DNA of 64,000 nt from Microlunatus elymi (GTDB lineage Bacteria; Actinomycetota; Actinomycetes; Propionibacteriales; Propionibacteriaceae): assembly GCF_007362775.1 (NCBI RefSeq), contig NZ_CP041692.1, positions 930,001-994,000 of the forward strand, in the 5' to 3' direction. Positions 1-64,000 of this stretch are shown here, piece after piece; position 1 is the stretch's first letter, and each line of letters starts with the position of its first letter. The notes below the pieces were generated by a model, which saw only the letters and a program-made list of their open reading frames with translations, ran no database searches and was not told the origin of the DNA. The position numbers were made by a program, and so were the translations under genes.

Positions 1-210
1 GTGCAGGAGCGGCTGACCACTCAGATCGCCGACGAACTGGTCAACACGCTGAGCCCTCGGGGCGTGATCGTCGTTCTCGAATGTGAGCACCAGTGCATGA
101 CCATGCGCGGTGTTCGTAAGCCTGGTTCGAAGACGATCACCAGCGCCGTACGTGGTGGCATGCGGGACCCCGTCACCCGGGCCGAGGCGATGAGCCTGAT
201 CACCGGCTGA
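1..210 (+). CDS. folE: GTP cyclohydrolase I, C-terminal part (partial)
   Basis: This is the last 69 residues of GTP cyclohydrolase I, which converts GTP to 7,8-dihydroneopterin triphosphate, the first step of folate synthesis. The stretch [16 protein letters not shown] is the typical end of the active site; its second Cys is one of the zinc ligands of the family, and the terminal MTREEAM-like helix is seen as [10 protein letters not shown]. The gene begins before the window; the GTG at base 1 is only a Val codon. It is followed, after a gene on the other strand, by folP, folB and folK, so it is the first gene of the usual actinobacterial folate cluster. Confidence 0.93.
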
Positions 211-228
211 ATCGGCCGAATTCCAAGA

Positions 229-1224
229 TCATCGCCAGAGATCACGGATCGGGGTAGCGGTGGCGCTGTGCCCGAGTCGGGGCAGCCGGTAGGTGTCCTC
301 GAGCAGGCGCAGCAACGAGTAGTGGGTGACGCGCTCGCTGATCGTGCCGACGCGTACGTGATCTCCGACGATCACGGTCGGCACCACGTTGTCGGCCGTC
401 TTGTCGTCCTCGTCCGCGGTGATGATCAACAAGCTGTTGTGCGTACGGGCCCAGGTCACGTAGCGGGACAGATGCTGTTGGAGCCAGCTGTCGGCTTGGC
501 CGATCGTGCCGTCGTGCATGTCGTGATCAAGATCGGGAATCACGAACGCCACCGTGGGCAGCTTGTTGTAGTCGGACGGGAAGTCCTGCAGCGGTCGACT
601 GGTGGCTGCCGGCAGATCGGTGAAGTTCGTCCACGGCGCATGCTTGCGGGCATAGCTGCCGGAGCGGCACACCGTCGATCCCGGCTTCGGCAGGCCTTCC
701 GCATACCCGGCGAAGGAGCGGTGGTGCGACCTCAGTTCGGAGCCAAGGTTCGGCCTTGTGAATCGGTGCGGGCAGGAGTCGTCGCGGACCTGTTGGGTCG
801 AGCCGGAGAACAGCGCCAGATAGTTCGGCTGACTGGGATGCGTGATCGCGTGATAGTGGCTGAACCGCGCGCCGGTCGCGGCGAGATGGCGAAGGTACGG
901 CGCGGAGCTGCTGCCGAGCACCTCGGCCGACGAATGGTTCTCCTCGACCACGATCAGCACATGCGCGGGTCGTACGACCAGGCTTGCGGCCTGGGCAAGG
1001 GTCGGCCCGGTTCGCGACGCTCGACTTGGTGACGTGGCGCCGGCCGTTGGTGCGGGACTTGTTGCTGGTGTGGGACTGGTCCCGACGGCACGCCCGGACA
1101 CGGAGTGATCGGCACGGTGGGCGCCGACCGAGGCGGCAGGCGCGCCGCAGGCAGTGATCGACAACGTCAGCCAGCACGCGCAGACGGCGAACGCGACGCG
1201 GGATCGATGGTGAGTCACACTCAT
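229..1224 (-). CDS. Lipoprotein phosphoesterase (acid phosphatase / phospholipase C type)
   Basis: A 331-residue exported protein of the phosphoesterase family (PF04185), which hydrolyses phosphate esters outside the membrane. The N-terminus is a lipoprotein signal with lipobox ITAC and Cys at residue 26, then a Ser/Thr/Pro-rich linker to about residue 80. Family motifs follow: VVEENHSSAEVLG, THPSQPNYLALFSG and TADEDD, which hold the metal-binding Glu, Asn and Asp residues. The start ATG at 1224 is preceded by GGAGGG at good spacing; the open frame continues upstream but without homology. It lies on the opposite strand between folE and folP and does not belong to their pathway. The exact substrate cannot be told. 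Confidence 0.85.
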   Translation of the reverse strand: MSVTHHRSRVAFAVCACWLTLSITACGAPAASVGAHRADHSVSGRAVGTSPTPATSPAPTAGATSPSRASRTGPTLAQAASLVVRPAHVLIVVEENHSSAEVLGSSSAPYLRHLAATGARFSHYHAITHPSQPNYLALFSGSTQQVRDDSCPHRFTRPNLGSELRSHHRSFAGYAEGLPKPGSTVCRSGSYARKHAPWTNFTDLPAATSRPLQDFPSDYNKLPTVAFVIPDLDHDMHDGTIGQADSWLQQHLSRYVTWARTHNSLLIITADEDDKTADNVVPTVIVGDHVRVGTISERVTHYSLLRLLEDTYRLPRLGHSATATPIRDLWR

Positions 1225-1317
1225 GCCGCCCTCCGATCGGGTTGCTCGACCCGTTGCCGGAGAGTCGAGGAAGTGGCGGGCTCCGGTTCCATCATCAGCC
1301 CAATAGGGTGTGTTGGC

Positions 1318-2181
1318 GTGAACCAGTTTCCCGTCGTCGCCGGCCTGCCCGCGCCGGGCCGAACAGTGGTGATGGGCGTGGTCAACGTGACGCCGGACTC
1401 GTTCTCCGACGGCGGCGACTTCTTCCGCGTCGACAAGGCGATCCAGCACGGTCGCGACCTGATCGCCGAGGGCGCCGACCTCGTCGACGTCGGTGGCGAG
1501 TCCACCCGGCCGGGCGCTGTCCGGGTGGATCAGGACGAGGAACTGCGCCGCGTCATTCCGGTGATCACCGAACTCGCCGCCGAACCAGAGGTCCGTACCG
1601 GTCGAGTCGCGATCAGTGTGGACACCATGCGGCCGGCGGTGGCGCGCCAGGCGGTCGCAGCAGGGGCGAAGTTGATCAACGACGTGTCCGGCGGCCAGGC
1701 CGACCCGGCCATGATCCCGACCGCCGCCGAACTCGGCTGTGCCTACGTACTGATGCACTGGCGCGGGCATTCGGCCGACATGCAGAGCCGCGCGCACTAC
1801 ACCGATGTGGCGGCCGAGGTACGCGACGAGCTGGCCCGGCAGGCCGAACACGCGCTGGCCGCCGGCATCGCCGAGGATCGACTGATCCTGGATCCCGGAT
1901 TCGGATTCGCCAAGACCGGCGAGCACAACTGGGAGTTGTTGCAGCACCTCGACGTGATCGCCTCCCTCGGCCGCCCGCTGCTGTTCGGCGTGTCCCGCAA
2001 GCGTTTCCTCGGCACCCTGCTCGCCGCCGAGGACGGCACCCCGCGACCCGCGAAGGGTCGCGACGACGCCAGCGCCGTCCTCACCGGCTGGGCTGCGACC
2101 CACCGCATCTGGGGCGTCCGCGTCCACACCGTCCGCCCCAGCCGCGACGCCATCGCCGTCTTCGAGCGGCTGTTTGGTTGA
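1318..2181 (+). CDS. folP: Dihydropteroate synthase
   Basis: A 287-residue enzyme that joins p-aminobenzoate to hydroxymethyl-dihydropterin diphosphate; the target of sulfonamides. The two DHPS signatures are clear: MGVVNVTPDSFSDGG near the N-terminus and the pterin-site segment DLVDVGGESTRPGA. LINDVSGG, the DPGFGFAKTGEHN strand-loop and the GVSRKRFLG substrate segment follow in order. I chose the GTG at 1318 because the frame upstream shows no homology and AGGG lies about 8 bases before it. It sits 120 bases upstream of folB in the same direction. Confidence 0.95.
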   Translation: MNQFPVVAGLPAPGRTVVMGVVNVTPDSFSDGGDFFRVDKAIQHGRDLIAEGADLVDVGGESTRPGAVRVDQDEELRRVIPVITELAAEPEVRTGRVAISVDTMRPAVARQAVAAGAKLINDVSGGQADPAMIPTAAELGCAYVLMHWRGHSADMQSRAHYTDVAAEVRDELARQAEHALAAGIAEDRLILDPGFGFAKTGEHNWELLQHLDVIASLGRPLLFGVSRKRFLGTLLAAEDGTPRPAKGRDDASAVLTGWAATHRIWGVRVHTVRPSRDAIAVFERLFG

Positions 2182-2301
2182 CGCGGTCGGGTTGGGCAGC
2201 AGGCACCGACTCGACCGCGCAACAGAGCAGTGTGCAAGACTCCTGCGGGTGCCTGGTTGGGTTCAACTGACTAGGCTGCACTCGCGAGCGGAGGAGGTGA
2301 C

Positions 2302-2763
2302 ATGACAGGCGACCCCGAAAACACGGTGCAAATCGGCACCAACCAGCAGGTCCTGGATCGGATCGACCTGCGTGGCATCTCCGGGTACGGACATCACGGG
2401 GTTTTCGACTTCGAGCGAGAGCAGGGGCAGCGATTTGTCGTCGACGTCACCTGCTGGCTCGATTTGAGCGCCGCGGCCGCCAGCGACGATCTCGCCGACA
2501 CTCTCGACTACGGTGCACTTACCCAAGCGGTGGTGGCCGATATCGAGGGCAAGCCGGTGAACCTGATCGAGGCACTGGCGCTTCGCGTCGCCCGTACCTG
2601 CTTGGCATCGGCGAGGGTCGAGAGGGTGCAGATCACCGTGCACAAGCCCGACGCGCCGATCGATCTGGCCGGTGCCGCCGCCCCAGGCGAGCGGAACGGC
2701 CGGCGGAACGCAGAGGTGGCCGACGTGGCCGTGACCCTGACAAGGAGCAGAACCCGTGACTAG
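2302..2763 (+). CDS. folB: Dihydroneopterin aldolase
   Basis: A 153-residue enzyme that cleaves 7,8-dihydroneopterin to 6-hydroxymethyl-dihydropterin and glycolaldehyde. The sequence IDLRGISGYGHHGVFDFEREQGQRFVVDV is the hallmark substrate-binding segment; DTLDYGALTQAVVADIEGKP and NLIEALALRVA follow, and the conserved catalytic Lys lies in VHKPDAPI. A strong Shine-Dalgarno (GGAGGAGGT) precedes the ATG. The first 18 residues are an extension not needed for the fold. The gene overlaps folK by 8 bases, so the two are translationally coupled. Confidence 0.95.
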   Translation: MTGDPENTVQIGTNQQVLDRIDLRGISGYGHHGVFDFEREQGQRFVVDVTCWLDLSAAAASDDLADTLDYGALTQAVVADIEGKPVNLIEALALRVARTCLASARVERVQITVHKPDAPIDLAGAAAPGERNGRRNAEVADVAVTLTRSRTRD

Positions 2764-3316
2764 CCCCAACCCCCACGCGATCGACGCCGACACCCTCAGT
2801 GGCATGAAGCCGCTGCGCAAGGTGGTCTTCTCCCTCGGCTCGAATCTCGGCGACCGGCTGGCCAACCTGCAGGGCGCCGTCGACGCGATCCGCGACACCC
2901 CGGATGTGATCGTGGTCGACATTTCTTCGGTGTACGAGACCGCACCGGTCGGTGCCCCGGACGGGAGCCCGGATTTCCTCAATCTGGTGATCGTCGGCGA
3001 GACCACCCTGGAGCCGCGGACCCTGCTGGAACGGGCCCAGGCCATCGAGGACGCCTTCGGCCGGGAACGTGACGAGCGCAACGCTCCGCGGACCCTCGAC
3101 GTCGACCTGGTGATGGTCGGCACGACCGAGACGCAGCAGGGCGATCTCAGCCTGCCGCACCCCCGCGCCCACGAGCGCGGCTTCGTACTGCTGCCGTGGG
3201 CCGAGGTCGATCCGGCCGCCGAACTCCCCGGTCGCGGTCCGATCGGCCCGCTGATCGAGGTTGTCGAGACAACGGGCGTCGCCAAGCGCGACGACCTCGT
3301 CATCGAGGGTGACTGA
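2756..3316 (+). CDS. folK: HPPK, hydroxymethyldihydropterin pyrophosphokinase
   Basis: A 186-residue kinase that transfers pyrophosphate from ATP to 6-hydroxymethyl-dihydropterin, giving the substrate of FolP. Motifs in order: FSLGSNLGDRLANLQ, SSVYETAPVG, DFLNLVI, and APRTLDVDLVMVG with the two metal-binding Asp residues, then LPHPRAHERGFVLLPWAEV. It starts with GTG inside the end of folB (8-base overlap). The first 18 residues before KVVFSLGSN are longer than usual. The last of the four folate genes. Confidence 0.96.
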   Translation: MTSPNPHAIDADTLSGMKPLRKVVFSLGSNLGDRLANLQGAVDAIRDTPDVIVVDISSVYETAPVGAPDGSPDFLNLVIVGETTLEPRTLLERAQAIEDAFGRERDERNAPRTLDVDLVMVGTTETQQGDLSLPHPRAHERGFVLLPWAEVDPAAELPGRGPIGPLIEVVETTGVAKRDDLVIEGD

Positions 3317-3435
3317 CCCTGCGCGATTCGCACGATCCACAGCTGGGCGGCAACGAGCCCCCGGACACCGGCGGTGATCGGCCCGACCGGGACGATCGGC
3401 CGCCCGAGGGTCGCATCCGGCGTACGTCGGCACGG

Positions 3436-3876
3436 TTGTTGATCGTCGCCGGACTGATCGGTGCTCTGGTCGGCTGGACGATCGCCGCGGTCTCCGGCTT
3501 CGACGGCGTCCCGGTGGGAGTCGCCTGGTCCTGGCCGATCACCTTGGTGGCAGCCGCCGCCGTACTGTTCTGTATCGCCTACGTCCTGCATCAGCGGCTG
3601 CAGGTCAACCGGCTCCGCATCGACGATCGGCAGGCCGTGGCCTGGCTCGCGTTGGGCAAGGCGGCCGCGCTGATGGGCGTCGTGATGGCCGGCGGCTACG
3701 CCGGTTTCGCGGTACGGTTCCTGGCCGAGCTGACGATCGAAGGGCCCCGCGAGCGGGTGATCCGCTCGGCGGTGGCGATCGTCGGCGGGGTGCTGATCAC
3801 CGTCGCCGGGCTCCGGATCGAGAGGGCACTGATGGTGCCGACCGACGATCAGGACGACGACTCCGGCCAGAAGTGA
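3436..3876 (+). CDS. DUF3180 family membrane protein
   Basis: Small membrane protein of the DUF3180 family, which in actinobacteria regularly follows folK; function unknown. Four hydrophobic segments are visible (about residues 1-20, 32-50, 66-84 and 108-124), with an acidic cytoplasmic tail. The listed start is the TTG at 3436, which begins right at the first membrane helix and has no clear ribosome site. The frame is open back to 3313, and a GAGGGT lies about 8 bases before a CTG at 3319; a CTG start giving a 39-residue cytoplasmic head (including RIRRTSAR) is quite possible. Same direction as folK. Confidence 0.8.
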   Translation: MLIVAGLIGALVGWTIAAVSGFDGVPVGVAWSWPITLVAAAAVLFCIAYVLHQRLQVNRLRIDDRQAVAWLALGKAAALMGVVMAGGYAGFAVRFLAELTIEGPRERVIRSAVAIVGGVLITVAGLRIERALMVPTDDQDDDSGQK

Positions 3877-3879
3877 GAC

Positions 3880-3910
3880 CGCGTGGCGAATGTCTCAGGG
3901 CCGCCACGCG
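3880..3910. terminator. Hairpin after DUF3180 gene
   Basis: Perfect 9-base inverted repeat, CGCGTGGCG at 3880-3888 and CGCCACGCG at 3902-3910, starting 4 bases after the DUF3180 stop. No T tract follows, as is common for actinobacterial terminators. It probably ends the folate transcript. Confidence 0.5.
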
Positions 3911-3953
3911 TGGCGGGCGCGGATCGGCGGCTTCCGCCGGTTAGGGTCTGGGC

Positions 3954-4649
3954 GTGAGTACGACTTCCGCCGGCCGTCATCATGCCTCGATGCCCCGCTT
4001 GCTGCGGGCGAGCCAGATTGTCCTGATCATCGGCGCGGTCGCCTGCGCGGCCGCGGCTCTCGGCCCGCAGTGGCTGGTACGGGTGGGCATCGGTCTGGCG
4101 ATCGCGACCGGGGTGATCGCGGTCGTCCTCGCGTTCAAGCACATCCGGCAGCTGCGTCGTGAGCACGCCGCCCGGCTGCTCAAGATGACCAAGGACCACG
4201 GGGCCGCGCTGACCACCGAGCGGGACCGCAACGCCGAGGTCGTGCAGGTGCTCACCGACCGGGCCCAGACCGCGGTCGAGCAGTCCAAGAAGCAGCGGGT
4301 CCGAATCGGCGAGCTGAACGCGAAGGTGACCGAGCTGACCGGCGACAACGCGGCGCTGCGCAGCAAGGTGAAGTCGCGCGACGTCACCATCGCCGGGCTG
4401 CGGGAAACCGTACGGTCCCGGGACACCGAGATCCAGCTGCTGCGGGCCGATCTTGATCTTGAGGCGATCGACGCGCCGGTCGGCGACGTACACGGGCTGC
4501 CGCGGCATCTGCAGAATTCCGAGGGTTCGATCGAGGACGCAGCCGGCGACGACGAGCTGTGGGGCGATGCGGATCATCCGACCGTGGTGGACATGCGGGC
4601 GATCGAGGCACCGATGCCCAACCTCGAGGTCGATCAGAAGCTCGCCTGA
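3954..4649 (+). CDS. Membrane protein with coiled-coil domain, function unknown
   Basis: A 231-residue protein I cannot assign to a named family. Two adjacent membrane helices are seen at about residues 20-38 and 43-61, followed by a long charged heptad-rich coiled coil from about 65 to 165 (for example VLTDRAQTAVEQSKKQRVRI and the following ELNAKVTELTGDNAALRSK). The C-terminal 65 residues are acidic and probably disordered. The layout suggests a membrane-anchored cytoplasmic coiled coil, perhaps a scaffold. GTG start; the gene stands alone after the folate cluster and converges on the ThrE-like gene. Confidence 0.75.
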   Translation: MSTTSAGRHHASMPRLLRASQIVLIIGAVACAAAALGPQWLVRVGIGLAIATGVIAVVLAFKHIRQLRREHAARLLKMTKDHGAALTTERDRNAEVVQVLTDRAQTAVEQSKKQRVRIGELNAKVTELTGDNAALRSKVKSRDVTIAGLRETVRSRDTEIQLLRADLDLEAIDAPVGDVHGLPRHLQNSEGSIEDAAGDDELWGDADHPTVVDMRAIEAPMPNLEVDQKLA

Positions 4650-4680
4650 GTTCGCAATTCAGCGTACGGAGCCGGATGGG

Positions 4681-6054
4681 TCAGCCGACCTCGTCCGGCT
4701 CTTCTGCTTCTCTGGCTCGCCGGCGCAGCGTACGCAGCCGCAACGGCCCGACCAGCCGGGGGCCGGACAGCCGGCCCTCCAGCTTGCGCGCCTCCCGCCG
4801 CAACGGCTGAGCGATGTACTCGCCGAGGATGACGCCGGAGGCCAGCGCGATCGCGACCCCGGCGGCGGTGACGAAGTCGACCAACCCGGCGGAGTCGCCG
4901 ACGGTGAACAAGGACAGCGCACGGTAGATCGACAGACCGGGCAGGAACGGTGTGATCGCCGAGACCACGATCACCAGCGGCGGCACCCTCACCCGACCGG
5001 CCACGCCGTAGCTGACCACCCCGATGCCGATCGCCGCCACCGCCGCCGCCCAGGGCCGGCCGAATCCCTGCGACTGCAGCAGGTACGCGATCGCTTCGCC
5101 GCCGGCCGCGATCGCCCCGATCGGCCACAGCGCCCGAGCCGGGGTGTACGCGACGAAGCCGAACGCGACCGCGCACAGGGCCGCGCCGACCAACATCGGC
5201 GGAAGGTTGGTCAGTCCGACCGCGCCCGGCGTCAACGTGAGCTCGACGCCGATGATCCGACCGACGCTCAACCCACCGCTGACGCCGATGATGATGCCCG
5301 CGGTGGCCATCATCACCTCCAGGATCCGGGCCGACGCGGTCAGGTAGTAACCGGTCAAGGCGTCCTGCGCCGCACCGATGAAACCCAGTCCGGCCAGCAA
5401 CACCACGATCGTCGCGCTCACCACCAGCGACGGGCTCAACGGCAACGGCGTCCTGGCCAGGCCGACCGCCAGTAGGGTGGCCAGCAGACCGCCGGCCATC
5501 TGCTGGTAGATCACCGGCAACCGCCATCGAGACAGCAGATGCAGCAGCCGATCCAGGCCGAGCCCGGCCGTCAGGGCGATGATCAACACCAGCGGGCCGC
5601 CGCCGAGCAGCAGGCCGACGCCGAGCGCCAGCACGCCCCAGCCGACGGTGATCGCCCACCGTGGCCGGGCATGGCCGGAGGACACCACTCGGGCCAGTTC
5701 GCTGCGTGCCTCATCTCGGGAGATCCGGCCCAGCAGCAAGGCGGTGACCAGATGATCGACTCGGGTCAGGTCCTCGTAGTCGACGTCGCGCTGTTGTACG
5801 TTGCGCCGGCGCACCAGCATCGGTTCGTCCGGGCCGACCTGATGGGCAACGGTCAACGCGGTGTAGGTGACGTCGACGTCGGCGCCGCGCAGGCCGAGGT
5901 GCCGCAGGATCGAGTCCATGGTGGCGGCCACATCGGCGGCGCCGGCTCCATTGGACAACAGCATCTCGCCGACTCGCAGCGCGAGATCGAGTGACTTGAT
6001 CACGTCGGCCGCGTCCTCGGCATGCTCGGGACGAGGTGTGTCTACGCTGGTCAC
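4681..6054 (-). CDS. Threonine/serine exporter family protein (ThrE-like)
   Basis: A 457-residue transporter with the two-domain ThrE layout (DUF1212 plus ThrE_2): a soluble N-terminal part to about residue 130 with the family segment DLALRVGEMLLSNGAGAADVAATM, then ten or so hydrophobic segments. Corynebacterium ThrE exports threonine and serine by proton motive force; other members have unknown substrates. Single gene with its own promoter region, divergent from nothing known; a short 52-base gap separates it from the NuoD-like gene on the same strand. Substrate is inferred from the family only. Confidence 0.85.
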   Translation of the reverse strand: MTSVDTPRPEHAEDAADVIKSLDLALRVGEMLLSNGAGAADVAATMDSILRHLGLRGADVDVTYTALTVAHQVGPDEPMLVRRRNVQQRDVDYEDLTRVDHLVTALLLGRISRDEARSELARVVSSGHARPRWAITVGWGVLALGVGLLLGGGPLVLIIALTAGLGLDRLLHLLSRWRLPVIYQQMAGGLLATLLAVGLARTPLPLSPSLVVSATIVVLLAGLGFIGAAQDALTGYYLTASARILEVMMATAGIIIGVSGGLSVGRIIGVELTLTPGAVGLTNLPPMLVGAALCAVAFGFVAYTPARALWPIGAIAAGGEAIAYLLQSQGFGRPWAAAVAAIGIGVVSYGVAGRVRVPPLVIVVSAITPFLPGLSIYRALSLFTVGDSAGLVDFVTAAGVAIALASGVILGEYIAQPLRREARKLEGRLSGPRLVGPLRLRTLRRRAREAEEPDEVG

Positions 6055-6106
6055 GCTCCGAGTTTGACAGAAGGACTATGAACGCAGCGGCCACCCGCTG
6101 CGGCGC

Positions 6107-7345
6107 TCATTTGTCGATGTCACCGATCACGTATCCGTGGGCGGCGAGCATCAGTTCGAGATCACCGACCCGGCAGCCGGGCAGCAGCGCCTCCAGCGCG
6201 GCGACATTGTTGAAGCTCGGCGTCCGCAACTTCAATCGCCACGGCGTCTTCTCCCCGCGGGACACCAGATAGCAGCCGGCCTGCCCGAGCGGCGCCTCGG
6301 TGGCCAGATAGATCTCGCCCTCGGGCAGCTTGACGATCTTGCCGAGGCGGACGCCGACCGGTCCAGCAAGATCCCGCACCCGTTCGGCGACGGTGATGAT
6401 CATCCGCGCACTGCTGCGCAGCTCGTTGATCATGGTCGCGAACGTCGCCAGCACCGAACCGTCGGCTCGTACGGCGTCGGCGTCGTCGCCGAGTTCGCCG
6501 TCCAGCTCGGCATAGCAGAGGTACGGCTGTTGCCGACGTAGATCAAGATCAACACCGGCAGCCCGGGCAGCCGGGCCGGTCACCCCGTAGCCGTCGACCA
6601 ACTCGGCGGTCAACCTCGGCATCCGCGCCGATGCCTGCGCCAGTGCCGGCTCCATGATCAACTCTGCCGCCCGGTCGGCGACAGCGACGGCCGCCTCGGC
6701 CAGCTCCGCTTCGTCGATCAGCCAGCTGTCGTCGACGTCGGCGGCCAGACCGCCGAGCCGGTTGATCATCGGATGCACGCGGTTCCCGGTCCAGCGTTGC
6801 AGCTGATGGCGCAGTCGTTCGCGCAGCCCGGGCACCGGTGACGGCGCCGGCCCACGACGCAGGAGATAACCCAGGAAACCGAGGTGGCTGAGGATCCGGT
6901 TGTGTTCTGCCAACAGGGTGCGCAGCCACTGCGCGCGGGCTGGAGTTTCCAGGCCGAGCAGTCGTTCGCAGGCCAGCGCGATCGCCAGTTCGGCCGCGGC
7001 CGGCGCCTGCCAGTCGTGCCGGTCGGCAAGCATCAGGATCTGTCGATAGTCCCTGACCTCGTACAGTTTCTCGGCTCCGCGATGCATCGCGCCGACGATC
7101 ACCTCGGCACGCTCGATCGGCTGCTGATCGATCTGCGGTCGATCATCGGCCGCCAGGTCCTCGGCGAGCCAGATCTTCAACTCCAGCAGCCCCGCGCGGC
7201 TCGGGTGGTCGGCGCCGAGATCGAGCAGGATGACGCCGGCCGGCTGCCATCCGCCGCCGACCCGCTCGGCAGCGGGCCCGGCGACGACTCCCGATGCAGC
7301 GGAGCCGACCAGGACGCGAAGCGGTGAGCGGGCGGGCACGCCCAC
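6107..7345 (-). CDS. NuoD-like protein (complex I 49-kDa subunit paralogue)
   Basis: A 412-residue member of the NuoD / 49-kDa family, which lines the quinone site of complex I and is related to the large subunit of [NiFe] hydrogenases. Recognisable motifs are LDLGADHPSRAG (canonical LGPQHPSTHG), MHRGAEKLYEVRDYRQIL and a C-terminal GDLELMLAAHGYVIGDIDK. In canonical NuoD the second His of HPSTHG and the Tyr of the DYL motif hold the quinone head group (His38 and Tyr87 in Thermus); here they are Ala51 and Trp112. It also lacks hydrogenase Ni-binding cysteines. It stands alone, while NuoB/C/I-like genes lie at 33017-34485. GTG start at 7345; the real start could be slightly later. Confidence 0.85.
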   Translation of the reverse strand: MGVPARSPLRVLVGSAASGVVAGPAAERVGGGWQPAGVILLDLGADHPSRAGLLELKIWLAEDLAADDRPQIDQQPIERAEVIVGAMHRGAEKLYEVRDYRQILMLADRHDWQAPAAAELAIALACERLLGLETPARAQWLRTLLAEHNRILSHLGFLGYLLRRGPAPSPVPGLRERLRHQLQRWTGNRVHPMINRLGGLAADVDDSWLIDEAELAEAAVAVADRAAELIMEPALAQASARMPRLTAELVDGYGVTGPAARAAGVDLDLRRQQPYLCYAELDGELGDDADAVRADGSVLATFATMINELRSSARMIITVAERVRDLAGPVGVRLGKIVKLPEGEIYLATEAPLGQAGCYLVSRGEKTPWRLKLRTPSFNNVAALEALLPGCRVGDLELMLAAHGYVIGDIDK

Positions 7346-7364
7346 AGTCTGCCGGTGATCGGGC

Positions 7365-7393
7365 TTGACGATGAACCGGCCTGCCTCTATGGT
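7365..7393 (+). promoter_or_regulatory. Sigma-A type promoter of the GntR-ABC operon
   Basis: TTGACG at 7365-7370 and TATGGT at 7388-7393 with exactly 17 bases between them, 119 bases before the regulator start. The -10 box overlaps the left end of the dyad operator. Confidence 0.6.
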
Positions 7394-7413
7394 TAGTTAC
7401 TCAAGTAATGAAC
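7392..7413. promoter_or_regulatory. Dyad operator, probable GntR binding site
   Basis: A 22-base dyad of form GTT-N2-TTACT-N2-AGTAA-N2-AAC, perfectly symmetric at all 16 defined positions. It overlaps the -10 box and the expected transcription start of the operon that begins with a GntR-family repressor, so autorepression is the natural reading. Confidence 0.6.
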
Positions 7414-7511
7414 CAAGGAACGAGGTTCGCCAGACCATGGTCGGGCAGCGTCTGTGCAGGTGACTGCAGCACGTGTGCGGAGCGCGTCCGACGGCGGAAA
7501 GACGGTGATGA

Positions 7512-7901
7512 GTGATCGCGGACGACAGGCCGATCTTCATACAGATCGCCGAGATGATCGAGAACGACATCGTCGAGGGGGCGCTGGCCGAGGAAGCGCA
7601 GGTGCCCTCCACGAACGAGTTCGCTGCCCATCACCGGATCAACCCGGCCACCGCCGCCAAGGGGATCAATCGGCTGGTGGACGAAGGAATTCTCTACAAG
7701 AAACGGGGGATCGGCATGTTCGTCTCCACCGGGGCGAGGACTGCGCTGCTGGACAAACGGCGCGCACAGTTCGCCACCACCTACCTGGAACCGATGCTGG
7801 CCGAGGCACGAAAGCTGGGCATCAGCCCCGCCGAGGTCAGTTCCATGATCACCGGGAGTGATCGAGCCACCAGCACCAACGGAAGGCAGGCACGACGATG
7901 A
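7512..7901 (+). CDS. GntR family regulator (YtrA type)
   Basis: A 129-residue short GntR repressor of the YtrA subfamily, which has the winged-helix domain and only a small C-terminal dimerisation helix. The DNA-binding domain runs from RPIFIQIAEMIENDIVEGAL through VPSTNEFAAHHRINPATAAKGINRLVDEGILYKKRGIGMFV. Such regulators sit at the head of ABC transporter operons and respond to cell-envelope stress or antimicrobial compounds. Its stop overlaps the start of the ATPase gene by 4 bases (ATGA), so the three genes form one operon. GTG start at 7512 fits the family N-terminus. Confidence 0.9.
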   Translation: MIADDRPIFIQIAEMIENDIVEGALAEEAQVPSTNEFAAHHRINPATAAKGINRLVDEGILYKKRGIGMFVSTGARTALLDKRRAQFATTYLEPMLAEARKLGISPAEVSSMITGSDRATSTNGRQARR

Positions 7902-8821
7902 CCGCAGCTGTCGTCGAAGTACGAGACCTGGTGAAGACCTATCGCGAGACCAACGCTCTCGACGGGGTTTCCTTCACCCTGCAAGAGAACAAGCTGTACG
8001 GGCTGCTCGGCCGCAACGGCGCCGGCAAGACCACGGTGATGTCCATCCTGACCGGGCAGGGCTTCGAGACCAGCGGTCACGTGTCGGTGTTCGATCGCCA
8101 TCCGTACGAGAATCAATCGGTGCTGTCGCGGATGTGCTTCATCCGGGAGTCGCAGAAGTATCCCGACGACTTCACCCCCGGCAACGCATTCCGGGCCGCG
8201 TCGATGTTCTTACACAACTGGGACGGTGCCCTGTGCCAGCAGCTGATCAAGGACTTCGAGCTGCCGACCAACCGCAAGATCAAGAAGTTGTCGCGCGGCC
8301 AGCTGTCCGCGGTCGGAGTGATCATCGGGCTGGCGTCGCGCGCCGAACTGACCTTCTTCGACGAGCCGTATCTCGGTCTGGACGCGGTGGCTCGGCAGAT
8401 CTTCTACGACCGGCTGCTGGCCGACTACTCGAAGTTCCCGCGCACCATCGTGTTGAGCTCGCACCTGATCGACGAGGTGGCCAATCTGCTCGAGCACGTG
8501 ATCGTTCTTGATCATGGTCAGGTGCTGATGGACGCCGACACCGACGACGTCCGCGGCAGCGCCTTCACCGTGATCGGCAAGCGCGGCCTGGTGGAGGACT
8601 TCATCGCCGGCCGGGAGGTCATTCACCGAGACGCCTTCACCGCGTTCGCCTCGGTCACCGTGCAGGGCGCCCTGTCGGACCTGGAACGTCGGGAGGCCAA
8701 CGAGTTGGGGCTGGAGATCGCGCCGGTTTCCCTGCAGCAGTTGATCGTACGGCGCACCACCCGACATGCCGAGGACGAATTCGGCGGTCAGATCAAGCCG
8801 GAGTTGGAGGAGGTCCGATGA
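7898..8821 (+). CDS. ABC transporter ATP-binding protein
   Basis: A 307-residue ATPase of a drug-export type ABC transporter. Walker A GRNGAGKTT is at residues 38-46, a signature LSRGQ at 131-135, Walker B LTFFDEP at 151-157 and the switch His in LSSHLID near 190. The signature LSRGQ differs slightly from LSGGQ, as in other YtrB-like proteins. The C-terminal 90 residues after the core are typical of this subgroup. It overlaps the upstream regulator (ATGA) and the downstream permease by 4 bases each. Confidence 0.92.
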   Translation: MTAAVVEVRDLVKTYRETNALDGVSFTLQENKLYGLLGRNGAGKTTVMSILTGQGFETSGHVSVFDRHPYENQSVLSRMCFIRESQKYPDDFTPGNAFRAASMFLHNWDGALCQQLIKDFELPTNRKIKKLSRGQLSAVGVIIGLASRAELTFFDEPYLGLDAVARQIFYDRLLADYSKFPRTIVLSSHLIDEVANLLEHVIVLDHGQVLMDADTDDVRGSAFTVIGKRGLVEDFIAGREVIHRDAFTAFASVTVQGALSDLERREANELGLEIAPVSLQQLIVRRTTRHAEDEFGGQIKPELEEVR

Positions 8822-9507
8822 GCTACGTGATCAACGTCGGCCGGATGCAACTGGTCAACCGATACACCTTCCTGGTGGTTCCGTTGATCATCATGTTCTC
8901 GGCGCTGGCGATCGTGATCTTGATCGGCGCGATCCTGGTGCCCGGCAGTCAGTCCTTCTACACCGGCGCCGGACAGGCGCCGCTGTGGTATTTCTTCGCC
9001 TCCGGGATCCAGGCGCTGGTGCTGACCTTCCCGTTCTCACAGGGATTGAGCATCAGCCGCCGCAACTACTTCATCGGGACCACGGTGACCTTTGCCCTGC
9101 TGGCGTTGGCCTTCTCTCTGCTGTTCTACCTGCTCGGCTTGATCGAGAAGGTGACCGACGGATGGGGCGTCCACGGGTACGTGTTCGCGTTGCCCTGGGT
9201 GACCTCGGGACCGTGGTACGCGACCATCCTGTTCATCTGGCTGCTCACGTTGTTGATCTTCATGATCGGCTTCTTCGGGGCGACGCTGTACAAGCGGTTC
9301 CGGATGACCGGGCTGATGATCGCGTCCTTCGCCGCCACCCTCGCCCTCATCGTCGTGGCCGGGTTCTTCACGCTGACCCACAACTGGGGCGCCTTTGCTC
9401 GCTGGGCCGGCGACCAGACGACGCTCAGCGTCAGTTGGCCGGCGGCGGTTGCGATCCTGGTGATGGCCGCGGCCTCGTACCTCGCCCTGCGTCGCGCCAC
9501 CCCGTAA
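8818..9507 (+). CDS. ABC transporter permease
   Basis: A 229-residue membrane protein with six hydrophobic segments (about residues 18-42, 58-76, 85-108, 135-157, 166-188 and 205-222). It has no signature sequence of a named permease family, but its position, directly overlapping the ATPase gene by 4 bases, shows that it is the membrane part of that transporter. The substrate is unknown; GntR/YtrA-type transporters often protect against peptides that act on the cell wall. Confidence 0.85.
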   Translation: MSYVINVGRMQLVNRYTFLVVPLIIMFSALAIVILIGAILVPGSQSFYTGAGQAPLWYFFASGIQALVLTFPFSQGLSISRRNYFIGTTVTFALLALAFSLLFYLLGLIEKVTDGWGVHGYVFALPWVTSGPWYATILFIWLLTLLIFMIGFFGATLYKRFRMTGLMIASFAATLALIVVAGFFTLTHNWGAFARWAGDQTTLSVSWPAAVAILVMAAASYLALRRATP

Positions 9508-9513
9508 CCCACT

Positions 9514-9567
9514 CCGACTTGTCAGCATCACGGGGCGCTATAGAGCCTTCTGCTGCTGACAAGTCGG
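9514..9567. repeat. Imperfect palindrome, copy A of a shared 52-nt element
   Basis: Arms of 14 bases, perfectly complementary (CCGACTTGTCAGCA at 9514-9527 and its complement at 9554-9567), around a 26-base centre containing CGCTATAGAGCC. It fills the gap between two converging genes and is probably a two-way terminator. A related element of the same length lies at 49718-49770. Confidence 0.75.
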
Positions 9568-9569
9568 GG

Positions 9570-10601
9570 TTACCGCGGGGTGACTCGTTGCAGCAGCCAG
9601 CGATGATCACCGAGTGTCTGAGTCAGCAGCCGTCGCTCGGAGCGTTGCTGGAGTCGGCCGAGCGTGCCGAGCGACGGGTTGTCGGCGTTCGGCAGTAGTC
9701 GAGCCAGCGCGTGTTGCTGATCGGTGAGGAACTCGGTGCTCGCGCCGGCCGACTCGCCAGCCGCGGCCGCGGCATCGACGGCAACGTGCGCGGTCAGGTT
9801 GATCGCCGGATCCGGCCGGGCGGGCACCTGCCGCCCGTCGACGTAACCGGTCAGGGAGCCGGCTCGCGGCCGGCTGTCCCGGGTGTGGCCGTAGTCGATC
9901 ATCAAAGCCAGTCCGCCGCATCGGGTCAGCGCGCTGATCAGCGAACGCCAGGCGTCGTCTCGGGTGATGCCGCATTCGGCCCGATCGCCCGGTTCGGCGT
10001 CCGGCCACCAGTGCTGCATCCAGTCGTCGGTCGCACCCCTCAGCGTGGGTCCCAGGCTCTCGGAGCCGTCCGGGTGAACCAGTAGACGCCGCCACGTGGT
10101 GCCGTCCCAGCCGACGACGGGACAGGGCAGATCGTCCAGCCATTCGACGCAGATGATCATGGTCGGCCGATCCAGGTCGCCGAACAGTTCTGCCGCCGGC
10201 CCGTGCCACCGGCGCTGCTCGACATCCCAGTGGCCGATGCGCCAGTCGACGCCGGCACCGATCTCCGTATCACTGTCGGGGGGTGTTCCGGATCCGGCAG
10301 GGGCGACACCGGCCGGTGCCGGGCGCAGCTCGGCGGCGGCGTACCGCGGCCCGGGCAACCGGGTACGGAGTCCGGTCAACAGGGTGCCGTCGCCGGCGCC
10401 GACCTCGATCACGTTCTCGAGCTCCGGCGACCGGCCGATCAGGGTCGCGATCGCCTCGGCCAGCTGGCTCGTTCGGGACGCCGTCCGGAACTGACCACCG
10501 ACCCGGTGGGTACGCCAGAAGCCGGCCGGACCGGTGGCAGCGGCCGCCCAAACTGACTGCCAGTCGAGGGCGGGCCCGACGGATGAAGGGTCATCTGTCA
10601 C
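9570..10601 (-). CDS. MidA/NDUFAF7-family SAM-dependent methyltransferase
   Basis: A 343-residue class I methyltransferase of the DUF185 (MidA, NDUFAF7) family. The N-terminal segment FWRTHRVGGQFRTAS matches the family pattern with a Gly-x-Phe-x-Thr motif; the SAM-binding loop is VIEVGAGDGTLL; later come ICVEWLDDLP and the conserved MIDYGHTRD and NLTAHVAVD segments. In eukaryotes NDUFAF7 dimethylates an arginine of the NuoD homologue NDUFS2 during complex I assembly. A NuoD-like gene lies 2.2 kb away on the same strand. The start is taken as GTG 10601 because AGGTGG stands 8 bases before it; ATG 10622 is the alternative. Confidence 0.82.
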   Translation of the reverse strand: MTDDPSSVGPALDWQSVWAAAATGPAGFWRTHRVGGQFRTASRTSQLAEAIATLIGRSPELENVIEVGAGDGTLLTGLRTRLPGPRYAAAELRPAPAGVAPAGSGTPPDSDTEIGAGVDWRIGHWDVEQRRWHGPAAELFGDLDRPTMIICVEWLDDLPCPVVGWDGTTWRRLLVHPDGSESLGPTLRGATDDWMQHWWPDAEPGDRAECGITRDDAWRSLISALTRCGGLALMIDYGHTRDSRPRAGSLTGYVDGRQVPARPDPAINLTAHVAVDAAAAAGESAGASTEFLTDQQHALARLLPNADNPSLGTLGRLQQRSERRLLTQTLGDHRWLLQRVTPR

Positions 10602-10766
10602 TTTGCCGCCACCTTGCTTCATATCGAGTCGTCAGGACATTTATCGCCACGCAATATCGGCGGCAACTAGCCCGACGAATTTTCAGACATCTCCGGCTGT
10701 CGGGCGTGATCATCGGGTAGAGTCCCCGGTTGGGGGAAACGCTCCACACGGCAGGAGGAATTGCAG

Positions 10767-11090
10767 ATGGCTCAACGCGTCCAGATCATACTTGAAGATG
10801 ATTTCGACGGTGGCGAGGCCGACCAGACCGTTGCCTTCGGTCTGGATGGCTCGGATTACGAGATCGATCTTTCATCCGAAAACGCGGCGAAACTCCGTGA
10901 CGCACTGGCACCGTGGGTTGCCAGCGCGCGTAAGACCGGAGGTCGGCGGTCGCGACGCACCCCGCGTACGGGTTCGGGGCCGGGTTCGGCCGAAATCCGC
11001 GCCTGGGCTCAGGAGAACGGCATGCAGGTATCGGCTCGCGGCCGAGTGTCTGCCGAAGTACGTGATGCCTACGCCAGAGCGCACAGCTAA
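10767..11090 (+). CDS. lsr2: Lsr2 nucleoid-associated protein
   Basis: A 107-residue histone-like protein that bridges DNA, binds AT-rich minor grooves and silences foreign genes in actinobacteria. The N-terminal dimerisation part (MAQRVQIILEDDFDGGEADQTVAFGLDG) and the C-terminal DNA-binding domain with the AT-hook-like RGR at residues 91-93 are both intact, joined by a basic linker. The ATG at 10767 has AGGAGGA 6 bases upstream. It stands alone ahead of clpC, as in many actinobacteria. Confidence 0.96.
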   Translation: MAQRVQIILEDDFDGGEADQTVAFGLDGSDYEIDLSSENAAKLRDALAPWVASARKTGGRRSRRTPRTGSGPGSAEIRAWAQENGMQVSARGRVSAEVRDAYARAHS

Positions 11091-11670
11091 ACCGCAGCGA
11101 GAAACTCAGTTGGACCGCGTGATGCGGTCAACCGACGGACCCAGGGCATCGGAAATCTCCGGTGCCCTCGGTGCGTCCTGAGCAATTCCTGCGCTGCAGC
11201 AATGAATTCCATCTGCCCTTCGGTGGCGTCCTGTGGGCGGCGGTCGGAGCTTGCCGACCATTGGCTCGGCTCACCGACCGCAGGTGTTTCGCTCGGTGCC
11301 GAACGCGCGTCGCCGAGCATCGGGCTCGGCCGGCGCCTCCCGCTGGGTTCGGCCCGCCGATCTCGTTGCGCCCAGAGCGAACGAATCGGGCCCGGGCTCC
11401 AGGAACACGCGGCGCTCTCGACGGGTTGCGCACTGCGTAGTCACCCGGATCAGGCGGGGATCGGACGGTTTACCCGTCATCTGTCGGCCACCGCACCCGA
11501 GCTCGTACGGCATCGCAGACGAGGCCATCTCATTGGTCAACCAACGGCGCGAGTCAGCCGAGCGAGTGACGACTAGAGTTGGCAGCGATGTGACCCGGCA
11601 TCGGGCCCCCAGTGGTCATGGATGGGGCCTCGAGTCGGGTCGAGCTGCATCACCAGCGAGGAGCTAGCAA
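11091..11670. other. 580-bp non-coding gap before clpC
   Basis: No credible gene: the open frames here have no homology that I recognise, no ribosome sites and unusual composition. It is presumably the long regulatory leader of clpC, and it holds the ClgR-like site at 11369-11382. I see no clear sigma-factor promoter and no tRNA. Confidence 0.6.
11369..11382. promoter_or_regulatory. ClgR-like operator upstream of clpC
   Basis: CGCCCAGAGCGAAC matches every defined position of the core of the corynebacterial ClgR site (CGC-Y-N-A-N-R-GCG-W-W-S, recalled from the literature); with the preceding GTTG it forms a rough dyad GTTgCGC/GCGAAC. ClgR activates clp genes in actinobacteria. It lies about 290 bases before clpC, which is far but within the non-coding leader. 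Confidence 0.5.
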
Positions 11671-14196
11671 ATGTTTGAGCGCTTTACCGACCGGGCTCGC
11701 CGGGTCGTTGTTCTGGCCCAAGAAGAAGCCCGCATGCTGAACCACAACTACATCGGCACGGAGCACATTCTGCTCGGGCTGATCCACGAGGGCGAAGGTG
11801 TGGCCGCCAAGGCGCTGGAGTCCATGGGTATTTCGCTCGAAGCGGTACGGGAGAAGGTCGAGGAGATCATCGGCCACGGGCATGAGAGCCCGGCCGGCCA
11901 CATTCCTTTCACGCCGCGGGCGAAGAAGGTTCTCGAGCTGAGTCTGCGCGAAGCGCTGCAGATCAACCATTCCTACATCGGCACTGAGCACATCCTGCTC
12001 GGCCTCATTCGCGAGGGTGAAGGCGTCGCTGCTCAGGTCCTGGTCAAGTTGGGTGCCGATCTCAATCGCGTACGCAGCACTGTTCTTCAGTTGCTCAGCG
12101 GATTCCAAGGAAAGGAAGCCGCGACTTCCGGTGCTCCGGAGCAGGGGAATGCGCCGTCGTCGTCGATGGTGCTGGACCAATTCGGACGCAATCTGACCCA
12201 GGCTGCTCGGGAGAACAAGCTGGATCCGGTGATCGGCCGGGAGACCGAGATCGAACGCGTGATGACCGTTCTTTCCCGGCGTACCAAGAACAACCCGGTG
12301 CTGATCGGAGATCCCGGTGTCGGCAAGACCGCGGTGGTCGAAGGGCTGGCCCAATCGATCGTTCGCGGCGACGTGCCGGAGACCCTGCGGGACAAGCAGA
12401 TCTACACCTTGGATCTCGGCGCTCTGGTCGCCGGGTCTCGGTATCGCGGTGATTTCGAGGAACGGCTCCGCAAGGTGCTGAAGGAGATCAAGACCCGCGG
12501 CGACGTGGTGCTCTTCATCGACGAGATCCACACCCTGGTCGGTGCCGGTGCCGCCGAAGGCGCCATCGACGCCGCCAGCATCCTGAAGCCGATGCTGGCC
12601 CGCGGTGAGCTGCAGACCATCGGCGCGACCACCCTCGACGAGTACCGCAAGTACGTGGAGAAGGACGCCGCCCTGGAGCGCCGGTTCCAGCCGATCCAGG
12701 TGGCCGAGCCGTCGATCGCGCTGACCATCGACATCCTGCGGGGGCTGCGTGACCGGTACGAGGCTCACCACCGGATCACCATCACCGACGAGGCGCTGGT
12801 GGGCGCGGCGCGGATGGCCGACCGGTACATCTCCGACCGGTTCCTGCCGGACAAGGCGATCGACCTGATCGACGAGGCCGGTGCCCGGTTGCGGATCCGC
12901 CGGATGACGGCTCCGCCGGACCTGCGCGAATTCGACGAGAAGATCGCAGCAGTGCGGCTGGAGAAGGAAGCCGCGATCGACGCTCAGGACTTCGAGCGGG
13001 CGGCCGGGCTGCGCGACGACGAGAAGAAGTTGTTGGCGCATCGGGCCGAGCGCGAGTCGCAGTGGAAGCAGGGTGACCTGGACGCGGTGGCCGAGGTCGA
13101 TGAGGAGATTATCGCCGAGGTGCTGTCCACCACGACCGGTATCCCGGTCTTCAAGCTGACCGAGGAGGAGTCCTCGCGGCTGCTGCGGATGGAGGAGGAG
13201 ATCGCCAAGCGGTACGTCGGTCAGCACGACGCCGTCAAGGCACTGTCCCGCTCGATCCGTCGTACCCGTGCCGGGCTGAAGGATCCGAAGCGGCCGAGTG
13301 GCTCGTTCATCTTCGCCGGCCCGTCCGGTGTCGGCAAGACCGAGCTGACCAAGGCGCTGACCGAGTTCCTGTTCGGGGACGAGGACGCCATGATCACCTT
13401 GGACATGAGCGAATACTCCGAGAAGCACACGGCGTCTCGGCTGTTCGGTTCGCCGCCCGGTTACGTCGGCTACGAGGAGGGTGGCCAGCTCACCGAGAAG
13501 GTGCGCCGCAAGCCGTTCTCGGTGGTGCTGTTCGACGAGATCGAGAAGGCGCACCCGGACATCTTCAACTCGCTGCTGCAGATCCTGGACGAAGGTCGGT
13601 TGACCGACGCACAAGGCCGGGTTGTGGACTTCAAGAACACCGTGATCGTGATGACCACGAACCTCGGTACTCGTGACATCGCCAAGAGCGTTTCGCTGGG
13701 CTTCTCGCAGTCCGGTGACGCCGAGGGCAGCTACGAGAAGATGAAGGCGAAGGTCTCCGACGAGCTGAAGCAGCACTTCCGTCCGGAGTTCCTGAACCGG
13801 GTCGACGAGATCATCGTGTTCCGTCAGCACACGCTGGAGGACATCGTCAAGATCGTGGATCTGATGGTCGCCGAGATCGAGACGCGGCTGAAGGACAAGG
13901 ACATGGACATCGAGCTGACACCGGCAGCCAAGCAGTTGGCCGCCAAGCGAGGCTTCGATCCGGTCCTGGGTGCTCGTCCGCTGCGGCGTGCGCTGCAGCG
14001 TGATGTCGAGGACATCCTGGCCGAGAAGATCTTGTTCGACGAGCTGAAGCCGGGCGAGATCGTGGTTGTCGACGTCGCACCGGAGGGCTCCGAAATGCCG
14101 TTCAGCTTCACCGGCACCCGTCGCGCCGAGGTCCCCGACACCCCGGTCGGCGTCACCGCCGGTGGTGAAGGCGGCGCGGAGGAGAACGCCTCGTAA
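11671..14196 (+). CDS. clpC: ClpC, AAA+ ATPase of the Clp protease
   Basis: An 841-residue unfoldase that feeds substrates to ClpP; essential in many actinobacteria. Two N-terminal Clp_N repeats (each with [12 protein letters not shown]-type sequence; residues 1-145), first AAA module with Walker A GDPGVGKT near residue 213, a UVR-type middle segment ([15 protein letters not shown], near 436), second AAA module with Walker A GPSGVGKT near 550 and Walker [12 protein letters not shown], and a C-terminal D2-small domain. Full length for the family. Start ATG after GAGGAGC. It is followed by a perfect terminator hairpin, so it is transcribed alone. Confidence 0.98.
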
Positions 14197-14209
14197 GGAA
14201 CCCGACAAG

Positions 14210-14241
14210 CGGGCCCTGGTGATCATGATCACCAGGGCCCG
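14210..14241 (+). terminator. Terminator of clpC
   Basis: A perfect 32-base palindrome (each arm 16 bases, beginning CGGGCCCTGGTGATCA) 14 bases after the clpC stop, followed by TTTCGTTT. The centre is TGATCATGATCA. Confidence 0.85.
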
Positions 14242-14257
14242 TTTCGTTTGCCTACAA

Positions 14258-14273
14258 GGGATCCGCGGATCCC
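14258..14273. repeat. Small perfect palindrome
   Basis: GGGATCCGCGGATCCC, perfectly symmetric, in the 194-base gap between clpC and the amidohydrolase gene. No function is evident. Confidence 0.4.
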
Positions 14274-14407
14274 GGCCCCGGGTTCCCCGAGCCCGTCGAC
14301 GCGCCCCGGAGCCCAATCTGGCGGCCGCGCTCGTTCGCCCGCGGTGCCCATCGCAGGAGGTTCGGGTCGATCCGGGCTCGGTATGGGTGCGGTACCTCCT
14401 TGGATCC

Positions 14408-14430
14408 GGACCTTCGACAAGTTCAGGACC
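14408..14430. repeat. CTTCGAC-type 23-bp palindrome, copy 1
   Basis: First of three copies in the window of a 23-base element whose ends GGACC / GGACC pair around TTCGACAAGTTCA. It lies just downstream of the amidohydrolase stop. Similar short palindromes with CTTCGACAAGCTCAG are scattered through many genomes, from general knowledge. Confidence 0.7.
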
Positions 14431-14435
14431 CGTTG

Positions 14436-15683
14436 TCAGAGCTCTGCTGACATCACCTGGCCGGAGCGGATCACCGTACGGGGGCGGGTGTCGTCCCAGA
14501 GCACTGTCGGGTCGAAGATCAGGTTGCCGTCCAAGATCAACAAGTCGCCGATGCAATCGGCGGCGATCCGACCAAGATCATCACGCTGGATCAAGGCTGC
14601 GTTGACGGAGGTGGCGCAGCGGATGGTCTCCAGCACACCGAGCACCTCCGCCTGCAGACGGAGTCCGTTGAGTTGCTCGTCCTCCAACTCACCCATCAGG
14701 TCCGAGCCGAATCCGATCGAAACGCCGGCATCGCGGGCGAGCTCGATCGCACGCTGGCCGGCGTCCAGCACCTCGGCGTTCTTCTGCATCGACACCGGCG
14801 GCAGACCGAGCGCTGCGGCCCGTCGTCCCATCGCGTCGTACGCGGCCAACGTCGGCACCAGGAAGGCGCTGTGCTCGGCCATCAGTTTCGCGGTCGGCGC
14901 GTCGATCAGGTTGCCGTGCTCGATGCTGCGTACTCCATTGCGTACGGAGTGCCGCACCGACTCGGCCGAATAGGAGTGGGCGATCACATAGCTGCCACGC
15001 CGAGTCGCCTCGTCGACAACCGCCCGGATCTCCTCGGCCGAATACTGCGGGATGGCGATCGGATCCGACGGCGAGATCACCCCACCGGAGGTCATGATCT
15101 TGATCGCGTGCGCGCCGCGGCGGAAACGATCACGAGCCGCAACCCGCATCGCTTCCACACCGTCGACGATCTCGACCGGATGCGCGCACGCCGAACTCTC
15201 TGGATCCCGTTGATCACCGTGCCCGCCGGTCTGGCTGAGCGGCTCACCGGTGTAGAGATACCGCGGGCTGGGAAACAGCCCTTCCCGCGCGGCACGTTCG
15301 AACGCAGGATCGCCGCCGGCCGGATCTCGTACGGTGGTGAAGCCGCGACGCAGCGCGGCGGTCAGACGGCGGGCACCCATGATCCCGACGTACGTCATCG
15401 GGATACCCTGTGTCCCGGTCAGGTAGGTGGCGAACGCGTGCAGGTGAGCGTCGATCAGGCCAGGCAGCACCGAGCCGCCGCGGGCGTCGATCACCCGCTC
15501 ACCCGGCGGGACGTCGGTGCCGACTTCCACGATCCGGCCGGCCTCGATCCTGATCGAACCCTCGAACGGTTCGGAGCCGGTGCCGTCGATGATGCTCGCG
15601 TTGATCACGGTCAGATCGGATGCGATCACCGGTCGCGCACCGGTCCGCGCGCTCACCGTCGGCTCGATCCGCACATCAGCCAT
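14436..15683 (-). CDS. Amidohydrolase of the AHS superfamily (Xaa-Pro dipeptidase-like)
   Basis: A 415-residue metal-dependent amidohydrolase. The metal ligands are all present: DAHLH (His80, His82), a Lys in HAIKIMTSGG that would be carboxylated, IAHSYS, SIEHGNL and FGSDLMG. The subgroup with EHGNLID and the late GSDL motif contains enzymes that act on Xaa-Pro or on carboxypeptidase substrates. The neighbouring hydroxyproline operon makes a proline- or hydroxyproline-containing dipeptide a reasonable substrate, but this is an inference. ATG 15683 has AGGG about 8 bases upstream. The open frame beyond it is antisense to the next gene and is not coding. Confidence 0.8.
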   Translation of the reverse strand: MADVRIEPTVSARTGARPVIASDLTVINASIIDGTGSEPFEGSIRIEAGRIVEVGTDVPPGERVIDARGGSVLPGLIDAHLHAFATYLTGTQGIPMTYVGIMGARRLTAALRRGFTTVRDPAGGDPAFERAAREGLFPSPRYLYTGEPLSQTGGHGDQRDPESSACAHPVEIVDGVEAMRVAARDRFRRGAHAIKIMTSGGVISPSDPIAIPQYSAEEIRAVVDEATRRGSYVIAHSYSAESVRHSVRNGVRSIEHGNLIDAPTAKLMAEHSAFLVPTLAAYDAMGRRAAALGLPPVSMQKNAEVLDAGQRAIELARDAGVSIGFGSDLMGELEDEQLNGLRLQAEVLGVLETIRCATSVNAALIQRDDLGRIAADCIGDLLILDGNLIFDPTVLWDDTRPRTVIRSGQVMSAEL

Positions 15684-15733
15684 GGCATTCACCCTGTCAC
15701 ACCCCCGCCGGGGTGGAAAGCGCCGCGATCCGA

Positions 15734-15869
15734 CCGCCCAAACTCGCGACAACACGAGTTGTTGCTGCCAGATCGTCGAGATCGTCGCCGGAAGTCGTGT
15801 TGTCGCGAGTTGGTGCTGTCGGGTGGTCGGAATCGGCGCCGGAAGTCGTGTTGTCGCGACTTTGGGCGG
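15734..15869. repeat. Nested palindrome with a 51-bp tandem duplication
   Basis: Outer arms of 24 bases (15734-15757 and 15846-15869, one mismatch). A second inverted copy, TCGTGTTGTCGCGAGTT at 15795-15811, pairs perfectly (17 of 17) with the left arm too, so two alternative stems compete. The part 15758-15808 is repeated as 15809-15859 (51 bases each, about 80 percent alike). It lies in the divergent gap between the amidohydrolase and the DMT exporter. Confidence 0.8.
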
Positions 15870-15917
15870 CGGGGCGGTCGTACGAGGGCATGGCGTTCGG
15901 GTGGCTAGGGTGACCGG

Positions 15918-16790
15918 ATGGGCTGGCTGACCGGGGTGCTGCGTCGGGTCCCGGCGCCGATGTTGATCATCGCCGGAATCATCTCGCTGCAGGTCGGCGC
16001 GGCGATTGCCAAAGGGCTGTTTGGCGAGCTGCCGCCGATCGCCTTCGTCTGGCTGCGACTGCTGACGACGGCGGTGATCTTGCTGCCGGTTGCCCGGCCA
16101 CGCCTGCACGGGCAGAGCAAGCACGATCTGCTGGTGGTACTGGCATTCGGCTGCTGCCTGGCGATCATGAACTTCGCCATCTATCAGGCCATCGCGCGGA
16201 TCCCGCTCGGCGTCGCGGTCACGATCGAATTCCTCGGACCGCTGACGGTGGCGATCGTGTCGTCGCGGCGGCCGCGGGATTTGATCTTGGTCGGTCTGGC
16301 CGGTGTCGGTGTTGCCTTGTTGGGCTTCACGCCACACGGCTTGAACGTGCCCGGGGTCGCCTTCGCGTTGCTGGCCGCGGCGAGTTGGGCCGGGTACATC
16401 CTGCTCAGCCGGGAGACCGGGCGGCGATGGCCGGGCATCTCCGGACTGGCGCTGGCCAGTTCGGTCGGTGCGGTCGGGCTCGCAGTGCCGGCGATCCTGG
16501 CCGCCGGCGATCGGCTGCTGGAACCGAAGTTGTTGATCACCGGCGTACTGGTCGGACTGATGAGCTCGGTGATCCCGTACAGCCTGGAGTTGAGCGCCCT
16601 GCGGCGCATCCCGCCCGGCGTCTTCGGCATCCTGATGAGCCTGGAACCGGCCGCAGCGGCGCTGGCCGCGATGCTGGTGATCGGCGAGTTTCTGCAACCC
16701 CTGCAGTGGATTGCCGTCGGCTGTGTGGTCGCCGCCAGCATCGGCACCACCAGTACGCTGCGCCGTCCGGCCGTCCGGGAACGCCGCTGA
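15918..16790 (+). CDS. DMT-family exporter (EamA, RhtA-like)
   Basis: A 290-residue membrane protein with ten hydrophobic segments in the two-fold EamA pattern. The order and sequence (GAAIAKGLFGELPPIAFVWLRLL, IPLGVAVTIEFLGPLTVA, SSVIPYSLELSALRRIP, GVFGILMSLEPAAAALAA) are close to RhtA, which exports threonine and homoserine. The neighbouring genes give no substrate; the hydroxyproline operon converges on it. ATG start at 15918 is about 15 bases after the divergent gap element's flank. Confidence 0.85.
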   Translation: MGWLTGVLRRVPAPMLIIAGIISLQVGAAIAKGLFGELPPIAFVWLRLLTTAVILLPVARPRLHGQSKHDLLVVLAFGCCLAIMNFAIYQAIARIPLGVAVTIEFLGPLTVAIVSSRRPRDLILVGLAGVGVALLGFTPHGLNVPGVAFALLAAASWAGYILLSRETGRRWPGISGLALASSVGAVGLAVPAILAAGDRLLEPKLLITGVLVGLMSSVIPYSLELSALRRIPPGVFGILMSLEPAAAALAAMLVIGEFLQPLQWIAVGCVVAASIGTTSTLRRPAVRERR

Positions 16791-16803
16791 GCCCTTCCCA
16801 AAC

Positions 16804-16875
16804 CACAGCCGCACCACTTGCGTGCAGCCGCACCGGTTGCAACTGGTGCGGGAGCAGGTAAGTGGTGCGGCTGTG
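16804..16875. repeat. Nested hairpin between converging genes
   Basis: Outer arms of 16 bases, perfectly complementary (CACAGCCGCACCACTT at 16804-16819 and its complement at 16860-16875), with CTTCCC/GGGAAG outside them. Inside is a second hairpin, 16828-16851, complementary throughout apart from one G-T pair, whose arms repeat the CCGCACC word of the outer arms. It separates the DMT exporter from the converging hydroxyproline operon and is likely a two-way terminator. Confidence 0.75.
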
Positions 16876-16898
16876 CCGGGAAGACGGGGACGCGGCGG

Positions 16899-17900
16899 TC
16901 AGAAGATGAAGCCGGCCGGGAACGGGTCGCTGGGATCGAGCAGATATTGTCCGAGGCCGCTGACCCAGGCACGGCCGGTGATGGTCGGCAGCACGGCGGC
17001 GCGATCACCGACCGTTGTCTCGCCGATCAGCCGACCGACGAAGTGCCCGCCGATGAACGACTCGTTGACGAAGTCGGTGTTCAACGCCAGCTCGCCACGA
17101 GACCACAGCTCCGCCATCCGGGCCGAAGTTCCTGTGCCACAAGGGGATCGGTCGAACCAACCGGGATGGATGGCCATCGCATGCCGGGAGTGCCGAGCAT
17201 CCGAGCCGGACGCGATGAACTCGACATGATGGCAATGATCAACACCGGCGATCTCGGGATGCTTGGGCGGATCGAGACTGTTGATCGCATCCATGATCGC
17301 CAGCCCGCAGCCCAGGATGTCGTCCTTGCAGGCCCGATCGAACGGCAGCCCGACATCGTCCAGATTCACCATCGCGTAGTAGTTGCCGCCGAAGGCCAGC
17401 GAGTACGAGATGCTGCCGTGGCCGGGTACGTCGATGGTGGCGTCGAGTCGTTCGGTGAAGGACGGCACGTTCTCGATGGTGACCGAGTCCGCGTGCCCGT
17501 CGCTGACCGCGACGTTGGCGATCACCAGTCCGGCCGGAGTGTCCAGCCGGATCGTGGTGACCGGCTCGGTCACGGTCACCATGCCGGCCTCGACCAGGGC
17601 GGTGGCAACGCCGATCGTGCCGTGCCCGCACATCGGCAGGCATCCGGACACCTCGATGTAGACCACGCCCCAGTCGGCGTCCGGGCGGGTCGGCGGCTGC
17701 AGAATGGCGCCGCTCATCGCACCGTGGCCGCGTGGCTCGTCCATCAGGAAGTGCCGAAGATGATCAAGGTGCTCGATGAAGTGGAGCCGACGCTCGTTGG
17801 CTGTCTCGCCCGGGATGGTGCCGATGCCGCCGGTGACGACGCGCGTCGGCATCCCCTCGGTGTGGGTGTCGACGGCCTGAATGACTCGAGACGATCTCAT
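16899..17900 (-). CDS. 4-Hydroxyproline 2-epimerase (proline racemase family)
   Basis: A 333-residue cofactor-independent epimerase. Both catalytic cysteines are present, Cys91 in PMCGHGTIG and Cys254 in RSPCGTGTSA, so it is a racemase/epimerase and not the dehydratase form that has Thr. Context points to trans-4-hydroxy-L-proline to cis-4-hydroxy-D-proline, the first step of the pathway encoded upstream. It is the last gene of the operon, 2 bases after the deaminase gene. ATG 17900. Confidence 0.9.
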   Translation of the reverse strand: MRSSRVIQAVDTHTEGMPTRVVTGGIGTIPGETANERRLHFIEHLDHLRHFLMDEPRGHGAMSGAILQPPTRPDADWGVVYIEVSGCLPMCGHGTIGVATALVEAGMVTVTEPVTTIRLDTPAGLVIANVAVSDGHADSVTIENVPSFTERLDATIDVPGHGSISYSLAFGGNYYAMVNLDDVGLPFDRACKDDILGCGLAIMDAINSLDPPKHPEIAGVDHCHHVEFIASGSDARHSRHAMAIHPGWFDRSPCGTGTSARMAELWSRGELALNTDFVNESFIGGHFVGRLIGETTVGDRAAVLPTITGRAWVSGLGQYLLDPSDPFPAGFIF

Positions 17901-17902
17901 GA

Positions 17903-18835
17903 TCAGTTCGCGACCAGGTCGCTCGGGGTCCGTTCGGCGAGGAACTTGATCGCGTGCTCCATCTCGGTGCGCACCTGGACTTCGTGCTGCGCCGTCAGTG
18001 CTCCCCGTGGTGGGCGGCACGGGCCGCCGAAGCGGCCGACCATGTCCATGCCCAGCTTGATCGCCTGGACGAATTCGGTCCGCGAGTCCCAGCGGAACAC
18101 GGCCACCAATTCGCGGTACAGGTCACGTGCTTCGTTGATCCGACCGGCTCGTACGAGGTGGTAGAGCTCGACCGACTCTGCCGGGAAGACGTTCGGGAAG
18201 CCGGCGAACCAACCGACCGCGCCATCGACCAACAGCTCGAACAGGACATCGTCGGCACCGGCGATGACATCGATGCTGCAGAGCTCGGAGATCTCGAACG
18301 CGCGTCGCACATCGCCGGAGAACTCCTTCACCGCAACGACATTCTCGATCCGAGACAACTCCGCGACCAGCTCCGGCACAAGATCGACTTTGGTGTCGAT
18401 CGGGTTGTTGTAGATCATCACCGGCAGGCCGACCGAGGCGACTTCGGTGTAGTGGTCGATGATCTGCGCGTGACTGGCGCGATACATCGTCGGTGGCAGG
18501 CAGAGTACGGCGTCGGCCCCGTCCTCGCCGGCGAGCTCGGCCCACTGCTTGGCCTGGTGCGATCCGGGCGCGTGAACGCCGGCGATCACGATGCCGCGCC
18601 GGTCGACCGCGGACACCGCGGTGCGGACAACCTGCCGGCGTTCATCGTCGGTGAGCGAGGAGTATTCGCCCAGCGATCCGTTCGGGCCGACGCCGTGGCA
18701 ACCGTTGCTGATCAGCCAGTCGCAGTGCTCGGCGTACTTGTCGTGGTCGACGGCGAGGCCGGCGGGAGCGGCGCCGTCCTTGCGGTAGGGGAGCGCGGTC
18801 GCGACGACGACTCCGCCAAGGTCGGGTTTACTCAT
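17903..18835 (-). CDS. Dihydrodipicolinate synthase family, probable pyrroline-4-hydroxy-2-carboxylate deaminase
   Basis: A 310-residue TIM-barrel class I aldolase family protein. The Schiff-base Lys170 in VVAVKEFSGD and Tyr142 in IYNNP are present. In hydroxyproline operons this family member removes ammonia from delta-1-pyrroline-4-hydroxy-2-carboxylate and gives 2-oxoglutarate semialdehyde (LhpC of Pseudomonas). The gene overlaps the upstream dehydrogenase subunit gene by 8 bases and lies 2 bases before the epimerase gene, which supports this role over lysine synthesis. Confidence 0.88.
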   Translation of the reverse strand: MSKPDLGGVVVATALPYRKDGAAPAGLAVDHDKYAEHCDWLISNGCHGVGPNGSLGEYSSLTDDERRQVVRTAVSAVDRRGIVIAGVHAPGSHQAKQWAELAGEDGADAVLCLPPTMYRASHAQIIDHYTEVASVGLPVMIYNNPIDTKVDLVPELVAELSRIENVVAVKEFSGDVRRAFEISELCSIDVIAGADDVLFELLVDGAVGWFAGFPNVFPAESVELYHLVRAGRINEARDLYRELVAVFRWDSRTEFVQAIKLGMDMVGRFGGPCRPPRGALTAQHEVQVRTEMEHAIKFLAERTPSDLVAN

Positions 18836-20258
18836 TCCTGCTTGCCTCCTGGTCAGTGGTGATGGCGCTCTCGCCTTCGGCGAGTTCGGAAAATCGGATC
18901 GGCGCGGCGATCGGCCGTCGGTCGATCATCACACCGTCGGTCACCGGCCGGGTCCCGCCGGCGGTGACGATGTGTTCGATGGCTCGGCCGCACATCCTGC
19001 CCTGGCAGGGACCCAGGCCGGCCCGGCTGGTGAGTTTGATCGAGCGGAGACCGCTTGAGGTGGTGCCGTCGAGCACGCTACGAAGCTGGGCGTAGCTGAC
19101 CTCTTCGCACCGGCACATCACGGTGTCCTCGGTGAGCCACTCGGTCCACCGTGATCCCGGAGCGTGACCGATCCGGACGCTACGGGCCAGATGCTCGAGA
19201 CGACGTTGCCGAACCCGGACCTCCTTCAACGCTGGGTCATCGAGTTCGCCGCCGGCCGCGAGATGACCGGCGATCCGGCCCTCGATCAGAGCAAGATCAG
19301 AACCGCCGATGCCGGTCGTCTCACCGACCGCGAAGACGCCTGACTGCGACGTTCTTTGTCCATGATCAACTTCGACGAACCTGTCAGTGGTGATCTTGCA
19401 ACCGGCTGCGATCGCCAGTTCCAGGCGTGGCGTGAAGCCGTGGCTGACGCACACCGCATCCGCTTCCAGGTCGCGTTCGGTGCCGGGAACAGGGCGCCAA
19501 TGACGGTCGACCTTGGCGATCGTGACGCCCTCGACGGCGTCGCGCCCGTGCGCGCGGACGACCGCATGCCCGATCCGGTACGGGATCCGGTGCCGGGCGA
19601 GTCTCGCCAGATATCCGGCGAACTCCGGGCCCTTGCCGATCAGCCAGGGTGCATTCGGCAGCCAGCCGGAGGCGAGTCGGCCGACCCGGCTGGCCTCGTA
19701 CACTCCCAGCACCTGGGACCCGATCCGTGCCAAGGAGGCCGCGACCGGCAGCAGGAACGGACCGGCGCCGGCCACCACCGCCCGCTTCCCGACGGCGACG
19801 CGTTCCGACTTGACCAGCGATTGGGCTGCGCCACCGGTGAAGACTCCCGGCAGGTCCCAACCAGGGAAGGGAAGTGTGTGATCATGTGCGCCGGTGGCGA
19901 TGATCAGCGAGTCGGCGGAGAATGTTGCCTGGTGGCGATCCGCGGCATCGGCCGGACCGATCGCGGCATGCACGCGCGGCGCCCCGTGTTGATCATGGTC
20001 GATCGCCCAGACCTGGGCCTCGGTGACCACTCGCGCTGCCGGATGGCTGCGGATCAGCTGATTCAGCTCGGTGAAGCGGCGCCAGTTGTGCTGCAGGGTG
20101 CGATCCACCGGAATGTCGTCGGGCGGGTGGCGCCAGAACTGGCCGCCGAGCCGTTCACCGGCGTCGAGCAGGATCACTTCCGCGCCGTTCTGCAAGGCCG
20201 CTTCGGCAGCCGCCAGGCCGGACGGGCCGCCACCGATGACGATGACCGACTTCATCAT
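18828..20258 (-). CDS. D-hydroxyproline dehydrogenase, alpha-type subunit (FAD/NAD-binding)
   Basis: A 476-residue flavoprotein of the HcnB/SoxA-like group. The Rossmann motif VIVIGGGPSGLAAAEAAL opens the protein, a second one (VAGAGPFLLPVAASLARIG) lies near the middle, and the C-terminus carries a [2Fe-2S] BFD-like domain with MCRCEEVSY and GPCQGRMCG. It forms a complex with the small ferredoxin-like subunit and the DadA-like subunit encoded immediately upstream. Four-base overlap (ATGA) with the ferredoxin subunit gene. Confidence 0.88.
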   Translation of the reverse strand: MMKSVIVIGGGPSGLAAAEAALQNGAEVILLDAGERLGGQFWRHPPDDIPVDRTLQHNWRRFTELNQLIRSHPAARVVTEAQVWAIDHDQHGAPRVHAAIGPADAADRHQATFSADSLIIATGAHDHTLPFPGWDLPGVFTGGAAQSLVKSERVAVGKRAVVAGAGPFLLPVAASLARIGSQVLGVYEASRVGRLASGWLPNAPWLIGKGPEFAGYLARLARHRIPYRIGHAVVRAHGRDAVEGVTIAKVDRHWRPVPGTERDLEADAVCVSHGFTPRLELAIAAGCKITTDRFVEVDHGQRTSQSGVFAVGETTGIGGSDLALIEGRIAGHLAAGGELDDPALKEVRVRQRRLEHLARSVRIGHAPGSRWTEWLTEDTVMCRCEEVSYAQLRSVLDGTTSSGLRSIKLTSRAGLGPCQGRMCGRAIEHIVTAGGTRPVTDGVMIDRRPIAAPIRFSELAEGESAITTDQEASRNE

Positions 20259-20551
20259 TCGCCTCCGGGGATCTTGGGTAGCGCCTCGTCCTGGAATTCG
20301 ATCACGTCGCCGTCGGTGGCGCGCCGCTGACAGGCGCGGATGTCGCGGATGCCGTTGACGGTGACCAGACAGTCGAAGCAGACGCCGATTCCGCAGAAAA
20401 CACCGCGGGGCCGCCGGCCGCGCGCGGTGGTGCGCCAGGAGAGGCGGCCGGCGGCCAGCATCGCAGCGGCAACGGTTTGTCCTGCCCTGGCAGAGATCTG
20501 CTGACCCTGGACCTGCAGGGTGATCACGGAATCGGCGAACGGATCCTTCAT
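20255..20551 (-). CDS. D-hydroxyproline dehydrogenase, [2Fe-2S] subunit
   Basis: A 98-residue ferredoxin-like small subunit (HcnA type). Four cysteines in FCGIGVCFDCLVTVNG...RAC bind a [2Fe-2S] cluster and pass electrons between the two flavin subunits. Its gene overlaps the neighbours on both sides by 4 bases, as expected for a three-subunit enzyme. Confidence 0.9.
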   Translation of the reverse strand: MKDPFADSVITLQVQGQQISARAGQTVAAAMLAAGRLSWRTTARGRRPRGVFCGIGVCFDCLVTVNGIRDIRACQRRATDGDVIEFQDEALPKIPGGE

Positions 20552-21726
20552 CGGGCGGCGCCTTCGAGCAGACTCGGGCGGGCGGGATCGAACGGGGTGT
20601 GGTCGATCGCCGGCCGGCGGCCCATGATCAGATCGGTCAGCATTTCGGCGGTGCCGAGGGACAGGCCGATCCCCGCGCCCTCGTGGCCGCCGGCGTGCCA
20701 GAGGCCGTCGATGCGCGGATCGGGCCCGATCACCGGCAGGTGGTCAGGCATGAAGGGACGAAAACCGCCGTAGACCCGCATCACGGCAGCCTCGGCGAGG
20801 AAGGGAAAGATGCGCACCGCCTTGCGGGCGATCTCTCGTACAGAAGGAAGATCCAGCGCGGTGTCGAAGCCGGACTGCCGTCGCGACGACCCGACCAGCA
20901 CGGTGCCGGCCGCGGTGGATTCGATCACGCTCGAGGTCTGCAGATCTTGATCATCGGATTCGACGGCACCGACGTAGTCGGCGTCGTACACCTTGTGAAA
21001 GATCCGATGTGGCATCCGCGTGGTGACCAGGATGACTCCGCGCCGGGGCCGTACCGGGATCCAGGTGCCCAGCGACTCTGCGACGTCGGCCGCCCACGGC
21101 CCGCAGGCCAGGACAACCAGTTCGGCTCGGCGAACGCCGGCTGTGGTGCGGACCCCGATGATCTTGTCGTCGGCGCCGCGGACCGAGCCGATCACGCGCT
21201 CGCCGAAGATGGTGCGCGCGCCGTGGCTGCGTGCGGCCGCGAGCAGGGCTTCGGTGGCGATCACCGGCTGCACCTGGGCATCCTCGGGGTAGTGCACGGC
21301 GGCGGTGATCTCGGGATTGACGTGCGGTTCCAGCTCGAGCGCTTGATCATGATCGATCGGCCGGGCGTCGACGCCTGCTTGTTGTTGATCTTCAGCGAAT
21401 CGGAGGAGCGGAGCGGCGCCGTCGGCCGTCGTGGCCACCACCAGGCCGCCCTTGCGCTCGTACTCCATCGATCCGAAGCCCCTCGGCAGTCGTTCCCGAA
21501 GTTGATCTTCGATCTCGTCCCAGAGACCGAGGGAGTAGCGAGCAAGCTCGAGCTCGGCGCCCGGGCCCTTGTCGGAGACCAGCAAGTTGCCCTCGCCTTG
21601 GCCGCTGGTCCCGGATGCCGCCGCCTTCTCCTCGATCACGGTGACCGACAGTCCGGACCGGGCAAGCGCATGCGCACACGCGGCGCCGATGATGCCGGCG
21701 CCGATCACGATCGCATCGCTGCGCAT
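20548..21726 (-). CDS. D-hydroxyproline dehydrogenase, catalytic DAO-type subunit
   Basis: A 392-residue FAD enzyme of the D-amino acid oxidase / DadA family. It begins with VIGAGIIGAACAHALARSGLSVTVIE and ends with the FRPFMPDHLPVIGPDPRIDGLWHAGGHEGAGIGLSLGTAEML block that closes the flavin site. With the two smaller subunits it oxidises cis-4-hydroxy-D-proline. First gene of the operon; the ATG at 21726 has GGAGGTGG about 5 bases upstream. An IS1380-family element lies only 50 bases upstream and may have changed the promoter. Confidence 0.88.
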   Translation of the reverse strand: MRSDAIVIGAGIIGAACAHALARSGLSVTVIEEKAAASGTSGQGEGNLLVSDKGPGAELELARYSLGLWDEIEDQLRERLPRGFGSMEYERKGGLVVATTADGAAPLLRFAEDQQQAGVDARPIDHDQALELEPHVNPEITAAVHYPEDAQVQPVIATEALLAAARSHGARTIFGERVIGSVRGADDKIIGVRTTAGVRRAELVVLACGPWAADVAESLGTWIPVRPRRGVILVTTRMPHRIFHKVYDADYVGAVESDDQDLQTSSVIESTAAGTVLVGSSRRQSGFDTALDLPSVREIARKAVRIFPFLAEAAVMRVYGGFRPFMPDHLPVIGPDPRIDGLWHAGGHEGAGIGLSLGTAEMLTDLIMGRRPAIDHTPFDPARPSLLEGAAR

Positions 21727-21776
21727 GCCACCACCTCCGTTCGGTTCGAGCCGTGGCGTCCTGATGAAACCCTAAG

Positions 21777-23471
21777 CCTCGATCCGTGGACGAGTAGTCG
21801 GTTGGGTGGGGCTGTCCAGCGTGTGAGGACGTGAGAGGCCTTCCTGGCAAGGGAGAATCTGTGTTGCTAACGCACTGATCCGACCGAACCAAGAAGGCAC
21901 TGATAGTGAAACTACCTCATGGGTGGACGCGGGCTGTTCCGATGTTCGATGAGGAGCACCTGGTGTCGTGTGCCGGGCTGGCTCCGGTGATGGGTCTGGC
22001 CGAGCGGGCCGGCTTGTCGGAGTTGCTGGCCGACCGGGTTCGGGTCGATTCGGCATGGGTGGCCTCGTCTGGGGTCAACCCGGCGGGGAAGGTCACCTCG
22101 ATCATCGCCGGGATGGCCGCAGGTGCGGACTGTATCGATGATCTGGACGTGATCCGGGCTGGTGGAACGGCGCGACTGTTCAAGCAGGTGTACGCGCCCG
22201 CGACCTTGGGTCAGTTCCTGCGCAACCTCAGCCATGGACACACCAGCCAGCTGGCGTCGGTGGCCCGAGCCCACCTGGTCAACCTCGTCGGCTGCAGCGA
22301 CTTGTTGCCGGGGATCGAGCAGCGGGCGTTGATCGATATCGACTCGCTGCTCCGTCCGGTCTACGGGCATGCCAAGGAGGGTGCGAGTTTCGGGCACGCC
22401 AAGATCGCCGGCAAACAGGTGCTCCGCAAGGGCCTGTCGCCGCTGGTGACCACGATCAGCACTACCGACGGTGCCCCGGTAGTGGCGGGGATCCGGCTGA
22501 GGGCCGGGAAGGCCGGATCCGGGCGTGGTGCGGCATCGATGGTGACCGAGGCCATCGGCACCGCCCGACAGGCCGGCGCGACCGGCGAGATTTTGGTGCG
22601 GGGCGATTCGGCTTACGGCAACCACCTGGTCGCTGGAGCCTGCCTGGACCACGGCGTGCGGTTCTCACTGGTGTTGACCCGCAACGCCGCGCTCGACCAA
22701 GCGATTGCCTCGATCGCGGAGGATGCCTGGACTGCCGTGCACTATCCCGGTGCCGTCGTCGACCCCGACACCGGCGTGTTGATCTCCGACGCCCAGGTCG
22801 CCGAGGTCGAGGCGTTCACCGCCTTCGCCAGCACTGCCCGGCCGATCACCGCCCGGCTGGTCGTCCGCCGAGTGCGGGATGTCGCCAGGCTCGACGAGTT
22901 GTTCCCGGTGTGGCGCTACCACCCGTTCCTGACCAACAGTCTCGAATCCGTCACCCGAGCCGATGTGACCCATCGCCAACACGCGATCATCGAAACCGTG
23001 CACTCGGATCTGATCGACGGCCCGTTGGCTCACCTGCCGTCGGGCCGATTCGCCGCCAACACAGCCTGGGCGATCTGCGCCGGGATCTGTCACAACCTGC
23101 TCCGCGCCGCCGGCAGCCTGGTCGGCGGCCGGCATGCCGTGGCTCGGGGAGCCACCCTGCGCCGGCACCTGATCATGGTGCCCGCCCGGATCGCGCGGCC
23201 GGCCCGCCGAAAGTTCCTGCACCTACCCGCTCACTGGCCCTGGGCCGATCAGTGGCTCCGATTGTGGCACCACGTGTTCACCAACAGCATCGGGCCACCG
23301 GCAGCCACATAGCCCATCGACCCGACCGCCGCATCGGCGCCAACCGGAGAGCAGACGTGGAAAAGCTGGGCAGACCAGCAACTCACCCATGCCCCGACGA
23401 CAAACAACGAGCCAATCCAAGATCAACATCACAAACCAAGATCAACACCCGAGCCAGTCCACGGATTGAGG
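21777..23471 (+). mobile_element. IS1380-family insertion sequence, complete (1,695 bp)
   Basis: Inverted ends of 15 bases: CCTCGATCCGTGGAC at 21777-21791 and GTCCACGGATTGAGG at 23457-23471 (14 of 15 match). Both ends are flanked by the 5-base direct repeat CTAAG (21772-21776 and 23472-23476), the expected target duplication. Length, CCT ends and one transposase gene fit the family. Removing the element joins the flanks cleanly. Confidence 0.93.
21906..23312 (+). CDS. IS1380-family transposase
   Basis: A 468-residue DDE transposase that fills most of the element. Candidate catalytic acids are DIDS (near residue 140), RGDSAYGN (near 235) and the Glu in RQHAIIETVHSDL (near 360), the usual order and spacing of the family. 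The final basic part includes CHNLLRAAGSL. GTG start with AAGGCACTGATA before it; no frameshift or early stop, so it is probably active. Confidence 0.92.
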   Translation: MKLPHGWTRAVPMFDEEHLVSCAGLAPVMGLAERAGLSELLADRVRVDSAWVASSGVNPAGKVTSIIAGMAAGADCIDDLDVIRAGGTARLFKQVYAPATLGQFLRNLSHGHTSQLASVARAHLVNLVGCSDLLPGIEQRALIDIDSLLRPVYGHAKEGASFGHAKIAGKQVLRKGLSPLVTTISTTDGAPVVAGIRLRAGKAGSGRGAASMVTEAIGTARQAGATGEILVRGDSAYGNHLVAGACLDHGVRFSLVLTRNAALDQAIASIAEDAWTAVHYPGAVVDPDTGVLISDAQVAEVEAFTAFASTARPITARLVVRRVRDVARLDELFPVWRYHPFLTNSLESVTRADVTHRQHAIIETVHSDLIDGPLAHLPSGRFAANTAWAICAGICHNLLRAAGSLVGGRHAVARGATLRRHLIMVPARIARPARRKFLHLPAHWPWADQWLRLWHHVFTNSIGPPAAT

Positions 23472-23476
23472 CTAAG

Positions 23477-23758
23477 CGCAAATTGCGACCGTCCCGGACC
23501 ATCTCCGGATTCGCTCGATTGCAGAAGCATGAGTCCCTGCAGGACTCGGTGCTCAACGCACTCGTGTCGGACCTGCGCTCGCGGACCCGGCTGCTCGGGC
23601 TGACGCCGCTGCTGGAGAGCGGCCAGTTGCAGACCTCCGCCGCCGAGCATCACGAGTTGCTGGACCTGATCGAGGCACGCGACGCGGACGGCGCGTTCGA
23701 GCTGATGGAGCGGCACATCGGTCACGTCCGCACCGAATGGGCCGGTCCCCGGCAGTGA
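23477..23758 (+). pseudogene. Remnant of a GntR/FCD-family regulator
   Basis: About 93 residues in one frame resemble the C-terminal half of an FCD ligand-binding domain: LQDSVLNALVSDLRSRTRLL, then AAEHHELLDLIEARDADGAFELMERHIGHVRTEW with the conserved EHxxLLxxIxxxDxxxA and HI pattern. The DNA-binding domain and first half of FCD are absent. When the IS is removed, an in-frame TGA stands just upstream, so the gene was already broken before the insertion. It was probably the divergent regulator of the hydroxyproline operon. Confidence 0.7.
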
Positions 23759-23764
23759 GACCTT

Positions 23765-23792
23765 GCAGCACAGCGATATTCGCCCGTGCTGC
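23765..23792. terminator. Hairpin between converging genes
   Basis: GCAGCAC at 23765-23771 pairs with GTGCTGC at 23786-23792. It fills the 40-base gap between the regulator remnant and the converging aldo/keto reductase gene. Confidence 0.45.
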
Positions 23793-23798
23793 CAGCAG

Positions 23799-24629
23799 TC
23801 AGTGGCCGAACCCGTCGGAGTCGGTGACGTGCGCCTCGCCGCGGTTCAGCGCGCTGATCGACTCCAGTTGTTCGGTGGTCAGCTCGAAGTTGAAGATCGA
23901 GATGTTGTCCCGGATCCGGGACGGGGTGGCTGACTTCGGCACCGTGACGAAACCGAGTTGGGTGTGCCAGCGCAACACGATCTGCGCCGGCGTACGTTGG
24001 TACAGCTCGGCCAACTCGGTGATCACCCGCTCGTGCAGCATCGACGACGGCTTGATCGGACTCCACGACTCGGTGACGATCTTGTGCTCGCGGTGGTAGT
24101 TGACGGTCGCGTCCCGAGTCGCGTACGGGTTCAGGTTGATCTGGTTGACGTCGGGCGCAACGCCGGTCTCGGCGATGATCCGATCAAGGTGCGCCGGCTT
24201 GAAGTTCGAGGTGCCGACGGCCTTGATCAAACCCTCCTTGAGCAGCTGCACCATGCCCTTCCAGGCGTCGACATAACGATCTTGGTCCGGGTTGGGCCAA
24301 TGGATCATCAGCAGGTCGATGTAGTCGGTGCCCAGCCTCTCGGCGGCACTCTCGAACGCCTGCCGAGCACCGTCGACGCTGTGCCACTGCTTGTTGAACT
24401 TGGTGGTGATGAAGACCTGGTTGCGAGGGATCCCCGCTTCCTTGATGCCCTGCCCGACGCCGGACTCGTTGCGATAGTTCTCGGCCGTGTCGAACAGCCG
24501 ATAACCGCACTCGATCGCGGTCACCACGGCCTCTGCTGTCTCGGCGTCATCCATCGGCCAGGTGCCCAGGCCCACTTGCGGCATCTGCGCGCCGTGGGAG
24601 AGTCCGACGGTCGGTACATCGTTTCTCAT
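23799..24629 (-). CDS. Aldo/keto reductase (2,5-diketogluconate reductase type)
   Basis: A 276-residue NADPH-dependent reductase. The catalytic tetrad is visible: Asp in RLFDTAENY, Tyr of the same motif, Lys in FITTKF and His in LLMIHWPNP. The cofactor segment VPKSATPSRIRDNI is present. Length is normal. Such enzymes reduce aldehydes and sugar ketones; the substrate cannot be told. It is 20 bases downstream of mutY on the same strand, and the two may share a transcript. Confidence 0.9.
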   Translation of the reverse strand: MRNDVPTVGLSHGAQMPQVGLGTWPMDDAETAEAVVTAIECGYRLFDTAENYRNESGVGQGIKEAGIPRNQVFITTKFNKQWHSVDGARQAFESAAERLGTDYIDLLMIHWPNPDQDRYVDAWKGMVQLLKEGLIKAVGTSNFKPAHLDRIIAETGVAPDVNQINLNPYATRDATVNYHREHKIVTESWSPIKPSSMLHERVITELAELYQRTPAQIVLRWHTQLGFVTVPKSATPSRIRDNISIFNFELTTEQLESISALNRGEAHVTDSDGFGH

Positions 24630-24649
24630 AAGAGATCAATCTACGACCT

Positions 24650-25522
24650 TCAACGCGGCAGTGAACAGCCGTCCGCGTCCATGATCATCAGGCCGTCGGC
24701 CAGCAGCGTGTCCCGGGCTCGCTCGGCCTGGCGTTGATCCGGCCAAGCCACCAGCAACTCGTCCTCGGCGACCGGCGCATCGGCCGATCGCAGCACCGAC
24801 AGCAGCGCACCGCGGCATTGCCGGTCGGTGCCGTGGTAGCGCTGCCCGACCCGGGGCGGACCATCCCAGGAGGGACGGCCGGCCCGATGCCAGCTGCACT
24901 CCGTACGCACCGGGCAGACGTCACAATCAGGCGTTCGGGCGGTGCAGACCAGTGCACCGAGCTCCATCGACGCCACCGCCCAAGCAGCAGCCCGTTCTGC
25001 CCTGCTGGGCAGGAAATCCTCGGCCAGTACGCGTTCGGCGGCCGTTGCCGAGGTGTGCGGAAACTCGACCCCGAGAGCGATCCGGGTCTGCACCCGGCGG
25101 ACATTGGTGTCCAGCACGATGTGGCGTTGTCCGAAGGCGAAGCTGGCGATCGCGGCGGCGGTGTAGTCGCCGACCCCGGGCAATGCGCGAAGGGCGGCGT
25201 AGTCGTCGGGCACGTGACCGTCATGATCATCACGGATCGCGGTGGCCGCCCGGTGCAGCCGCAAGGCCCGGCGTGGATAACCGAGTCGGCCCCAAGCCCG
25301 TACGGCCTCGCCACTGGGGGCCTCTGCCAGTGCGGTCGGTGTCGGCCATCGTTCGATCCATTGCTGCCAGGGCTGCAGCACCCGAGAGACCGGCGTCTGT
25401 TGCAGCATGAATTCGCTGACCATGATCGACCACGGCGACGCGTCGGGCCGGCGCCAGGGCAGATCCCGCGCGGCGCCGGCGTACCATCGCAGCGTCTTCG
25501 TCACCACGGTCGAACGGCTCAC
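24650..25522 (-). CDS. mutY: A/G-specific adenine glycosylase MutY
   Basis: A 290-residue base-excision repair enzyme that removes adenine opposite 8-oxoguanine. The helix-hairpin-helix LPGVGDYTAAAIASFAFG and the catalytic Asp in HIVLDTNVRRV are intact, as is the [4Fe-4S] loop C-x6-C-x2-C-x5-C (CTARTPDCDVCPVRTEC). The N-terminal Glu lies in EFMLQQTPVSRV. The C-terminal 8-oxoG recognition domain is shorter than in E. coli, as in other actinobacteria. Confidence 0.96.
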   Translation of the reverse strand: MSRSTVVTKTLRWYAGAARDLPWRRPDASPWSIMVSEFMLQQTPVSRVLQPWQQWIERWPTPTALAEAPSGEAVRAWGRLGYPRRALRLHRAATAIRDDHDGHVPDDYAALRALPGVGDYTAAAIASFAFGQRHIVLDTNVRRVQTRIALGVEFPHTSATAAERVLAEDFLPSRAERAAAWAVASMELGALVCTARTPDCDVCPVRTECSWHRAGRPSWDGPPRVGQRYHGTDRQCRGALLSVLRSADAPVAEDELLVAWPDQRQAERARDTLLADGLMIMDADGCSLPR

Positions 25523-25602
25523 CGGGCCACCGTAGTCGCTCGCTCCGCGGTCGTACGGCGTGGCGACCCAAGGGCGACGATCGGCCTGCCTATGGTCGGC
25601 TC

Positions 25603-26397
25603 ATGAGCGGCGTCATGCGTCCCGTCGGTCCCGAGTCGCAGGAGACTTACTGGGTCAGGCGCGCCCTCGTCGTCGGCGCGATGCTGGCCTTGTTGATCAT
25701 CGTGCTGGTGTTCCTGGTCAACCTCGGCAAGAGCCCGGGGCAGGCCGCACCGCCGGCGGCCAGCCCATCGCCCTCGGGCGGATCCTCGCCGCTCGCGTCG
25801 CCGAGCCCGTCCAGTAGCCCATCCGCGCCGGCAACGTCGGCAGCGGCCACGCCGACCGCATCGGCGTCCAGCACTTCGAGGAAGAGCAGCCCGTCGGCCT
25901 CCAGCGCCCAGAAGCAAACCGCCAAGTCCCAACCGAACAAGGCGAAGCCGAAGCCCAGCGCCCCGGCCAGCGCGAAGTCGACGGCGTCCGAACCGGCTGC
26001 CCCGGCCGCCTGCATGCCTACGAATCTGAAGGCGGGCATCAAGGGCGACGGCCATCAGGTGCGGATCGGGGCAGCCGTTGACTTCCGGCTGACCCTGACC
26101 AACCGTTCCGATCAGAGTTGCCTGCTCGATCTCAACGCCGACAACTACGAACTGAAGGTCTACTCCGGCACGGATCGGATCTGGTCCACCGACGATTGCA
26201 CCCGGCTGGTCACCGATCGCAAGCAGACACTGGAACCCGGCGAGGCGGCAGCGTGGAAGATCTCCTGGAACGGCAAGCGCTCCCGTCACGGTAAGTCCTG
26301 CCAGACCGGCCCGGAGATCCCGCGGGCCGGCTACTACTACGCCACCTCGCAACTCAACGGAGCCAAGCCGGTGCAGTACCTGCTGATCTTGAAGTAG
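25603..26397 (+). CDS. Membrane-anchored protein with Ser/Pro/Ala linker and C-terminal beta domain
   Basis: A 264-residue protein of unknown function. One N-terminal membrane helix (about residues 22-42, RALVVGAMLALLIIVLVFLV) anchors it; residues 48-140 are low-complexity Ser/Pro/Ala/Lys; the last 120 residues form a probable extracellular beta-sandwich with paired cysteines (CMPTNL, SCLLDLN, DDCTRL, SCQTGPE). The pattern of a NRSDQSCLLDLN core followed by LEPGEAAAWKISW recalls DUF4232-like or intracellular-proteinase-inhibitor-like domains, but this is weak. Divergent from mutY. Confidence 0.75.
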   Translation: MSGVMRPVGPESQETYWVRRALVVGAMLALLIIVLVFLVNLGKSPGQAAPPAASPSPSGGSSPLASPSPSSSPSAPATSAAATPTASASSTSRKSSPSASSAQKQTAKSQPNKAKPKPSAPASAKSTASEPAAPAACMPTNLKAGIKGDGHQVRIGAAVDFRLTLTNRSDQSCLLDLNADNYELKVYSGTDRIWSTDDCTRLVTDRKQTLEPGEAAAWKISWNGKRSRHGKSCQTGPEIPRAGYYYATSQLNGAKPVQYLLILK

Positions 26398-26421
26398 TCG
26401 ACGGATCGAACCTGAGAATGT

Positions 26422-26474
26422 GGACGCAGTTGACGGTTTCGCCTTTCGGTCGTCCGGAATCGCCAACTGCGTCC
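26422..26474. repeat. Palindrome with 11-base arms
   Basis: GGACGCAGTTG at 26422-26432 pairs with CAACTGCGTCC at 26464-26474, with a 31-base centre. It lies 24 bases after the stop of the anchored protein gene and before the GNAT gene. Another member of the long-loop palindromes seen between genes here; it may be a terminator. Confidence 0.65.
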
Positions 26475-26555
26475 GCAAAACCAGGATCCTCCCCGTCCGT
26501 CACCGTTGACGAATCCGGATGGCATCCCTGGCAGCTGCCTGGTTAGATCGCGGAC

Positions 26556-27164
26556 GTGGACAGCGCACCCCTCCAGGACAAGCCGACGTTGGTCGGAGAG
26601 CTGATCACGCTTCGGCCATTTCGGCCCGGTGATGTCGACGCGATGGCGGCGATCCTGGCCGATCCCGAGGTGCTGCGACTGACCGGCTCGACGCATTCGT
26701 CCGGCGACACCGACCGCGAGACCGGGCTGCCGGATGATCGGCTACGGCAGTGGTACGGCAGCAGGAACGATCAAGTCGACCGACTGGACCTGGCGATCAT
26801 CGATCGTGATCATGATCGCCTCGTCGGCGAGGTGGTGCTGAATGATCTCGATCCCGGCAACGAATCCTGCAGCATCAGGATCCTGATCGGTCCGGCCGGC
26901 CGCAACCGAGGGCTCGGCACCGAGGCGATGCGGCTAATGGTCGATCACGCCTTCGGTACGACCCAGCTGCATCGGCTGGAGCTCGAGGTGTACGCGTTCA
27001 ACCCGCGAGCGCAGCGCGTTTATCAGAAGCTCGGGTTCGTCCATGAGGGCCGACGCCGTGCCGCACTGATGTTCGACGGAGAACGGATCGACGCGATCAC
27101 GATGTCGATCTTGAGGCCGGAGTGGGAACAGGATCGGACGGCTCGGCGAGCAGGACAGCGGTGA
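26556..27164 (+). CDS. GNAT acetyltransferase (RimJ/RimL type)
   Basis: A 202-residue N-acetyltransferase. LITLRPFRPGDVDAMAAIL is the typical beta1-alpha1 start, LVGEVVLNDLDP the beta4 region, and GPAGRNRGLGTEAMRLMVDHAF the acetyl-CoA loop (R/Q-x-x-G-x-G). Then LHRLELEVYAFNPRAQRVYQKLGFVHEGRRR. The substrate is unknown. Its stop overlaps the start of the next gene (GTGA), so the two are translated together. Confidence 0.88.
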   Translation: MDSAPLQDKPTLVGELITLRPFRPGDVDAMAAILADPEVLRLTGSTHSSGDTDRETGLPDDRLRQWYGSRNDQVDRLDLAIIDRDHDRLVGEVVLNDLDPGNESCSIRILIGPAGRNRGLGTEAMRLMVDHAFGTTQLHRLELEVYAFNPRAQRVYQKLGFVHEGRRRAALMFDGERIDAITMSILRPEWEQDRTARRAGQR

Positions 27165-27688
27165 AGACGCGGACGCTGGTCGTCTGTCGCGAGCGGCAGC
27201 TGATGTGGGATCTCGACGCCGAAACGGCCAGCTGCGACGATCCGGACCATGATCACCAGCAGCATGAACTGCACGTCCATCACGATCCGGTTCGTCTTCC
27301 GGACGGCACCGTGATCACCGCGGTCTCCTACGACCCCGGCCATCCCTACGACCGGGAACTGCCACCGGACTTCGGCCTCTATCTCGATCAGCGCTGGCAG
27401 CCGCCTTGGCACCATGATCATCTCGCTTGGCCGGACTTCGATGTGCCGGACGACAACGAGCAGGTCCGATCGGCGCTGGAGTCCTTGATCAAACGTGCCC
27501 GCGCCGGTCTGCGGGTGGAACTCGGGTGCGTCGGTGGGCACGGCCGCACCGGCACCGCCCTGGCCGTTGCCGCAGTGCTGACCGGACTCGATCCGGCAGG
27601 AGCTGTCGGATGGGTTCGAACGACTTATTGTCCGGCTGCGGTGGAGACTCCGGCGCAGGAGGATTTTGTTGCCCGTTGGCGATTCTGA
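27161..27688 (+). CDS. Protein-tyrosine-phosphatase-like protein
   Basis: A 175-residue protein with a C-x5-R phosphatase loop, Cys123-VGGHG-Arg129 in ELGCVGGHGRTGTALAVAAVL, and a possible general-acid Asp in WPDFDVPDD (residues 90-98). This fits the cysteine phosphatase superfamily, small actinobacterial branch. The region from 25 to 43 is very rich in Asp and His (DDPDHDHQQHELHVHHD), which may bind metal. GTG start at 27161 overlaps the GNAT stop by 4 bases; the longer frame upstream lies within the GNAT gene. Confidence 0.75.
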   Translation: MKTRTLVVCRERQLMWDLDAETASCDDPDHDHQQHELHVHHDPVRLPDGTVITAVSYDPGHPYDRELPPDFGLYLDQRWQPPWHHDHLAWPDFDVPDDNEQVRSALESLIKRARAGLRVELGCVGGHGRTGTALAVAAVLTGLDPAGAVGWVRTTYCPAAVETPAQEDFVARWRF

Positions 27689-27747
27689 TGACCCTGGCGT
27701 GGCTCAGGGAGGTTATTCCGTTGGATTGCGGCGCAGGGTCTGTTGCA

Positions 27748-28707
27748 ATGGCCCGCATGTCGGACTGGCCGAACAGCTCTGTGCGGGAGCGGCACGCGGC
27801 GGTGTCCACCTCGCCGGACGTGTTGAGATCGTTGGTTCGCCGAGCCACCGGTGATGATCTTGATCAAGTCGCCCGCATCGTCGAGGGCTACGACAACGAG
27901 GTCTACCGGGTACGGACCCGGTCGGGACAGCGGGTGTTCGTCCGGATCAGGCGCTTCGGCGGTGGGCTGGAGAGCGCCAAGTGTGAAGCCCGCATGATCG
28001 AGCGTGCCCGCAGCGTCGGCGTGCCCGGACCGGAGATCCTGCTGCTGGACCAGGTCAGGATCGACGCCACGGACTATCCGGTGATGGTGCAGCGCGGCGT
28101 ACCCGGCCGCGCCCTGATCGAGACATACGGCACCCTCACCCGGGAGCAGCGTCGGCGTTCTCTCAGCGAACTCGGATCCTTGATCGCACGACTCAACAGT
28201 CTCCGGGCCGACGCCGACTGGCGGGACGGATTCCGAACGGAGATAGGAAATCGGCGCGACGAACGGGCGGCGGTGCTCTCCGCCGGGTTTGGTTCCGACG
28301 AGTTCGCAGCCATGATCACCGCGCTGGAGGGGTACGTCGATCACTCATCAGATGGGCACGCCGCCATGTGTCACGGCGACCTCGGACCGCGGCACATCTT
28401 CTTGGATCCGGACGGCTCGATCTCCGGAGTGATCGACTTCGGCGACACCCATCCGGCCGCCCCGCTGCACGACCTCGCAGTGCTTCGCGTCAGGGGATCA
28501 GGTGTCGGCGGAGCAGGTCTGGATCTGGCGCCCGTGCTGACCGGCTACGGCGCCCTGACCACGCCGGACTTCCGACGTCGTCTCGATCTGCACACGCTGA
28601 TGATTTCGCTGTCCTCATTGGGCATCGGCGTCGATGAGGGCGACGAGGCCTGCATCTTCCGGGAGACCGCGAGGATCCGTACCCTGCTGAAAGAAATCAG
28701 GAGGTAG
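27748..28707 (+). CDS. APH-type phosphotransferase family protein
   Basis: A 319-residue kinase-like protein of the aminoglycoside phosphotransferase / choline kinase family. It has the nucleotide loop region (VEGYDNEVYRVRT, VFVRIRRF), the catalytic CHGDLGPRHIFLD (HGD with Asp; the usual metal-binding Asn is His here) and IDFGDTHPAAPLHDLA. Macrolide phosphotransferase-like proteins use the same HGDL-GP-x-H variant. Whether it gives resistance or acts on a metabolite is unknown. ATG 27748 is preferred; AGGGT lies about 8 bases before it. Confidence 0.8.
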   Translation: MARMSDWPNSSVRERHAAVSTSPDVLRSLVRRATGDDLDQVARIVEGYDNEVYRVRTRSGQRVFVRIRRFGGGLESAKCEARMIERARSVGVPGPEILLLDQVRIDATDYPVMVQRGVPGRALIETYGTLTREQRRRSLSELGSLIARLNSLRADADWRDGFRTEIGNRRDERAAVLSAGFGSDEFAAMITALEGYVDHSSDGHAAMCHGDLGPRHIFLDPDGSISGVIDFGDTHPAAPLHDLAVLRVRGSGVGGAGLDLAPVLTGYGALTTPDFRRRLDLHTLMISLSSLGIGVDEGDEACIFRETARIRTLLKEIRR

Positions 28708-28800
28708 CGTCAGTCCCTCGCCCGGATCGACTGCGAGCCGTGGGTGGGGTCAGAATCCAACAGGAGCGGAAAAGTTCGGGTGCGGGACCGTAGGCGGTGA

Positions 28801-29736
28801 TCAGCTCGGCTCGGTGATCTGCTCGGCGGCTCGGGTCACCTGGGCCGTGTTACGGCGCCGTTGGCGTACGGTGATCAACGTGCCGACGGTCAAGATCATC
28901 AGGGCGATCCAGACCAGGCCGAAGCCGATCCAACGACCGGGCGGCATCTGCTCGCCGAAGTAGAGCACGCCGAGCAGGAACTGCGTTGTCGGGGTGATGT
29001 ATTGCAACAGGCCGATGGTGCTCAACGGGATCCGGGTCGCTGCGGCGGCAAAGAGCAGCAGCGGGATCAGGGTGACCAGCCCACCGGCGGCCAGCAGCAG
29101 GCTGTGCACCCAGCCCTGGTGGCCGAAGGTCAGCCCACCGGTGACCTGCAGGAAGACCAAGTACGCCGTCGCCGGCAGGAACATGAAGCCGGACTCGATC
29201 ACCAGCGTCTCGACCGCGCCCTTGTGGACAAGGTTCTTCAGCAGTCCGTAGGTGCCGAAGCTGACCGCCAGGGTGAGTGCGATCCAGGGCAGCTGACCGT
29301 ATTCCACGGTGAGCACGACCACGGCTGCGGCGGCGATGCCAACCGCGAGCCACTGCCAGCGACGCAGCCGTTCATGCAGAACGAAGACGCCGACCAAGAT
29401 CGAGAAGATCGGGTTGATGTAATAGCCCAGTGCCGTCTCGGTCACGTGGCCGTGGGTGGTCGCCCAGATGTAGACACCCCAGTTGACCGACACCAGGACG
29501 GCCGCTGCCGCCAACATGAACAGGTTGCGTCGGGTTGCGACCTTGCGGAACCAGCCGCGCGGCAACACGATCAGCGCCAGCACGATCGCGAACACCAGCG
29601 ACCAGACCATCCGCATCGCCAGGATCTCCAGCGCGGAGGCGCTCTTGACCAGGTTCCAGAACAACGGCACCAGGCCCCAGATGCCGTAGGCGCCAAGCCC
29701 GTAAAGGATCCCGCGTTGAGTTTGGTCCTTCGACAA
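28801..29736 (-). CDS. rarD: RarD-family EamA transporter
   Basis: A 311-residue membrane protein with ten segments. The start RGILYGLGAYGIWGLVPLFWNLVKSASALEIL, the central ETALGYYINPIFSILVGVFVLHERL and the C-terminal IGLLQYITPTTQFLLGVLYFGE are RarD hallmarks (E. coli RarD was named for chloramphenicol sensitivity; substrate unknown). The only usable start near the first helix is a TTG at 29734-29736 that lies inside the 23-bp palindromic repeat, so the first codons come from the repeat. No good ribosome site is seen. Confidence 0.88.
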   Translation of the reverse strand: MSKDQTQRGILYGLGAYGIWGLVPLFWNLVKSASALEILAMRMVWSLVFAIVLALIVLPRGWFRKVATRRNLFMLAAAAVLVSVNWGVYIWATTHGHVTETALGYYINPIFSILVGVFVLHERLRRWQWLAVGIAAAAVVVLTVEYGQLPWIALTLAVSFGTYGLLKNLVHKGAVETLVIESGFMFLPATAYLVFLQVTGGLTFGHQGWVHSLLLAAGGLVTLIPLLLFAAAATRIPLSTIGLLQYITPTTQFLLGVLYFGEQMPPGRWIGFGLVWIALMILTVGTLITVRQRRRNTAQVTRAAEQITEPS

Positions 29737-29746
29737 GCTCAGGACC
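29724..29746. repeat. CTTCGAC-type 23-bp palindrome, copy 2 (holds rarD start codon)
   Basis: Ends GGTCC/GGACC pair around TTCGACAAGCTCA. The complement of bases 29734-29736 is the TTG start codon of rarD. The copy therefore supplies both the start and the region where a ribosome site would be. Confidence 0.8.
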
Positions 29747-29776
29747 CTCCGTGCCGGCCGGTGTTGATGATCTTGA

Positions 29777-30877
29777 TCAAGCGACGGTCCAGGTGTCCTT
29801 GCCGCTGATCAATTGCTGCAGCGCGTCGCTGTCGTGCGGCTTCTGCTGCGCCTCGGCCACCTGGTCCCGGGCGAGATCGTCGTACACCGGCGCGCCGACG
29901 CTGCGGAAGATGCCGATCGGTGCCCGCTCCAGCACCCCCGGCGTGGTCAGTCGGGACAGTGCGAACGCGTAGGTCGGATCGGGGTTGTGCTCGTCGTGCA
30001 CCAGCACGTTCTCCAGACCCACTTCGGCCACCTCCGCGACCATGACCTCGCCGGTCTGCCGATCACGGACAACACCCAGCCGGTTGTCGACGCCGAACAG
30101 GATCGGCTCGCCGTGAGTCAGCGGGATGATCGCCTCGGCCTTGCTGTCCTTCTCCTTCACCGCCGAAAACGCGTCGTCGTTGAAGATCGGGCAATTCTGG
30201 TAGATCTCGATGAACGACGCCCCACGATGATCGGCGGCAGCCTTCAGCATCGCGGTCAGATGCTTGCGGTCCGAATCGATGGTCCGCGCGACGAAGGTCG
30301 CCTCCGCACCGAGCGCCAGCGACAACGGGTTGAACGGGTTGTCCAGCGACCCCATCGGCGTCGACTTGGTGATCTTGCCCAACTCCGAGGTCGGCGAGTA
30401 CTGGCCCTTGGTCAGACCGTAGATCCGGTTGTTGAACAACAGGATGGTGAAGTTCACGTTGCGGCGCAGCGCGTGGATCAGGTGGTTGCCACCGATCGAC
30501 AGCGCGTCGCCGTCACCGGTCACCACCCAGACACCAAGATCGGGACGAGCGGTGGCCACGCCGGTGGCGATGGCCGGCGCCCGACCGTGGATCGAGTGCA
30601 TCCCGTACGAGTCAACGTAGTAAGGGAATCGCGAGGAACATCCGATGCCGGAGATGATCACGGTGTTCTCGCGTTTGATGCCGGCCTCGGGCATGAAACC
30701 CTGGAACGCCGACAACACCGCATAGTCGCCGCAGCCCGGGCACCAGCGGACTTCTTGATCACTGGTGAAGTCCTTGCGGTTCAGCGGTTCCAGCGCCAGT
30801 GGCACCCCGGCCAGGCCGGACGGTCCATGATCACCATTGCGGTGACCGTTGGTGGTGGTCTTGATCTCGACGCTCAC
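29777..30877 (-). CDS. korB: 2-Oxoacid:ferredoxin oxidoreductase, beta subunit
   Basis: A 366-residue thiamine-diphosphate subunit of 2-oxoglutarate (or broader 2-oxoacid) ferredoxin oxidoreductase. WCPGCGDYAVL and GIGCSSRFPYYV supply cluster and cofactor residues; the TPP motif GDGDALSIGGNHLIHALRRN and LFNNRIYGLTKGQYSPTS follow. In actinobacteria the enzyme makes succinyl-CoA and reduces ferredoxin in a variant TCA cycle. Its start overlaps the stop of korA by 4 bases. Confidence 0.94.
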   Translation of the reverse strand: MSVEIKTTTNGHRNGDHGPSGLAGVPLALEPLNRKDFTSDQEVRWCPGCGDYAVLSAFQGFMPEAGIKRENTVIISGIGCSSRFPYYVDSYGMHSIHGRAPAIATGVATARPDLGVWVVTGDGDALSIGGNHLIHALRRNVNFTILLFNNRIYGLTKGQYSPTSELGKITKSTPMGSLDNPFNPLSLALGAEATFVARTIDSDRKHLTAMLKAAADHRGASFIEIYQNCPIFNDDAFSAVKEKDSKAEAIIPLTHGEPILFGVDNRLGVVRDRQTGEVMVAEVAEVGLENVLVHDEHNPDPTYAFALSRLTTPGVLERAPIGIFRSVGAPVYDDLARDQVAEAQQKPHDSDALQQLISGKDTWTVA

Positions 30878-32814
30878 GCGTTCGCTCCCACGGATGTATT
30901 GCTTCGATCGGGTGACTGGCTCTGGGCCAGTTCGTCGATCTCGGTCTGCAGGTCAATGGCCAACTCCGACAGGGAAATCGGCAACCCACGTACTCGAGAA
31001 TAGGAATGCACGTCGACCAGGTAGGTGCCGCGCAGCAGCAGCGCCAACTGGCCGAGATTCATCTCCGGCACGATCACTCGTCGGTAGCTCTTCAGCACCT
31101 GGCCGAGGTTGGCCGGGAACGGGTTGAGATGCCGCAGATGTGCCTGTGCGATCTGCCGGCCGGTCGCGCGGACCCGGCGTACCGCGGCAGTGATCGGGCC
31201 GAAGGTCGAACCCCAGCCCAGCACCAGCACGTCGGCGTCACCGCTCGGGTCGTCCACCTCGATGTCGGGGATGTCCTGCACGATGCCGTCGATCTTGGCC
31301 TGGCGGATCCGCACCATCTCGTCGTGGTTGGCCGGGTCGTAGGAGATGTTGCCGGTCTCCTTGGACTTCTCGATGCCGCCGATCCGATGCTCCAGTCCGG
31401 CGGTCCCGGGGATCGCCCACGGCCGCGCCAGCGTCTGCGGATCGCGATGGTAGGGGTGGAAGATCTCCTGACCGTCCTTGGTCACATTCGGGCCGGTGGC
31501 GAAATCCGGATCGATCGGCTCGATCGCCGACAGGTCAGGGACCTGCCACGGTTCGGCGCCGTTGGCCAGGTAGCCGTCGGACAGGACGATCACCGGGGTC
31601 CGGTACTTGACCGCGATCCGGGCCGCCTCCACCGCGATGTCGAAGCAGTCCGAGGGGGACTGTGCGGCCAGCACCGGCACCGGCGCCTCGCCGTTGCGGC
31701 CGAACAGCACCTGCAGCAGGTCGGCCTGCTCGGTCTTGGTCGGCATACCGGTGGACGGTCCGGCGCGTTGGATGTCGCAGACGATCAACGGCAACTCGGT
31801 CATCACGGCCAGACCGATGGTCTCCATCTTCAGCGCAATGCCCGGACCGGAGCTGGTGGTGACACCCAGATGCCCGGCGAAGCTGGCACCCAACGCGGCG
31901 CCGACGCCGGCGATCTCGTCCTCGGCCTGGAACGTGGTCACGCCGAAACGCTTGTGCTTGCTCAACTCGTGCAGCACATCGGAGGCCGGTGTGATCGGGT
32001 AGGCGCCGAGGAACAGCGGCAAGCCCGCCTTGTGGGCACCGGCGATCAACCCGTACGCCAGGGCCAGGTTGCCGGAGACCTGCCGGTAGGTGCCCTTCGG
32101 CATCGGAGCCGGCGCGACCTCGTAGCTGTAGGCGAACACCTCGGTGGTCTCGCCGAACGCGTACCCGGTCTGGAACGCCTTGATGTTGGCGTCGCGGATA
32201 TCCGGTTTGGTGGCGAATTTGCTTTCCAGGAAGGAAACCGTGCCCTCAGTGGGCCGGTGATACAGCCAGGAGAGCAGACCGAGAGCGAACATGTTCTTGC
32301 TGCGACCGGCGTCCTTGCGCGTGAGGCCGAACTCCTTGACCGCCTCGGTGGTCATCCCGGTCAGATCGAAGGCGTGCACCTGGTAGTCGGCCAGCGAGTC
32401 GTCCTCCAGCGGATTGGATGCATAGCCCACCTTGGCCAGGTTGCGCTTGGTAAAGTCCGCGGTGTCGGCGATGATCACGCCGCCACGGACAAGATCACCG
32501 ACGTTGGCCTTCAACGCGGCCGGGTTCATCGCGACCAGCACGTCCGGTCGATCGCCGGGGGTGACGATGTCGTAGTTGGCGAAGTGCAGCTGGAAGCTGG
32601 AGACACCCGGAATGGTCCCGGCAGGAGCCCGGATCTCGGCCGGGAAGTTCGGCAGGGTCGAGATGTCGTTGCCGAAGATCGCGGTCTCAGCGGTGAAGCG
32701 GTCGCCGGTGAGCTGCATGCCGTCGCCTGAGTCGCCGGCGAAGCGAATAACGACGCGGTCCAGGGTCAACACCTGGTTGCCGTTGACCTCGCGGTCGGAA
32801 GTTGCTGAGGACAA
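30874..32814 (-). CDS. korA: 2-Oxoacid:ferredoxin oxidoreductase, fused gamma-alpha subunit
   Basis: A 646-residue subunit with an N-terminal gamma domain (VVIRFAGDSGDGMQLTGDRFTAE, PNFPAEIRAPAGT) and the alpha pyrimidine-binding domain (LGAYPITPASDVLHELSK, TFQAEDEIAGVGAALGASFAG, TTSSGPGIALKMETIGLAVMTELPLIVCDIQRAGPSTGMPT). It partners KorB. I prefer the TTG start at 32814, where AGGAAGG lies 5 bases upstream; an ATG at 32922 would add 36 unmatched residues. It is divergent from the NuoB-like gene, 202 bases away, so the promoters may be shared. Confidence 0.93.
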   Translation of the reverse strand: MSSATSDREVNGNQVLTLDRVVIRFAGDSGDGMQLTGDRFTAETAIFGNDISTLPNFPAEIRAPAGTIPGVSSFQLHFANYDIVTPGDRPDVLVAMNPAALKANVGDLVRGGVIIADTADFTKRNLAKVGYASNPLEDDSLADYQVHAFDLTGMTTEAVKEFGLTRKDAGRSKNMFALGLLSWLYHRPTEGTVSFLESKFATKPDIRDANIKAFQTGYAFGETTEVFAYSYEVAPAPMPKGTYRQVSGNLALAYGLIAGAHKAGLPLFLGAYPITPASDVLHELSKHKRFGVTTFQAEDEIAGVGAALGASFAGHLGVTTSSGPGIALKMETIGLAVMTELPLIVCDIQRAGPSTGMPTKTEQADLLQVLFGRNGEAPVPVLAAQSPSDCFDIAVEAARIAVKYRTPVIVLSDGYLANGAEPWQVPDLSAIEPIDPDFATGPNVTKDGQEIFHPYHRDPQTLARPWAIPGTAGLEHRIGGIEKSKETGNISYDPANHDEMVRIRQAKIDGIVQDIPDIEVDDPSGDADVLVLGWGSTFGPITAAVRRVRATGRQIAQAHLRHLNPFPANLGQVLKSYRRVIVPEMNLGQLALLLRGTYLVDVHSYSRVRGLPISLSELAIDLQTEIDELAQSQSPDRSNTSVGANA

Positions 32815-33016
32815 GGGAGCCTTCCTGGTGGCGCTCGTGCTGTGCTGGAGGGTTGTCGGGCAACCCGATCCATAGTAAGGGCCGCCTACCGCGCCGAGCA
32901 CCGTCGTCCGGAGAGCGGTCATCGCCCAGCCTAAACCTCAATCAAACTTGAACATCAACCCGAGGTCCCGTGAGAGTGGTCACGTCTTGCCCGGGCTCGT
33001 CGGTAGGGTCTGAGGG

Positions 33017-33439
33017 GTGGCGGGGATGCAGTTCTGGGACTGGTACGGCGACGGGTCGACCTACGTGGTCGACATCGGGCTGGCCTGCTGCACCCTCGAA
33101 TTCGAGGCGGCCGCCGGCGCTCGGACCGCGGTCGATCTGACGCCGGAGGAAGTGCCGCCACATTCTCGTGTCGTGGTGGTTGTTTCCGGCACGGTCACCG
33201 ACCGGCTGACCGATCCAGTGCTGGCCATCATCGACCGGGTACGCCGTGCGGTGCCCGAGGCCAAGGTCGTCTCCTTCGGGGCCTGCGCCTCGGCCGGTGG
33301 CCCGTACTGGGACTCGTACGCGGTGACCAAAGGCATCGACCAACTCACCCCAGTCGACGCCTACGTCCCGGGCTGCCCGCCGCCACCGGACGCCTTGAAC
33401 CGGACCGTCGCCGAGCTCACCGAGCGCGCCGATGTCTGA
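33017..33439 (+). CDS. NuoB-like complex I subunit
   Basis: A 140-residue protein of the NuoB / [NiFe]-hydrogenase small-subunit group. All four ligands of cluster N2 are present: Cys24-Cys25 (GLACCTLEFE), Cys90 (SFGACASAGGPY) and Cys120 (YVPGCPPPPD). It is shorter than housekeeping NuoB (about 180) at both ends. It overlaps the NuoC-like gene by 8 bases. The GTG at 33017 and an ATG at 33026 are both possible starts. Neighbouring korAB suggests that the electrons come from ferredoxin. Confidence 0.88.
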   Translation: MAGMQFWDWYGDGSTYVVDIGLACCTLEFEAAAGARTAVDLTPEEVPPHSRVVVVVSGTVTDRLTDPVLAIIDRVRRAVPEAKVVSFGACASAGGPYWDSYAVTKGIDQLTPVDAYVPGCPPPPDALNRTVAELTERADV

Positions 33440-34157
33440 CTTCACCGAACGGGCGAGAACCCACGCCGATGGGCCTGAGGTTGTCGATGAATCGGGAACG
33501 CAACAGGCCGCACCCAACCCTCTTGACGACGAGCTCCGAAAGATCGACCCGACCGACTGGCGTACGGCGGTGGCCGCGGCGAAGCAGGACGGCTACTGCT
33601 TCTTCGACTGGCTCGGTGCGGTTGACCAGATCGGCCGCGCCAACACCTTTGAGGTGGTCTTGCGGTTGGTCGATCGGGGCGAGGCCGGGCCGCGGGCGAT
33701 CCGACTCCGTACGTCCGTCCCCCGCGAGGATCCGCGCCTGGACAGCATCGCCGACATCTTCGCCGGTGCGGGCTGGCACGAGCGCGAGTCGGCCGAGCTG
33801 TTCGCGATCACGTTCACCGGCGGCGACCCGAGGCGACTGCTGCTGGCCGACGACTTCGTCGGCGCACCGCTGCGCAAGGACGCCGTACTCGCCGCTCGCT
33901 CGGGGGTCGACTGGCCGGGCGCCAAGGAGCCCGGTGGTGCGCCGAGTCGGCGGCGGATGGTGCCGCCCGGGGTACCGGAACCGGAGGTCTGGGGCGATCG
34001 CGATCCGTCCGCGGCTGAGCCCGATCCGGCCGAGGTGGCCGAGTCCGCGGTGGGTGGGCGGGTTCGTCGCAGGAGAACGGGTTCGGGTGGGCGAGGTCCG
34101 GTCCTTCGACGGGCTCGGGACCCTTGGGGCGGATCCCCGGGAGTGGGCGATGAGTGA
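33432..34157 (+). CDS. NuoC-like complex I subunit
   Basis: A 241-residue protein of the 30-kDa subunit family. The signature is seen as WHERESAELFAITFTGGDPRRLLLADDFVGAPLRKDAV (canonical ERE-DLFGI-F-GHPDLRRLL-DD-GHPLRKD). Upstream, CFFDWLGAVDQIG matches the N-terminal core. The last 50 residues have no homology: they are Arg/Gly-rich and run through a copy of the 23-bp CTTCGAC palindrome, so the C-terminus may have been altered by that repeat. Overlaps the genes on both sides by 8 bases. Confidence 0.85.
   Translation: MSDFTERARTHADGPEVVDESGTQQAAPNPLDDELRKIDPTDWRTAVAAAKQDGYCFFDWLGAVDQIGRANTFEVVLRLVDRGEAGPRAIRLRTSVPREDPRLDSIADIFAGAGWHERESAELFAITFTGGDPRRLLLADDFVGAPLRKDAVLAARSGVDWPGAKEPGGAPSRRRMVPPGVPEPEVWGDRDPSAAEPDPAEVAESAVGGRVRRRRTGSGGRGPVLRRARDPWGGSPGVGDE
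34100..34122. repeat. CTTCGAC-type 23-bp palindrome, copy 3 (inside NuoC-like gene)
   Basis: Ends GGTCC/GGACC around TTCGACGGGCTCG; three substitutions relative to copy 2, but still paired. It lies in the 3' end of the NuoC-like gene and encodes part of its unusual tail. Confidence 0.75.
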
Positions 34158-34485
34158 TCTGCCGGCGTCGACCAACGATGTTGATCATGGCGCGATCAAG
34201 CTGATCGAGGAGAACTGCACCTCCTGCATGATCTGTGCTCGCGAGTGTCCCAGTTGGTGCATCAGCATCGACTCCCACACCGAGCCGATTGCGGATCTGC
34301 CGCCGGGGGCGCGGGAGCGGACGACGAACGTGCTCGATCGCTTCGCCATCGACTGGTCGCTGTGCATGTTCTGCGGGATCTGCGTCGAGGAGTGCCCGTT
34401 CGACGCCCTGGAGTGGGCAGCCGAACCGGTCGCCGGTCAGCCGAGCCCGGCCGGCCTCGTACACGAGATCGAGGATCTGCGCTGA
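34150..34485 (+). CDS. NuoI-like ferredoxin subunit
   Basis: A 111-residue protein with two complete [4Fe-4S] motifs, C23-x2-C26-x2-C29-x3-C33-P (CTSCMICARECP) and C72-x2-C75-x2-C78-x3-C82-P (CMFCGICVEECP), as in NuoI (TYKY). It lacks the N-terminal helices of full NuoI and is shorter. ATG at 34150 overlaps the NuoC-like stop by 8 bases. NuoB, C, I-like genes in a row, without E, F and G in the window, suggest a module that takes electrons from ferredoxin rather than NADH. Confidence 0.87.
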   Translation: MSDLPASTNDVDHGAIKLIEENCTSCMICARECPSWCISIDSHTEPIADLPPGARERTTNVLDRFAIDWSLCMFCGICVEECPFDALEWAAEPVAGQPSPAGLVHEIEDLR

Positions 34486-34551
34486 GCTGTGGCGGCAAAA
34501 CCCGTCCAGATCCACGAAAGTCTTGTCTGACCTGGGGCCTACGATGGCGCC

Positions 34552-34860
34552 ATGTCAGCGCAGTCGCACGACCCGCGGCCGACTTGGCCGGACAAGACTC
34601 CGGCTGGAATACGCGCATGTCTGCTGCCGGAAGACCTGGACGAGTTCGATGCCGAGTTTCATCAGGTGATGAGCGAAGCGACCGCGTCGTACGACCTGAA
34701 CGGCGTCAACGACTTCGTTCAGCGGTGGTATCCGGTTGCGGTGTCGTCGCTGGACCCGCAGTCGCATCGCCGAATGCTCGAGACGGCGCGCAAGCTGAAT
34801 GCCGGCGAACACGTTCCGACAGAACCGTGGGAAGAGACGCGTCGACGGCTCGGAATATAG
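34552..34860 (+). CDS. DUF6247-like small protein, probable antitoxin
   Basis: A 102-residue protein with the pattern TPAGIRACLLPEDLDEFDAEFHQVM ... DLNGVNDFVQRWYPVAVSS, similar to small actinobacterial proteins (DUF6247) that lie next to RelE-like genes. The likely role is antitoxin of the pair with the following gene; this is inferred from size and position. ATG at 34552, 67 bases after the NuoI-like gene. Confidence 0.65.
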   Translation: MSAQSHDPRPTWPDKTPAGIRACLLPEDLDEFDAEFHQVMSEATASYDLNGVNDFVQRWYPVAVSSLDPQSHRRMLETARKLNAGEHVPTEPWEETRRRLGI

Positions 34861-34910
34861 CTAGGCTTTGATGTATCACGTCGGGGGCAGACGACCAAGT
34901 CCTGGACGCG

Positions 34911-35150
34911 TTGGCTGTCTTCAACCGCGAGGCGCAGCTTGCGTATGCAGAGGTGATCGCGGACCTTGAGGTCGCACCCTGGAATGGAGTCCCATACCGG
35001 AGTGGGCGCCCCGACTCGAACATGCGCGCGATGAGCTTCGGCCGCGGCGCCGGAATGGTGATCTATCGCGTGCTGGAGGATCAGCGACGCGTGGAGTTGA
35101 TCCGGGTGTTCTGGCTCGGCCGATCGCTTCGTGGTTGGGTGGGCCGGTGA
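34911..35150 (+). CDS. RelE/ParE-like small protein, probable toxin
   Basis: A 79-residue protein with a RelE-fold-like ending, AGMVIYRVLEDQRRVELIRVFWLG, which is the usual beta3-beta4 strand pair, after NREAQLAYAEVIADLEVAPW, the helix. The TTG start at 34911 is the best available; the frame is open only from 34872 and has no ATG or GTG. The stop overlaps the GTG start of the kinase gene (GTGA), so toxin and kinase are coupled in translation, an odd combination. Confidence 0.55.
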   Translation: MAVFNREAQLAYAEVIADLEVAPWNGVPYRSGRPDSNMRAMSFGRGAGMVIYRVLEDQRRVELIRVFWLGRSLRGWVGR

Positions 35151-36397
35151 AGACGATCGTTCTGGATGATGACCCGACGGGCACGCAGTCGGCGACCGGC
35201 GTCAAGGTGTTGCTGGACAGCGATGCCGACCTGTTGACGGCGGCATTGACCGAAGCCGACAGCGTGTACGTACAGACCAACAGCCGTGCCCTGCACGAGG
35301 ACGCCGCGATTGGGTTGGTACGGCGGATACGCCACGACGGTGAGGAAGCTGCGCGCCGACTCGACGACTCGGTGCGGTTCGTGCTGCGCGGCGACTCGAC
35401 GTTGCGCGGACACGTGTTTGCCGAGACCGAGCAGTTCCTTCACGACGACGCGGTGATGATCTTCGTGCCGGCGTTTCCGGCCGGCGGCCGGACCACCCGC
35501 GACGGCGTGCACTACGTACGGATCGGTGATCAGGAGGTGCCGGCGGGTCAGACCGAGTATGCGCAGGATCCTGTTTTCGGTTTCTCCACAGGGAATCTGG
35601 CCGACTACGTACGGGAGAAGTCGACCAGGACGCCGGTCCCGGTCGACCTGGCCGCAGTACGAACCGGTGAGCTGACCAAGATCATGATCAACTCCGAGCC
35701 GGGCTCGGTGATCCTGCCGGATGTTGTTGATCAAGACGACATCGAGGCGATCGCCCGGGCGATCGACGACGCCGAGGCACAAGGGCGGACCGTGGTGATC
35801 AGATCCGCCGCACCGCTGGCCGCGGCGCTGGCCGGCGTCACCAGCACCGGACTGCTCGATCGGCCCTTGATCAGCGAGCCGGCGCCGACCCTTTTGGTCT
35901 GCGGATCGCACACCGCCGGAGCCACCGCCCAGCTCGGCGAAGTGATCAAGGTCTGGGGCGATCCGGCCGTGGTCGACACCGATCGAGCGTTGCAGCAGCC
36001 CGAGGTGGCAGGGCGTGCGGTGGCCGAGATCGCTTCCAGGCAACTGGATCGCCGGCAGCTGGCGATCATCGCGAGTGATCGGATCCGGCGCTCCACCGAC
36101 TCCACTCTTGATCATGGCGAGAAGGTGATGACGGCGCTGACCACCGCCGTTGATCAACTCGGGGACCGGGCCGACGTGGTGATCGCCAAGGGTGGCATCA
36201 CCTCGGCGGAGGTGGCGAGGACCGGTCTTGGTGCGCGTTCGGCGATGGTGCTCGGCCAGGTGCTCACCGGTGTCTCGGTGTGGCAGCTGGAGAGCCGCAG
36301 CGGCCGATCGATCCGCTACGTGGTGGTGCCGGGCAACGTCGGCGGACCGGAAACTCTGATCGACGTGCTGGCGGCGCTGGGACTGACCGGGCACTGA
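35147..36397 (+). CDS. Four-carbon acid sugar kinase family (DUF1537)
   Basis: A 416-residue kinase with both DUF1537 domains. N-terminal LDDDPTGTQSATGVKVLL and SVYVQTNSRAL, central RFVLRGDSTLRGH, EFVPAFPAGGRTT-like IFVPAFPAGGRTTRDG, and C-terminal VIAKGGITSAEVARTGLGARSA with the ATP-binding GGxTS motif. Members phosphorylate threonate, erythronate and related acids. The start GTG at 35147 overlaps the upstream stop by 4 bases. It converges on the sugar-acid operon at 36499-41428 and probably works with it. Confidence 0.87.
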   Translation: MKTIVLDDDPTGTQSATGVKVLLDSDADLLTAALTEADSVYVQTNSRALHEDAAIGLVRRIRHDGEEAARRLDDSVRFVLRGDSTLRGHVFAETEQFLHDDAVMIFVPAFPAGGRTTRDGVHYVRIGDQEVPAGQTEYAQDPVFGFSTGNLADYVREKSTRTPVPVDLAAVRTGELTKIMINSEPGSVILPDVVDQDDIEAIARAIDDAEAQGRTVVIRSAAPLAAALAGVTSTGLLDRPLISEPAPTLLVCGSHTAGATAQLGEVIKVWGDPAVVDTDRALQQPEVAGRAVAEIASRQLDRRQLAIIASDRIRRSTDSTLDHGEKVMTALTTAVDQLGDRADVVIAKGGITSAEVARTGLGARSAMVLGQVLTGVSVWQLESRSGRSIRYVVVPGNVGGPETLIDVLAALGLTGH

Positions 36398-36400
36398 GAC

Positions 36401-36487
36401 CTCGCGAACAATATCGCCCGCTGATGGCGGGATTTGCCCGCCAGGAGGGGGCGATTCGCCGGTTTGCGCGGGTGGTTGTGTTCGCGA
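36401..36487. repeat. Triply nested hairpin between converging genes
   Basis: Three sets of arms, one inside the other: TCGCGAACA at 36402-36410 with TGTTCGCGA at 36479-36487; ATCGCCC at 36413-36419 with GGGCGAT at 36449-36455; GGCGGG at 36426-36431 with CCCGCC at 36437-36442. It starts just after the kinase stop and ends just before the IclR stop. A two-way terminator is the simplest reading. Confidence 0.75.
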
Positions 36488-36498
36488 ACGGTTGGCGC

Positions 36499-37284
36499 TC
36501 AGCGGGGGAGCAGGGCGCTGATGTCCGCGGCGGCGGCGATGGTGTCGGCCGCGATCGAGTCCAGCACCGGATCGATCCGGTAGCTCGGACCGGACATGCA
36601 GATGGCACCGATCGGCCGGGCGTCCGCATCGACCAGAGCTACCGCGACCCGGGTGATGTCGTCGCCGTGTTCGATGGTCGCCCAGCCGAGTTCCTGAGCC
36701 CGTTCGATCTGGGCGGACAGTTCGACCCGTTCGCTACGGCTCAGCCGGACGTCCTCGACCGCCATCGACTCGCGCATCAGCTGGGCTCGTTCGTCATGAT
36801 CAACTGCGGCCAGCACCGCGATCCCGACCGCCACCTCATGAATCGGCCGAGGCACCATCGGGATCTCGGTGCGGACCGCCTTGGTGGTCTGCAGGTAGTC
36901 CAGGAACAGCATCTCGCCGCCGTTCACCACGGCCAGGTGGATGGCCTCGTCGTGGATTGCGTGCAGCAGTTCCAGACGATCACGCGCCAACGCCGCAACG
37001 TCCTGGACACCGGGACGTCGGTGGGCGAGCTTGGCCAGCTGCGGGGTCGACAGATAGCGGCGATCGAGATCCTGGCGGACGTAACCCGCCTCCCGCAGGG
37101 TAGCCAGGATCCGTGATCCGGATGACTTGTCCAGACCCAGCTGTGCTGCGACCTCGGTGACGGTGACGCCGCGTTCGCCGGCCTGGGCGACCAGTTCGAG
37201 GGCGGCCAGTCCACGCTTCAGGGAGGAGGTCTGCTTGCTGGCCGAGCCGTCCGTCGCCTCGTCGGGGAGCTTCCTGTCGGACAT
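36499..37284 (-). CDS. IclR family regulator
   Basis: A 261-residue IclR repressor or activator. N-terminal winged helix SLKRGLAALELVAQAGERGVTVTEVAAQLGLDKSSGSRILATLREAGYV, followed by the ligand domain with HEVAVGIAVLAAV and GHHD-like IEHGDDITRVAVALVDADARPIGAICMSGPSYRI. It is the last gene of the five-gene sugar-acid operon, 26 bases after the SDR gene, so it is likely made with the enzymes it controls. ATG 37284, AGAGGA 7 bases upstream; the frame upstream is not needed. Confidence 0.92.
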   Translation of the reverse strand: MSDRKLPDEATDGSASKQTSSLKRGLAALELVAQAGERGVTVTEVAAQLGLDKSSGSRILATLREAGYVRQDLDRRYLSTPQLAKLAHRRPGVQDVAALARDRLELLHAIHDEAIHLAVVNGGEMLFLDYLQTTKAVRTEIPMVPRPIHEVAVGIAVLAAVDHDERAQLMRESMAVEDVRLSRSERVELSAQIERAQELGWATIEHGDDITRVAVALVDADARPIGAICMSGPSYRIDPVLDSIAADTIAAAADISALLPR

Positions 37285-37310
37285 GGGTCCATCCTCTGGT
37301 CGCGATCGGG

Positions 37311-38132
37311 TCAAGCGTCCCAGCCGAATCGTTCGGCGGCCACTGACGAGTCGTAGAAGGAATCATGCCCTCGGAGTGGACGCCGCAACGGCACCTGCGG
37401 AAAGTAGCGCCGATGCAGTTCCTCGCTCGGCACCTCGCTGGCCGTTTGCCGGGCAACGGCGTAGAACACCTCGGCTCCGCTCAGGTCGGAGTCGATCACT
37501 GTCAGACACAGCCGAGCGGCATCCTCGATCGGTGTGTAGCCCCACAGGTCCGCGGCGGCTCGATCGGGTCGGCTCCGGACGGCCGCGAGCCGGGGTTCCC
37601 TGTCCTGCAAGGCATGTAGCCGCAGGCAGGCGATCGCGGTTTGCGGGAATCGCCGGGCGACGGACCGAGCCTGCTCCTCGAGGATCAGCTTCGACAGGCT
37701 GTACGGGTCCTCGGCGTAGCTCGGATGTGCTGTGTCCACAGGGAAGTAGTCGAATCGCGGACTGCGGCTGAAGACACCGCCGACGGCGTTCACGCTCGAC
37801 ATCGCGGTCACCCGTTCGACGCCCTCGAGGGCAGCGGCCAGCAGCACGTTGTAGGAGCCGATGACGTTCTGGCTGTGCACCTGGTGCCAGGGGTGATCGA
37901 GCGGTTGGGTTATCGCCGCGCAGTGCACGACGGCATCGATCCCGCTGATCGCGTCCCGTACCGCATCGAAGTCGGCGACATCGAGCCGTACGGTCTCGAC
38001 CGGGCCGCCGAGATCGACGACGCCGTCCGGGGCAACCCGATCGCAGGCCAGCACCTGGTGTCCGAGGTCGGCGGCCGTACGGGTGACCACACGGCCGAGC
38101 CGCCCCTGCGCCCCGGTGATCATGATCTTCAT
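37311..38132 (-). CDS. NAD-dependent epimerase/dehydrogenase (extended SDR)
   Basis: A 273-residue Rossmann protein. It starts MKIMITGAQGRLGRVVTRTAADLGHQV with the GxxGxxG motif; the catalytic Ser lies in TAMSSVNAVGG and Tyr-x3-Lys in DPYSLSKLILEE. It resembles uronate dehydrogenase and the D-erythronate dehydrogenase group. Within the operon it may oxidise a sugar or aldonate. It lies 66 bases after the enolase-family gene. Confidence 0.85.
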   Translation of the reverse strand: MKIMITGAQGRLGRVVTRTAADLGHQVLACDRVAPDGVVDLGGPVETVRLDVADFDAVRDAISGIDAVVHCAAITQPLDHPWHQVHSQNVIGSYNVLLAAALEGVERVTAMSSVNAVGGVFSRSPRFDYFPVDTAHPSYAEDPYSLSKLILEEQARSVARRFPQTAIACLRLHALQDREPRLAAVRSRPDRAAADLWGYTPIEDAARLCLTVIDSDLSGAEVFYAVARQTASEVPSEELHRRYFPQVPLRRPLRGHDSFYDSSVAAERFGWDA

Positions 38133-38198
38133 CGCGACTCCGGGAAGCTGAAGTTGATCAAGAGAGGTTGAGCAAGGCTGATGACTTCCGAACAGCGA

Positions 38199-39479
38199 TC
38201 AGCTCCACAGGCGATCATGGGCGTGCTCGTTGTCCCATTCGGCGGTGTCGGCGAAGAGCAGCGGCGCGCGAGGATCCAGATGCTCGGCAAACAACTCCTC
38301 GTTGACGTCGTCGAAGCCGAGTCCTGGCTTGTCCGGTACGTCAATGTGGCCGTCGTGGATGATTGGATTCGGCAGCCCGGTGACAAGATCATTCCAGAAC
38401 GGCACATCCGCGGCATGGTGTTCCAGGGCAAGGAAGTTGTGGGTTGCCGCGGCCAGATGCACGCTGGCCATGGTTGCCACCGGCGAGGCGGCCAGATGCA
38501 GGGCCATCGCGATGCCCTTCTCCTCGGCCCGGTTGCCCAGCCGCTTGGTCTCGGCGATGCCGCCCGACGTCGCCGGATCGGGATGGACGATGCGGATCGC
38601 CTCGGCGGCCAGCAGGGGCTCGAAATTCTCGGCCAGGTAGATGTCCTCGCCGGTGCAGGTCGGCACCGCGACCGCCTCGGTCAGTTGCCGCCACTGATCG
38701 GTGAACTGCCACGGAATCAAATCCTCGATCCAGGCCAGCGTGTACGGCTCGAGCGCGCGGCCGATCCGGATGCAGGAGTCGAGGGCGATGTGGCCGAAAT
38801 GATCAGCTGCCAGGGCGATGTCGTAGCCGACGATCGAGCGCACTTCCTCGACGAAGGCGGCCAGTTGTTCGACGCCCTTCTGAGTGACCTGGATGCCGGT
38901 GAACGGATGCATCAGGTCGTCATCTTCGAAGGCACCGTCCGGGGCGATCAGGGTGCCGGGTGTGTTGCGGAGCAGGTTGATGCCGACATCCATCTTCAGC
39001 ATGGTGAAACCGCGGCTGCGCCGTTCCAGCAGCCGAGCGCCCATGGTCTGCGGATCGAGCTCGGTCGGGGTGTCGGCGTAGCAGCGGACCCGATCCCGGA
39101 ACTTGCCGCCGACCAGTGCGTAGGCCGGCACTCCGTACGCCTTGCCGGCCAGGTCCATCAGCGCCATCTCGATCCCGCAGACGCCGCCGCCTTGCCGGCC
39201 GTGGAAGCCGAACTGTCTGATCTTGCGGAAGATCTTGTCCAGATTGCACGGGTTCTCGCCGATCAGGCGGCTCTTCAGCAGCAGTGCGTAGCTCGCACTG
39301 GCGCCGTCGCGGACCTCGCCGTAGCCGACGATGCCCTGGTTGGTCTCCAGCCGGATGATCGACGATCGGAACGGCACACCGACCAGGTTGGTGATCTTCA
39401 TGTCGGTGATCCGCAGCTGGCTGGGCCGGGACGCCGTGTTGACGTTCTGCTCGGTGGGGGTTGTGGTGTCCGTGGTCAT
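38199..39479 (-). CDS. Enolase-superfamily sugar-acid dehydratase (mandelate racemase type)
   Basis: A 426-residue two-domain enzyme: a capping domain to about residue 140 (LRITDMKITNLVGVPF) and a TIM barrel. Likely catalytic and metal residues are in FTMLKMDVG (end of strand 2), LAADHFGHIA, WIEDLIPW and PTCTGEDIYL, with ALHLAASPVA later, which is the D-E-E triad arrangement of the superfamily. Members dehydrate aldonates or aldarates. The exact substrate is not readable. ATG 39479 is preferred, AGGA 6 bases upstream; an in-frame ATG 6 bases earlier sits on the ribosome site. Confidence 0.87.
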   Translation of the reverse strand: MTTDTTTPTEQNVNTASRPSQLRITDMKITNLVGVPFRSSIIRLETNQGIVGYGEVRDGASASYALLLKSRLIGENPCNLDKIFRKIRQFGFHGRQGGGVCGIEMALMDLAGKAYGVPAYALVGGKFRDRVRCYADTPTELDPQTMGARLLERRSRGFTMLKMDVGINLLRNTPGTLIAPDGAFEDDDLMHPFTGIQVTQKGVEQLAAFVEEVRSIVGYDIALAADHFGHIALDSCIRIGRALEPYTLAWIEDLIPWQFTDQWRQLTEAVAVPTCTGEDIYLAENFEPLLAAEAIRIVHPDPATSGGIAETKRLGNRAEEKGIAMALHLAASPVATMASVHLAAATHNFLALEHHAADVPFWNDLVTGLPNPIIHDGHIDVPDKPGLGFDDVNEELFAEHLDPRAPLLFADTAEWDNEHAHDRLWS

Positions 39480-39551
39480 GATCATCCTGTCGGCGCGCTG
39501 GCCATCTTGAGTGGGATTCGACTTGTGGAGTAGGGGATTCGCGCGGTTGCG

Positions 39552-40556
39552 TCAGACTGCGGCCGGCTGCGGGACGCGATCCCGGGTCGCGGCTTCGATC
39601 AGCCCGCGCATGTATCCGACTGCGTACAGGCGACCGAGCGTGCCGTAGCCGACGTTCGTGGTCGGCTCGCCGTACATGTTCGGAACATGATCACAGCGCA
39701 TCAGCCCGTCGAAGCCGATGTCCCGGTACGCCTTGATGCAGGCGTACATGTCGGTCGGGCCGGCGTCGTGCCAGGTCTCGGTGAAGTGATCGGTGTTTCC
39801 TTCGACATCGCGGAAATGGATGAAGAAGATCTTGCCGTCGGCTCCGAGTTCGCGGATCGCAGCGGGAAGATCGTCGGTCATCAGCCGGAAGTTGCCTTGG
39901 CAGAAGGTGATGCCGTTCATCGGGCTCGGCACCGTCTGCAGGAGCCGCCGATACCCGTCGAGGCTCGACATGATGCGGCCGATTCCGCCCAGGGGCGAGA
40001 CCGGCGGATCGTCGGGATGCATGGCCAGACGTACGCCGGCGTCTTCGGCAACCGGGACCACTCGACGAAGGAAGTACTCGAGGTTGTCCCAGAGTTGATC
40101 TTCCGAGATCGGATCCGCGCTCGGCGGCCCGGCCTCGAAGACATCGCGATCGAAACCGGTCACCAGCGACCCGCCGCGGGCCTGCGTGGAGGTGCTGGTG
40201 CGGACCCAGTTCCGGTCCGTCATCCACTCGTAGCACCAGACCGGAATGCCCAGACGGCCCATGCTTCTCAGCAGGGCGCACACGGCGTCGATCTCGTCGT
40301 CACGGCCGGGCAGGCCGCGTTTGGCACGGTTCAACGGCGGGCGCCACTCGATCACGCCGAGTTCGAAGCCGAACCTGTTGTACGCATCCTTCAGCCGCTG
40401 GAGCGGCAGGTAGTCCCACGGCGCATCACCCTCCCCGGTGTTGATCTTGCTGACCGGCGGAAGCGTTCCTACGGCGTCGGTGACGCCGGCTTGCAACATC
40501 AGATGCCACAGCGGGCTGCCCGGCTGATCGCCGGGCAGGATTTCTGCGATCTTCAT
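39552..40556 (-). CDS. Mannonate-dehydratase-like TIM-barrel protein (UxuA family)
   Basis: A 334-residue protein of the UxuA / xylose-isomerase-like family. It keeps RLAMHPDDPPVSPLGGIGRIMSSLDGYRRLL, the typical UxuA active-site block, with TFCQGNFRLM and FIHFRDVEG, which hold the metal-binding His, Cys and Asp. UxuA dehydrates D-mannonate to 2-keto-3-deoxygluconate. Here it is paired with an enolase-family dehydratase, so one of the two may have another substrate. It lies 56 bases after the RraA-like gene. Confidence 0.87.
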   Translation of the reverse strand: MKIAEILPGDQPGSPLWHLMLQAGVTDAVGTLPPVSKINTGEGDAPWDYLPLQRLKDAYNRFGFELGVIEWRPPLNRAKRGLPGRDDEIDAVCALLRSMGRLGIPVWCYEWMTDRNWVRTSTSTQARGGSLVTGFDRDVFEAGPPSADPISEDQLWDNLEYFLRRVVPVAEDAGVRLAMHPDDPPVSPLGGIGRIMSSLDGYRRLLQTVPSPMNGITFCQGNFRLMTDDLPAAIRELGADGKIFFIHFRDVEGNTDHFTETWHDAGPTDMYACIKAYRDIGFDGLMRCDHVPNMYGEPTTNVGYGTLGRLYAVGYMRGLIEAATRDRVPQPAAV

Positions 40557-40612
40557 CGATCTGATTCCTTCGTTGATCTTGAAAGTCGTCCAGCCGGCGC
40601 TTGACCGACGCG

Positions 40613-41428
40613 TCAGCGGATCGGGTGGTCGACCGACCATTGCTGGTAGTCGGCCTCGATGTGATCGGCCCAGGTGCCGACGTCGATCTCGGTGGTGGTG
40701 TAGACGCGTTCGGCCAGGCGCTGCTTGCCGAACGTGTCGCGATGGCTGGTCCGCCGACTCTCGTCGGCGACCTGAGCGGCCAGCTGCGGCGGGATGAAGG
40801 TGACGCCGAGTTCGGTGCCGAGCACGACGTCGCCGGGCAGCACGGTGGTGCCGCCGATCATCACCGCGCCGTTCATCGAGCTCAGCACGACCTGCCGGAT
40901 GGGTGACGGATCGGTGTCGCGGAAGTAGAAGTTGGCCTCCAGTTCGCGCAGCCCGGTGAGGTCGCGGACGCCGCCGTCGATGACGGCGCCGACGCCGGTC
41001 CTGGAGGCGACCGCGGTGCCGAGATTGTCGCCGACCACGGTGCCGTTGAAGACCTTGGAGAAGATGTCGACGACCAGACAGTCGCCGCTGGACAGGGATT
41101 CGATCACCCAGGTGTTCTGGCGCTCGCCGACGGTGAAGCCGTGTTTGCGCCCGTCCTCGACGACTGCCTGGTTGTGATCTGGCCGGTACGGCACGAAGGC
41201 GCAGGTGACCGCGCGTCCGACGAAAGCCCTTCCAGGCTTGGATTGTGTCCAGCCGCCGACGTACTGCTGCGGGTAGCCGTTGCGGTCCAGGACGGACCAG
41301 GCGTGCTCGGCCGTCGCATCGGCCAGTGCGTTCAGGTGAGCGTCCGGCACCAGCGGCCGGCCGTCGGAGGATCGGTCACCTGCCCACGTCGGAGTGAGCT
41401 CGACAACCTGCTGGGGAGTAAGAAGCAT
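40613..41428 (-). CDS. RraA-like protein (HMG/CHA aldolase family)
   Basis: A 271-residue protein with the RraA / dimethylmenaquinone-methyltransferase-like fold. Motifs: GRAFVGRAVTCAFVP, DCLVVDIFSKVFNGTVVGDNLGTAVASRTGVGAVIDGGVRDLTGL, the last with the G-G-x-R-D signature. RraA-like proteins in sugar operons act as class II aldolases that split hydroxymethyl-glutarate-like acids or 2-keto-3-deoxy sugars. It is about 70 residues longer than RraA. First gene of the operon, preceded by a dyad operator at 41452-41470. ATG 41428 with AAGGA 7 bases upstream. Confidence 0.85.
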   Translation of the reverse strand: MLLTPQQVVELTPTWAGDRSSDGRPLVPDAHLNALADATAEHAWSVLDRNGYPQQYVGGWTQSKPGRAFVGRAVTCAFVPYRPDHNQAVVEDGRKHGFTVGERQNTWVIESLSSGDCLVVDIFSKVFNGTVVGDNLGTAVASRTGVGAVIDGGVRDLTGLRELEANFYFRDTDPSPIRQVVLSSMNGAVMIGGTTVLPGDVVLGTELGVTFIPPQLAAQVADESRRTSHRDTFGKQRLAERVYTTTEIDVGTWADHIEADYQQWSVDHPIR

Positions 41429-41451
41429 CGCGCATCCTTGAGCGGGGAAAG

Positions 41452-41470
41452 AGTTGCGTGAAGTGCAACT
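41452..41470. promoter_or_regulatory. Dyad operator before the sugar-acid operon
   Basis: AGTTGC-N7-GCAACT, a perfect 6-base inverted repeat 24 bases upstream of the RraA-like start, with a further TGCAACT at 41484-41490 and a -10-like TATGAA (minus strand) at 41475-41480 between them. It is the best candidate binding site for the IclR regulator of the operon. Confidence 0.5.
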
Positions 41471-41536
41471 GCGTTGTTCATACTGCAACTGATGGCCGCT
41501 GTCGTCAAGCATCACGACGAACTTCTGCGGTCCGAG

Positions 41537-41971
41537 TCAGCGGCCGAACAGGGTGTTCCGCAGCCAGTTCAACCAGCCGCGAGACGAGTGCGGCGGGCCG
41601 TCGCTCTCGTCGGCGTCGAGCGCCCAGCTCGGCGGCCGCAGCGCCGCCTCCTGTGGGTCGTAGCAGACCAGACCGTGCTGCTGGGCGAGCTCGGCCGCGT
41701 ACGTGGCCACCTCGTCTGCCCGTGCCGGCCGAATGCCGAAGTAGATCCAGCCGCCGGACGCGTTGCCGATCAGTGGCCCGTCCGACCAGGGAACGTCTTC
41801 GCTTTCCTGGTCCTCGGGCCAGCGTTGCAGCAGCGCCTCGACGTAGCCGCGGATCCGCTCAGACGGCGGATCGCCGTCGTACATCCGCTCGGCCAGTTGT
41901 TCGTAGACACGAGTTGCCTCGGCGTCGGTCTCCGGCCGCCCGCCCTCCCAGATCGCCAGGTCGTAGCTCAT
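41537..41971 (-). CDS. Hypothetical protein, 144 residues
   Basis: Soluble acidic protein, MSYDLAIWEGGRPETDAEATRVYEQLAERM to a basic tail RGWLNWLRNTLFGR. The N-terminal MSYDLAVWEG and a late WIYFGIRPARADEVATYAAELAQQHGLVCYDPQ are found together in a family of small uncharacterised actinobacterial proteins. No catalytic motif is visible. Its stop is 109 bases from the RraA start and its start is 5 bases from the stop of the upstream aminotransferase gene, so it shares a transcript with that gene. Confidence 0.75.
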   Translation of the reverse strand: MSYDLAIWEGGRPETDAEATRVYEQLAERMYDGDPPSERIRGYVEALLQRWPEDQESEDVPWSDGPLIGNASGGWIYFGIRPARADEVATYAAELAQQHGLVCYDPQEAALRPPSWALDADESDGPPHSSRGWLNWLRNTLFGR

Positions 41972-41975
41972 CGCG

Positions 41976-43160
41976 TCAGGCCAGCGCCGCCAGTCGATTG
42001 CTTGCCTCGGCCAGCAGTTCTGGACGTTTGCAGAAGGCGAAGCGTACGTAGGTCATCGCCGGGCCGGGATCGAGGTAGAAGACCCGGCTCGGTACGGCGA
42101 CCACGCCGGCCTTCTTCGGCAGGTCGCGGCAGAAGTCGACGCCGTCGGCGTAGCCGAGCTCGGCCACGTCCACGGTGAGGAAATAGCTGCCCTGGCAGCG
42201 AAACGGCGTCAATCCGGCCGCGGTCAGTCCCTCGCGAAGTTGATCACGACCGCTACGCAGCCGTTCGGTCACCTCGGCGATCCGCTCCGGCGGCAGCCGC
42301 AGCGCCTCGGCCACCGCGTACTGGAACGGGCCGCCACTGACGTAGGTGAGGAACTGCTTGGTCGTGGTCACCGCGGTGATCAACTCCGGCGTCGAACAGA
42401 CCCAGCCGATCTTCCAACCGGTGACCGAGAGTGTCTTGCCTGCTGAGGAAATCTGGACCGTACGCTCCCGCATCCCGTCGAAGGTGGCGAGCGGCCGATG
42501 CACGCCTTCGAAGGCGAGATGCTCGTACACCTCGTCGGTGATCACGATCAGGTCCCGCTCGATCGCCAGCTCCGCGATCCCGGACAGCTCGGTCTCGGTG
42601 AGCACGCGGCCGGTGGGATTGTGCGGACTGTTGATCAACAAGATCCTGGTCCTGTCGGTCACCGCGGCCCGCAGCCGATCAAGATCAAGATCGAAATCCG
42701 GCCCGTCCAGCCGGACCGGTTTGAGCACGGCGTGGGCCATTGCGATGGACGCCGCGTACGAGTCGTAGGTCGGCTCGAACGCGATCACCTCGTCGCCCGG
42801 TTCGCACAACGCCAGGATGGCAGCGGTGATCGCCTCGGTGGCGCCGGCGGTCACCAGCACCTCGCGATCCGGGTCGTAGTCCAGGTCGTAGTAGGCCCGC
42901 TGATGATCTGCGATGGCCTGCCGCAAGTCCGGGACACCGCGGCCCGGCGGGTACTGGTTGTGTCCCTCCCGGATGGCCCGGACGGCGGCGTCAAGGACCT
43001 CGACCGGACCGTCGGTGTCGGGGAATCCCTGTCCCAGATTGATCGATCCGGTCTCCACCGCGAGCGCCGACATCTCGGCGAAGATGGTGGTGCCGAACGC
43101 GCGCATGCGTTCCACCAACGGATGATCGAGACTTCGGGCTGCCGGCGACTGTGCGTGCAT
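41976..43160 (-). CDS. PLP-dependent aminotransferase (DapC-like)
   Basis: A 394-residue class I/II aminotransferase. INLGQGFPDTDGP, the ASP-type loop VTAGATEAITAAILAL, NSPHNPTGRVLT and the Lys in SAGKTLSVTGWKIGW are present, together with the phosphate-binding Arg in YVRFAFCKR. It is close to the DapC / YbdL branch, which makes N-succinyl-diaminopimelate or acts on methionine; in actinobacteria DapC is expected for lysine and cell-wall synthesis. It lies just before the hypothetical gene on the same strand. Confidence 0.9.
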   Translation of the reverse strand: MHAQSPAARSLDHPLVERMRAFGTTIFAEMSALAVETGSINLGQGFPDTDGPVEVLDAAVRAIREGHNQYPPGRGVPDLRQAIADHQRAYYDLDYDPDREVLVTAGATEAITAAILALCEPGDEVIAFEPTYDSYAASIAMAHAVLKPVRLDGPDFDLDLDRLRAAVTDRTRILLINSPHNPTGRVLTETELSGIAELAIERDLIVITDEVYEHLAFEGVHRPLATFDGMRERTVQISSAGKTLSVTGWKIGWVCSTPELITAVTTTKQFLTYVSGGPFQYAVAEALRLPPERIAEVTERLRSGRDQLREGLTAAGLTPFRCQGSYFLTVDVAELGYADGVDFCRDLPKKAGVVAVPSRVFYLDPGPAMTYVRFAFCKRPELLAEASNRLAALA

Positions 43161-43224
43161 GAGAACTGCTTACCAGATGCGACTCGACGTCCGTCGGGAC
43201 GTATCAGGTCGCAGAATTCTCGAG

Positions 43225-44304
43225 TCAGCCCGCGGCGTTGCGCTTCCGGTTGGCCGTCGCCAAATCCGTGAGCAGGTCCTCGGTTGTCTCCCAGGAGAAA
43301 CACGCATCGGTGACGCTCTGACCGTAGGTGAGCGGCCGCCGGGCGGTGACGTCGAGAGCCTGTGAGCCCTCGACCAGGAAGCTCTCCAACATCACGCCGG
43401 CGATCACCGGTGAACCGTCGGCGATCTGACCGGCCAGGTCCCGAGCGACCTCGGCCTGGCGAAGATGATCTTTGCCGGAGTTGGCGTGGCTGGCATCGAC
43501 CACCAATCGAGGGGTGATGCCGGCATCGGCGGCCAGCGCCGACGCCGCAGCCACCGGGCCGGGACCGTAGTTGGGGCCCGACCGGCCGCCGCGCAGCACG
43601 ACGTGGGCGTCCGGATTGCCGGTGGTGCGCACCAGCGCGGCCCGGCCCGAGCCGTCGATGCCGAGGAAGGACTGCGGTGCGGCCGCGGCCAGGCAGCCGT
43701 CGACCGCCAGTTGGACGTCTCCGTCGGTGCCGTTCTTGAAACCGACCGGCATCGACAACCCGGAGGCGAGCTGCCGGTGGATCTGGCTTTCGGTCGTACG
43801 CGCGCCGATCGCCGCCCAGCTGATCAGGTCGGCGACGTACTGCGGAGTGATCGGCTCCAGCAACTCGGTCGCGGTCGGCAGGCCGAGCTCACCGACGTCG
43901 AGCAGGAACTGTCGCGCCATCCTCAAGCCCGCGGCGATGTCGTGGCTGCCGTCCAGGTGCGGATCGTTGATCAAGCCCTTCCAGCCGACCGTCGTACGAG
44001 GTTTCTCGAAGTAGCTGCGCATCACCACGACAAGATCATCATTCAGCCGATCGGCCAACCCCCGCAGGCGATGCGCGTAGTCGAGGGCTGCCGCCGGGTC
44101 GTGTACCGAGCACGGTCCGACGATGATCAACAGCCGATGATCAACTCCGGACAGCACGTCGGCGATCTCGGCCCGGCCGCGCTCGACGACGGTCGCCGCC
44201 GCGACGGATGCCGGCAGCTCGTCCAGCAACTGCGATGGCGGTGACAGCGGTTCGAACTGGCGGACGTGTCGATCGGTTGCCGGCTCGGCGATGGTGGCCG
44301 TCAT
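43225..44304 (-). CDS. aroG: 3-Deoxy-7-phosphoheptulonate synthase (type I DAHP synthase)
   Basis: A 359-residue enzyme that condenses phosphoenolpyruvate and erythrose 4-phosphate, the first step of aromatic amino acid synthesis. Type I motifs: LLIIVGPCSVHDPAAALDYAHRL, VMRSYFEKPRTTVGWKGLINDPHLDGS, GLPTATELLEPITPQYVADLISWAAIGARTTESQIHRQLASGLSMPVGFKNGTDG, LVVDASHANSGKDH. Metal ligands Cys, His, Glu and Asp are all in place. ATG 44304 with GGAGAGGA upstream. It is preceded by an aromatic-rich leader peptide and hairpins (44350-44465). Symbol by family only. Confidence 0.95.
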   Translation of the reverse strand: MTATIAEPATDRHVRQFEPLSPPSQLLDELPASVAAATVVERGRAEIADVLSGVDHRLLIIVGPCSVHDPAAALDYAHRLRGLADRLNDDLVVVMRSYFEKPRTTVGWKGLINDPHLDGSHDIAAGLRMARQFLLDVGELGLPTATELLEPITPQYVADLISWAAIGARTTESQIHRQLASGLSMPVGFKNGTDGDVQLAVDGCLAAAAPQSFLGIDGSGRAALVRTTGNPDAHVVLRGGRSGPNYGPGPVAAASALAADAGITPRLVVDASHANSGKDHLRQAEVARDLAGQIADGSPVIAGVMLESFLVEGSQALDVTARRPLTYGQSVTDACFSWETTEDLLTDLATANRKRNAAG

Positions 44305-44349
44305 GGTGGTCCTCTCCGGCGGACCGTCTTCCGAGCCCGCCTGACATGG

Positions 44350-44374
44350 CAAAGGACCAGGAGAATCCTGGTCC
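44350..44374 (-). terminator. Terminator-like hairpin in the DAHP synthase leader
   Basis: On the minus strand GGACCAGGA-TTC-TCCTGGTCC (9-base arms, 3-base loop) is followed at once by TTTG. It lies about 50 bases before the synthase start and 32 bases after the leader-peptide stop. The strong short-loop stem plus T-run marks it as the possible attenuator. Confidence 0.6.
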
Positions 44375-44375
44375 C

Positions 44376-44436
44376 GTTGGCTCTGGAAGGGTGTGAGGTC
44401 GTGTGCTACCGCGACGCCGGCCCCTCCAGAGCCAAC
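44376..44436 (-). promoter_or_regulatory. Leader stem that overlaps the leader-peptide codons
   Basis: On the minus strand GTTGGCTCTGGA (44436-44425), inside the leader gene just after its aromatic codons, pairs perfectly with TCCAGAGCCAAC (44387-44376), with AGG/CCC-type pairs continuing inside. A ribosome stalled on the aromatic codons or moving on to the stop would cover or free this arm. It ends directly next to the terminator-like hairpin. Confidence 0.55.
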
Positions 44437-44465
44437 GCGAAGTAGAAATACCAACGACGAGTCAC
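44406..44465 (-). CDS. Aromatic-rich leader peptide (attenuator) of DAHP synthase
   Basis: A 19-residue open frame, VTRRWYFYFALALEGPASR, starting with GTG at 44465 and ending with TAG. Five aromatic codons in a row (Trp, Tyr, Phe, Tyr, Phe) are the mark of a leader that senses charged aromatic tRNAs. Hairpins follow between it and the synthase gene 102 bases downstream. No good ribosome site is visible before the GTG. It is too short for normal gene finders. Confidence 0.75.
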   Translation of the reverse strand: MTRRWYFYFALALEGPASR

Positions 44466-44522
44466 GCGCCGAAGCTTAGCCCAATCCCCGCCGCCCGCAA
44501 CCGATCTACGCCGCACGTCCCA

Positions 44523-44621
44523 TTCCCGCGCACCTACGAAACCGCTGATCCAGTTCCCGCGCACCGTCGGTGCTCGCGCGCAGGTAAGTACTTGCGCGGG
44601 AGTAACAACGGTGCGCGGGAA
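44523..44621. repeat. Nested hairpin with repeated TTCCCGCGCACC word
   Basis: TTCCCGCGCACC occurs twice directly (44523-44534 and 44554-44565) and once inverted (44610-44621); the pair 44554-44567 / 44608-44621 makes 14 perfect bases. A second hairpin lies inside (CTCGCGCGCA with TTGCGCGGGAG, one mismatch). The loop contains GCAGGTAAGT, also found inside the element at 16804-16875. It lies between the synthase leader and the hexosaminidase stop. Confidence 0.72.
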
Positions 44622-44667
44622 GGCAACGATGGGCCGGAGGGTACGCCCGGCCGTGCTGGTCGCAGGG

Positions 44668-46230
44668 TCAGTTTGGGCGCTCCCAGAGGCCGGTGCCACC
44701 GCGCTGCCAGGGGTGCGGCCCGGATTCGGGGCGGTAGTTGACACCGAGCAGGTCCAGCCGCTTGAGGTGTCCCTGCAGCCGGGTCGAGAAGTCGGTCCAG
44801 TCACGGTTCTCCGGCTCGGACCAGGCGGCCTCGCTGTGGGCGCAAGCCCGCGGGAAGGCCATGTACTGGACTCGGCGCATGGTCGGCATGTACTCGGTCC
44901 ACAGCTGGCACTGGGTGCCCAGAACTTGATCATGGAGCTCGGCCGGGATGCCGTCGGTCGGGTCCAGGCTGTAGGCCCGCTCGGTGGTGATCAAGTTGCC
45001 GATGCTGTACGGCTCGTCCCGGCCGCTGTCGGGGTAGTAGTCGAAGTAGGTCTTGCTGACCGGCGACATCACCACCGGCAGTCCGCCCTTGGCCGCGGCA
45101 ACGCCGTACTTCTCGTCCCGCCAGGCCATCGTGACCGCGCCGTCGAGGATGCCCTCGTCGTTGATCTCGTCCCAGCCGACCAGTTGCCGGCCGCGTTCGG
45201 CCAGCCAGTCCCGGAGCTGCTCGGTGAACCAGCGTTGCAGATGATCAACATCGGGCAGTCCGCGGTCGGCGGCGAGCTGCCGGGCCGCCTCACTCTGCTG
45301 CCATTCGACGCGAGGGCACTCGTCGCCGCCGACGTGGATGTACTTGCTGGGAAAGATGTCGAGCACTTCTTCCCAGATGTCGAAGGCGAACTGCAGTGCC
45401 GCATCCGACATGTTCAGCACCTCGGGGAAGACGCCCCAGGTGGTGGCCGGTTCGTAGTCGGAGTCCGGGTTGTTGCCGAACTGCGGGAACGCCGCGAGCA
45501 CCGACAGTACGTGCCCGGGGAATTCGATCTCCGGCACCACGGTGATGCCGCGCTGTCCGGCGTAGCGGACCAGCGCGCGAAGTTGATCTTGAGTGTAGAA
45601 GCCGCCGTGCGGGGTGCCGTCGCCCTTCTCCCACAGGGGATTCTGGCTCTCCCTGCGCCAGCAGGAGGTCTCGGTCAGCTGCGGATACTTCTTCGACTCG
45701 AACCGCCAGCCCTGGTCCTCGGTCAGGTGCAGGTGGAACGTGTTGTACTTGTGCATCGCCAGCAGGTCGACGAAGTTGATCAAGTCCTGGTACGGGGTGA
45801 AGTGCCGGCCGGTGTCCAGCATCACGCCCCGCCAGGCGAACCGGGGTGCGTCGGTGATCTCCACCGCGCCGATGATCAACTGGGTACCGGTCGGTGCGGG
45901 TGCGTAGGCGTCGACCGGCAGCAGTTGCCGCAACGTCTGGGTGGCCCAGTTGACGCCGCGCTCGTCGGCAGCGGTGATCTGGATGCCGTCCGCGGTCACC
46001 GACAGCTTGTACGCCTCTGCGGACAGCGTCTCGTCCTTGATCAACTTCAATGCACCGTCATCGGCAACCGGCAGCTCCAGCCCCGTACCGGAGCCGATCA
46101 GCCGTCGTACGATCGGCGCCCATTCGGCCGGACCGCTGATCGCCAGGTCGTCGGTCAGGATGAAGGTCCCGTCAGCGGTGGCGACGGATGACGGTTGGGG
46201 GAGCAGGGCGAGTTGCTGTGCTTCGGACAT
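44668..46230 (-). CDS. Beta-N-acetylhexosaminidase (GH20)
   Basis: A 520-residue enzyme that removes terminal N-acetylhexosamine from chitooligosaccharides or other glycans. The N-terminal GH20b domain (ALLPQPSSVATADGTFILTDDLAI) is followed by the barrel: FAWRGVMLDTGRHF, HKYNTFHLHLTEDQGWRFESKKYP, IEFPGHVLSVLAAFPQ, and the catalytic pair Asp-Glu in YIHVGGDECPR near residue 300. No signal peptide is seen, so it acts on imported sugars. Single gene. Confidence 0.93.
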   Translation of the reverse strand: MSEAQQLALLPQPSSVATADGTFILTDDLAISGPAEWAPIVRRLIGSGTGLELPVADDGALKLIKDETLSAEAYKLSVTADGIQITAADERGVNWATQTLRQLLPVDAYAPAPTGTQLIIGAVEITDAPRFAWRGVMLDTGRHFTPYQDLINFVDLLAMHKYNTFHLHLTEDQGWRFESKKYPQLTETSCWRRESQNPLWEKGDGTPHGGFYTQDQLRALVRYAGQRGITVVPEIEFPGHVLSVLAAFPQFGNNPDSDYEPATTWGVFPEVLNMSDAALQFAFDIWEEVLDIFPSKYIHVGGDECPRVEWQQSEAARQLAADRGLPDVDHLQRWFTEQLRDWLAERGRQLVGWDEINDEGILDGAVTMAWRDEKYGVAAAKGGLPVVMSPVSKTYFDYYPDSGRDEPYSIGNLITTERAYSLDPTDGIPAELHDQVLGTQCQLWTEYMPTMRRVQYMAFPRACAHSEAAWSEPENRDWTDFSTRLQGHLKRLDLLGVNYRPESGPHPWQRGGTGLWERPN

Positions 46231-46344
46231 GGGACAGACCTCTTCGACTGGGCGGTGGAGCGGGCCCAGCCTAATGGGATCGACTGGCGGTCTGTGCGCG
46301 ACTCCGTCAGATTTCGAGCAAAACTGCGCAACGCCTCAGCCGAG

Positions 46345-46550
46345 CTACTGCGCGGCGAGCGCCTCGATCCCCACCATCATCGCCGGATCGGACAGCGCGG
46401 CGACCTCGGCCATCAGACTGGCCGGCCGACAGTCGGCGTCGGCCAGGATCTCGGTGATCACGTCGTAGTTCGCGGTCACGGCGGCGATGTCGGTGGTCAC
46501 GATCCGCAGCTGCATCACGTCGCCGAGGCTGAATCCGGCCTGCGACGGCC
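46345..46550 (-). pseudogene. Remnant of a RidA-family protein
   Basis: About 65 residues, FSLGDVMQLRIVTTDIAAVTANYDVITEILADADCRPASLMAEVAALSDPAMMVGIEALAAQ, match the C-terminal half of RidA/YjgF enamine deaminases (including the Arg-Pro-Ala-x-x-x and VEIEAIA-like end, here VGIEALA). The first half is missing; upstream the frame runs into the VapC remnant. It is a deletion product, not a working gene. Confidence 0.65.
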
Positions 46551-46556
46551 GGTCCC

Positions 46557-46866
46557 TCAGAGCATCTGAATGTCGGCGCCGTGGCCTCTGGATCGTCTCC
46601 GGCGCTCGTCCCGGGTGATCAACGGGCAGCCGAGCGATTCGGCCAGCGCGACGTATGCCGCGTCGTCGGCGCTGAGATTGTGTCGGAGTGTGAAGGCGCG
46701 CAACCGGAGTCCCGAATTTGGCCGTCCAGCGTTCGATCGCCAGATCATCGAAGTCGGTCAGCGCGTCCTCGGCACGGGCTGCGCTCAGTGCGCCGCCGAG
46801 GGCCAGCCCACGAACGGCAGATACGACCTCGTAATCGATCAGCATCGGCGCGTGCAGTTCCTCCAT
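46557..46866 (-). pseudogene. VapC-type PIN toxin with a frameshift
   Basis: The first 47 or so residues (EELHAPMLIDYEVVSAVRGLALGG, ARAEDALTDFDDLAIERW) are a PIN-domain start with the conserved Asp in LIDYEVV. The continuation, LRAFTLRHNLSADDAAYVALAESLGCPLITRDERRRRS, with the second acidic cluster and TRD, lies in another frame, so a shift occurs near 46710. No VapB antitoxin gene is seen. It lies 20 bases after the encapsulin stop. Confidence 0.72.
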
Positions 46867-46885
46867 GCTGAGCCGGCGATTGAGA

Positions 46886-47683
46886 TCATTGCAGCGTTAC
46901 TGCCGCCTCCGGGGTGAAGTTCAGGAAGGTGATCGACTCCTGTAAGTACAGCTCGATGGTGTCGTGATCATGGGCGTGGTAGCCGATCGAGGTGTCCTGG
47001 CCCAGCCGCAGCGAGAAGTCGCCGCCGCGGGTACTGAGCAGCACCGCACCGGTGATCGCCGGCGCCCAGATGATCTTGCCCTCGCTGCCCAGCACGCGTT
47101 GCACCTGATCGATGATCGGTACGCCGTGGTCGGACGATTCCGAGACCAGGGTGTAGAGGTCGGCCGAGAGCAGCAACGCCCACGGGCCGTCGACGCCGGC
47201 CAGCCGCAGCTTGCTCACCGCCCGGGCGACGGTGTCGTTGATCACCATCACGTCGTCGCTCAACTGGACCGATGCCGTGTCCGGGGTACGCAGTCCGCTG
47301 ATGCCGGCCGACGCCAGTCCGTCGGTGATCAGTCGATCCTCGGCGAAGGCCAGCTTCCGGGCAGCCTCCTTGGCCGGCTCCCAGTCGGCGTCCTGCGCAC
47401 CACGGGCGACGTCGTCGACCTCCTCCCGGTCGACGGTGAACGGCACCTTCAATTCGATCATCGGCACCGACAATCGGCGGGCCGCGACGACCCCGGCGGA
47501 CGGTTCCGGCAACGACTCGCGACGGCCGGTGCCGATCGCCGCCAGCTCCAGGCCGTCCGGGCCGTCGACGTCCACCACCCGGCGACCGGCCAGATGCCGT
47601 GAGAGCGTACGCCGGGTCTCGGTCTCCAGGTCCTCCCAGGCAGCCGAGGAGATGGGAGCGAGTTCGCGATGCAGATTGTTCAT
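46886..47683 (-). CDS. enc: Encapsulin shell protein (family 1)
   Basis: A 265-residue shell protein (linocin/CFP29 family, HK97 fold) that builds a nanocompartment of 24 nm type. It begins NNLHRELAPISSAAWEDLETETRRTLSRHLAGRRVVDVDGPDG and continues with VPMIELKVPFTVDREEVDDVARGAQDADWEPAKEAARKLAFAEDRLI and the C-terminal IGYHAHDHDTIELYLQESITFLNFTPEAAVTL. Its start overlaps the stop of the DyP peroxidase by 4 bases, so cargo and shell are co-translated. Confidence 0.96.
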   Translation of the reverse strand: MNNLHRELAPISSAAWEDLETETRRTLSRHLAGRRVVDVDGPDGLELAAIGTGRRESLPEPSAGVVAARRLSVPMIELKVPFTVDREEVDDVARGAQDADWEPAKEAARKLAFAEDRLITDGLASAGISGLRTPDTASVQLSDDVMVINDTVARAVSKLRLAGVDGPWALLLSADLYTLVSESSDHGVPIIDQVQRVLGSEGKIIWAPAITGAVLLSTRGGDFSLRLGQDTSIGYHAHDHDTIELYLQESITFLNFTPEAAVTLQ

Positions 47684-48759
47684 CAGACGCCTTTCAGAGA
47701 TCCGATCCGCAGTGATGTGTCGTCGTCGTCAAGTGGTGCCGGGCCGGGCTCACCGACCAAGATCTTTTCCGCAGAGTCCAGGCCCGCTTGAGCTTCCTCG
47801 CGCTCACGGGAGTTGATCACGGCCGGCGGATCGGGGAGATCATCGAGGAAGTCCCGGGACGGGACGAAGAACAGGGCGCCGGTGAACGCGGTCGAGAAAT
47901 CGAGAATCCGGTCTGTGGTGCCGGGCGGATCGCCGATGAACATGTTGATCAACATCCGCTCGATCACCGCCGGCGATGCGCTGTAGCCGATGAAGTAGGT
48001 GCCGAACTCACCCTCGGCGATCGACCCGAACGGCATGTTGTCCCGGACGATGTCAAGATCATTGCCGTCCTCGTCGGTGATGGATGTCAACGCCACATGA
48101 GAAGTCGGCGGCTTGACGTCGTCGGCCATCTCGATGTCGGACAGCTTGCTGCGGCCGATCACACGTTCCTGCTCCTCGACCGAGATCGCATCCCAGGCGG
48201 CCAGATCGTGCAGATACTTCTGCACGATCACGAAGCTGCCGCCGGCGAAGTCGGAGTCCTGATCGGTGATCAAGGTCGCCGTCTCGGCGTCGGTGCCGTC
48301 CGGATTCTCTGTGCCGTCGACGAATCCGAGCAGGTCACGTTGCTCGAAGTAGCGGAAGCCGTGCACCTCGTCGGTGATCGTGATCGCCGACCCGAGCGCG
48401 CCGGTGAACTGGGCGGCGAATTCGAAACACAGATCCATGCTGGCCGCGCGGACATGCATCAGCAGGTCGCCGCCGGTGGCCGGCGCGCGATGTCGATCAC
48501 CCTCGATCGCGGCGAACGGGTGCAGCTCGGCCGGTCGGGGACCGGCGAAGAGCCGGTCGTAGGCGTCCGAGCCGATCCCGATCACCGGCGCGAGACGATC
48601 GCCGGGGCGGCGGAAGCCGACGGCTCGCGTCAGCCCACTGAAGTCGGCCAGCGCGTCCCGTACGGCGTCTTCCCCGCCGGGATTGATGTCGGCGGTGAGG
48701 AAGACGGCTGCGGAGGTCAGACCGGCCAGTACCGGCTGCGGGACGGGGGCTTCGGCCAC
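47683..48759 (-). CDS. dyp: DyP-type peroxidase, encapsulin cargo
   Basis: A 358-residue heme peroxidase. GFVDGTENPDGTD with the distal Asp, the FVPSRDFLDDL end and a His/Arg heme site typical of class B DyP are present. The last residues, DDDDTSLRIGSLKGV, are a classical encapsulin-targeting peptide (SLxIGSLKG), so the enzyme is packed in the shell made by the next gene. The start is taken as the GTG at 48759 (5 bases after GGAGAG); a GTG at 48765 is too close to it. Confidence 0.95.
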   Translation of the reverse strand: MAEAPVPQPVLAGLTSAAVFLTADINPGGEDAVRDALADFSGLTRAVGFRRPGDRLAPVIGIGSDAYDRLFAGPRPAELHPFAAIEGDRHRAPATGGDLLMHVRAASMDLCFEFAAQFTGALGSAITITDEVHGFRYFEQRDLLGFVDGTENPDGTDAETATLITDQDSDFAGGSFVIVQKYLHDLAAWDAISVEEQERVIGRSKLSDIEMADDVKPPTSHVALTSITDEDGNDLDIVRDNMPFGSIAEGEFGTYFIGYSASPAVIERMLINMFIGDPPGTTDRILDFSTAFTGALFFVPSRDFLDDLPDPPAVINSREREEAQAGLDSAEKILVGEPGPAPLDDDDTSLRIGSLKGV

Positions 48760-48878
48760 GGACACTCTCCTCACGTCGGGTTGCTGCACATCCACCGATG
48801 CTCTGGAGCCAGACATTACCGGCCGACGTGTGGCAACCCCTTGCCGCCGCGAGAGCGGGCTGACTACGGTCTTGGAAC

Positions 48879-49712
48879 ATGACTTCACCGTTGACGTCCC
48901 AGACCGTCCTTTCGGCCGAACAGCTCGCCCAGTTCGATGAACAGGGCTACGTGATCATCAAGGGGGCGTTGAGCCGAACCGAAGCGGAGGCGTACCGGCA
49001 GTCGATCTTGTCGATGATGCCCAGCAACCTCGAGCTCCCGCCGCACTGGGGATCGTACGAGGGCCGAATCAAGCCGATGGCCGGTCCGGACGACCAGACC
49101 TTCGACACCCCCGAACTGCTGCCGCTGATGACCAACGAGAAGCTCTATCGGGCTGCCGGCGAGTTGCTGCAGTCGTCGGCCCTGCGGGTGATGGACGGTT
49201 CGGTGGGCATCACCATCCGCAACGACTCCCATCGTGATCAGCCGCTGAGTCAGACCCTGCATCTGGACGCGTCGGTGCCGAGGACGGCCGACGATTTCAC
49301 CTTCACGGTGCAGGAGTTGCAGGTCGGCGGCTGTTACTACCTGACCGACGTCGAGCCGAACGGCGGCGGCATCCACGTCGTGCCGGGAGGTCACAAGATC
49401 GTCGAGGAAGAGTGCCGGGCCGCCGGCAGCGGAGGGCGGCACCTGCACCAGGACTGGAAGCAGATCGAGCACCTGGAGAGCGTCGAGATCACCGGCGAGG
49501 CAGGTGACTTCGCGTTGCTGCACCACCTGATGCCGCATGGCGCTTCGCACAACCGCAACCCCACCGCTCGGGTCGCCTACTTCGTCCGCTGGGTACGGGA
49601 GGACCAGACCTGGGGCGCGGGCGCCAAGCCCGAGCCGGGCCGCTACGACGAGGCTCAACTCGCCGCGATGGGTGACCTCGGCCGCAAGCTGTTCGGCGTC
49701 GAGGACTGGTAA
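48879..49712 (+). CDS. Phytanoyl-CoA dioxygenase family protein
   Basis: A 277-residue Fe(II)/2-oxoglutarate oxygenase. The facial triad is probably His and Asp of TLHLDASVP and His of HHLMPHGASHNRNPTARVAYFVRW, with the Arg that binds 2-oxoglutarate in NPTARVAYF. FDEQGYVIIKGALSRTEAEAYR is the typical N-terminus. The substrate is unknown. Divergent from the DyP gene, converging on xthA. Confidence 0.88.
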   Translation: MTSPLTSQTVLSAEQLAQFDEQGYVIIKGALSRTEAEAYRQSILSMMPSNLELPPHWGSYEGRIKPMAGPDDQTFDTPELLPLMTNEKLYRAAGELLQSSALRVMDGSVGITIRNDSHRDQPLSQTLHLDASVPRTADDFTFTVQELQVGGCYYLTDVEPNGGGIHVVPGGHKIVEEECRAAGSGGRHLHQDWKQIEHLESVEITGEAGDFALLHHLMPHGASHNRNPTARVAYFVRWVREDQTWGAGAKPEPGRYDEAQLAAMGDLGRKLFGVEDW

Positions 49713-49717
49713 CTCAC

Positions 49718-49770
49718 CGACTTGTCAGCGTCAGGACGCGTCATAGCGCCTCGTGACGCTGACAGGTCAG
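49718..49770. repeat. Imperfect palindrome, copy B of the shared 52-nt element
   Basis: Left arm CGACTTGTCAGCGTCA at 49718-49733, right arm TGACGCTGACAGGTCAG at 49754-49770; the arms pair except for one G-T and one mismatch near the end. Aligned with copy A at 9514-9567 over 52 bases it keeps GACTTGTCAGC, ATAG-GCCT near the centre and GCTGACA-GTC. It too fills the gap between two converging genes. Confidence 0.75.
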
Positions 49771-50591
49771 GAGAATTGGTAGTCCACCACGACGGGTGAG
49801 TGATCGCTCATCCGGGATGCGTAGTCGGGCTCGCGGTCGGTGCCGCCGCTGACCGCGGTGCGGGCCAGTCCCGGAGTCGCCAGTTGGTAGTCGATCCGCC
49901 AGCCGGTGTCCTGGTCGAACGCCTTGCCTCGCCACGTCCACCAGGAGTACGGACCGGTCCGATCGCCGTGCAGTGAGCGAACGACGTCGATCAAGGTACG
50001 CGGTCCCAGGATCGAGCCGAACCACTCTCGTTCGTCGGGCAGGAAGCCGGAGTTCTTCTGGTTGGCGCGCCAGTTGCGCAGGTCGAGCGCGGTGTGCGCG
50101 ATGTTGAAGTCGCCCATGATCACGAACTCACGGCCGGCCGCTTGCGCACGCCGACGGGCCTGCGGAAGGTAGTTGCGCAGCGAGGCCATGAAGCTCAACT
50201 TCCTGCGGTGCTTGGCCGTTGCGGCCGGACCATCGGTCGGCCGATCGCCCTTGGGCAGGTAGAGCGAGCCGACGGTCAGTCCCGGATGCCCGTCGGCCGG
50301 TTCAAGATCAACTTCCAGGTACCGGCCCTCGGTGTCGAATCGTCGGTTGCCGAAACCTTCGCGAACCGCGATCGGCGGCCGGCGGGTGAGCACGGCGACC
50401 CCGTTGCGTCCGGCCAGCGTGCCGGGGTGGTAGCTGAGGTGATAGCCGTCCAGCACGGGCAGCTGATCAACGGGGCAGCGCATCTCCTGCAGACCGACCA
50501 CATCGGGCTCGCGGTCCTTCAGCCAGACGTCGAAGCCGCGCCGGACCGCGGCCCGGATCCCGTTCACGTTCATCGAGGCAACACGCAACAC
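49767..50591 (-). CDS. xthA: Exodeoxyribonuclease III
   Basis: A 274-residue AP endonuclease / exonuclease III. RVASMNVNGIRAAVRRGFDVWL, DVVGLQEMRC, GNRRFDTEGRYLEVDL, GSLYLPKGD, EFVIMGDFNIAHTALDLRNW and the final YASRMSDHSPVVVDY hold the catalytic Asn, Glu, Tyr, Asp-Asn and Asp-His residues. GTG at 50591 has GGGAGA 9 bases before it. Base-excision repair of abasic sites. Confidence 0.95.
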   Translation of the reverse strand: MLRVASMNVNGIRAAVRRGFDVWLKDREPDVVGLQEMRCPVDQLPVLDGYHLSYHPGTLAGRNGVAVLTRRPPIAVREGFGNRRFDTEGRYLEVDLEPADGHPGLTVGSLYLPKGDRPTDGPAATAKHRRKLSFMASLRNYLPQARRRAQAAGREFVIMGDFNIAHTALDLRNWRANQKNSGFLPDEREWFGSILGPRTLIDVVRSLHGDRTGPYSWWTWRGKAFDQDTGWRIDYQLATPGLARTAVSGGTDREPDYASRMSDHSPVVVDYQFS

Positions 50592-50623
50592 CCGAGCATT
50601 CTCCCGCGGAGCGCCGGAACTGT

Positions 50624-53242
50624 TCACCTGCGTCCCTGCCGGAACGGCTGCTCCGCGTTGTTGATCTTGTCGTCCAGTTCGAGCAGGTTCACCTCGGTGA
50701 TCCTGCGTCGGCGATCGACCGGGACGCGGAACGTCCGCAGCTGGTAGGGCGTCAGTTCGCAGCTGATCGTCCGTCCGACGACAGGCAGGAGCACGTCGGC
50801 GGCGGCCCGCCGTCCGTTGGTCTCCGACAGTCGCACGATCAGGTCGCAGCGGCCGTCGTCGGTGGCGTCCTCGGCACCCTTGATCGCCGTCGCCAGCACC
50901 TGTCCGTCGTCGCCGGTGGTGATCACCTCGACGAAGGACCGGGCCGACGGCATCGTGCCGTCGTGGAACGTCTCCAGCATCGCCCGCGGCGCGGACCCGA
51001 GTTCGGCGGCTCGGCGGGTCGGCTGAGCCGACCTCCAATCACCGGCGTGCGGCACCAGCAGGCAGCGGAATTCCTGGAATCCCTGTGCCTGATAGGTGTA
51101 GATGCCGTCCTCCTCCAGCTCCTTGGGGTCATGCCAGGCAAAGACCGGACTGCGGACCGCGCTGATGCCGATGCTGGGATCGGTGCCGGACACCGGCGAG
51201 TCCGCGGGCGAGGCGTCGTAGCCGTGCTTGGCGTTGTTGATCACCGCCAGGCCGGCTCGCTGTCGCCGCCGGCCGGCGCCCGTCGTACCGGTCAGGTCCA
51301 CCCACGACTGCGCCGGCTCCTCGGCGCCGTCCACCGGTCGCTCCAGAGTCGCGAACGGGATCTCGTACGTTGCCGTCGGATCCTCAACCGACACAGGGAA
51401 TCTCACCTTCAACAGGTGACCCGGTTCATGCCAGTCGATGGCGTACCGCACCTCGAGGGCGTCGCTGTCCCGCCCGAGCACAAAGGTCTCGATCATGGTG
51501 GAACGACCCCAACTGCGCTCGACCCGCACCGACGCCCGTACCGGACCGCTCTCGACCACCCGGATCCGATCGACCGGCATCTCGTCGCCGGGCCACGCGT
51601 ACGAGACGACCCGGTGGCCCCAGGTGTCGGTCGGATCGCTGCACAGCTGGAGGTGTGGGCCCGTTCCTGCCAGCTCGGCACCGGTCCGCCGGTCCAGCAG
51701 CGACGTCAACCAGCCTGTCCGCGGATCGATCCGGACCTGCAGCAGCGGATTGCTCATGATCACCTGGCCGTCGTCGGTGACCTGGACGTCCAGCTCGGTC
51801 GCCGGAGCGTACGCGCCGGGATGGATCCGATAGAGCCGATATCCCAGCGGTGGCAGGTCTGCCTGGAACACCAGTGCACCGCGGGCGCGATGGTCGGTGG
51901 TCGACACCTGTTGCACCGGCTGCGAGTTGATCATGGTGTCGTCGGCGGTTCGGACGTGCGCGCCGTTCGGCTGGCCGCCGTAGTTGATCTCGATCGGCGC
52001 GGTCACCGGCCACGGGTGCGGGTTGAACACCACCACCGGTTGGGTGTTCTCGACCATCGGGATGTCGATCTGCCGGGCGATGATGTTGTGGGCTCGGACG
52101 ATGATCCGCTTGCTGATCGACACCGCCTCGCCGAGTTGATCACGGGCGTCGTCGTACGCCGATTCGATCGCGGATCCGGGCAGGACGTCGTGGAACTGGT
52201 TGAACAGCACCTGTTTCCAGGCTCGACCAAGATCATCCGTCGGGTAGCGCAGGGCCGGGTTCGCGCCGGCTCCGAGGACGTCGGCGATCGCCGCCCACCG
52301 CTCGGCGGCCAGCACGGCGTGCTGGGCACGCCGCTGCCAGGCCTTGATTGCTGAGTGCGCCGAGTAGCATCCGGCGGCGTGGTGCTGCAGATCGTTCGAC
52401 CAGGTCGGTAGCGCATCGGTGCCGGCTGCAGTCACCTCGTCGAAGAAGTCCCGTGGCGAGCTCATGATCAACTCTCCGAAGCTGCCGAGCCGTTGGTAGC
52501 GATGGATCGAATCGATGTTGGCCCTGGTCGGTCCGCCGCCGTGGTTGCCGACGCCGTAGAACACCATCATCGGGCTGAATCCACGGTCCAGTTGGCCCAG
52601 TGCCTTCTCGGTCTGGAAACTGATGTCTCCCGGCGGGGAGCAGTATTCGAAGGGGATGCGCGATGCCAACACCTGCGAGCCGTCGGGAGCCCGCCACCAG
52701 AACGGGGTGTCGAAGAGATCTGCCTCATGGGGCCCGGGGCGCAGGAAGGTGTAGCTGTCCATGCCCTGCCCACGCAGGATCGCCGGGATCATCGCGTTGT
52801 GACCGAACGGGTCGACGTTCATCCCGACCGTGGCGGCGACGCCGAACTCGGCGAGCAGGAAGCGTTGACCGTAGAGTCCTTGCCGGACAAAGGATTCGCC
52901 CATCGGTGCGTTGCAGTCCGGCTCCACCCACCAGCCGCCGACGTTCACCCACCGCCCTTCGGCAACCCGAGCCCGGATCCGTTCGAACAGCACCGGATCG
53001 GACTCCTTGACCCAGTCCAGCAGCACCATCTGGTCGCAGCTGAAGATGAAGTCGTCGTACTCGTCCATCCGTTCGATCGCCGACGCGAAGGTCGCCCGCG
53101 CTTCGGCGTACCCCTCCTGCCAGGGCCACAACCAGACCGGATCGAGGTGAGCGTTGCCGACCAGATGAATCCGGTACGGGGCCGCAGCGCGCGGCGGTTC
53201 GACCGGCAGGCCGGGTGCCGGGCGACGGGCTGCTGAGTCCAC
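50624..53242 (-). CDS. Alpha-mannosidase (GH38)
   Basis: An 872-residue retaining alpha-mannosidase. NAHLDPVWLWPWQEG (zinc ligands His32 and Asp34), MNVDPFGHNAMIP with nucleophile Asp144, and FYGVGNHGGGPTRANI follow the GH38 pattern, then the long beta domains. Usual length for bacterial members. No signal peptide, so it acts inside the cell on imported mannosides. Starts GTG 53242; an N-terminal extension of about 20 residues precedes the fold. Single gene. Confidence 0.93.
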   Translation of the reverse strand: MDSAARRPAPGLPVEPPRAAAPYRIHLVGNAHLDPVWLWPWQEGYAEARATFASAIERMDEYDDFIFSCDQMVLLDWVKESDPVLFERIRARVAEGRWVNVGGWWVEPDCNAPMGESFVRQGLYGQRFLLAEFGVAATVGMNVDPFGHNAMIPAILRGQGMDSYTFLRPGPHEADLFDTPFWWRAPDGSQVLASRIPFEYCSPPGDISFQTEKALGQLDRGFSPMMVFYGVGNHGGGPTRANIDSIHRYQRLGSFGELIMSSPRDFFDEVTAAGTDALPTWSNDLQHHAAGCYSAHSAIKAWQRRAQHAVLAAERWAAIADVLGAGANPALRYPTDDLGRAWKQVLFNQFHDVLPGSAIESAYDDARDQLGEAVSISKRIIVRAHNIIARQIDIPMVENTQPVVVFNPHPWPVTAPIEINYGGQPNGAHVRTADDTMINSQPVQQVSTTDHRARGALVFQADLPPLGYRLYRIHPGAYAPATELDVQVTDDGQVIMSNPLLQVRIDPRTGWLTSLLDRRTGAELAGTGPHLQLCSDPTDTWGHRVVSYAWPGDEMPVDRIRVVESGPVRASVRVERSWGRSTMIETFVLGRDSDALEVRYAIDWHEPGHLLKVRFPVSVEDPTATYEIPFATLERPVDGAEEPAQSWVDLTGTTGAGRRRQRAGLAVINNAKHGYDASPADSPVSGTDPSIGISAVRSPVFAWHDPKELEEDGIYTYQAQGFQEFRCLLVPHAGDWRSAQPTRRAAELGSAPRAMLETFHDGTMPSARSFVEVITTGDDGQVLATAIKGAEDATDDGRCDLIVRLSETNGRRAAADVLLPVVGRTISCELTPYQLRTFRVPVDRRRRITEVNLLELDDKINNAEQPFRQGRR

Positions 53243-53357
53243 CTTCGGACCTCCTTCGTCGCAACCAGCCGACGTTCGGATCGGCAGCCGGCCGTGGCCG
53301 CCACACTATCGGCCCGGCCCTGACCCAGGCCCGGCCCGGCCGGGGATCGTTCCCGGC

Positions 53358-54680
53358 TCAGTCGGCGCGTACTGCCGGCTCGGCCAGCGTCACTCGTCCG
53401 ACCAGGGGCTGGCTCAGCCGGACTGCTCCCATCACCATCGCCAGCGACACGCCGATCCCGCCGAGGAACATGATCGGGCCGAGCTTCGACAGCCCGATCA
53501 ACGCGAGCCCGAACGGCGCGACCATGATCAACGACACCACCGCCGCGATCAGCACCGAGGAGATCAACGGCAGCCAGGTCTCTCGCAGGCGGGCCTGCTC
53601 CAGCACGGAGATGTCGGTGCCGGCCAGGTGCAGCATCCGGTATTGATCTCGCTGGTCGTAGACCCGTGCCGCCTGGTTGACGCCGCTGGAGACCGCGGCC
53701 AGCAACGCCGCGATCACCAGCGTCACGGTGGCTCCGGTCATCAGGTCCACCGGCAGGTATTGCAACGGGCCCCGGTCGGCCTCCGGCTGCGAACCGGCGA
53801 TCGCCGGCGCGATGCTCAGCACGCCGGCCACGAAGGTCGCCAACGTGACGCCGGCGACCGTACGCCAGGCGCTCTTCGGATCGTCGATCAACCGGCGAGC
53901 CGCCAGCAGCTTGGGCACCGAGCCGGCCCGACGCGCGCTGAGCTTGCCGATCAGGGCCAGCACGAACGGGCCGATCAGATTCAGCACCGCGAAGCAGGCC
54001 GCGAAGACGACCATGATCACCGTGATCTGGGCGGCGAAGTTCACGCTCTGCATCAACGGGATCCAGATCGCCAGCACCGCGGCGCCGACCGCGACCCGGA
54101 CCCAGGTGACGCGGCCCGGCGAGGTGCGCCGGGCAACTCCGAGCGGGCTGACCACGAGCCGGGCGAGACTGATCGTTGCCGAGATCGCGGCCAGCAGCAC
54201 CACCGCCCCGACCGCGCCGATCAAGATCATCGGGCCGACCCACAACTCGGACCAGGCGAACGGACGGCCCTGGAAGTTGATCATGGCGATGCCGGGCAGC
54301 GCGATCAGATACAGGGCCACTCCGAGCACCGCCCCGGCCAACGCCTGCGCAGCCGCATCGATGATCGCGATCAAACCGACCTGGCCGCTGGTCGCGCCGG
54401 CCAGCCGCAGTGCGGCCAGCCGTTCGTCCCGCCGCGAGATCGACAGCCGGGCCGCCGCGCCGCCGAGGGTGAAGACCGGGATGACCAGGATCACCGTCGC
54501 CACCTGGGCCAGCATCACGTAGGTGTGATCACCGCCGCGTTCGGTGAACGCATGCAGACCGCCCAGCACCGTCAACAGCGCACCGGTCGCCGTACCGAAG
54601 GCGATCAGCGCCAGCGTGATCGTCAACCGCTGCGCATCCTGCCGCCGCAGCAGCCGCCACCACAACCGGAGCGCGATCAT
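53358..54680 (-). CDS. FtsX-like ABC transporter permease
   Basis: A 440-residue permease with about ten hydrophobic segments and FtsX-type blocks (DAQRLTITLALIAFGTATGALLTVLGG, VYDQRDQYRMLHLAGTDISVLEQARLRE, repeated RDERLAALRLAGATSGQVGLIAI). The twin RLAGA / MLHLAGT motifs are the coupling helices to the ATPase. It overlaps the ATPase gene by 4 bases. ATG 54680. Likely an exporter for peptides, lipids or drugs. Confidence 0.87.
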   Translation of the reverse strand: MIALRLWWRLLRRQDAQRLTITLALIAFGTATGALLTVLGGLHAFTERGGDHTYVMLAQVATVILVIPVFTLGGAAARLSISRRDERLAALRLAGATSGQVGLIAIIDAAAQALAGAVLGVALYLIALPGIAMINFQGRPFAWSELWVGPMILIGAVGAVVLLAAISATISLARLVVSPLGVARRTSPGRVTWVRVAVGAAVLAIWIPLMQSVNFAAQITVIMVVFAACFAVLNLIGPFVLALIGKLSARRAGSVPKLLAARRLIDDPKSAWRTVAGVTLATFVAGVLSIAPAIAGSQPEADRGPLQYLPVDLMTGATVTLVIAALLAAVSSGVNQAARVYDQRDQYRMLHLAGTDISVLEQARLRETWLPLISSVLIAAVVSLIMVAPFGLALIGLSKLGPIMFLGGIGVSLAMVMGAVRLSQPLVGRVTLAEPAVRAD

Positions 54681-55390
54681 CGGGCGGCCTGCAGTTGCTG
54701 CGGGGCCCGGCCGGGCGCGTGATGTTCGGCGACGATCCGGCCGTCGCGCATGACGATCGTGCGGTCGCAATGCCGGGCGACGCCGGGATCGTGGGTGACC
54801 ACCACCAGGGCTGCGCCGACCCGCGCGGTGGAGCCGACCAGCACGTCCATCACCTCCTGACCGGTCTGTTGATCAAGGGCGCCGGTCGGCTCGTCGGCGA
54901 ACACCACCGCCGGTTCGGCCACCAGCGCCCGCGCGATCGCGACCCGCTGAGCCTGACCGCCGGAGAGTTCGCCGGGGCGGCGATTCTCCATTCCGGCCAG
55001 CCCGATCATCCGCAGGTACGTGTCGGCCCTGCCGATCGCGAGCTGGTGTTTCATCCCGTCCAACATCAACGGCAGTGCGACGTTCTCGTTCGCCGGGAGC
55101 TCGGCCAGCAGCTGGCCGGACTGGAAGACGAAGCCGAAATCCCTGCGTCGCAGCGCAGTACGTTGCCGGTCCGACATCGCCGACAAATCCTGCCCACGCA
55201 AACAAACGGCACCGCCGGTCGGCCGGACGATGCCGGCCAGACAGTGCAACAGGGTGGTCTTGCCGGATCCCGACGGTCCCATGATCGCCAGCGAACCCGG
55301 CCCGATGTCGAGGTCAACCCCGGCCAGGGCGTGGGCGGCAATTCCTCCGGTGCCGTAGGTCATGCTGAGCTGGCGAGCGGAAATGATCAT
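54677..55390 (-). CDS. ABC transporter ATP-binding protein (LolD/MacB type)
   Basis: A 237-residue ATPase. Walker A GPSGSGKTTLLHCLAG, Q-loop FVFQSGQLLAELPANENV, signature LSGGQAQRVAIARAL, Walker B VVFADEPTGALDQQTG and switch VVVTHDPGVARHCDR are canonical. The MacB/LolD group pairs with FtsX-like permeases such as the next gene. ATG 55390. Upstream is the divergent SRPBCC-ArsR pair. Confidence 0.94.
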   Translation of the reverse strand: MIISARQLSMTYGTGGIAAHALAGVDLDIGPGSLAIMGPSGSGKTTLLHCLAGIVRPTGGAVCLRGQDLSAMSDRQRTALRRRDFGFVFQSGQLLAELPANENVALPLMLDGMKHQLAIGRADTYLRMIGLAGMENRRPGELSGGQAQRVAIARALVAEPAVVFADEPTGALDQQTGQEVMDVLVGSTARVGAALVVVTHDPGVARHCDRTIVMRDGRIVAEHHAPGRAPQQLQAAR

Positions 55391-55540
55391 GACGACGAGT
55401 CTCTCGATCGGGCCCGGGTGGGACATCTGGCCGCGGTGATCATTCGTCGACCCGGCGGTCCGACCGTGGGCAGAGGGCAACGGCCTTCGGTCGTACTGCG
55501 AGCAAGTCCGCTGCAGCCGGCCGTTGCCAAACTCAACGCC

Positions 55541-55572
55541 TTACCGTACGGTAATGAATTACCAATCAGTAA
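55541..55572. promoter_or_regulatory. Twin ArsR-type operators
   Basis: Two 14-base dyads 18 bases apart: TTACCGTACGGTAA (55541-55554, perfect) and TTACCAATCAGTAA (55559-55572; TTAC-N6-GTAA). They lie just before the SRPBCC start, in the promoter region of the operon that encodes an ArsR repressor. Confidence 0.65.
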
Positions 55573-55589
55573 TGCATTAGGAGTTGATC

Positions 55590-56015
55590 ATGCCGCAGGT
55601 GACCAGCACGCTCGACATCGCTGCCCCGCCGAGCAAGGTCTGGCGGTGGTTCACCAGCCAGGAAAAACTGCGCCAGTGGATCGCGCCGACCATCGAGATC
55701 GACCTCCGGGTCGGGGGCGACTACCGGATGGTCGGGCCGGACGGCACCAAGATCAGCGGCGTCGTGCTCGAGTACGTACCGGAGGGGCAGTTGGTGCTGT
55801 CCTGGATCGAGGAGGATGCCGGCTGGGCCCATCCCGGTCGGTTGGTGATCACGCTCACGCCGATCTCGTCCGGGACTCGGATGACGCTGATGCACGACGG
55901 ATTTGCCGGGATCGGCAAGCAGGGTTGGCAGTCCACCATGGCCGCGTACGAGCGGGGGATCGATCGGCATCAGGTCCTGCAACATCTGGCGGCAGCCGTG
56001 ACCGGTCGTGAATGA
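55590..56015 (+). CDS. SRPBCC (AHSA1-like) family protein
   Basis: A 141-residue START/Bet v1-fold protein. STLDIAAPPSKVWRWFTSQEKLRQWIAPTIEIDLRVGGDYRM and FRMTL-type SSGTRMTLMHDGFAGIGKQGWQSTMAAYERGIDRHQVLQHLAA match the AHSA1 / START-like family that often pairs with ArsR regulators. Function unknown; ligand binding likely. ATG 55590, AGGAG 7 bases upstream. Overlaps the ArsR gene by 8 bases. Confidence 0.88.
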   Translation: MPQVTSTLDIAAPPSKVWRWFTSQEKLRQWIAPTIEIDLRVGGDYRMVGPDGTKISGVVLEYVPEGQLVLSWIEEDAGWAHPGRLVITLTPISSGTRMTLMHDGFAGIGKQGWQSTMAAYERGIDRHQVLQHLAAAVTGRE

Positions 56016-56361
56016 CGCCGCCGGATCGGAGAACAGGCAGGACCCCTTCCGGGTCCTCGCCGATCCGACCCGGCGTCGGATGCTCGACCTGCTCGCCGAA
56101 CGCGGCAGCCTGGCCGTCGGCGAACTGGCCGCGGAGTTTCCTGATCTTGTGACGTCGGGGATCTCCAAGCATCTGATGGCGCTGCGGGCCGCCGGGTTGG
56201 TGATTGCCGAGAAGCACGGCCGGCACCAGCTCTACCGGATCGACGGCGACGGATTCCGGCGCGCATTCGGCTCCTGGGTGGCGCGCTACCAGACCTACTG
56301 GACTGCCTCTCTGGGCAGGCTGCAGGCGCTGGCCGAGGACGACGACAAGGGCGCCGACTGA
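56008..56361 (+). CDS. ArsR family regulator
   Basis: A 117-residue winged-helix repressor. DPFRVLADPTRRRMLDLLAERGSLAVGELAAEFPDLVTSGISKHLMALRAAGLVIAEKHGRHQLYRIDGDG shows the full ArsR fold; no cysteine metal site is present, as in the SRPBCC-linked subgroup. GTG start overlaps the SRPBCC gene by 8 bases. It probably represses its own operon through the twin dyads at 55541-55572. Confidence 0.93.
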   Translation: MNDAAGSENRQDPFRVLADPTRRRMLDLLAERGSLAVGELAAEFPDLVTSGISKHLMALRAAGLVIAEKHGRHQLYRIDGDGFRRAFGSWVARYQTYWTASLGRLQALAEDDDKGAD

Positions 56362-56415
56362 CGCGCCCCGGACACGAAGGCGGCGCGCCGACGCGCGTTC
56401 CCTAGACTCGCCGTC

Positions 56416-58473
56416 GTGGACTTCTACAGCTCCTACGCCCACGGCTACGCCCGCGTCGCCGCCTGCACGGTGCCGATCGCGATCGCCGATCCGCGCAGCA
56501 ACGCCCGAGCCGTGCTGGAACAGGCACGTGCCTGTCATGACGAGGCGGTCGCGGTCGCGGTCTTCAGCGAGATGGTGCTGACCGGCTACGCCATCGATGA
56601 TCTTTTCCTGCAGGACACGCTGTTGGAGAGTGTGCAAGCCGCGATCGGTGATGTGGTCGAGGCATCCGCCGAGCTGTTGCCGGTGCTGGTCGTCGGTGCC
56701 CCGCTGGTCTACGGCAACGGGGTGATCAACGCGGCCGTCATCATCCACCGCGGCCGGATCCTCGGGGTCGCACCGAAGTCCTATCTGCCCACCTATCGGG
56801 AGTTCTACGACGGTCGCTGGTTCGCTGCAGGGGTTGAGATTCGCGGCACCATGCGGTTGGCGGGCCACGAGGTGCCGGTGGGTCCTGATCTGCTGTTCGC
56901 CGCGACCGACGTACGGGGTCTGGTGCTGCACGTCGAGGTCTGCGAGGACCTGTGGATCCCGGTGCCGCCGAGCTCGGAGGCGGCGCTGGTCGGGGCGACG
57001 GTGCTGGCCAACATCTCGGGCAGTCCGATCACCGTCGGCCGGGCCGAGGATCGGCGTCTGTTGGTACGGGCATCGTCGGCGCGTGGCCTTGCCTCGTACG
57101 TGTTTGCGGCGGCCGGGCAGGGTGAGTCCAGCACGGATCTGTCCTGGGACGGTCAGACGATGATCTACGAATGCGGGGAGTTGCTGGCCGAGTCCGAGCG
57201 GTTCCCCGACGGGGCGCGCCGGTCGGTCGCCGATGTTGATCTTGATCGGATTCGGATGGACCGGATCCGGATGGGCACCTTCGACGACAACGCCCGCAGC
57301 ATCGCCCGGCGGATGGGCGGACCTCGATTCCGGACCGTCGAATTCACGCTCCAGCCGCCGTCCGGAGACGTCGGTCTACGGCGGGAGATCGCGCGTTTCC
57401 CCTTTGTGCCCAACGATTCGCAGCGGCTCGCGCTGGACTGCTACGAGGCGTACAACATCCAGGTGTCGGCACTGGAACAGCGGTTGCGGGCGATCGGCCG
57501 CGGGCGAGCTCACGGGCCCAAGATCATCATCGGCGTCTCCGGCGGCCTGGACTCCACCCACGCGCTGATCGTGGCCGCCAACGCGATGGATCGGCTGGGC
57601 CGGCCGCGCAGCGATGTGCTCGCCTTCACCATGCCGGGCTTCGCCACCAGCGAGGACACCAAGTCCAACGCGATCGCGCTGATGGATGCGTTGGGCACGA
57701 CCTACGAGACCCTGGACATCCGTCCGGCTGCCGAGCAGATGTTGCGTGATCTTGGTCATCCGTTCGCCGACGGCAAGCCCGTCTACGACGTCACCTTCGA
57801 GAATGTCCAAGCCGGCCTGCGATACGACTACCTCTTCCGGTTGGCCAACCAGCGTGGTGGCATCGTGCTCGGCACCGGCGACCTGTCGGAGTTGGCGCTG
57901 GGTTGGTGCACCTACGGCGTCGGCGATCAGATGTCGCACTACGCGATCAACACCGGCGTACCGAAGACGCTGATCCAGCACCTGATCCGCTGGGTGATCA
58001 GCACCGAGGCGTTCGATGCCGAGACCGACCGGGTGTTGCAAACGATCTTGGAGCAGGAGATCAGCCCGGAGTTGGTGCCGGCCGCGGAGGGGGAGAAGCC
58101 GCAGAGCACGGAGGCCGCGATCGGCCCGTACGCGCTGCAGGACTTCACCCTCTTCCACGTGCTGCGCTACGGCTTCGTGCCGAGCAAGATCGCCTTCCTG
58201 GCTTGGCATGCCTGGCATGACCCGGATGCGGGCGGCTGGCCGCCGGAATTCCCCGACAAGAACAAGATCAACTACGACCTGCCGGAGATCCGGCACTGGC
58301 TGGAGGTCTTCATCCGCCGCTTCTTCGCCAGCCAGTTCAAGCGGTCGGCGATCCCGAACGGCCCCAAGGTCAGCTTCGGCGGCACCCTGTCGCCGCGTGG
58401 CGATTGGCGAATGCCGTCGGACGCGGATCCGGCCGCCTGGTTGGCCGAGCTGGAGAACGTACCGAAGACCTGA
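56416..58473 (+). CDS. nadE: Glutamine-dependent NAD+ synthase
   Basis: A 685-residue two-domain enzyme that makes NAD from deamido-NAD. N-terminal nitrilase-type glutaminase: Glu in [11 protein letters not shown], Lys in [18 protein letters not shown], Cys in [11 protein letters not shown]-terminal synthetase: P-loop [12 protein letters not shown] near residue 373, then [41 protein letters not shown]. Full length for actinobacteria. GTG start at 56416. Confidence 0.96.
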
Positions 58474-58544
58474 GTTCGGTCGACTGGACGATCACCGTGC
58501 CCGTCGGTGGCGCATGCGCATTCGTTGAGCTTCGGGCGGCTGTG

Positions 58545-59123
58545 TCATCGGCGTACTCGGTATCGCAGGTGGAGCACCCGGTTCCCTTGGATGACGACAT
58601 GCGGATCCTCAAGCAGGCACACGGCGTCGATGGAGCCGAAGTAGCGCTTGCCGGAGCCGAACACGACGGGTACGACGTCCATGGCCACTTCGTCGACGAG
58701 GCCGAGTGCGAGGGCTTGGCCGCCGAGGTCGCCGGCTGCGATCGTGACGGTGCGCCCGGCGGCCAGTTCCTGGGCCCGGGTGACGCCTTGGGTGACGTCG
58801 TCGATGAAGTGGTAGGACGCTTCGGGATGCCAGCCGGCGGGCTTGGGCCGGTGAGAGACCACGACCACGTGGTCACCTACCGGCGGTGTGCCGTCCCATC
58901 CGTTCATGATGTCGAACAGGTGGCGCCCGATGACCATCGCGCCGACCTCGCTCCACTGTGTTCTGACGTAGTCGGCCGAGGCTTTCGACACTTTGAACGA
59001 ACCGCCCTCGGTCAGTGGAACGTCGCCGTTGAAATACCAGTCGAACAACGGCCCGATGTCGTCGTTGTCGTCGGCGATGTATCCGTCGACCGAGACCACG
59101 TTGGCCATCACGATGCTTCCCAC
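58545..59123 (-). CDS. RibD/dihydrofolate-reductase-like family protein
   Basis: A 192-residue NADPH-binding reductase of the RibD C-terminal family. It starts VMANVVSVDGYIADDNDDIGPLFDWY, has VGAMVIGRHLFDIMNGW and VVVVSHRPKPAGWHP, and ends HLRYRV. Such proteins are common in actinobacteria; they are not true DHFR, and the role is unknown. GTG 59123 has AAGGAGG 7 bases upstream. It follows the methyltransferase gene by 43 bases and may be co-transcribed. Confidence 0.87.
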   Translation of the reverse strand: MGSIVMANVVSVDGYIADDNDDIGPLFDWYFNGDVPLTEGGSFKVSKASADYVRTQWSEVGAMVIGRHLFDIMNGWDGTPPVGDHVVVVSHRPKPAGWHPEASYHFIDDVTQGVTRAQELAAGRTVTIAAGDLGGQALALGLVDEVAMDVVPVVFGSGKRYFGSIDAVCLLEDPHVVIQGNRVLHLRYRVRR

Positions 59124-59166
59124 GAGTGTGCCTCCTTCGGTGTCGGGTCTGCTGCGCTCGTGCGGT

Positions 59167-60201
59167 TCAGGGCTTGCTGCCGATGACGGCGCCGTTCGCG
59201 CCCGGGGCTTCGAACCGGATGGTGTGGATGTCGCGGAAGCCGGCGTCGTGGAGCCAGCCGGTGTACTCCGCGCTCGTGTAGTTGCGGCCCTCGGTCTCGA
59301 TCAGCATGTTCATGCTCATCAGCGCGGCGGCCGGAGGCCCGGTCTTGTCGTCATCGACGAGGAGTTCGGCGATGATCACCTTGCCTCCGCTCCGCAGCCC
59401 TTCCCAGCACTTGCGCAGAATGTCGCGATCGTGCTGCTCGTTCCAGTCGTGCATGATCATGGACAGCAGTACGACGTCATGGCCGGACGGCAATGCTGGA
59501 TCGCTGAAGAAGTCGCCGACGACGGTCTCGATGCGCTGTGACAGGCCGGCCCGACTGATTTTGCTGGTAGCGATTTCGGTGATGGGTGACAGCTCGTAGA
59601 CCGTGGCGGTGAGGTCCGGATACCGCTTGCAGAGTTCGATGTCGAACGCTGCTGAGCCTCCCCCGAGGTCGAGCAGCTTGTGGGAGCCGCTGAGGTCGAC
59701 CACGTCTGCGAGCACACGCGCGGTGAACGTCGACAACGAGTGCATCGCTTCCCAGAAGCCTGCCAGCAGCTGGGGGTCTTCACCGTCGAACAGCGACCCC
59801 TGTCGCTCCGGGTCCCAGGTGGTGGGGCGGTTGGTGCGGACCGCCTCGACCAGCCTTCCCCACCCCTCGTACAGCCGCTGGTCGAGCATCTGAACGAAGC
59901 CACCGAAGTAGTACGGCGTACCCCGGACCAGGTATTCCTCCGCCAAGGCGCTGTTGACGTATCGGCCGTGGTTGCCCTCCAACAAGCCGAGCGCGGCGCA
60001 GCCGGTGAGGAGCAGCTCTGCGGGCCGCTGGTCGATCTCGAGATCTTCGGCAACGTCCGCTGGCGTCACCCCGGAACTCCCGGACAGTCGCGAGAACAGA
60101 TCGAGTTCGTGGGCGACGGCGAGCGTCTTGGATGCCCAGAAGCCTGTCGCCACCTGCATCAGCGGCACCGGCGACAGCACCTTCTCAGGGTCTTCCAGCA
60201 T
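59167..60201 (-). CDS. SAM-dependent O-methyltransferase
   Basis: A 344-residue class I O-methyltransferase of the acetylserotonin / plant-type group. An N-terminal dimerisation winged helix (ATGFWASKTLAVAHELDLFSRL through RYVNSALAEEYLVRGTPYYFGG) precedes the SAM site LLDLGGGSAAFDIELCKRYPDLTATVYEL and the catalytic His in LLSMIMHDWNEQHD. In secondary metabolism such enzymes methylate small phenols; here it lies divergent from a LuxR-type regulator that may control it. Substrate unknown. Confidence 0.9.
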   Translation of the reverse strand: MLEDPEKVLSPVPLMQVATGFWASKTLAVAHELDLFSRLSGSSGVTPADVAEDLEIDQRPAELLLTGCAALGLLEGNHGRYVNSALAEEYLVRGTPYYFGGFVQMLDQRLYEGWGRLVEAVRTNRPTTWDPERQGSLFDGEDPQLLAGFWEAMHSLSTFTARVLADVVDLSGSHKLLDLGGGSAAFDIELCKRYPDLTATVYELSPITEIATSKISRAGLSQRIETVVGDFFSDPALPSGHDVVLLSMIMHDWNEQHDRDILRKCWEGLRSGGKVIIAELLVDDDKTGPPAAALMSMNMLIETEGRNYTSAEYTGWLHDAGFRDIHTIRFEAPGANGAVIGSKP

Positions 60202-60408
60202 TGCATTCTTCCTCTCAGTCTTGTCCTACCTCGGTCCGGTAGCACCGCGGCCGAGTCGAGGGGTGAGCGGCGTCAGGCCGTGCGGTACCCCTGACCGGCG
60301 GGGACTCGGACGGCCCGTGATGCCGGCCGTCCTGGATGGACACGTTCACCCTCTCCGGGCGCGCGTTCAGATCCCATCCCCCGGTGGGCAGGCATCTTTG
60401 GCCCGGAC

Positions 60409-60424
60409 CCCTACATATGGAGGG
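60409..60424. promoter_or_regulatory. Dyad upstream of the LuxR gene
   Basis: CCCTACATATGGAGGG, a 16-base dyad with one mismatched pair, 36 bases before the regulator start in the 259-base divergent gap. A possible regulator binding site for the methyltransferase and its own gene; weak evidence. Confidence 0.35.
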
Positions 60425-61102
60425 TGGGGAAGCGCGCCCGAAGCGGGCACACTAGCGAGAATGACCTTGAGAACCGTCGAGTTCGGGTTGGACGCTGTCC
60501 AGGACGCAGCGCTGAGCGCGGGCAGCGGTGAGGAGCTCTTCGAGCAGGTTTCCAGTCGGCTGCGCCGGATCATCCCGTTCGACGGTGCGACCTGGTTCGC
60601 GACCGTCCCGTCGACCGTTCTGGCCACCCTTCCCGTTCGTGTGGAGAACATCGAGGATGGTCATTGCGACACATTCTGGGAGCGCGAACACCAGGTGGAG
60701 GACGTGCTGCTGTTCCGTGACCTCGCGCGTACCCGGTCGGGTGTCGGCACCCTTCACCAGGAGACGGCGGGGGCACCTGAACGCAGTGCCCGCGCCCGCG
60801 AGTTCCTCCATCCGCAGGGGTACGGCGACGAGTTGCGCGGCGTCTTCCGTACGGGATCGAGCACCTGGGGTGTGGTCGGGCTGCTCCGCGAGCAGAAAAG
60901 GCCACGATTCACACAACGAGACACTCGAGTCCTGAGCAACCTTGGTTCTGCGATCGCCGACGGACTGCGCCGGCTCGCCGCCCGTCGGGCCGATGCCGCA
61001 GTAGAGGACGGTGCGCTGGGGACGCTGCTCTACGACACCGACGGCCGCATGCTCTCCCGCGATGCGGCAGCGTCCCACTGGCTCGGCGAACTGGTCGGCC
61101 AT

Positions 61103-61148
61103 GAGTGGGGTGGCACCACGACAGAGAGTGGGGTGGCACCACGACAGA
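61103..61148 (+). repeat. Tandem 23-bp repeat, two identical copies
   Basis: The unit starts GAGTGGGG and ends CACGACAGA; copies are 61103-61125 and 61126-61148 with no differences. Length is not a multiple of three, which breaks the LuxR frame. One copy would restore it. Confidence 0.95.
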
Positions 61149-61211
61149 GTTGAGCAATGCCACGCCCGAGTTGAGCAATGCCACGCCCGAGTTGAGCAAA
61201 GCCAGACCAGA
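61149..61211 (+). repeat. Tandem 21-bp repeat, three copies
   Basis: GTTGAGCAATGCCACGCCCGA twice exactly (61149-61169, 61170-61190) and a third with five changes (61191-61211). It encodes the heptad ELSNATP, ELSNATP, ELSKARP in the second frame. It is probably a diverged relative of the 23-bp unit next to it. Confidence 0.92.
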
Positions 61212-61807
61212 ACTGAGCATGATCTTCGCCGCGGTGACTCGGGCACCGATGGTCGCCGCCCGCCGGGAAGGCACCCCGGCGATCTCCCGCATCCGAGCCC
61301 GCTCGGGGCGATGGATCATCGTGCAAGCCTCCTCGCTCCAGGGGCTGGACGGATCGACGGGCCCCATCGCGGTGACGATCGGCCCGGCCATGTCATCCCA
61401 GATCGCTCCGATCATCATCGAGGCCTACGGCCTGACTCCCCGCGAACAAGACATCACCAAGGCGGTCGCGCGCGGCCTATCCAACGCGGAGATCGCCGCA
61501 GCCCGACACCTCTCGCCCCTGACCGTCCGAGACCACCTCAAAGCCATCTTCGCAAAGGTCGGCGTCAGCACCCGCGGCGAACTCGTCGCCAAACTCTTCG
61601 CCGACCACTATCGCCCGACCATCCACGCCCCCGGCGCGGCCACACACGCCTTCTTCTGACCGCGGAACGTCAGCATTCGACTCGTACCCAACGATTCCAC
61701 GTCGTTCGCACCGTGCACCAGCGGATGGATCCGACCCGACACCTGTAAGCCAGGAAGACAACCTATCGACCCGGCCGTGTCTCACGGCATCCTCGAGGGA
61801 CATGCAG

Positions 61808-62305
61808 TCAGCTCAGGCTTGTGCGCATCGTGGCAGAATGCGTGATCTTGAAGCCGGCCCGTTCGTAGAGCTGCCGCCCGGCCTCCGTCGCCATCAATTC
61901 GGCCCGGCCGACGCCCGTCTGACGCGCCCACTGCATGACCGCATCGAAAACCGCCCTGCCGTAACCTCGCCCGCGACACCTCGGTTCGGTGCACACGTTG
62001 CTGATCAACACGTCACCACCCGACGGGACGCCAGGCGAGGGTGCGGCGTCCCGAAGTGCCCCGACCGCGCACGCGACGACTCTGCCATCATGTTCGACCA
62101 CGAAGATTCCGTAGGCGGGGTCATCGATTCGCGCTCGGAACCACGCGTGAGCGTTCGCCCGCCAGTCCTCGCAGCCATCGTCGACGCCCATCGCCTTGAA
62201 CATCTCGGCACGCAGCGTCACCAGAGCAGCGACGTCAGAGCCCACGGCGCGCCGGGGGACCTGCACGCAGCCGTGATCGTCCTTGCTGATCGATGTACCC
62301 GACAC
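61808..62305 (-). CDS. GNAT acetyltransferase
   Basis: A GNAT-fold protein of about 165 residues. VQVPRRAVGSDVAALVTLRAEMFKAMG, GIFVVEHDGRVVACAVGAL, and the acetyl-CoA loop SNVCTEPRCRGRGYGRAVFDAVMQWARQTG (R-G-x-G-x-G) with ELMATEAGRQLYERAGFK at the end. The GTG at 62305 is chosen because the fold begins shortly after; an ATG at 62341 also fits. Substrate unknown. It lies alone between the LuxR gene and an IS256-family element. Confidence 0.82.
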   Translation of the reverse strand: MSGTSISKDDHGCVQVPRRAVGSDVAALVTLRAEMFKAMGVDDGCEDWRANAHAWFRARIDDPAYGIFVVEHDGRVVACAVGALRDAAPSPGVPSGGDVLISNVCTEPRCRGRGYGRAVFDAVMQWARQTGVGRAELMATEAGRQLYERAGFKITHSATMRTSLS

Positions 62306-62478
62306 GGACCAGACTCTAGACAGGGCGACGGCGCGAGGCATCCGGAGGCTGACAGCACCCTGCGACCGCAGTTCAGGTGCGACACCTCTGTCCCTCGGTA
62401 GGTCGAGACGTCATCCGCGGCGCAGAGCGCCAACCGAAACTGGGCAACCCCGCCGGGCTGGGCTGGGAGACTGATCTC

Positions 62479-62677
62479 ATGACAAGGACTCGGAAGGTCG
62501 ATGGCATCGAATGCCTGCCGATCTACCTGGTGTCTGCGAAGCCGCCCCGGGTGATCAGCGAGGACGACTTCATCGACAGCATCCCGCTTCCCGAGTTGAT
62601 CGGTCGCCTTGAGCCTGGAGATCACCTTTACCTGGTCGACTACGCCAGCAACCCGGGACGGACCCGGCTCACGCAGC
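62479..62677 (+). pseudogene. 5' fragment of an unknown gene cut by an IS256-family element
   Basis: About 66 residues, MTRTRKVDGIECLPIYLVSAK...LVDYASNPGRTRLTQ, with GGGAGA 9 bases before the ATG. I do not recognise the family. The frame runs into the IS without a stop and is in phase with the transposase, so a fused protein could be made. The rest of the gene would lie beyond the element. Confidence 0.6.
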
Positions 62678-64000
62678 GGGACTGTAATTTTAACGGTGTA
62701 ACTCCTGAGACGAAGGAGACACCTGTGACTGACGTGACGAGTAGGGATGTGGCTGCTGCTGACGGGCAGGAGCTGTCGGCCAGCGATCAGCAGCTGGTGC
62801 GCGAGCTGACCGATCGGGCCCGGGCCAACGGGTTGCAGCTGACCGGTCAGGGCGGCTTGCTGGGCCGGCTGACGAAGATGATCGTCGAGGGCGCCCTGGA
62901 GGGTGAGATGGATGATCACCTGGGGTATGCCAAGCATGATCCGGTCGGCCGGGACGGCGGTAACTCCCGCAACGGCTACCGGGCCAAGACGCTGTTGACC
63001 GAAGCCGGGCCGGTTGATGTTTCGGTGCCGCGGGACCGGGACGGCAGTTTCGAGCCGACGATCGTGGCGAAGCGGCAGCGGCGACTGTCTGGGGTGGAGG
63101 ACCTAGTGATCTCGCTGTCGGCGAAGGGACTCACGACCGGGGAGATTTCGGCGCACCTCGCCGAGGTGTATGGGGCGGAGGTGTCGAAACAGACGATCTC
63201 GACGATCACCGACCGGGTGATGGAGGGGCTGGCCGCCTGGCAGTCTCGTCCGTTGGACCCGGTGTATGCGGTGCTGTTCATCGACGCGATCCAGGTCAAG
63301 ATCCGGGAGGGTGAGGTCTGCAACCGGCCGATCTACCTGGCCCTGGGTGTCACCGCCGACGGTGAGCGTGACGTGCTCGGCCTGTGGGCCGGTGAGCACG
63401 GCGACGGGGAAGGTGCCAAGTACTGGCTGCGAGTGCTGACCGAGATCAAGAATCGTGGCACCAACGATGTGTGCATGCTGGTCTGCGACGGGCTGACCGG
63501 ACTCCCTGACGCGGTGTCGGCGGTGTGGGACAAGACGATCGTGCAGACCTGCATCGTGCATCTGCTGCGGAACTCGTTCAAATACGCCTCGAAGAAGGAC
63601 TGGGGGTCGGTCGCCAAGGACCTGAAACCGGTGTATACCGCCGCCTCCGAGGCCGAAGCGCTGGACCGGTTCGCCGACTTCAGCTCCAAGTGGGAGAAGC
63701 GTTACCCGGCGATCATCCGGCTGTGGACCAACGCTTGGGCAGAGTTCGTCCCATTCCTGCAGTTCGACCGCGAAATCCGCACCGTGATCTGCACGACGAA
63801 TGCGATCGAGTCGATCAACGCCCGACTCCGGCGAGCGGTCAATGCCCGCGGTCATTTCCCCACCGAGCAGGCAGCGCTGAAGTGCCTGTACCTGGCGATC
63901 ATGAGTCTCGATCCGACCGGCCGAGGACGCAAACGCTGGACCAACCGATGGAAGGCAGCACTCAACGCCTTCGACATCACCTTCGACGGACGCCTATCCG
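62678..64000 (+). mobile_element. IS256-family insertion sequence, left part (partial)
   Basis: The left end is near 62678, where GGGACTGTAATTTTAACGG resembles the IS256-type terminal repeat (GGACTGTAA...). The transposase gene starts 47 bases inside. The right end is outside the window, so a target duplication cannot be checked. Confidence 0.85.
62725..64000 (+). CDS. IS256-family transposase (3' end outside window)
   Basis: 425 residues are visible without a stop. KMIVEGALEGEMDDHLGY, GNSRNGYRAKTLLTEAGPVDVSVPRDRDGSFEP, LYAVLFIDAIQVKIREG-type segment PVYAVLFIDAIQVKIR with the first catalytic Asp, MLVCDGLTGLPDAVSAVW with the second, TCIVHLLRNSFKY, and TVICTTNAIESINARLRRAVNARGHFPTEQAALKCLYLAI with the catalytic Glu. 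GTG start at 62725 after GAAGGAG. No frameshift, so it appears intact to the window edge. Confidence 0.93.
   Translation, partial: MTDVTSRDVAAADGQELSASDQQLVRELTDRARANGLQLTGQGGLLGRLTKMIVEGALEGEMDDHLGYAKHDPVGRDGGNSRNGYRAKTLLTEAGPVDVSVPRDRDGSFEPTIVAKRQRRLSGVEDLVISLSAKGLTTGEISAHLAEVYGAEVSKQTISTITDRVMEGLAAWQSRPLDPVYAVLFIDAIQVKIREGEVCNRPIYLALGVTADGERDVLGLWAGEHGDGEGAKYWLRVLTEIKNRGTNDVCMLVCDGLTGLPDAVSAVWDKTIVQTCIVHLLRNSFKYASKKDWGSVAKDLKPVYTAASEAEALDRFADFSSKWEKRYPAIIRLWTNAWAEFVPFLQFDREIRTVICTTNAIESINARLRRAVNARGHFPTEQAALKCLYLAIMSLDPTGRGRKRWTNRWKAALNAFDITFDGRLS

What the first reader, a model, noticed from the sequence alone, without database searches (positions are those of the whole stretch)
60461..61659. 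A 23-bp tandem duplication turns a LuxR regulator off and could work as a reversible switch
Two exact 23-bp copies abut at 61103-61148 inside the gene. The GAF-like first part and the LuxR DNA-binding part are in different frames, and removal of one copy joins them exactly (1,176 bases, 391 residues, linker GHEWGGTTTELSNATP). Directly next to it are three 21-bp copies coding for ELSNATP heptads, so the region is repeat-prone. Copy-number slippage of a non-triplet repeat is the classic mechanism of phase variation, but it is rarely seen in actinobacterial regulators. The divergent O-methyltransferase and RibD-like genes would be the switched targets.
Basis: partly seen in the sequence, partly recalled or inferred. 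Interest (0 to 1): 0.75.

Follow-up and report, generated by a model that had tools for sequence, protein, structure and literature searches.

The report
Frameshifted LuxR regulator beside slipping repeat
A gene for a DNA-binding regulator in an actinobacterium carries a 23-base tandem copy that breaks its reading frame; relatives have the unit once and an unbroken gene, so this looks like a fresh, perhaps accidentally reversible, loss of function rather than an evolved switch.

Summary
Two exact 23-bp copies abut at 61103-61148 and leave the two halves of a LuxR-type regulator in different frames; beside them lie 21-bp heptad copies (two exact, one 17/21). In 14 homologues read, the frame is unbroken here. 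The closest (83-86% identity) lacks 23 bp and 42 bp of the array, so both expansions are recent in this lineage. By a medium-confidence model the repeats sit in a length-variable loop of a PAS-like middle domain, not in a linker between domains.

The switch reading is possible but unsupported: the two-copy state is known from one genome, and no homologue checked carries an exact tandem array. In the five closest whole-genome relatives the regulator is divergent from a FAD-linked oxidoreductase gene; this genome has no orthologue of it, and an O-methyltransferase gene stands in its place. The genome also holds 12 copies of one IS256 element at 100% identity. Substitution rates show no long decay. 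Best reading: a recent slippage frameshift in a regulator that has lost its usual partner gene, reversible by accident (as in pneumococcal capsule duplications) but not a selected phase-variation switch.

The parts
60461..61153 (+). N-terminal part of the regulator, ATG to premature TGA (230 residues)
   Evidence: start matches that of the 83% orthologue; matches 8-209 of NF041232
61103..61125 (+). first 23-bp copy
61126..61148 (+). second, abutting exact 23-bp copy; absent from the orthologue in G009
   Evidence: alignment
61147..61209 (+). three 21-bp heptad units (two exact, third 17 of 21); the orthologue in G009 lacks 42 bp here
   Evidence: sequence
61105..61659 (+). frame that carries the C-terminal part with the LuxR-type HTH
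   Evidence: PF00196 1.8e-11; matches 228-360 of NF041232
60289..60460 (+). upstream region conserved with the regulator in G009, up to just before the start of the FAD-oxidoreductase gene there
   Evidence: blastn block 60289-61664 against L125 8765-10077, 80.7%
60409..60424 (.). palindrome-like box, possible operator (inference)
   Evidence: only exact match to CCCTACRTNTGNAGGG in the genome, but hits with up to 2 mismatches are fewer than for the reversed control pattern (19 v. 42)
59167..60201 (-). O-methyltransferase, divergent neighbour; stands where relatives have the FAD-linked oxidoreductase
   Evidence: PF00891 1.5e-39
58545..59123 (-). RibD_C-domain protein downstream of the O-methyltransferase
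   Evidence: PF01872 1.4e-7; 32% and 28% relatives near O-methyltransferase orthologues in G154 and G009

Best explanation
This is a BagY/FevT-like LuxR-family regulator freshly broken by replication slippage. Its middle domain has a loop coded by heptad (21-bp) repeats that has grown and shrunk in frame in this lineage. One more slip, of 23 bp, was out of frame, so translation stops inside the loop and the DNA-binding part is not made. The regulator had already lost, or was losing, its usual divergent partner gene (a FAD-linked oxidoreductase), in a genome with a recent IS burst, so the loss was probably tolerated. Two exact 23-bp copies will occasionally collapse to one, so the lesion may revert, but nothing shows that it is kept as a switch. 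Shown: arrays, frames, unbroken homologues, loss of the partner gene. Inferred: slippage as the cause, loss of activity, tolerance, reversibility.
For: The frame is broken only by the array. 14 homologues have one open frame through the region. The G009 orthologue lacks 23 bp and 42 bp exactly in this loop, and the Propionicimonas MAG lacks 7 further residues, so the loop varies by heptads. No exact tandem array of unit 10-60 bp in 17 homologous genes. The FAD-linked oxidoreductase is adjacent and divergent in 5 of 5 closest whole genomes (G009, G182, G238, G336, G225) while G000 has at best a 35% relative elsewhere; in the family, 16 of 24 genomes with a regulator homologue have it adjacent and divergent. 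12 IS256 copies at 100% identity over the queried 1.3 kb, one of them about 1 kb downstream of the regulator. No excess of amino-acid changes against G009 (14 v. 13 in the N-part, 5 v. 6 in the C-part, L065 as outgroup; dN/dS 0.23 and 0.13), so the break is young.
Against: Preserved constraint is also what a gene that is often ON would show. The upstream region is conserved and the O-methyltransferase could be a working target. Partner loss and frameshift are not shown to be linked. FAD genes are also missing beside some unbroken homologues (L066, L067, L069-L071), so a missing FAD gene does not by itself mean decay. Reads or sister strains could change the picture.
Confidence: 0.62

Rival explanations
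1. A selected phase-variation switch: the 23-bp unit toggles between one and two copies and turns the regulator, and with it the divergent O-methyltransferase/RibD-like genes, on and off.
For: Unit not a multiple of three, exact copies, repeat-prone loop; constraint kept; conserved divergent upstream region; O-methyltransferase divergent to regulator homologues in L066 and G014. The same kind of duplication is reported as reversible for pneumococcal capsule genes (passages seen in PMC4022640 and PMC4243769).
Against: Seen in one genome only; single unit in G009; no exact array in 17 homologous genes. From one copy there is about one base of homology to renew the duplication (inference from the 47-base array), which makes the switch lopsided. 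The usual partner gene is gone.
Confidence: 0.15
2. Assembly or culture artefact: the second copy is an assembly error or a mutation of the sequenced clone only.
For: Single genome; no reads available to me.
Against: The genome is one contig with 100% completeness; the neighbouring heptad expansions of 42 bp are in frame, as real evolution would leave them. A clone-level mutation is in fact compatible with the best explanation.
Confidence: 0.1
3. Two-piece regulator: both halves are made, the C-part from GTG 61105, TTG 61150 (which overlaps the TGA stop) or ATG 61219, or by frameshifting in the 46-base overlap.
For: Both frames are open at 61105-61150, and in-frame start codons exist there.
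Against: By eye no convincing ribosome-binding site in the 20 bases before these starts, and no X XXY YYZ slippery heptamer in the overlap; the break falls inside the middle domain of the model; none of the 14 homologues is split.
Confidence: 0.05

Closest known systems
Spontaneous tandem duplications in pneumococcal capsule genes (cap3A, cap8E/wchA, tts; Waite et al. 2001, 2003; papers not read, known from references and passages in PMC4022640 and PMC4243769)
   Same: A tandem duplication inside an open reading frame inactivates the gene; described there as reversible sequence duplication.
   Different: There, reversion was reported; here only one static state is known, the gene is a regulator, and the host is an actinobacterium.
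LuxR-family regulators BagY/FevT (NCBIfam NF041232), of the bagremycin/ferroverdin clusters (passages of PMC6692506)
   Same: The orthologue in G009 aligns over almost the whole model (12-359 of 367, 4.8e-88); the two window halves match their own halves.
   Different: 295.5 bits against a curated cut-off of 700; the usual neighbour in relatives is a FAD-linked oxidoreductase, and I did not search for a bag/fev-type cluster.
Contingency loci with simple sequence repeats (slipped-strand mispairing; general knowledge)
   Same: A non-triplet repeat within a gene changes the frame.
   Different: Classic loci have many short units kept across strains; here there are two long units in one genome.

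Membership tests
LuxR/NarL-type HTH proteins (PF00196 GerE) | C-terminal GerE HTH above the gathering score | tested here: met
   43.9 bits against 23.5, in the C-part frame only
BagY/FevT (NF041232) | score over NCBIfam's curated cut-off (700 bits) | tested here: not met
   Orthologue in G009 295.5 bits; window halves 144.2 and 137. A relative, not filed as a member
Phase-variable contingency locus | repeat unit whose copy number changes the reading frame | tested here: met
   23 mod 3 = 2; frame offset 2
Phase-variable contingency locus | repeat array kept in relatives | tested here: not met
   single unit in G009; no exact array of unit 10-60 bp in 17 homologous genes
Phase-variable contingency locus | both states found in one population, and reversible | not testable with these tools
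   no reads, no second strain held (one genome per species)
Tandem-duplication inactivation of the pneumococcal capsule kind | exact tandem duplication within an ORF that truncates the product | tested here: met
Tandem-duplication inactivation of the pneumococcal capsule kind | reversion by loss of one copy | not testable with these tools
   needs culture or reads
Pseudogene | frame broken relative to unbroken homologues | tested here: met
Pseudogene | relaxed constraint or further lesions | tested here: not met
   14 v. 13 and 5 v. 6 lineage-specific residues; dN/dS 0.23 and 0.13. Expected if the break is young

The most novel reading that the evidence does not exclude
The loop is a two-level mutable element in a sensor-type regulator: in-frame heptad gains and losses tune the middle domain, and occasional out-of-frame slips of about the same length switch the whole regulator off and on, so that an actinobacterial regulator evolves by slippage both gradually and as a switch, with a newly captured O-methyltransferase as its target.
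Probability: 0.12. Interest if true: 0.6.

Novelty: new member of a known kind. Interest (0 to 1): 0.27.

Why it matters
If it is only a fresh frameshift, it is an ordinary case of slippage in a repeat-rich loop, useful mainly as a warning that a broken regulator with a tandem copy is not yet a switch. If one-copy and two-copy cells coexist, it would be a phase-variable regulator in an actinobacterial family where my literature searches (listings only) showed no such case. The by-product, a conserved divergent pair of a LuxR-type regulator and a FAD-linked oxidoreductase (16 of 24 family genomes with a regulator homologue), gives a testable regulator-target pair.

Tried and rejected
Old pseudogene: rejected for lack of excess changes. 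Whole-genome repeat proneness: 20 stretches (400 kb of 5.12 Mb) held 9 exact tandem arrays of unit 10-150 bp. Four lay in called frames (units 15, 15, 11, 12), one overlapped the first bases of a frame (14), four lay outside (16, 28, 52, 16); none visibly broke a frame by my simple ORF caller. So the genome is not free of such arrays, but two with units over 20 bp within about 100 bp of one gene stand out. Remnant of the FAD gene in the window: tblastn gave only chance-level hits (best E 0.083). Regulon by the upstream box: one exact site, but fewer near-matches than the reversed control, so no claim. Plasmids and phages: DNA search of plasmids gave 3 records at 67-74%; protein search 34 records, all under 60% identity; phages none for 40001-64000. 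First genome-contig scan found no relative. Not followed: a handful of distant hits flagged with one stop inside (for example G258, G274, G266, G237, G254, rated 32-37%); I did not look whether these are end stops, so the count of unbroken homologues is limited to the 14 read (L072, a partial hit, was left out; L048 and L049 are second fetches of L065 and L079).

The name of the host genus is not from a call: G009 has 5,683,123 bases, which I recall as the length of Microlunatus phosphovorus NM-1; the family would be Propionibacteriaceae, in keeping with the Propionicimonas MAG (L065; its contig length, 65798, is that of G182:C84).

Full report
OBSERVATION. Two exact 23-bp copies lie head to tail at 61103-61148 (TRF 61103-61149, 100% matches; only two sites with up to 3 mismatches, none expected). 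They are followed by 21-bp units at 61147-61209, two identical and one with 17 of 21 matches. The N-part runs from ATG 60461 to TGA 61151-61153. The C-part frame is open from 61105 and ends at 61659. Frame offset 2 equals 23 mod 3. No other exact tandem array with a unit of 10-300 bp occurs in the window.

WHAT THE GENE IS. The C-part has a LuxR-type HTH (PF00196, 43.9 bits). No Pfam family matches the N-part at 0.001. Both halves match NCBIfam NF041232 (BagY/FevT), N-part 8-209, C-part 228-360 of 367 positions (144.2 and 137 bits; the unbroken G009 orthologue has 295.5; curated cut-off 700). It is therefore a relative, not a filed member. BagY and FevT are LuxR-family regulators of the bagremycin and ferroverdin clusters (passages of PMC6692506). 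A model of the Propionicimonas orthologue (mean pLDDT 69.7, pTM 0.46, 10 sequences) has an alpha/beta N-domain, a long helix (152-180), a second alpha/beta domain with PAS-like order (187-280) and the HTH (283-351). The loop that carries the repeats lies at about 213-220, between helices 202-212 and 221-237, hence within the second domain.

RELATIVES. In 20 genomes of the genus, 7 (own included) have a homologue of the N-part. The best is in G009 at 83%, in one open frame; its C-part is 86% identical. Aligned to it, the window has an extra 23 bp and an extra 42 bp in the loop and no other indel in the gene. The Propionicimonas MAG (77% to G009) has 7 residues fewer than G009. So the loop has changed by heptads in frame, and the 23-bp step is the odd one out. 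Fourteen distinct homologues read (41-100% identical to the G009 protein) keep one open frame through it. Seventeen homologous genes hold no exact tandem array of unit 10-60 bp. The TRF array is one base longer than two units, so a new duplication starting from one copy would have had about one base of homology. This makes OFF-to-ON easier than ON-to-OFF (inference).

NEIGHBOURS. DNA similarity to G009 covers 60289-61664 only, that is the gene and its upstream region up to just before the start of the next gene (L125 8765-10077, 80.7%). In G009 that next gene is a FAD-linked oxidoreductase (PF01565, 6.2e-24). It is adjacent and divergent in 5 of 5 closest whole genomes (G009, G182, G238, G336, G225), whereas the window's genome has at best a 35% relative elsewhere. 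In the family, 24 genomes have a regulator homologue (many only 25-40% identical, so paralogues are mixed in). In 16 of these a FAD-linked oxidoreductase (E at most 1e-90) is adjacent and divergent. It is not adjacent in the own genome, G004, G013, G014, G008 and G019. G056 and G107 do not appear in the part of the list that was shown, so their search is not confirmed. Against a universal rule: L066, L067, L069, L070 and L071 show no FAD gene in the flanks held; L068 and L072 have almost no upstream flank.

In the window the O-methyltransferase (59167-60201) takes that place. Its 72% orthologue in G009 is about 990 kb from the regulator. Orthologues (E at most 1e-60) occur in 6 of 194 family genomes, own included. 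In G154 the FAD oxidoreductase and the O-methyltransferase follow each other on one strand, with MocR-like and RibD-like genes next to them and no regulator match in the 8 kb read. RibD-like and MocR-like genes also flank the O-methyltransferase in G009 and G012. A distant O-methyltransferase is divergent to a regulator homologue in L066 (36%) and G014 (31%). A simple history would be a FAD-methyltransferase operon divergent from the regulator, from which the FAD gene was lost here; this is inference, and no remnant of the FAD gene is found in the window. The methyltransferase thus may or may not be a target.

STATE OF THE GENE. Against G009 with L065 as outgroup, the window has 14 and G009 13 own residues in the N-part, 5 and 6 in the C-part; dN/dS 0.23 and 0.13. 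There is no sign of long decay. The genome carries 12 copies of an IS256 element at 100% identity over the queried 1.3 kb, plus two partial pieces at 100% and one 69% relative; 40 of 165 first-look candidates were scored, so this may be a lower bound. One copy starts about 1 kb downstream of the regulator. This points to recent genome change and fits tolerance of lost functions, but does not prove it.

BACKGROUND RATE. In a 400-kb sample of the genome, 9 exact arrays of unit 10-150 bp were found: four in called frames, one overlapping the first bases of a frame, four outside. Units over 20 bp: two (28 and 52 bp), both outside called frames. None visibly breaks a gene by this simple caller.

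MECHANISM AND VERDICT. Most likely: slippage in a loop that is repeat-rich and tolerant of length, one step out of frame, regulator lost recently, in a genome where its usual partner gene is already missing. Reversion by loss of a copy is plausible. In pneumococcus, duplications in capsule genes are called spontaneous and reversible (passages in PMC4243769), with an expected reversion of at most about 1e-5 for an insertion of nine bases at longest (passage in PMC4022640); the original papers (Waite 2001, 2003) were not read. A selected switch is not excluded but has no positive evidence beyond the anatomy. Literature searches for actinobacterial or LuxR cases (listings only) showed none that I could recognise. 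Searches of open-access papers cannot prove absence.

WHERE THE HOST SITS. No call names it.

Noticed in passing
G009 C1:2051976-2052495 (L010 846-1365): Four exact head-to-tail copies of a 129-bp unit (520 bases) just upstream of a paralogous regulator of the same family in the nearest relative; one frame reads through it with a 43-residue repeat.
   Followed up: no
window 62640-64000: IS256-family element that runs off the window's end; 12 copies at 100% identity over the queried 1.3 kb in this genome, and one more that looks split in two pieces at 1096936-1099604.
   Followed up: partly
L125, L168, L127, L128, L129: A divergent pair of BagY/FevT-like regulator and FAD-linked oxidoreductase is widespread in the family: 16 of 24 genomes that have a regulator homologue.
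   Followed up: partly
L180 6334-11172 (G154), L124 4282-9813 (G009), L179 5919-9835 (G012): O-methyltransferase, MocR-like regulator and RibD-like protein genes recur together; in G154 with the FAD-linked oxidoreductase. Possibly a small uncharacterised pathway.
   Followed up: partly
window 15755-15880: 51-bp tandem repeat, about 2 copies, 83-85% matches.
   Followed up: no
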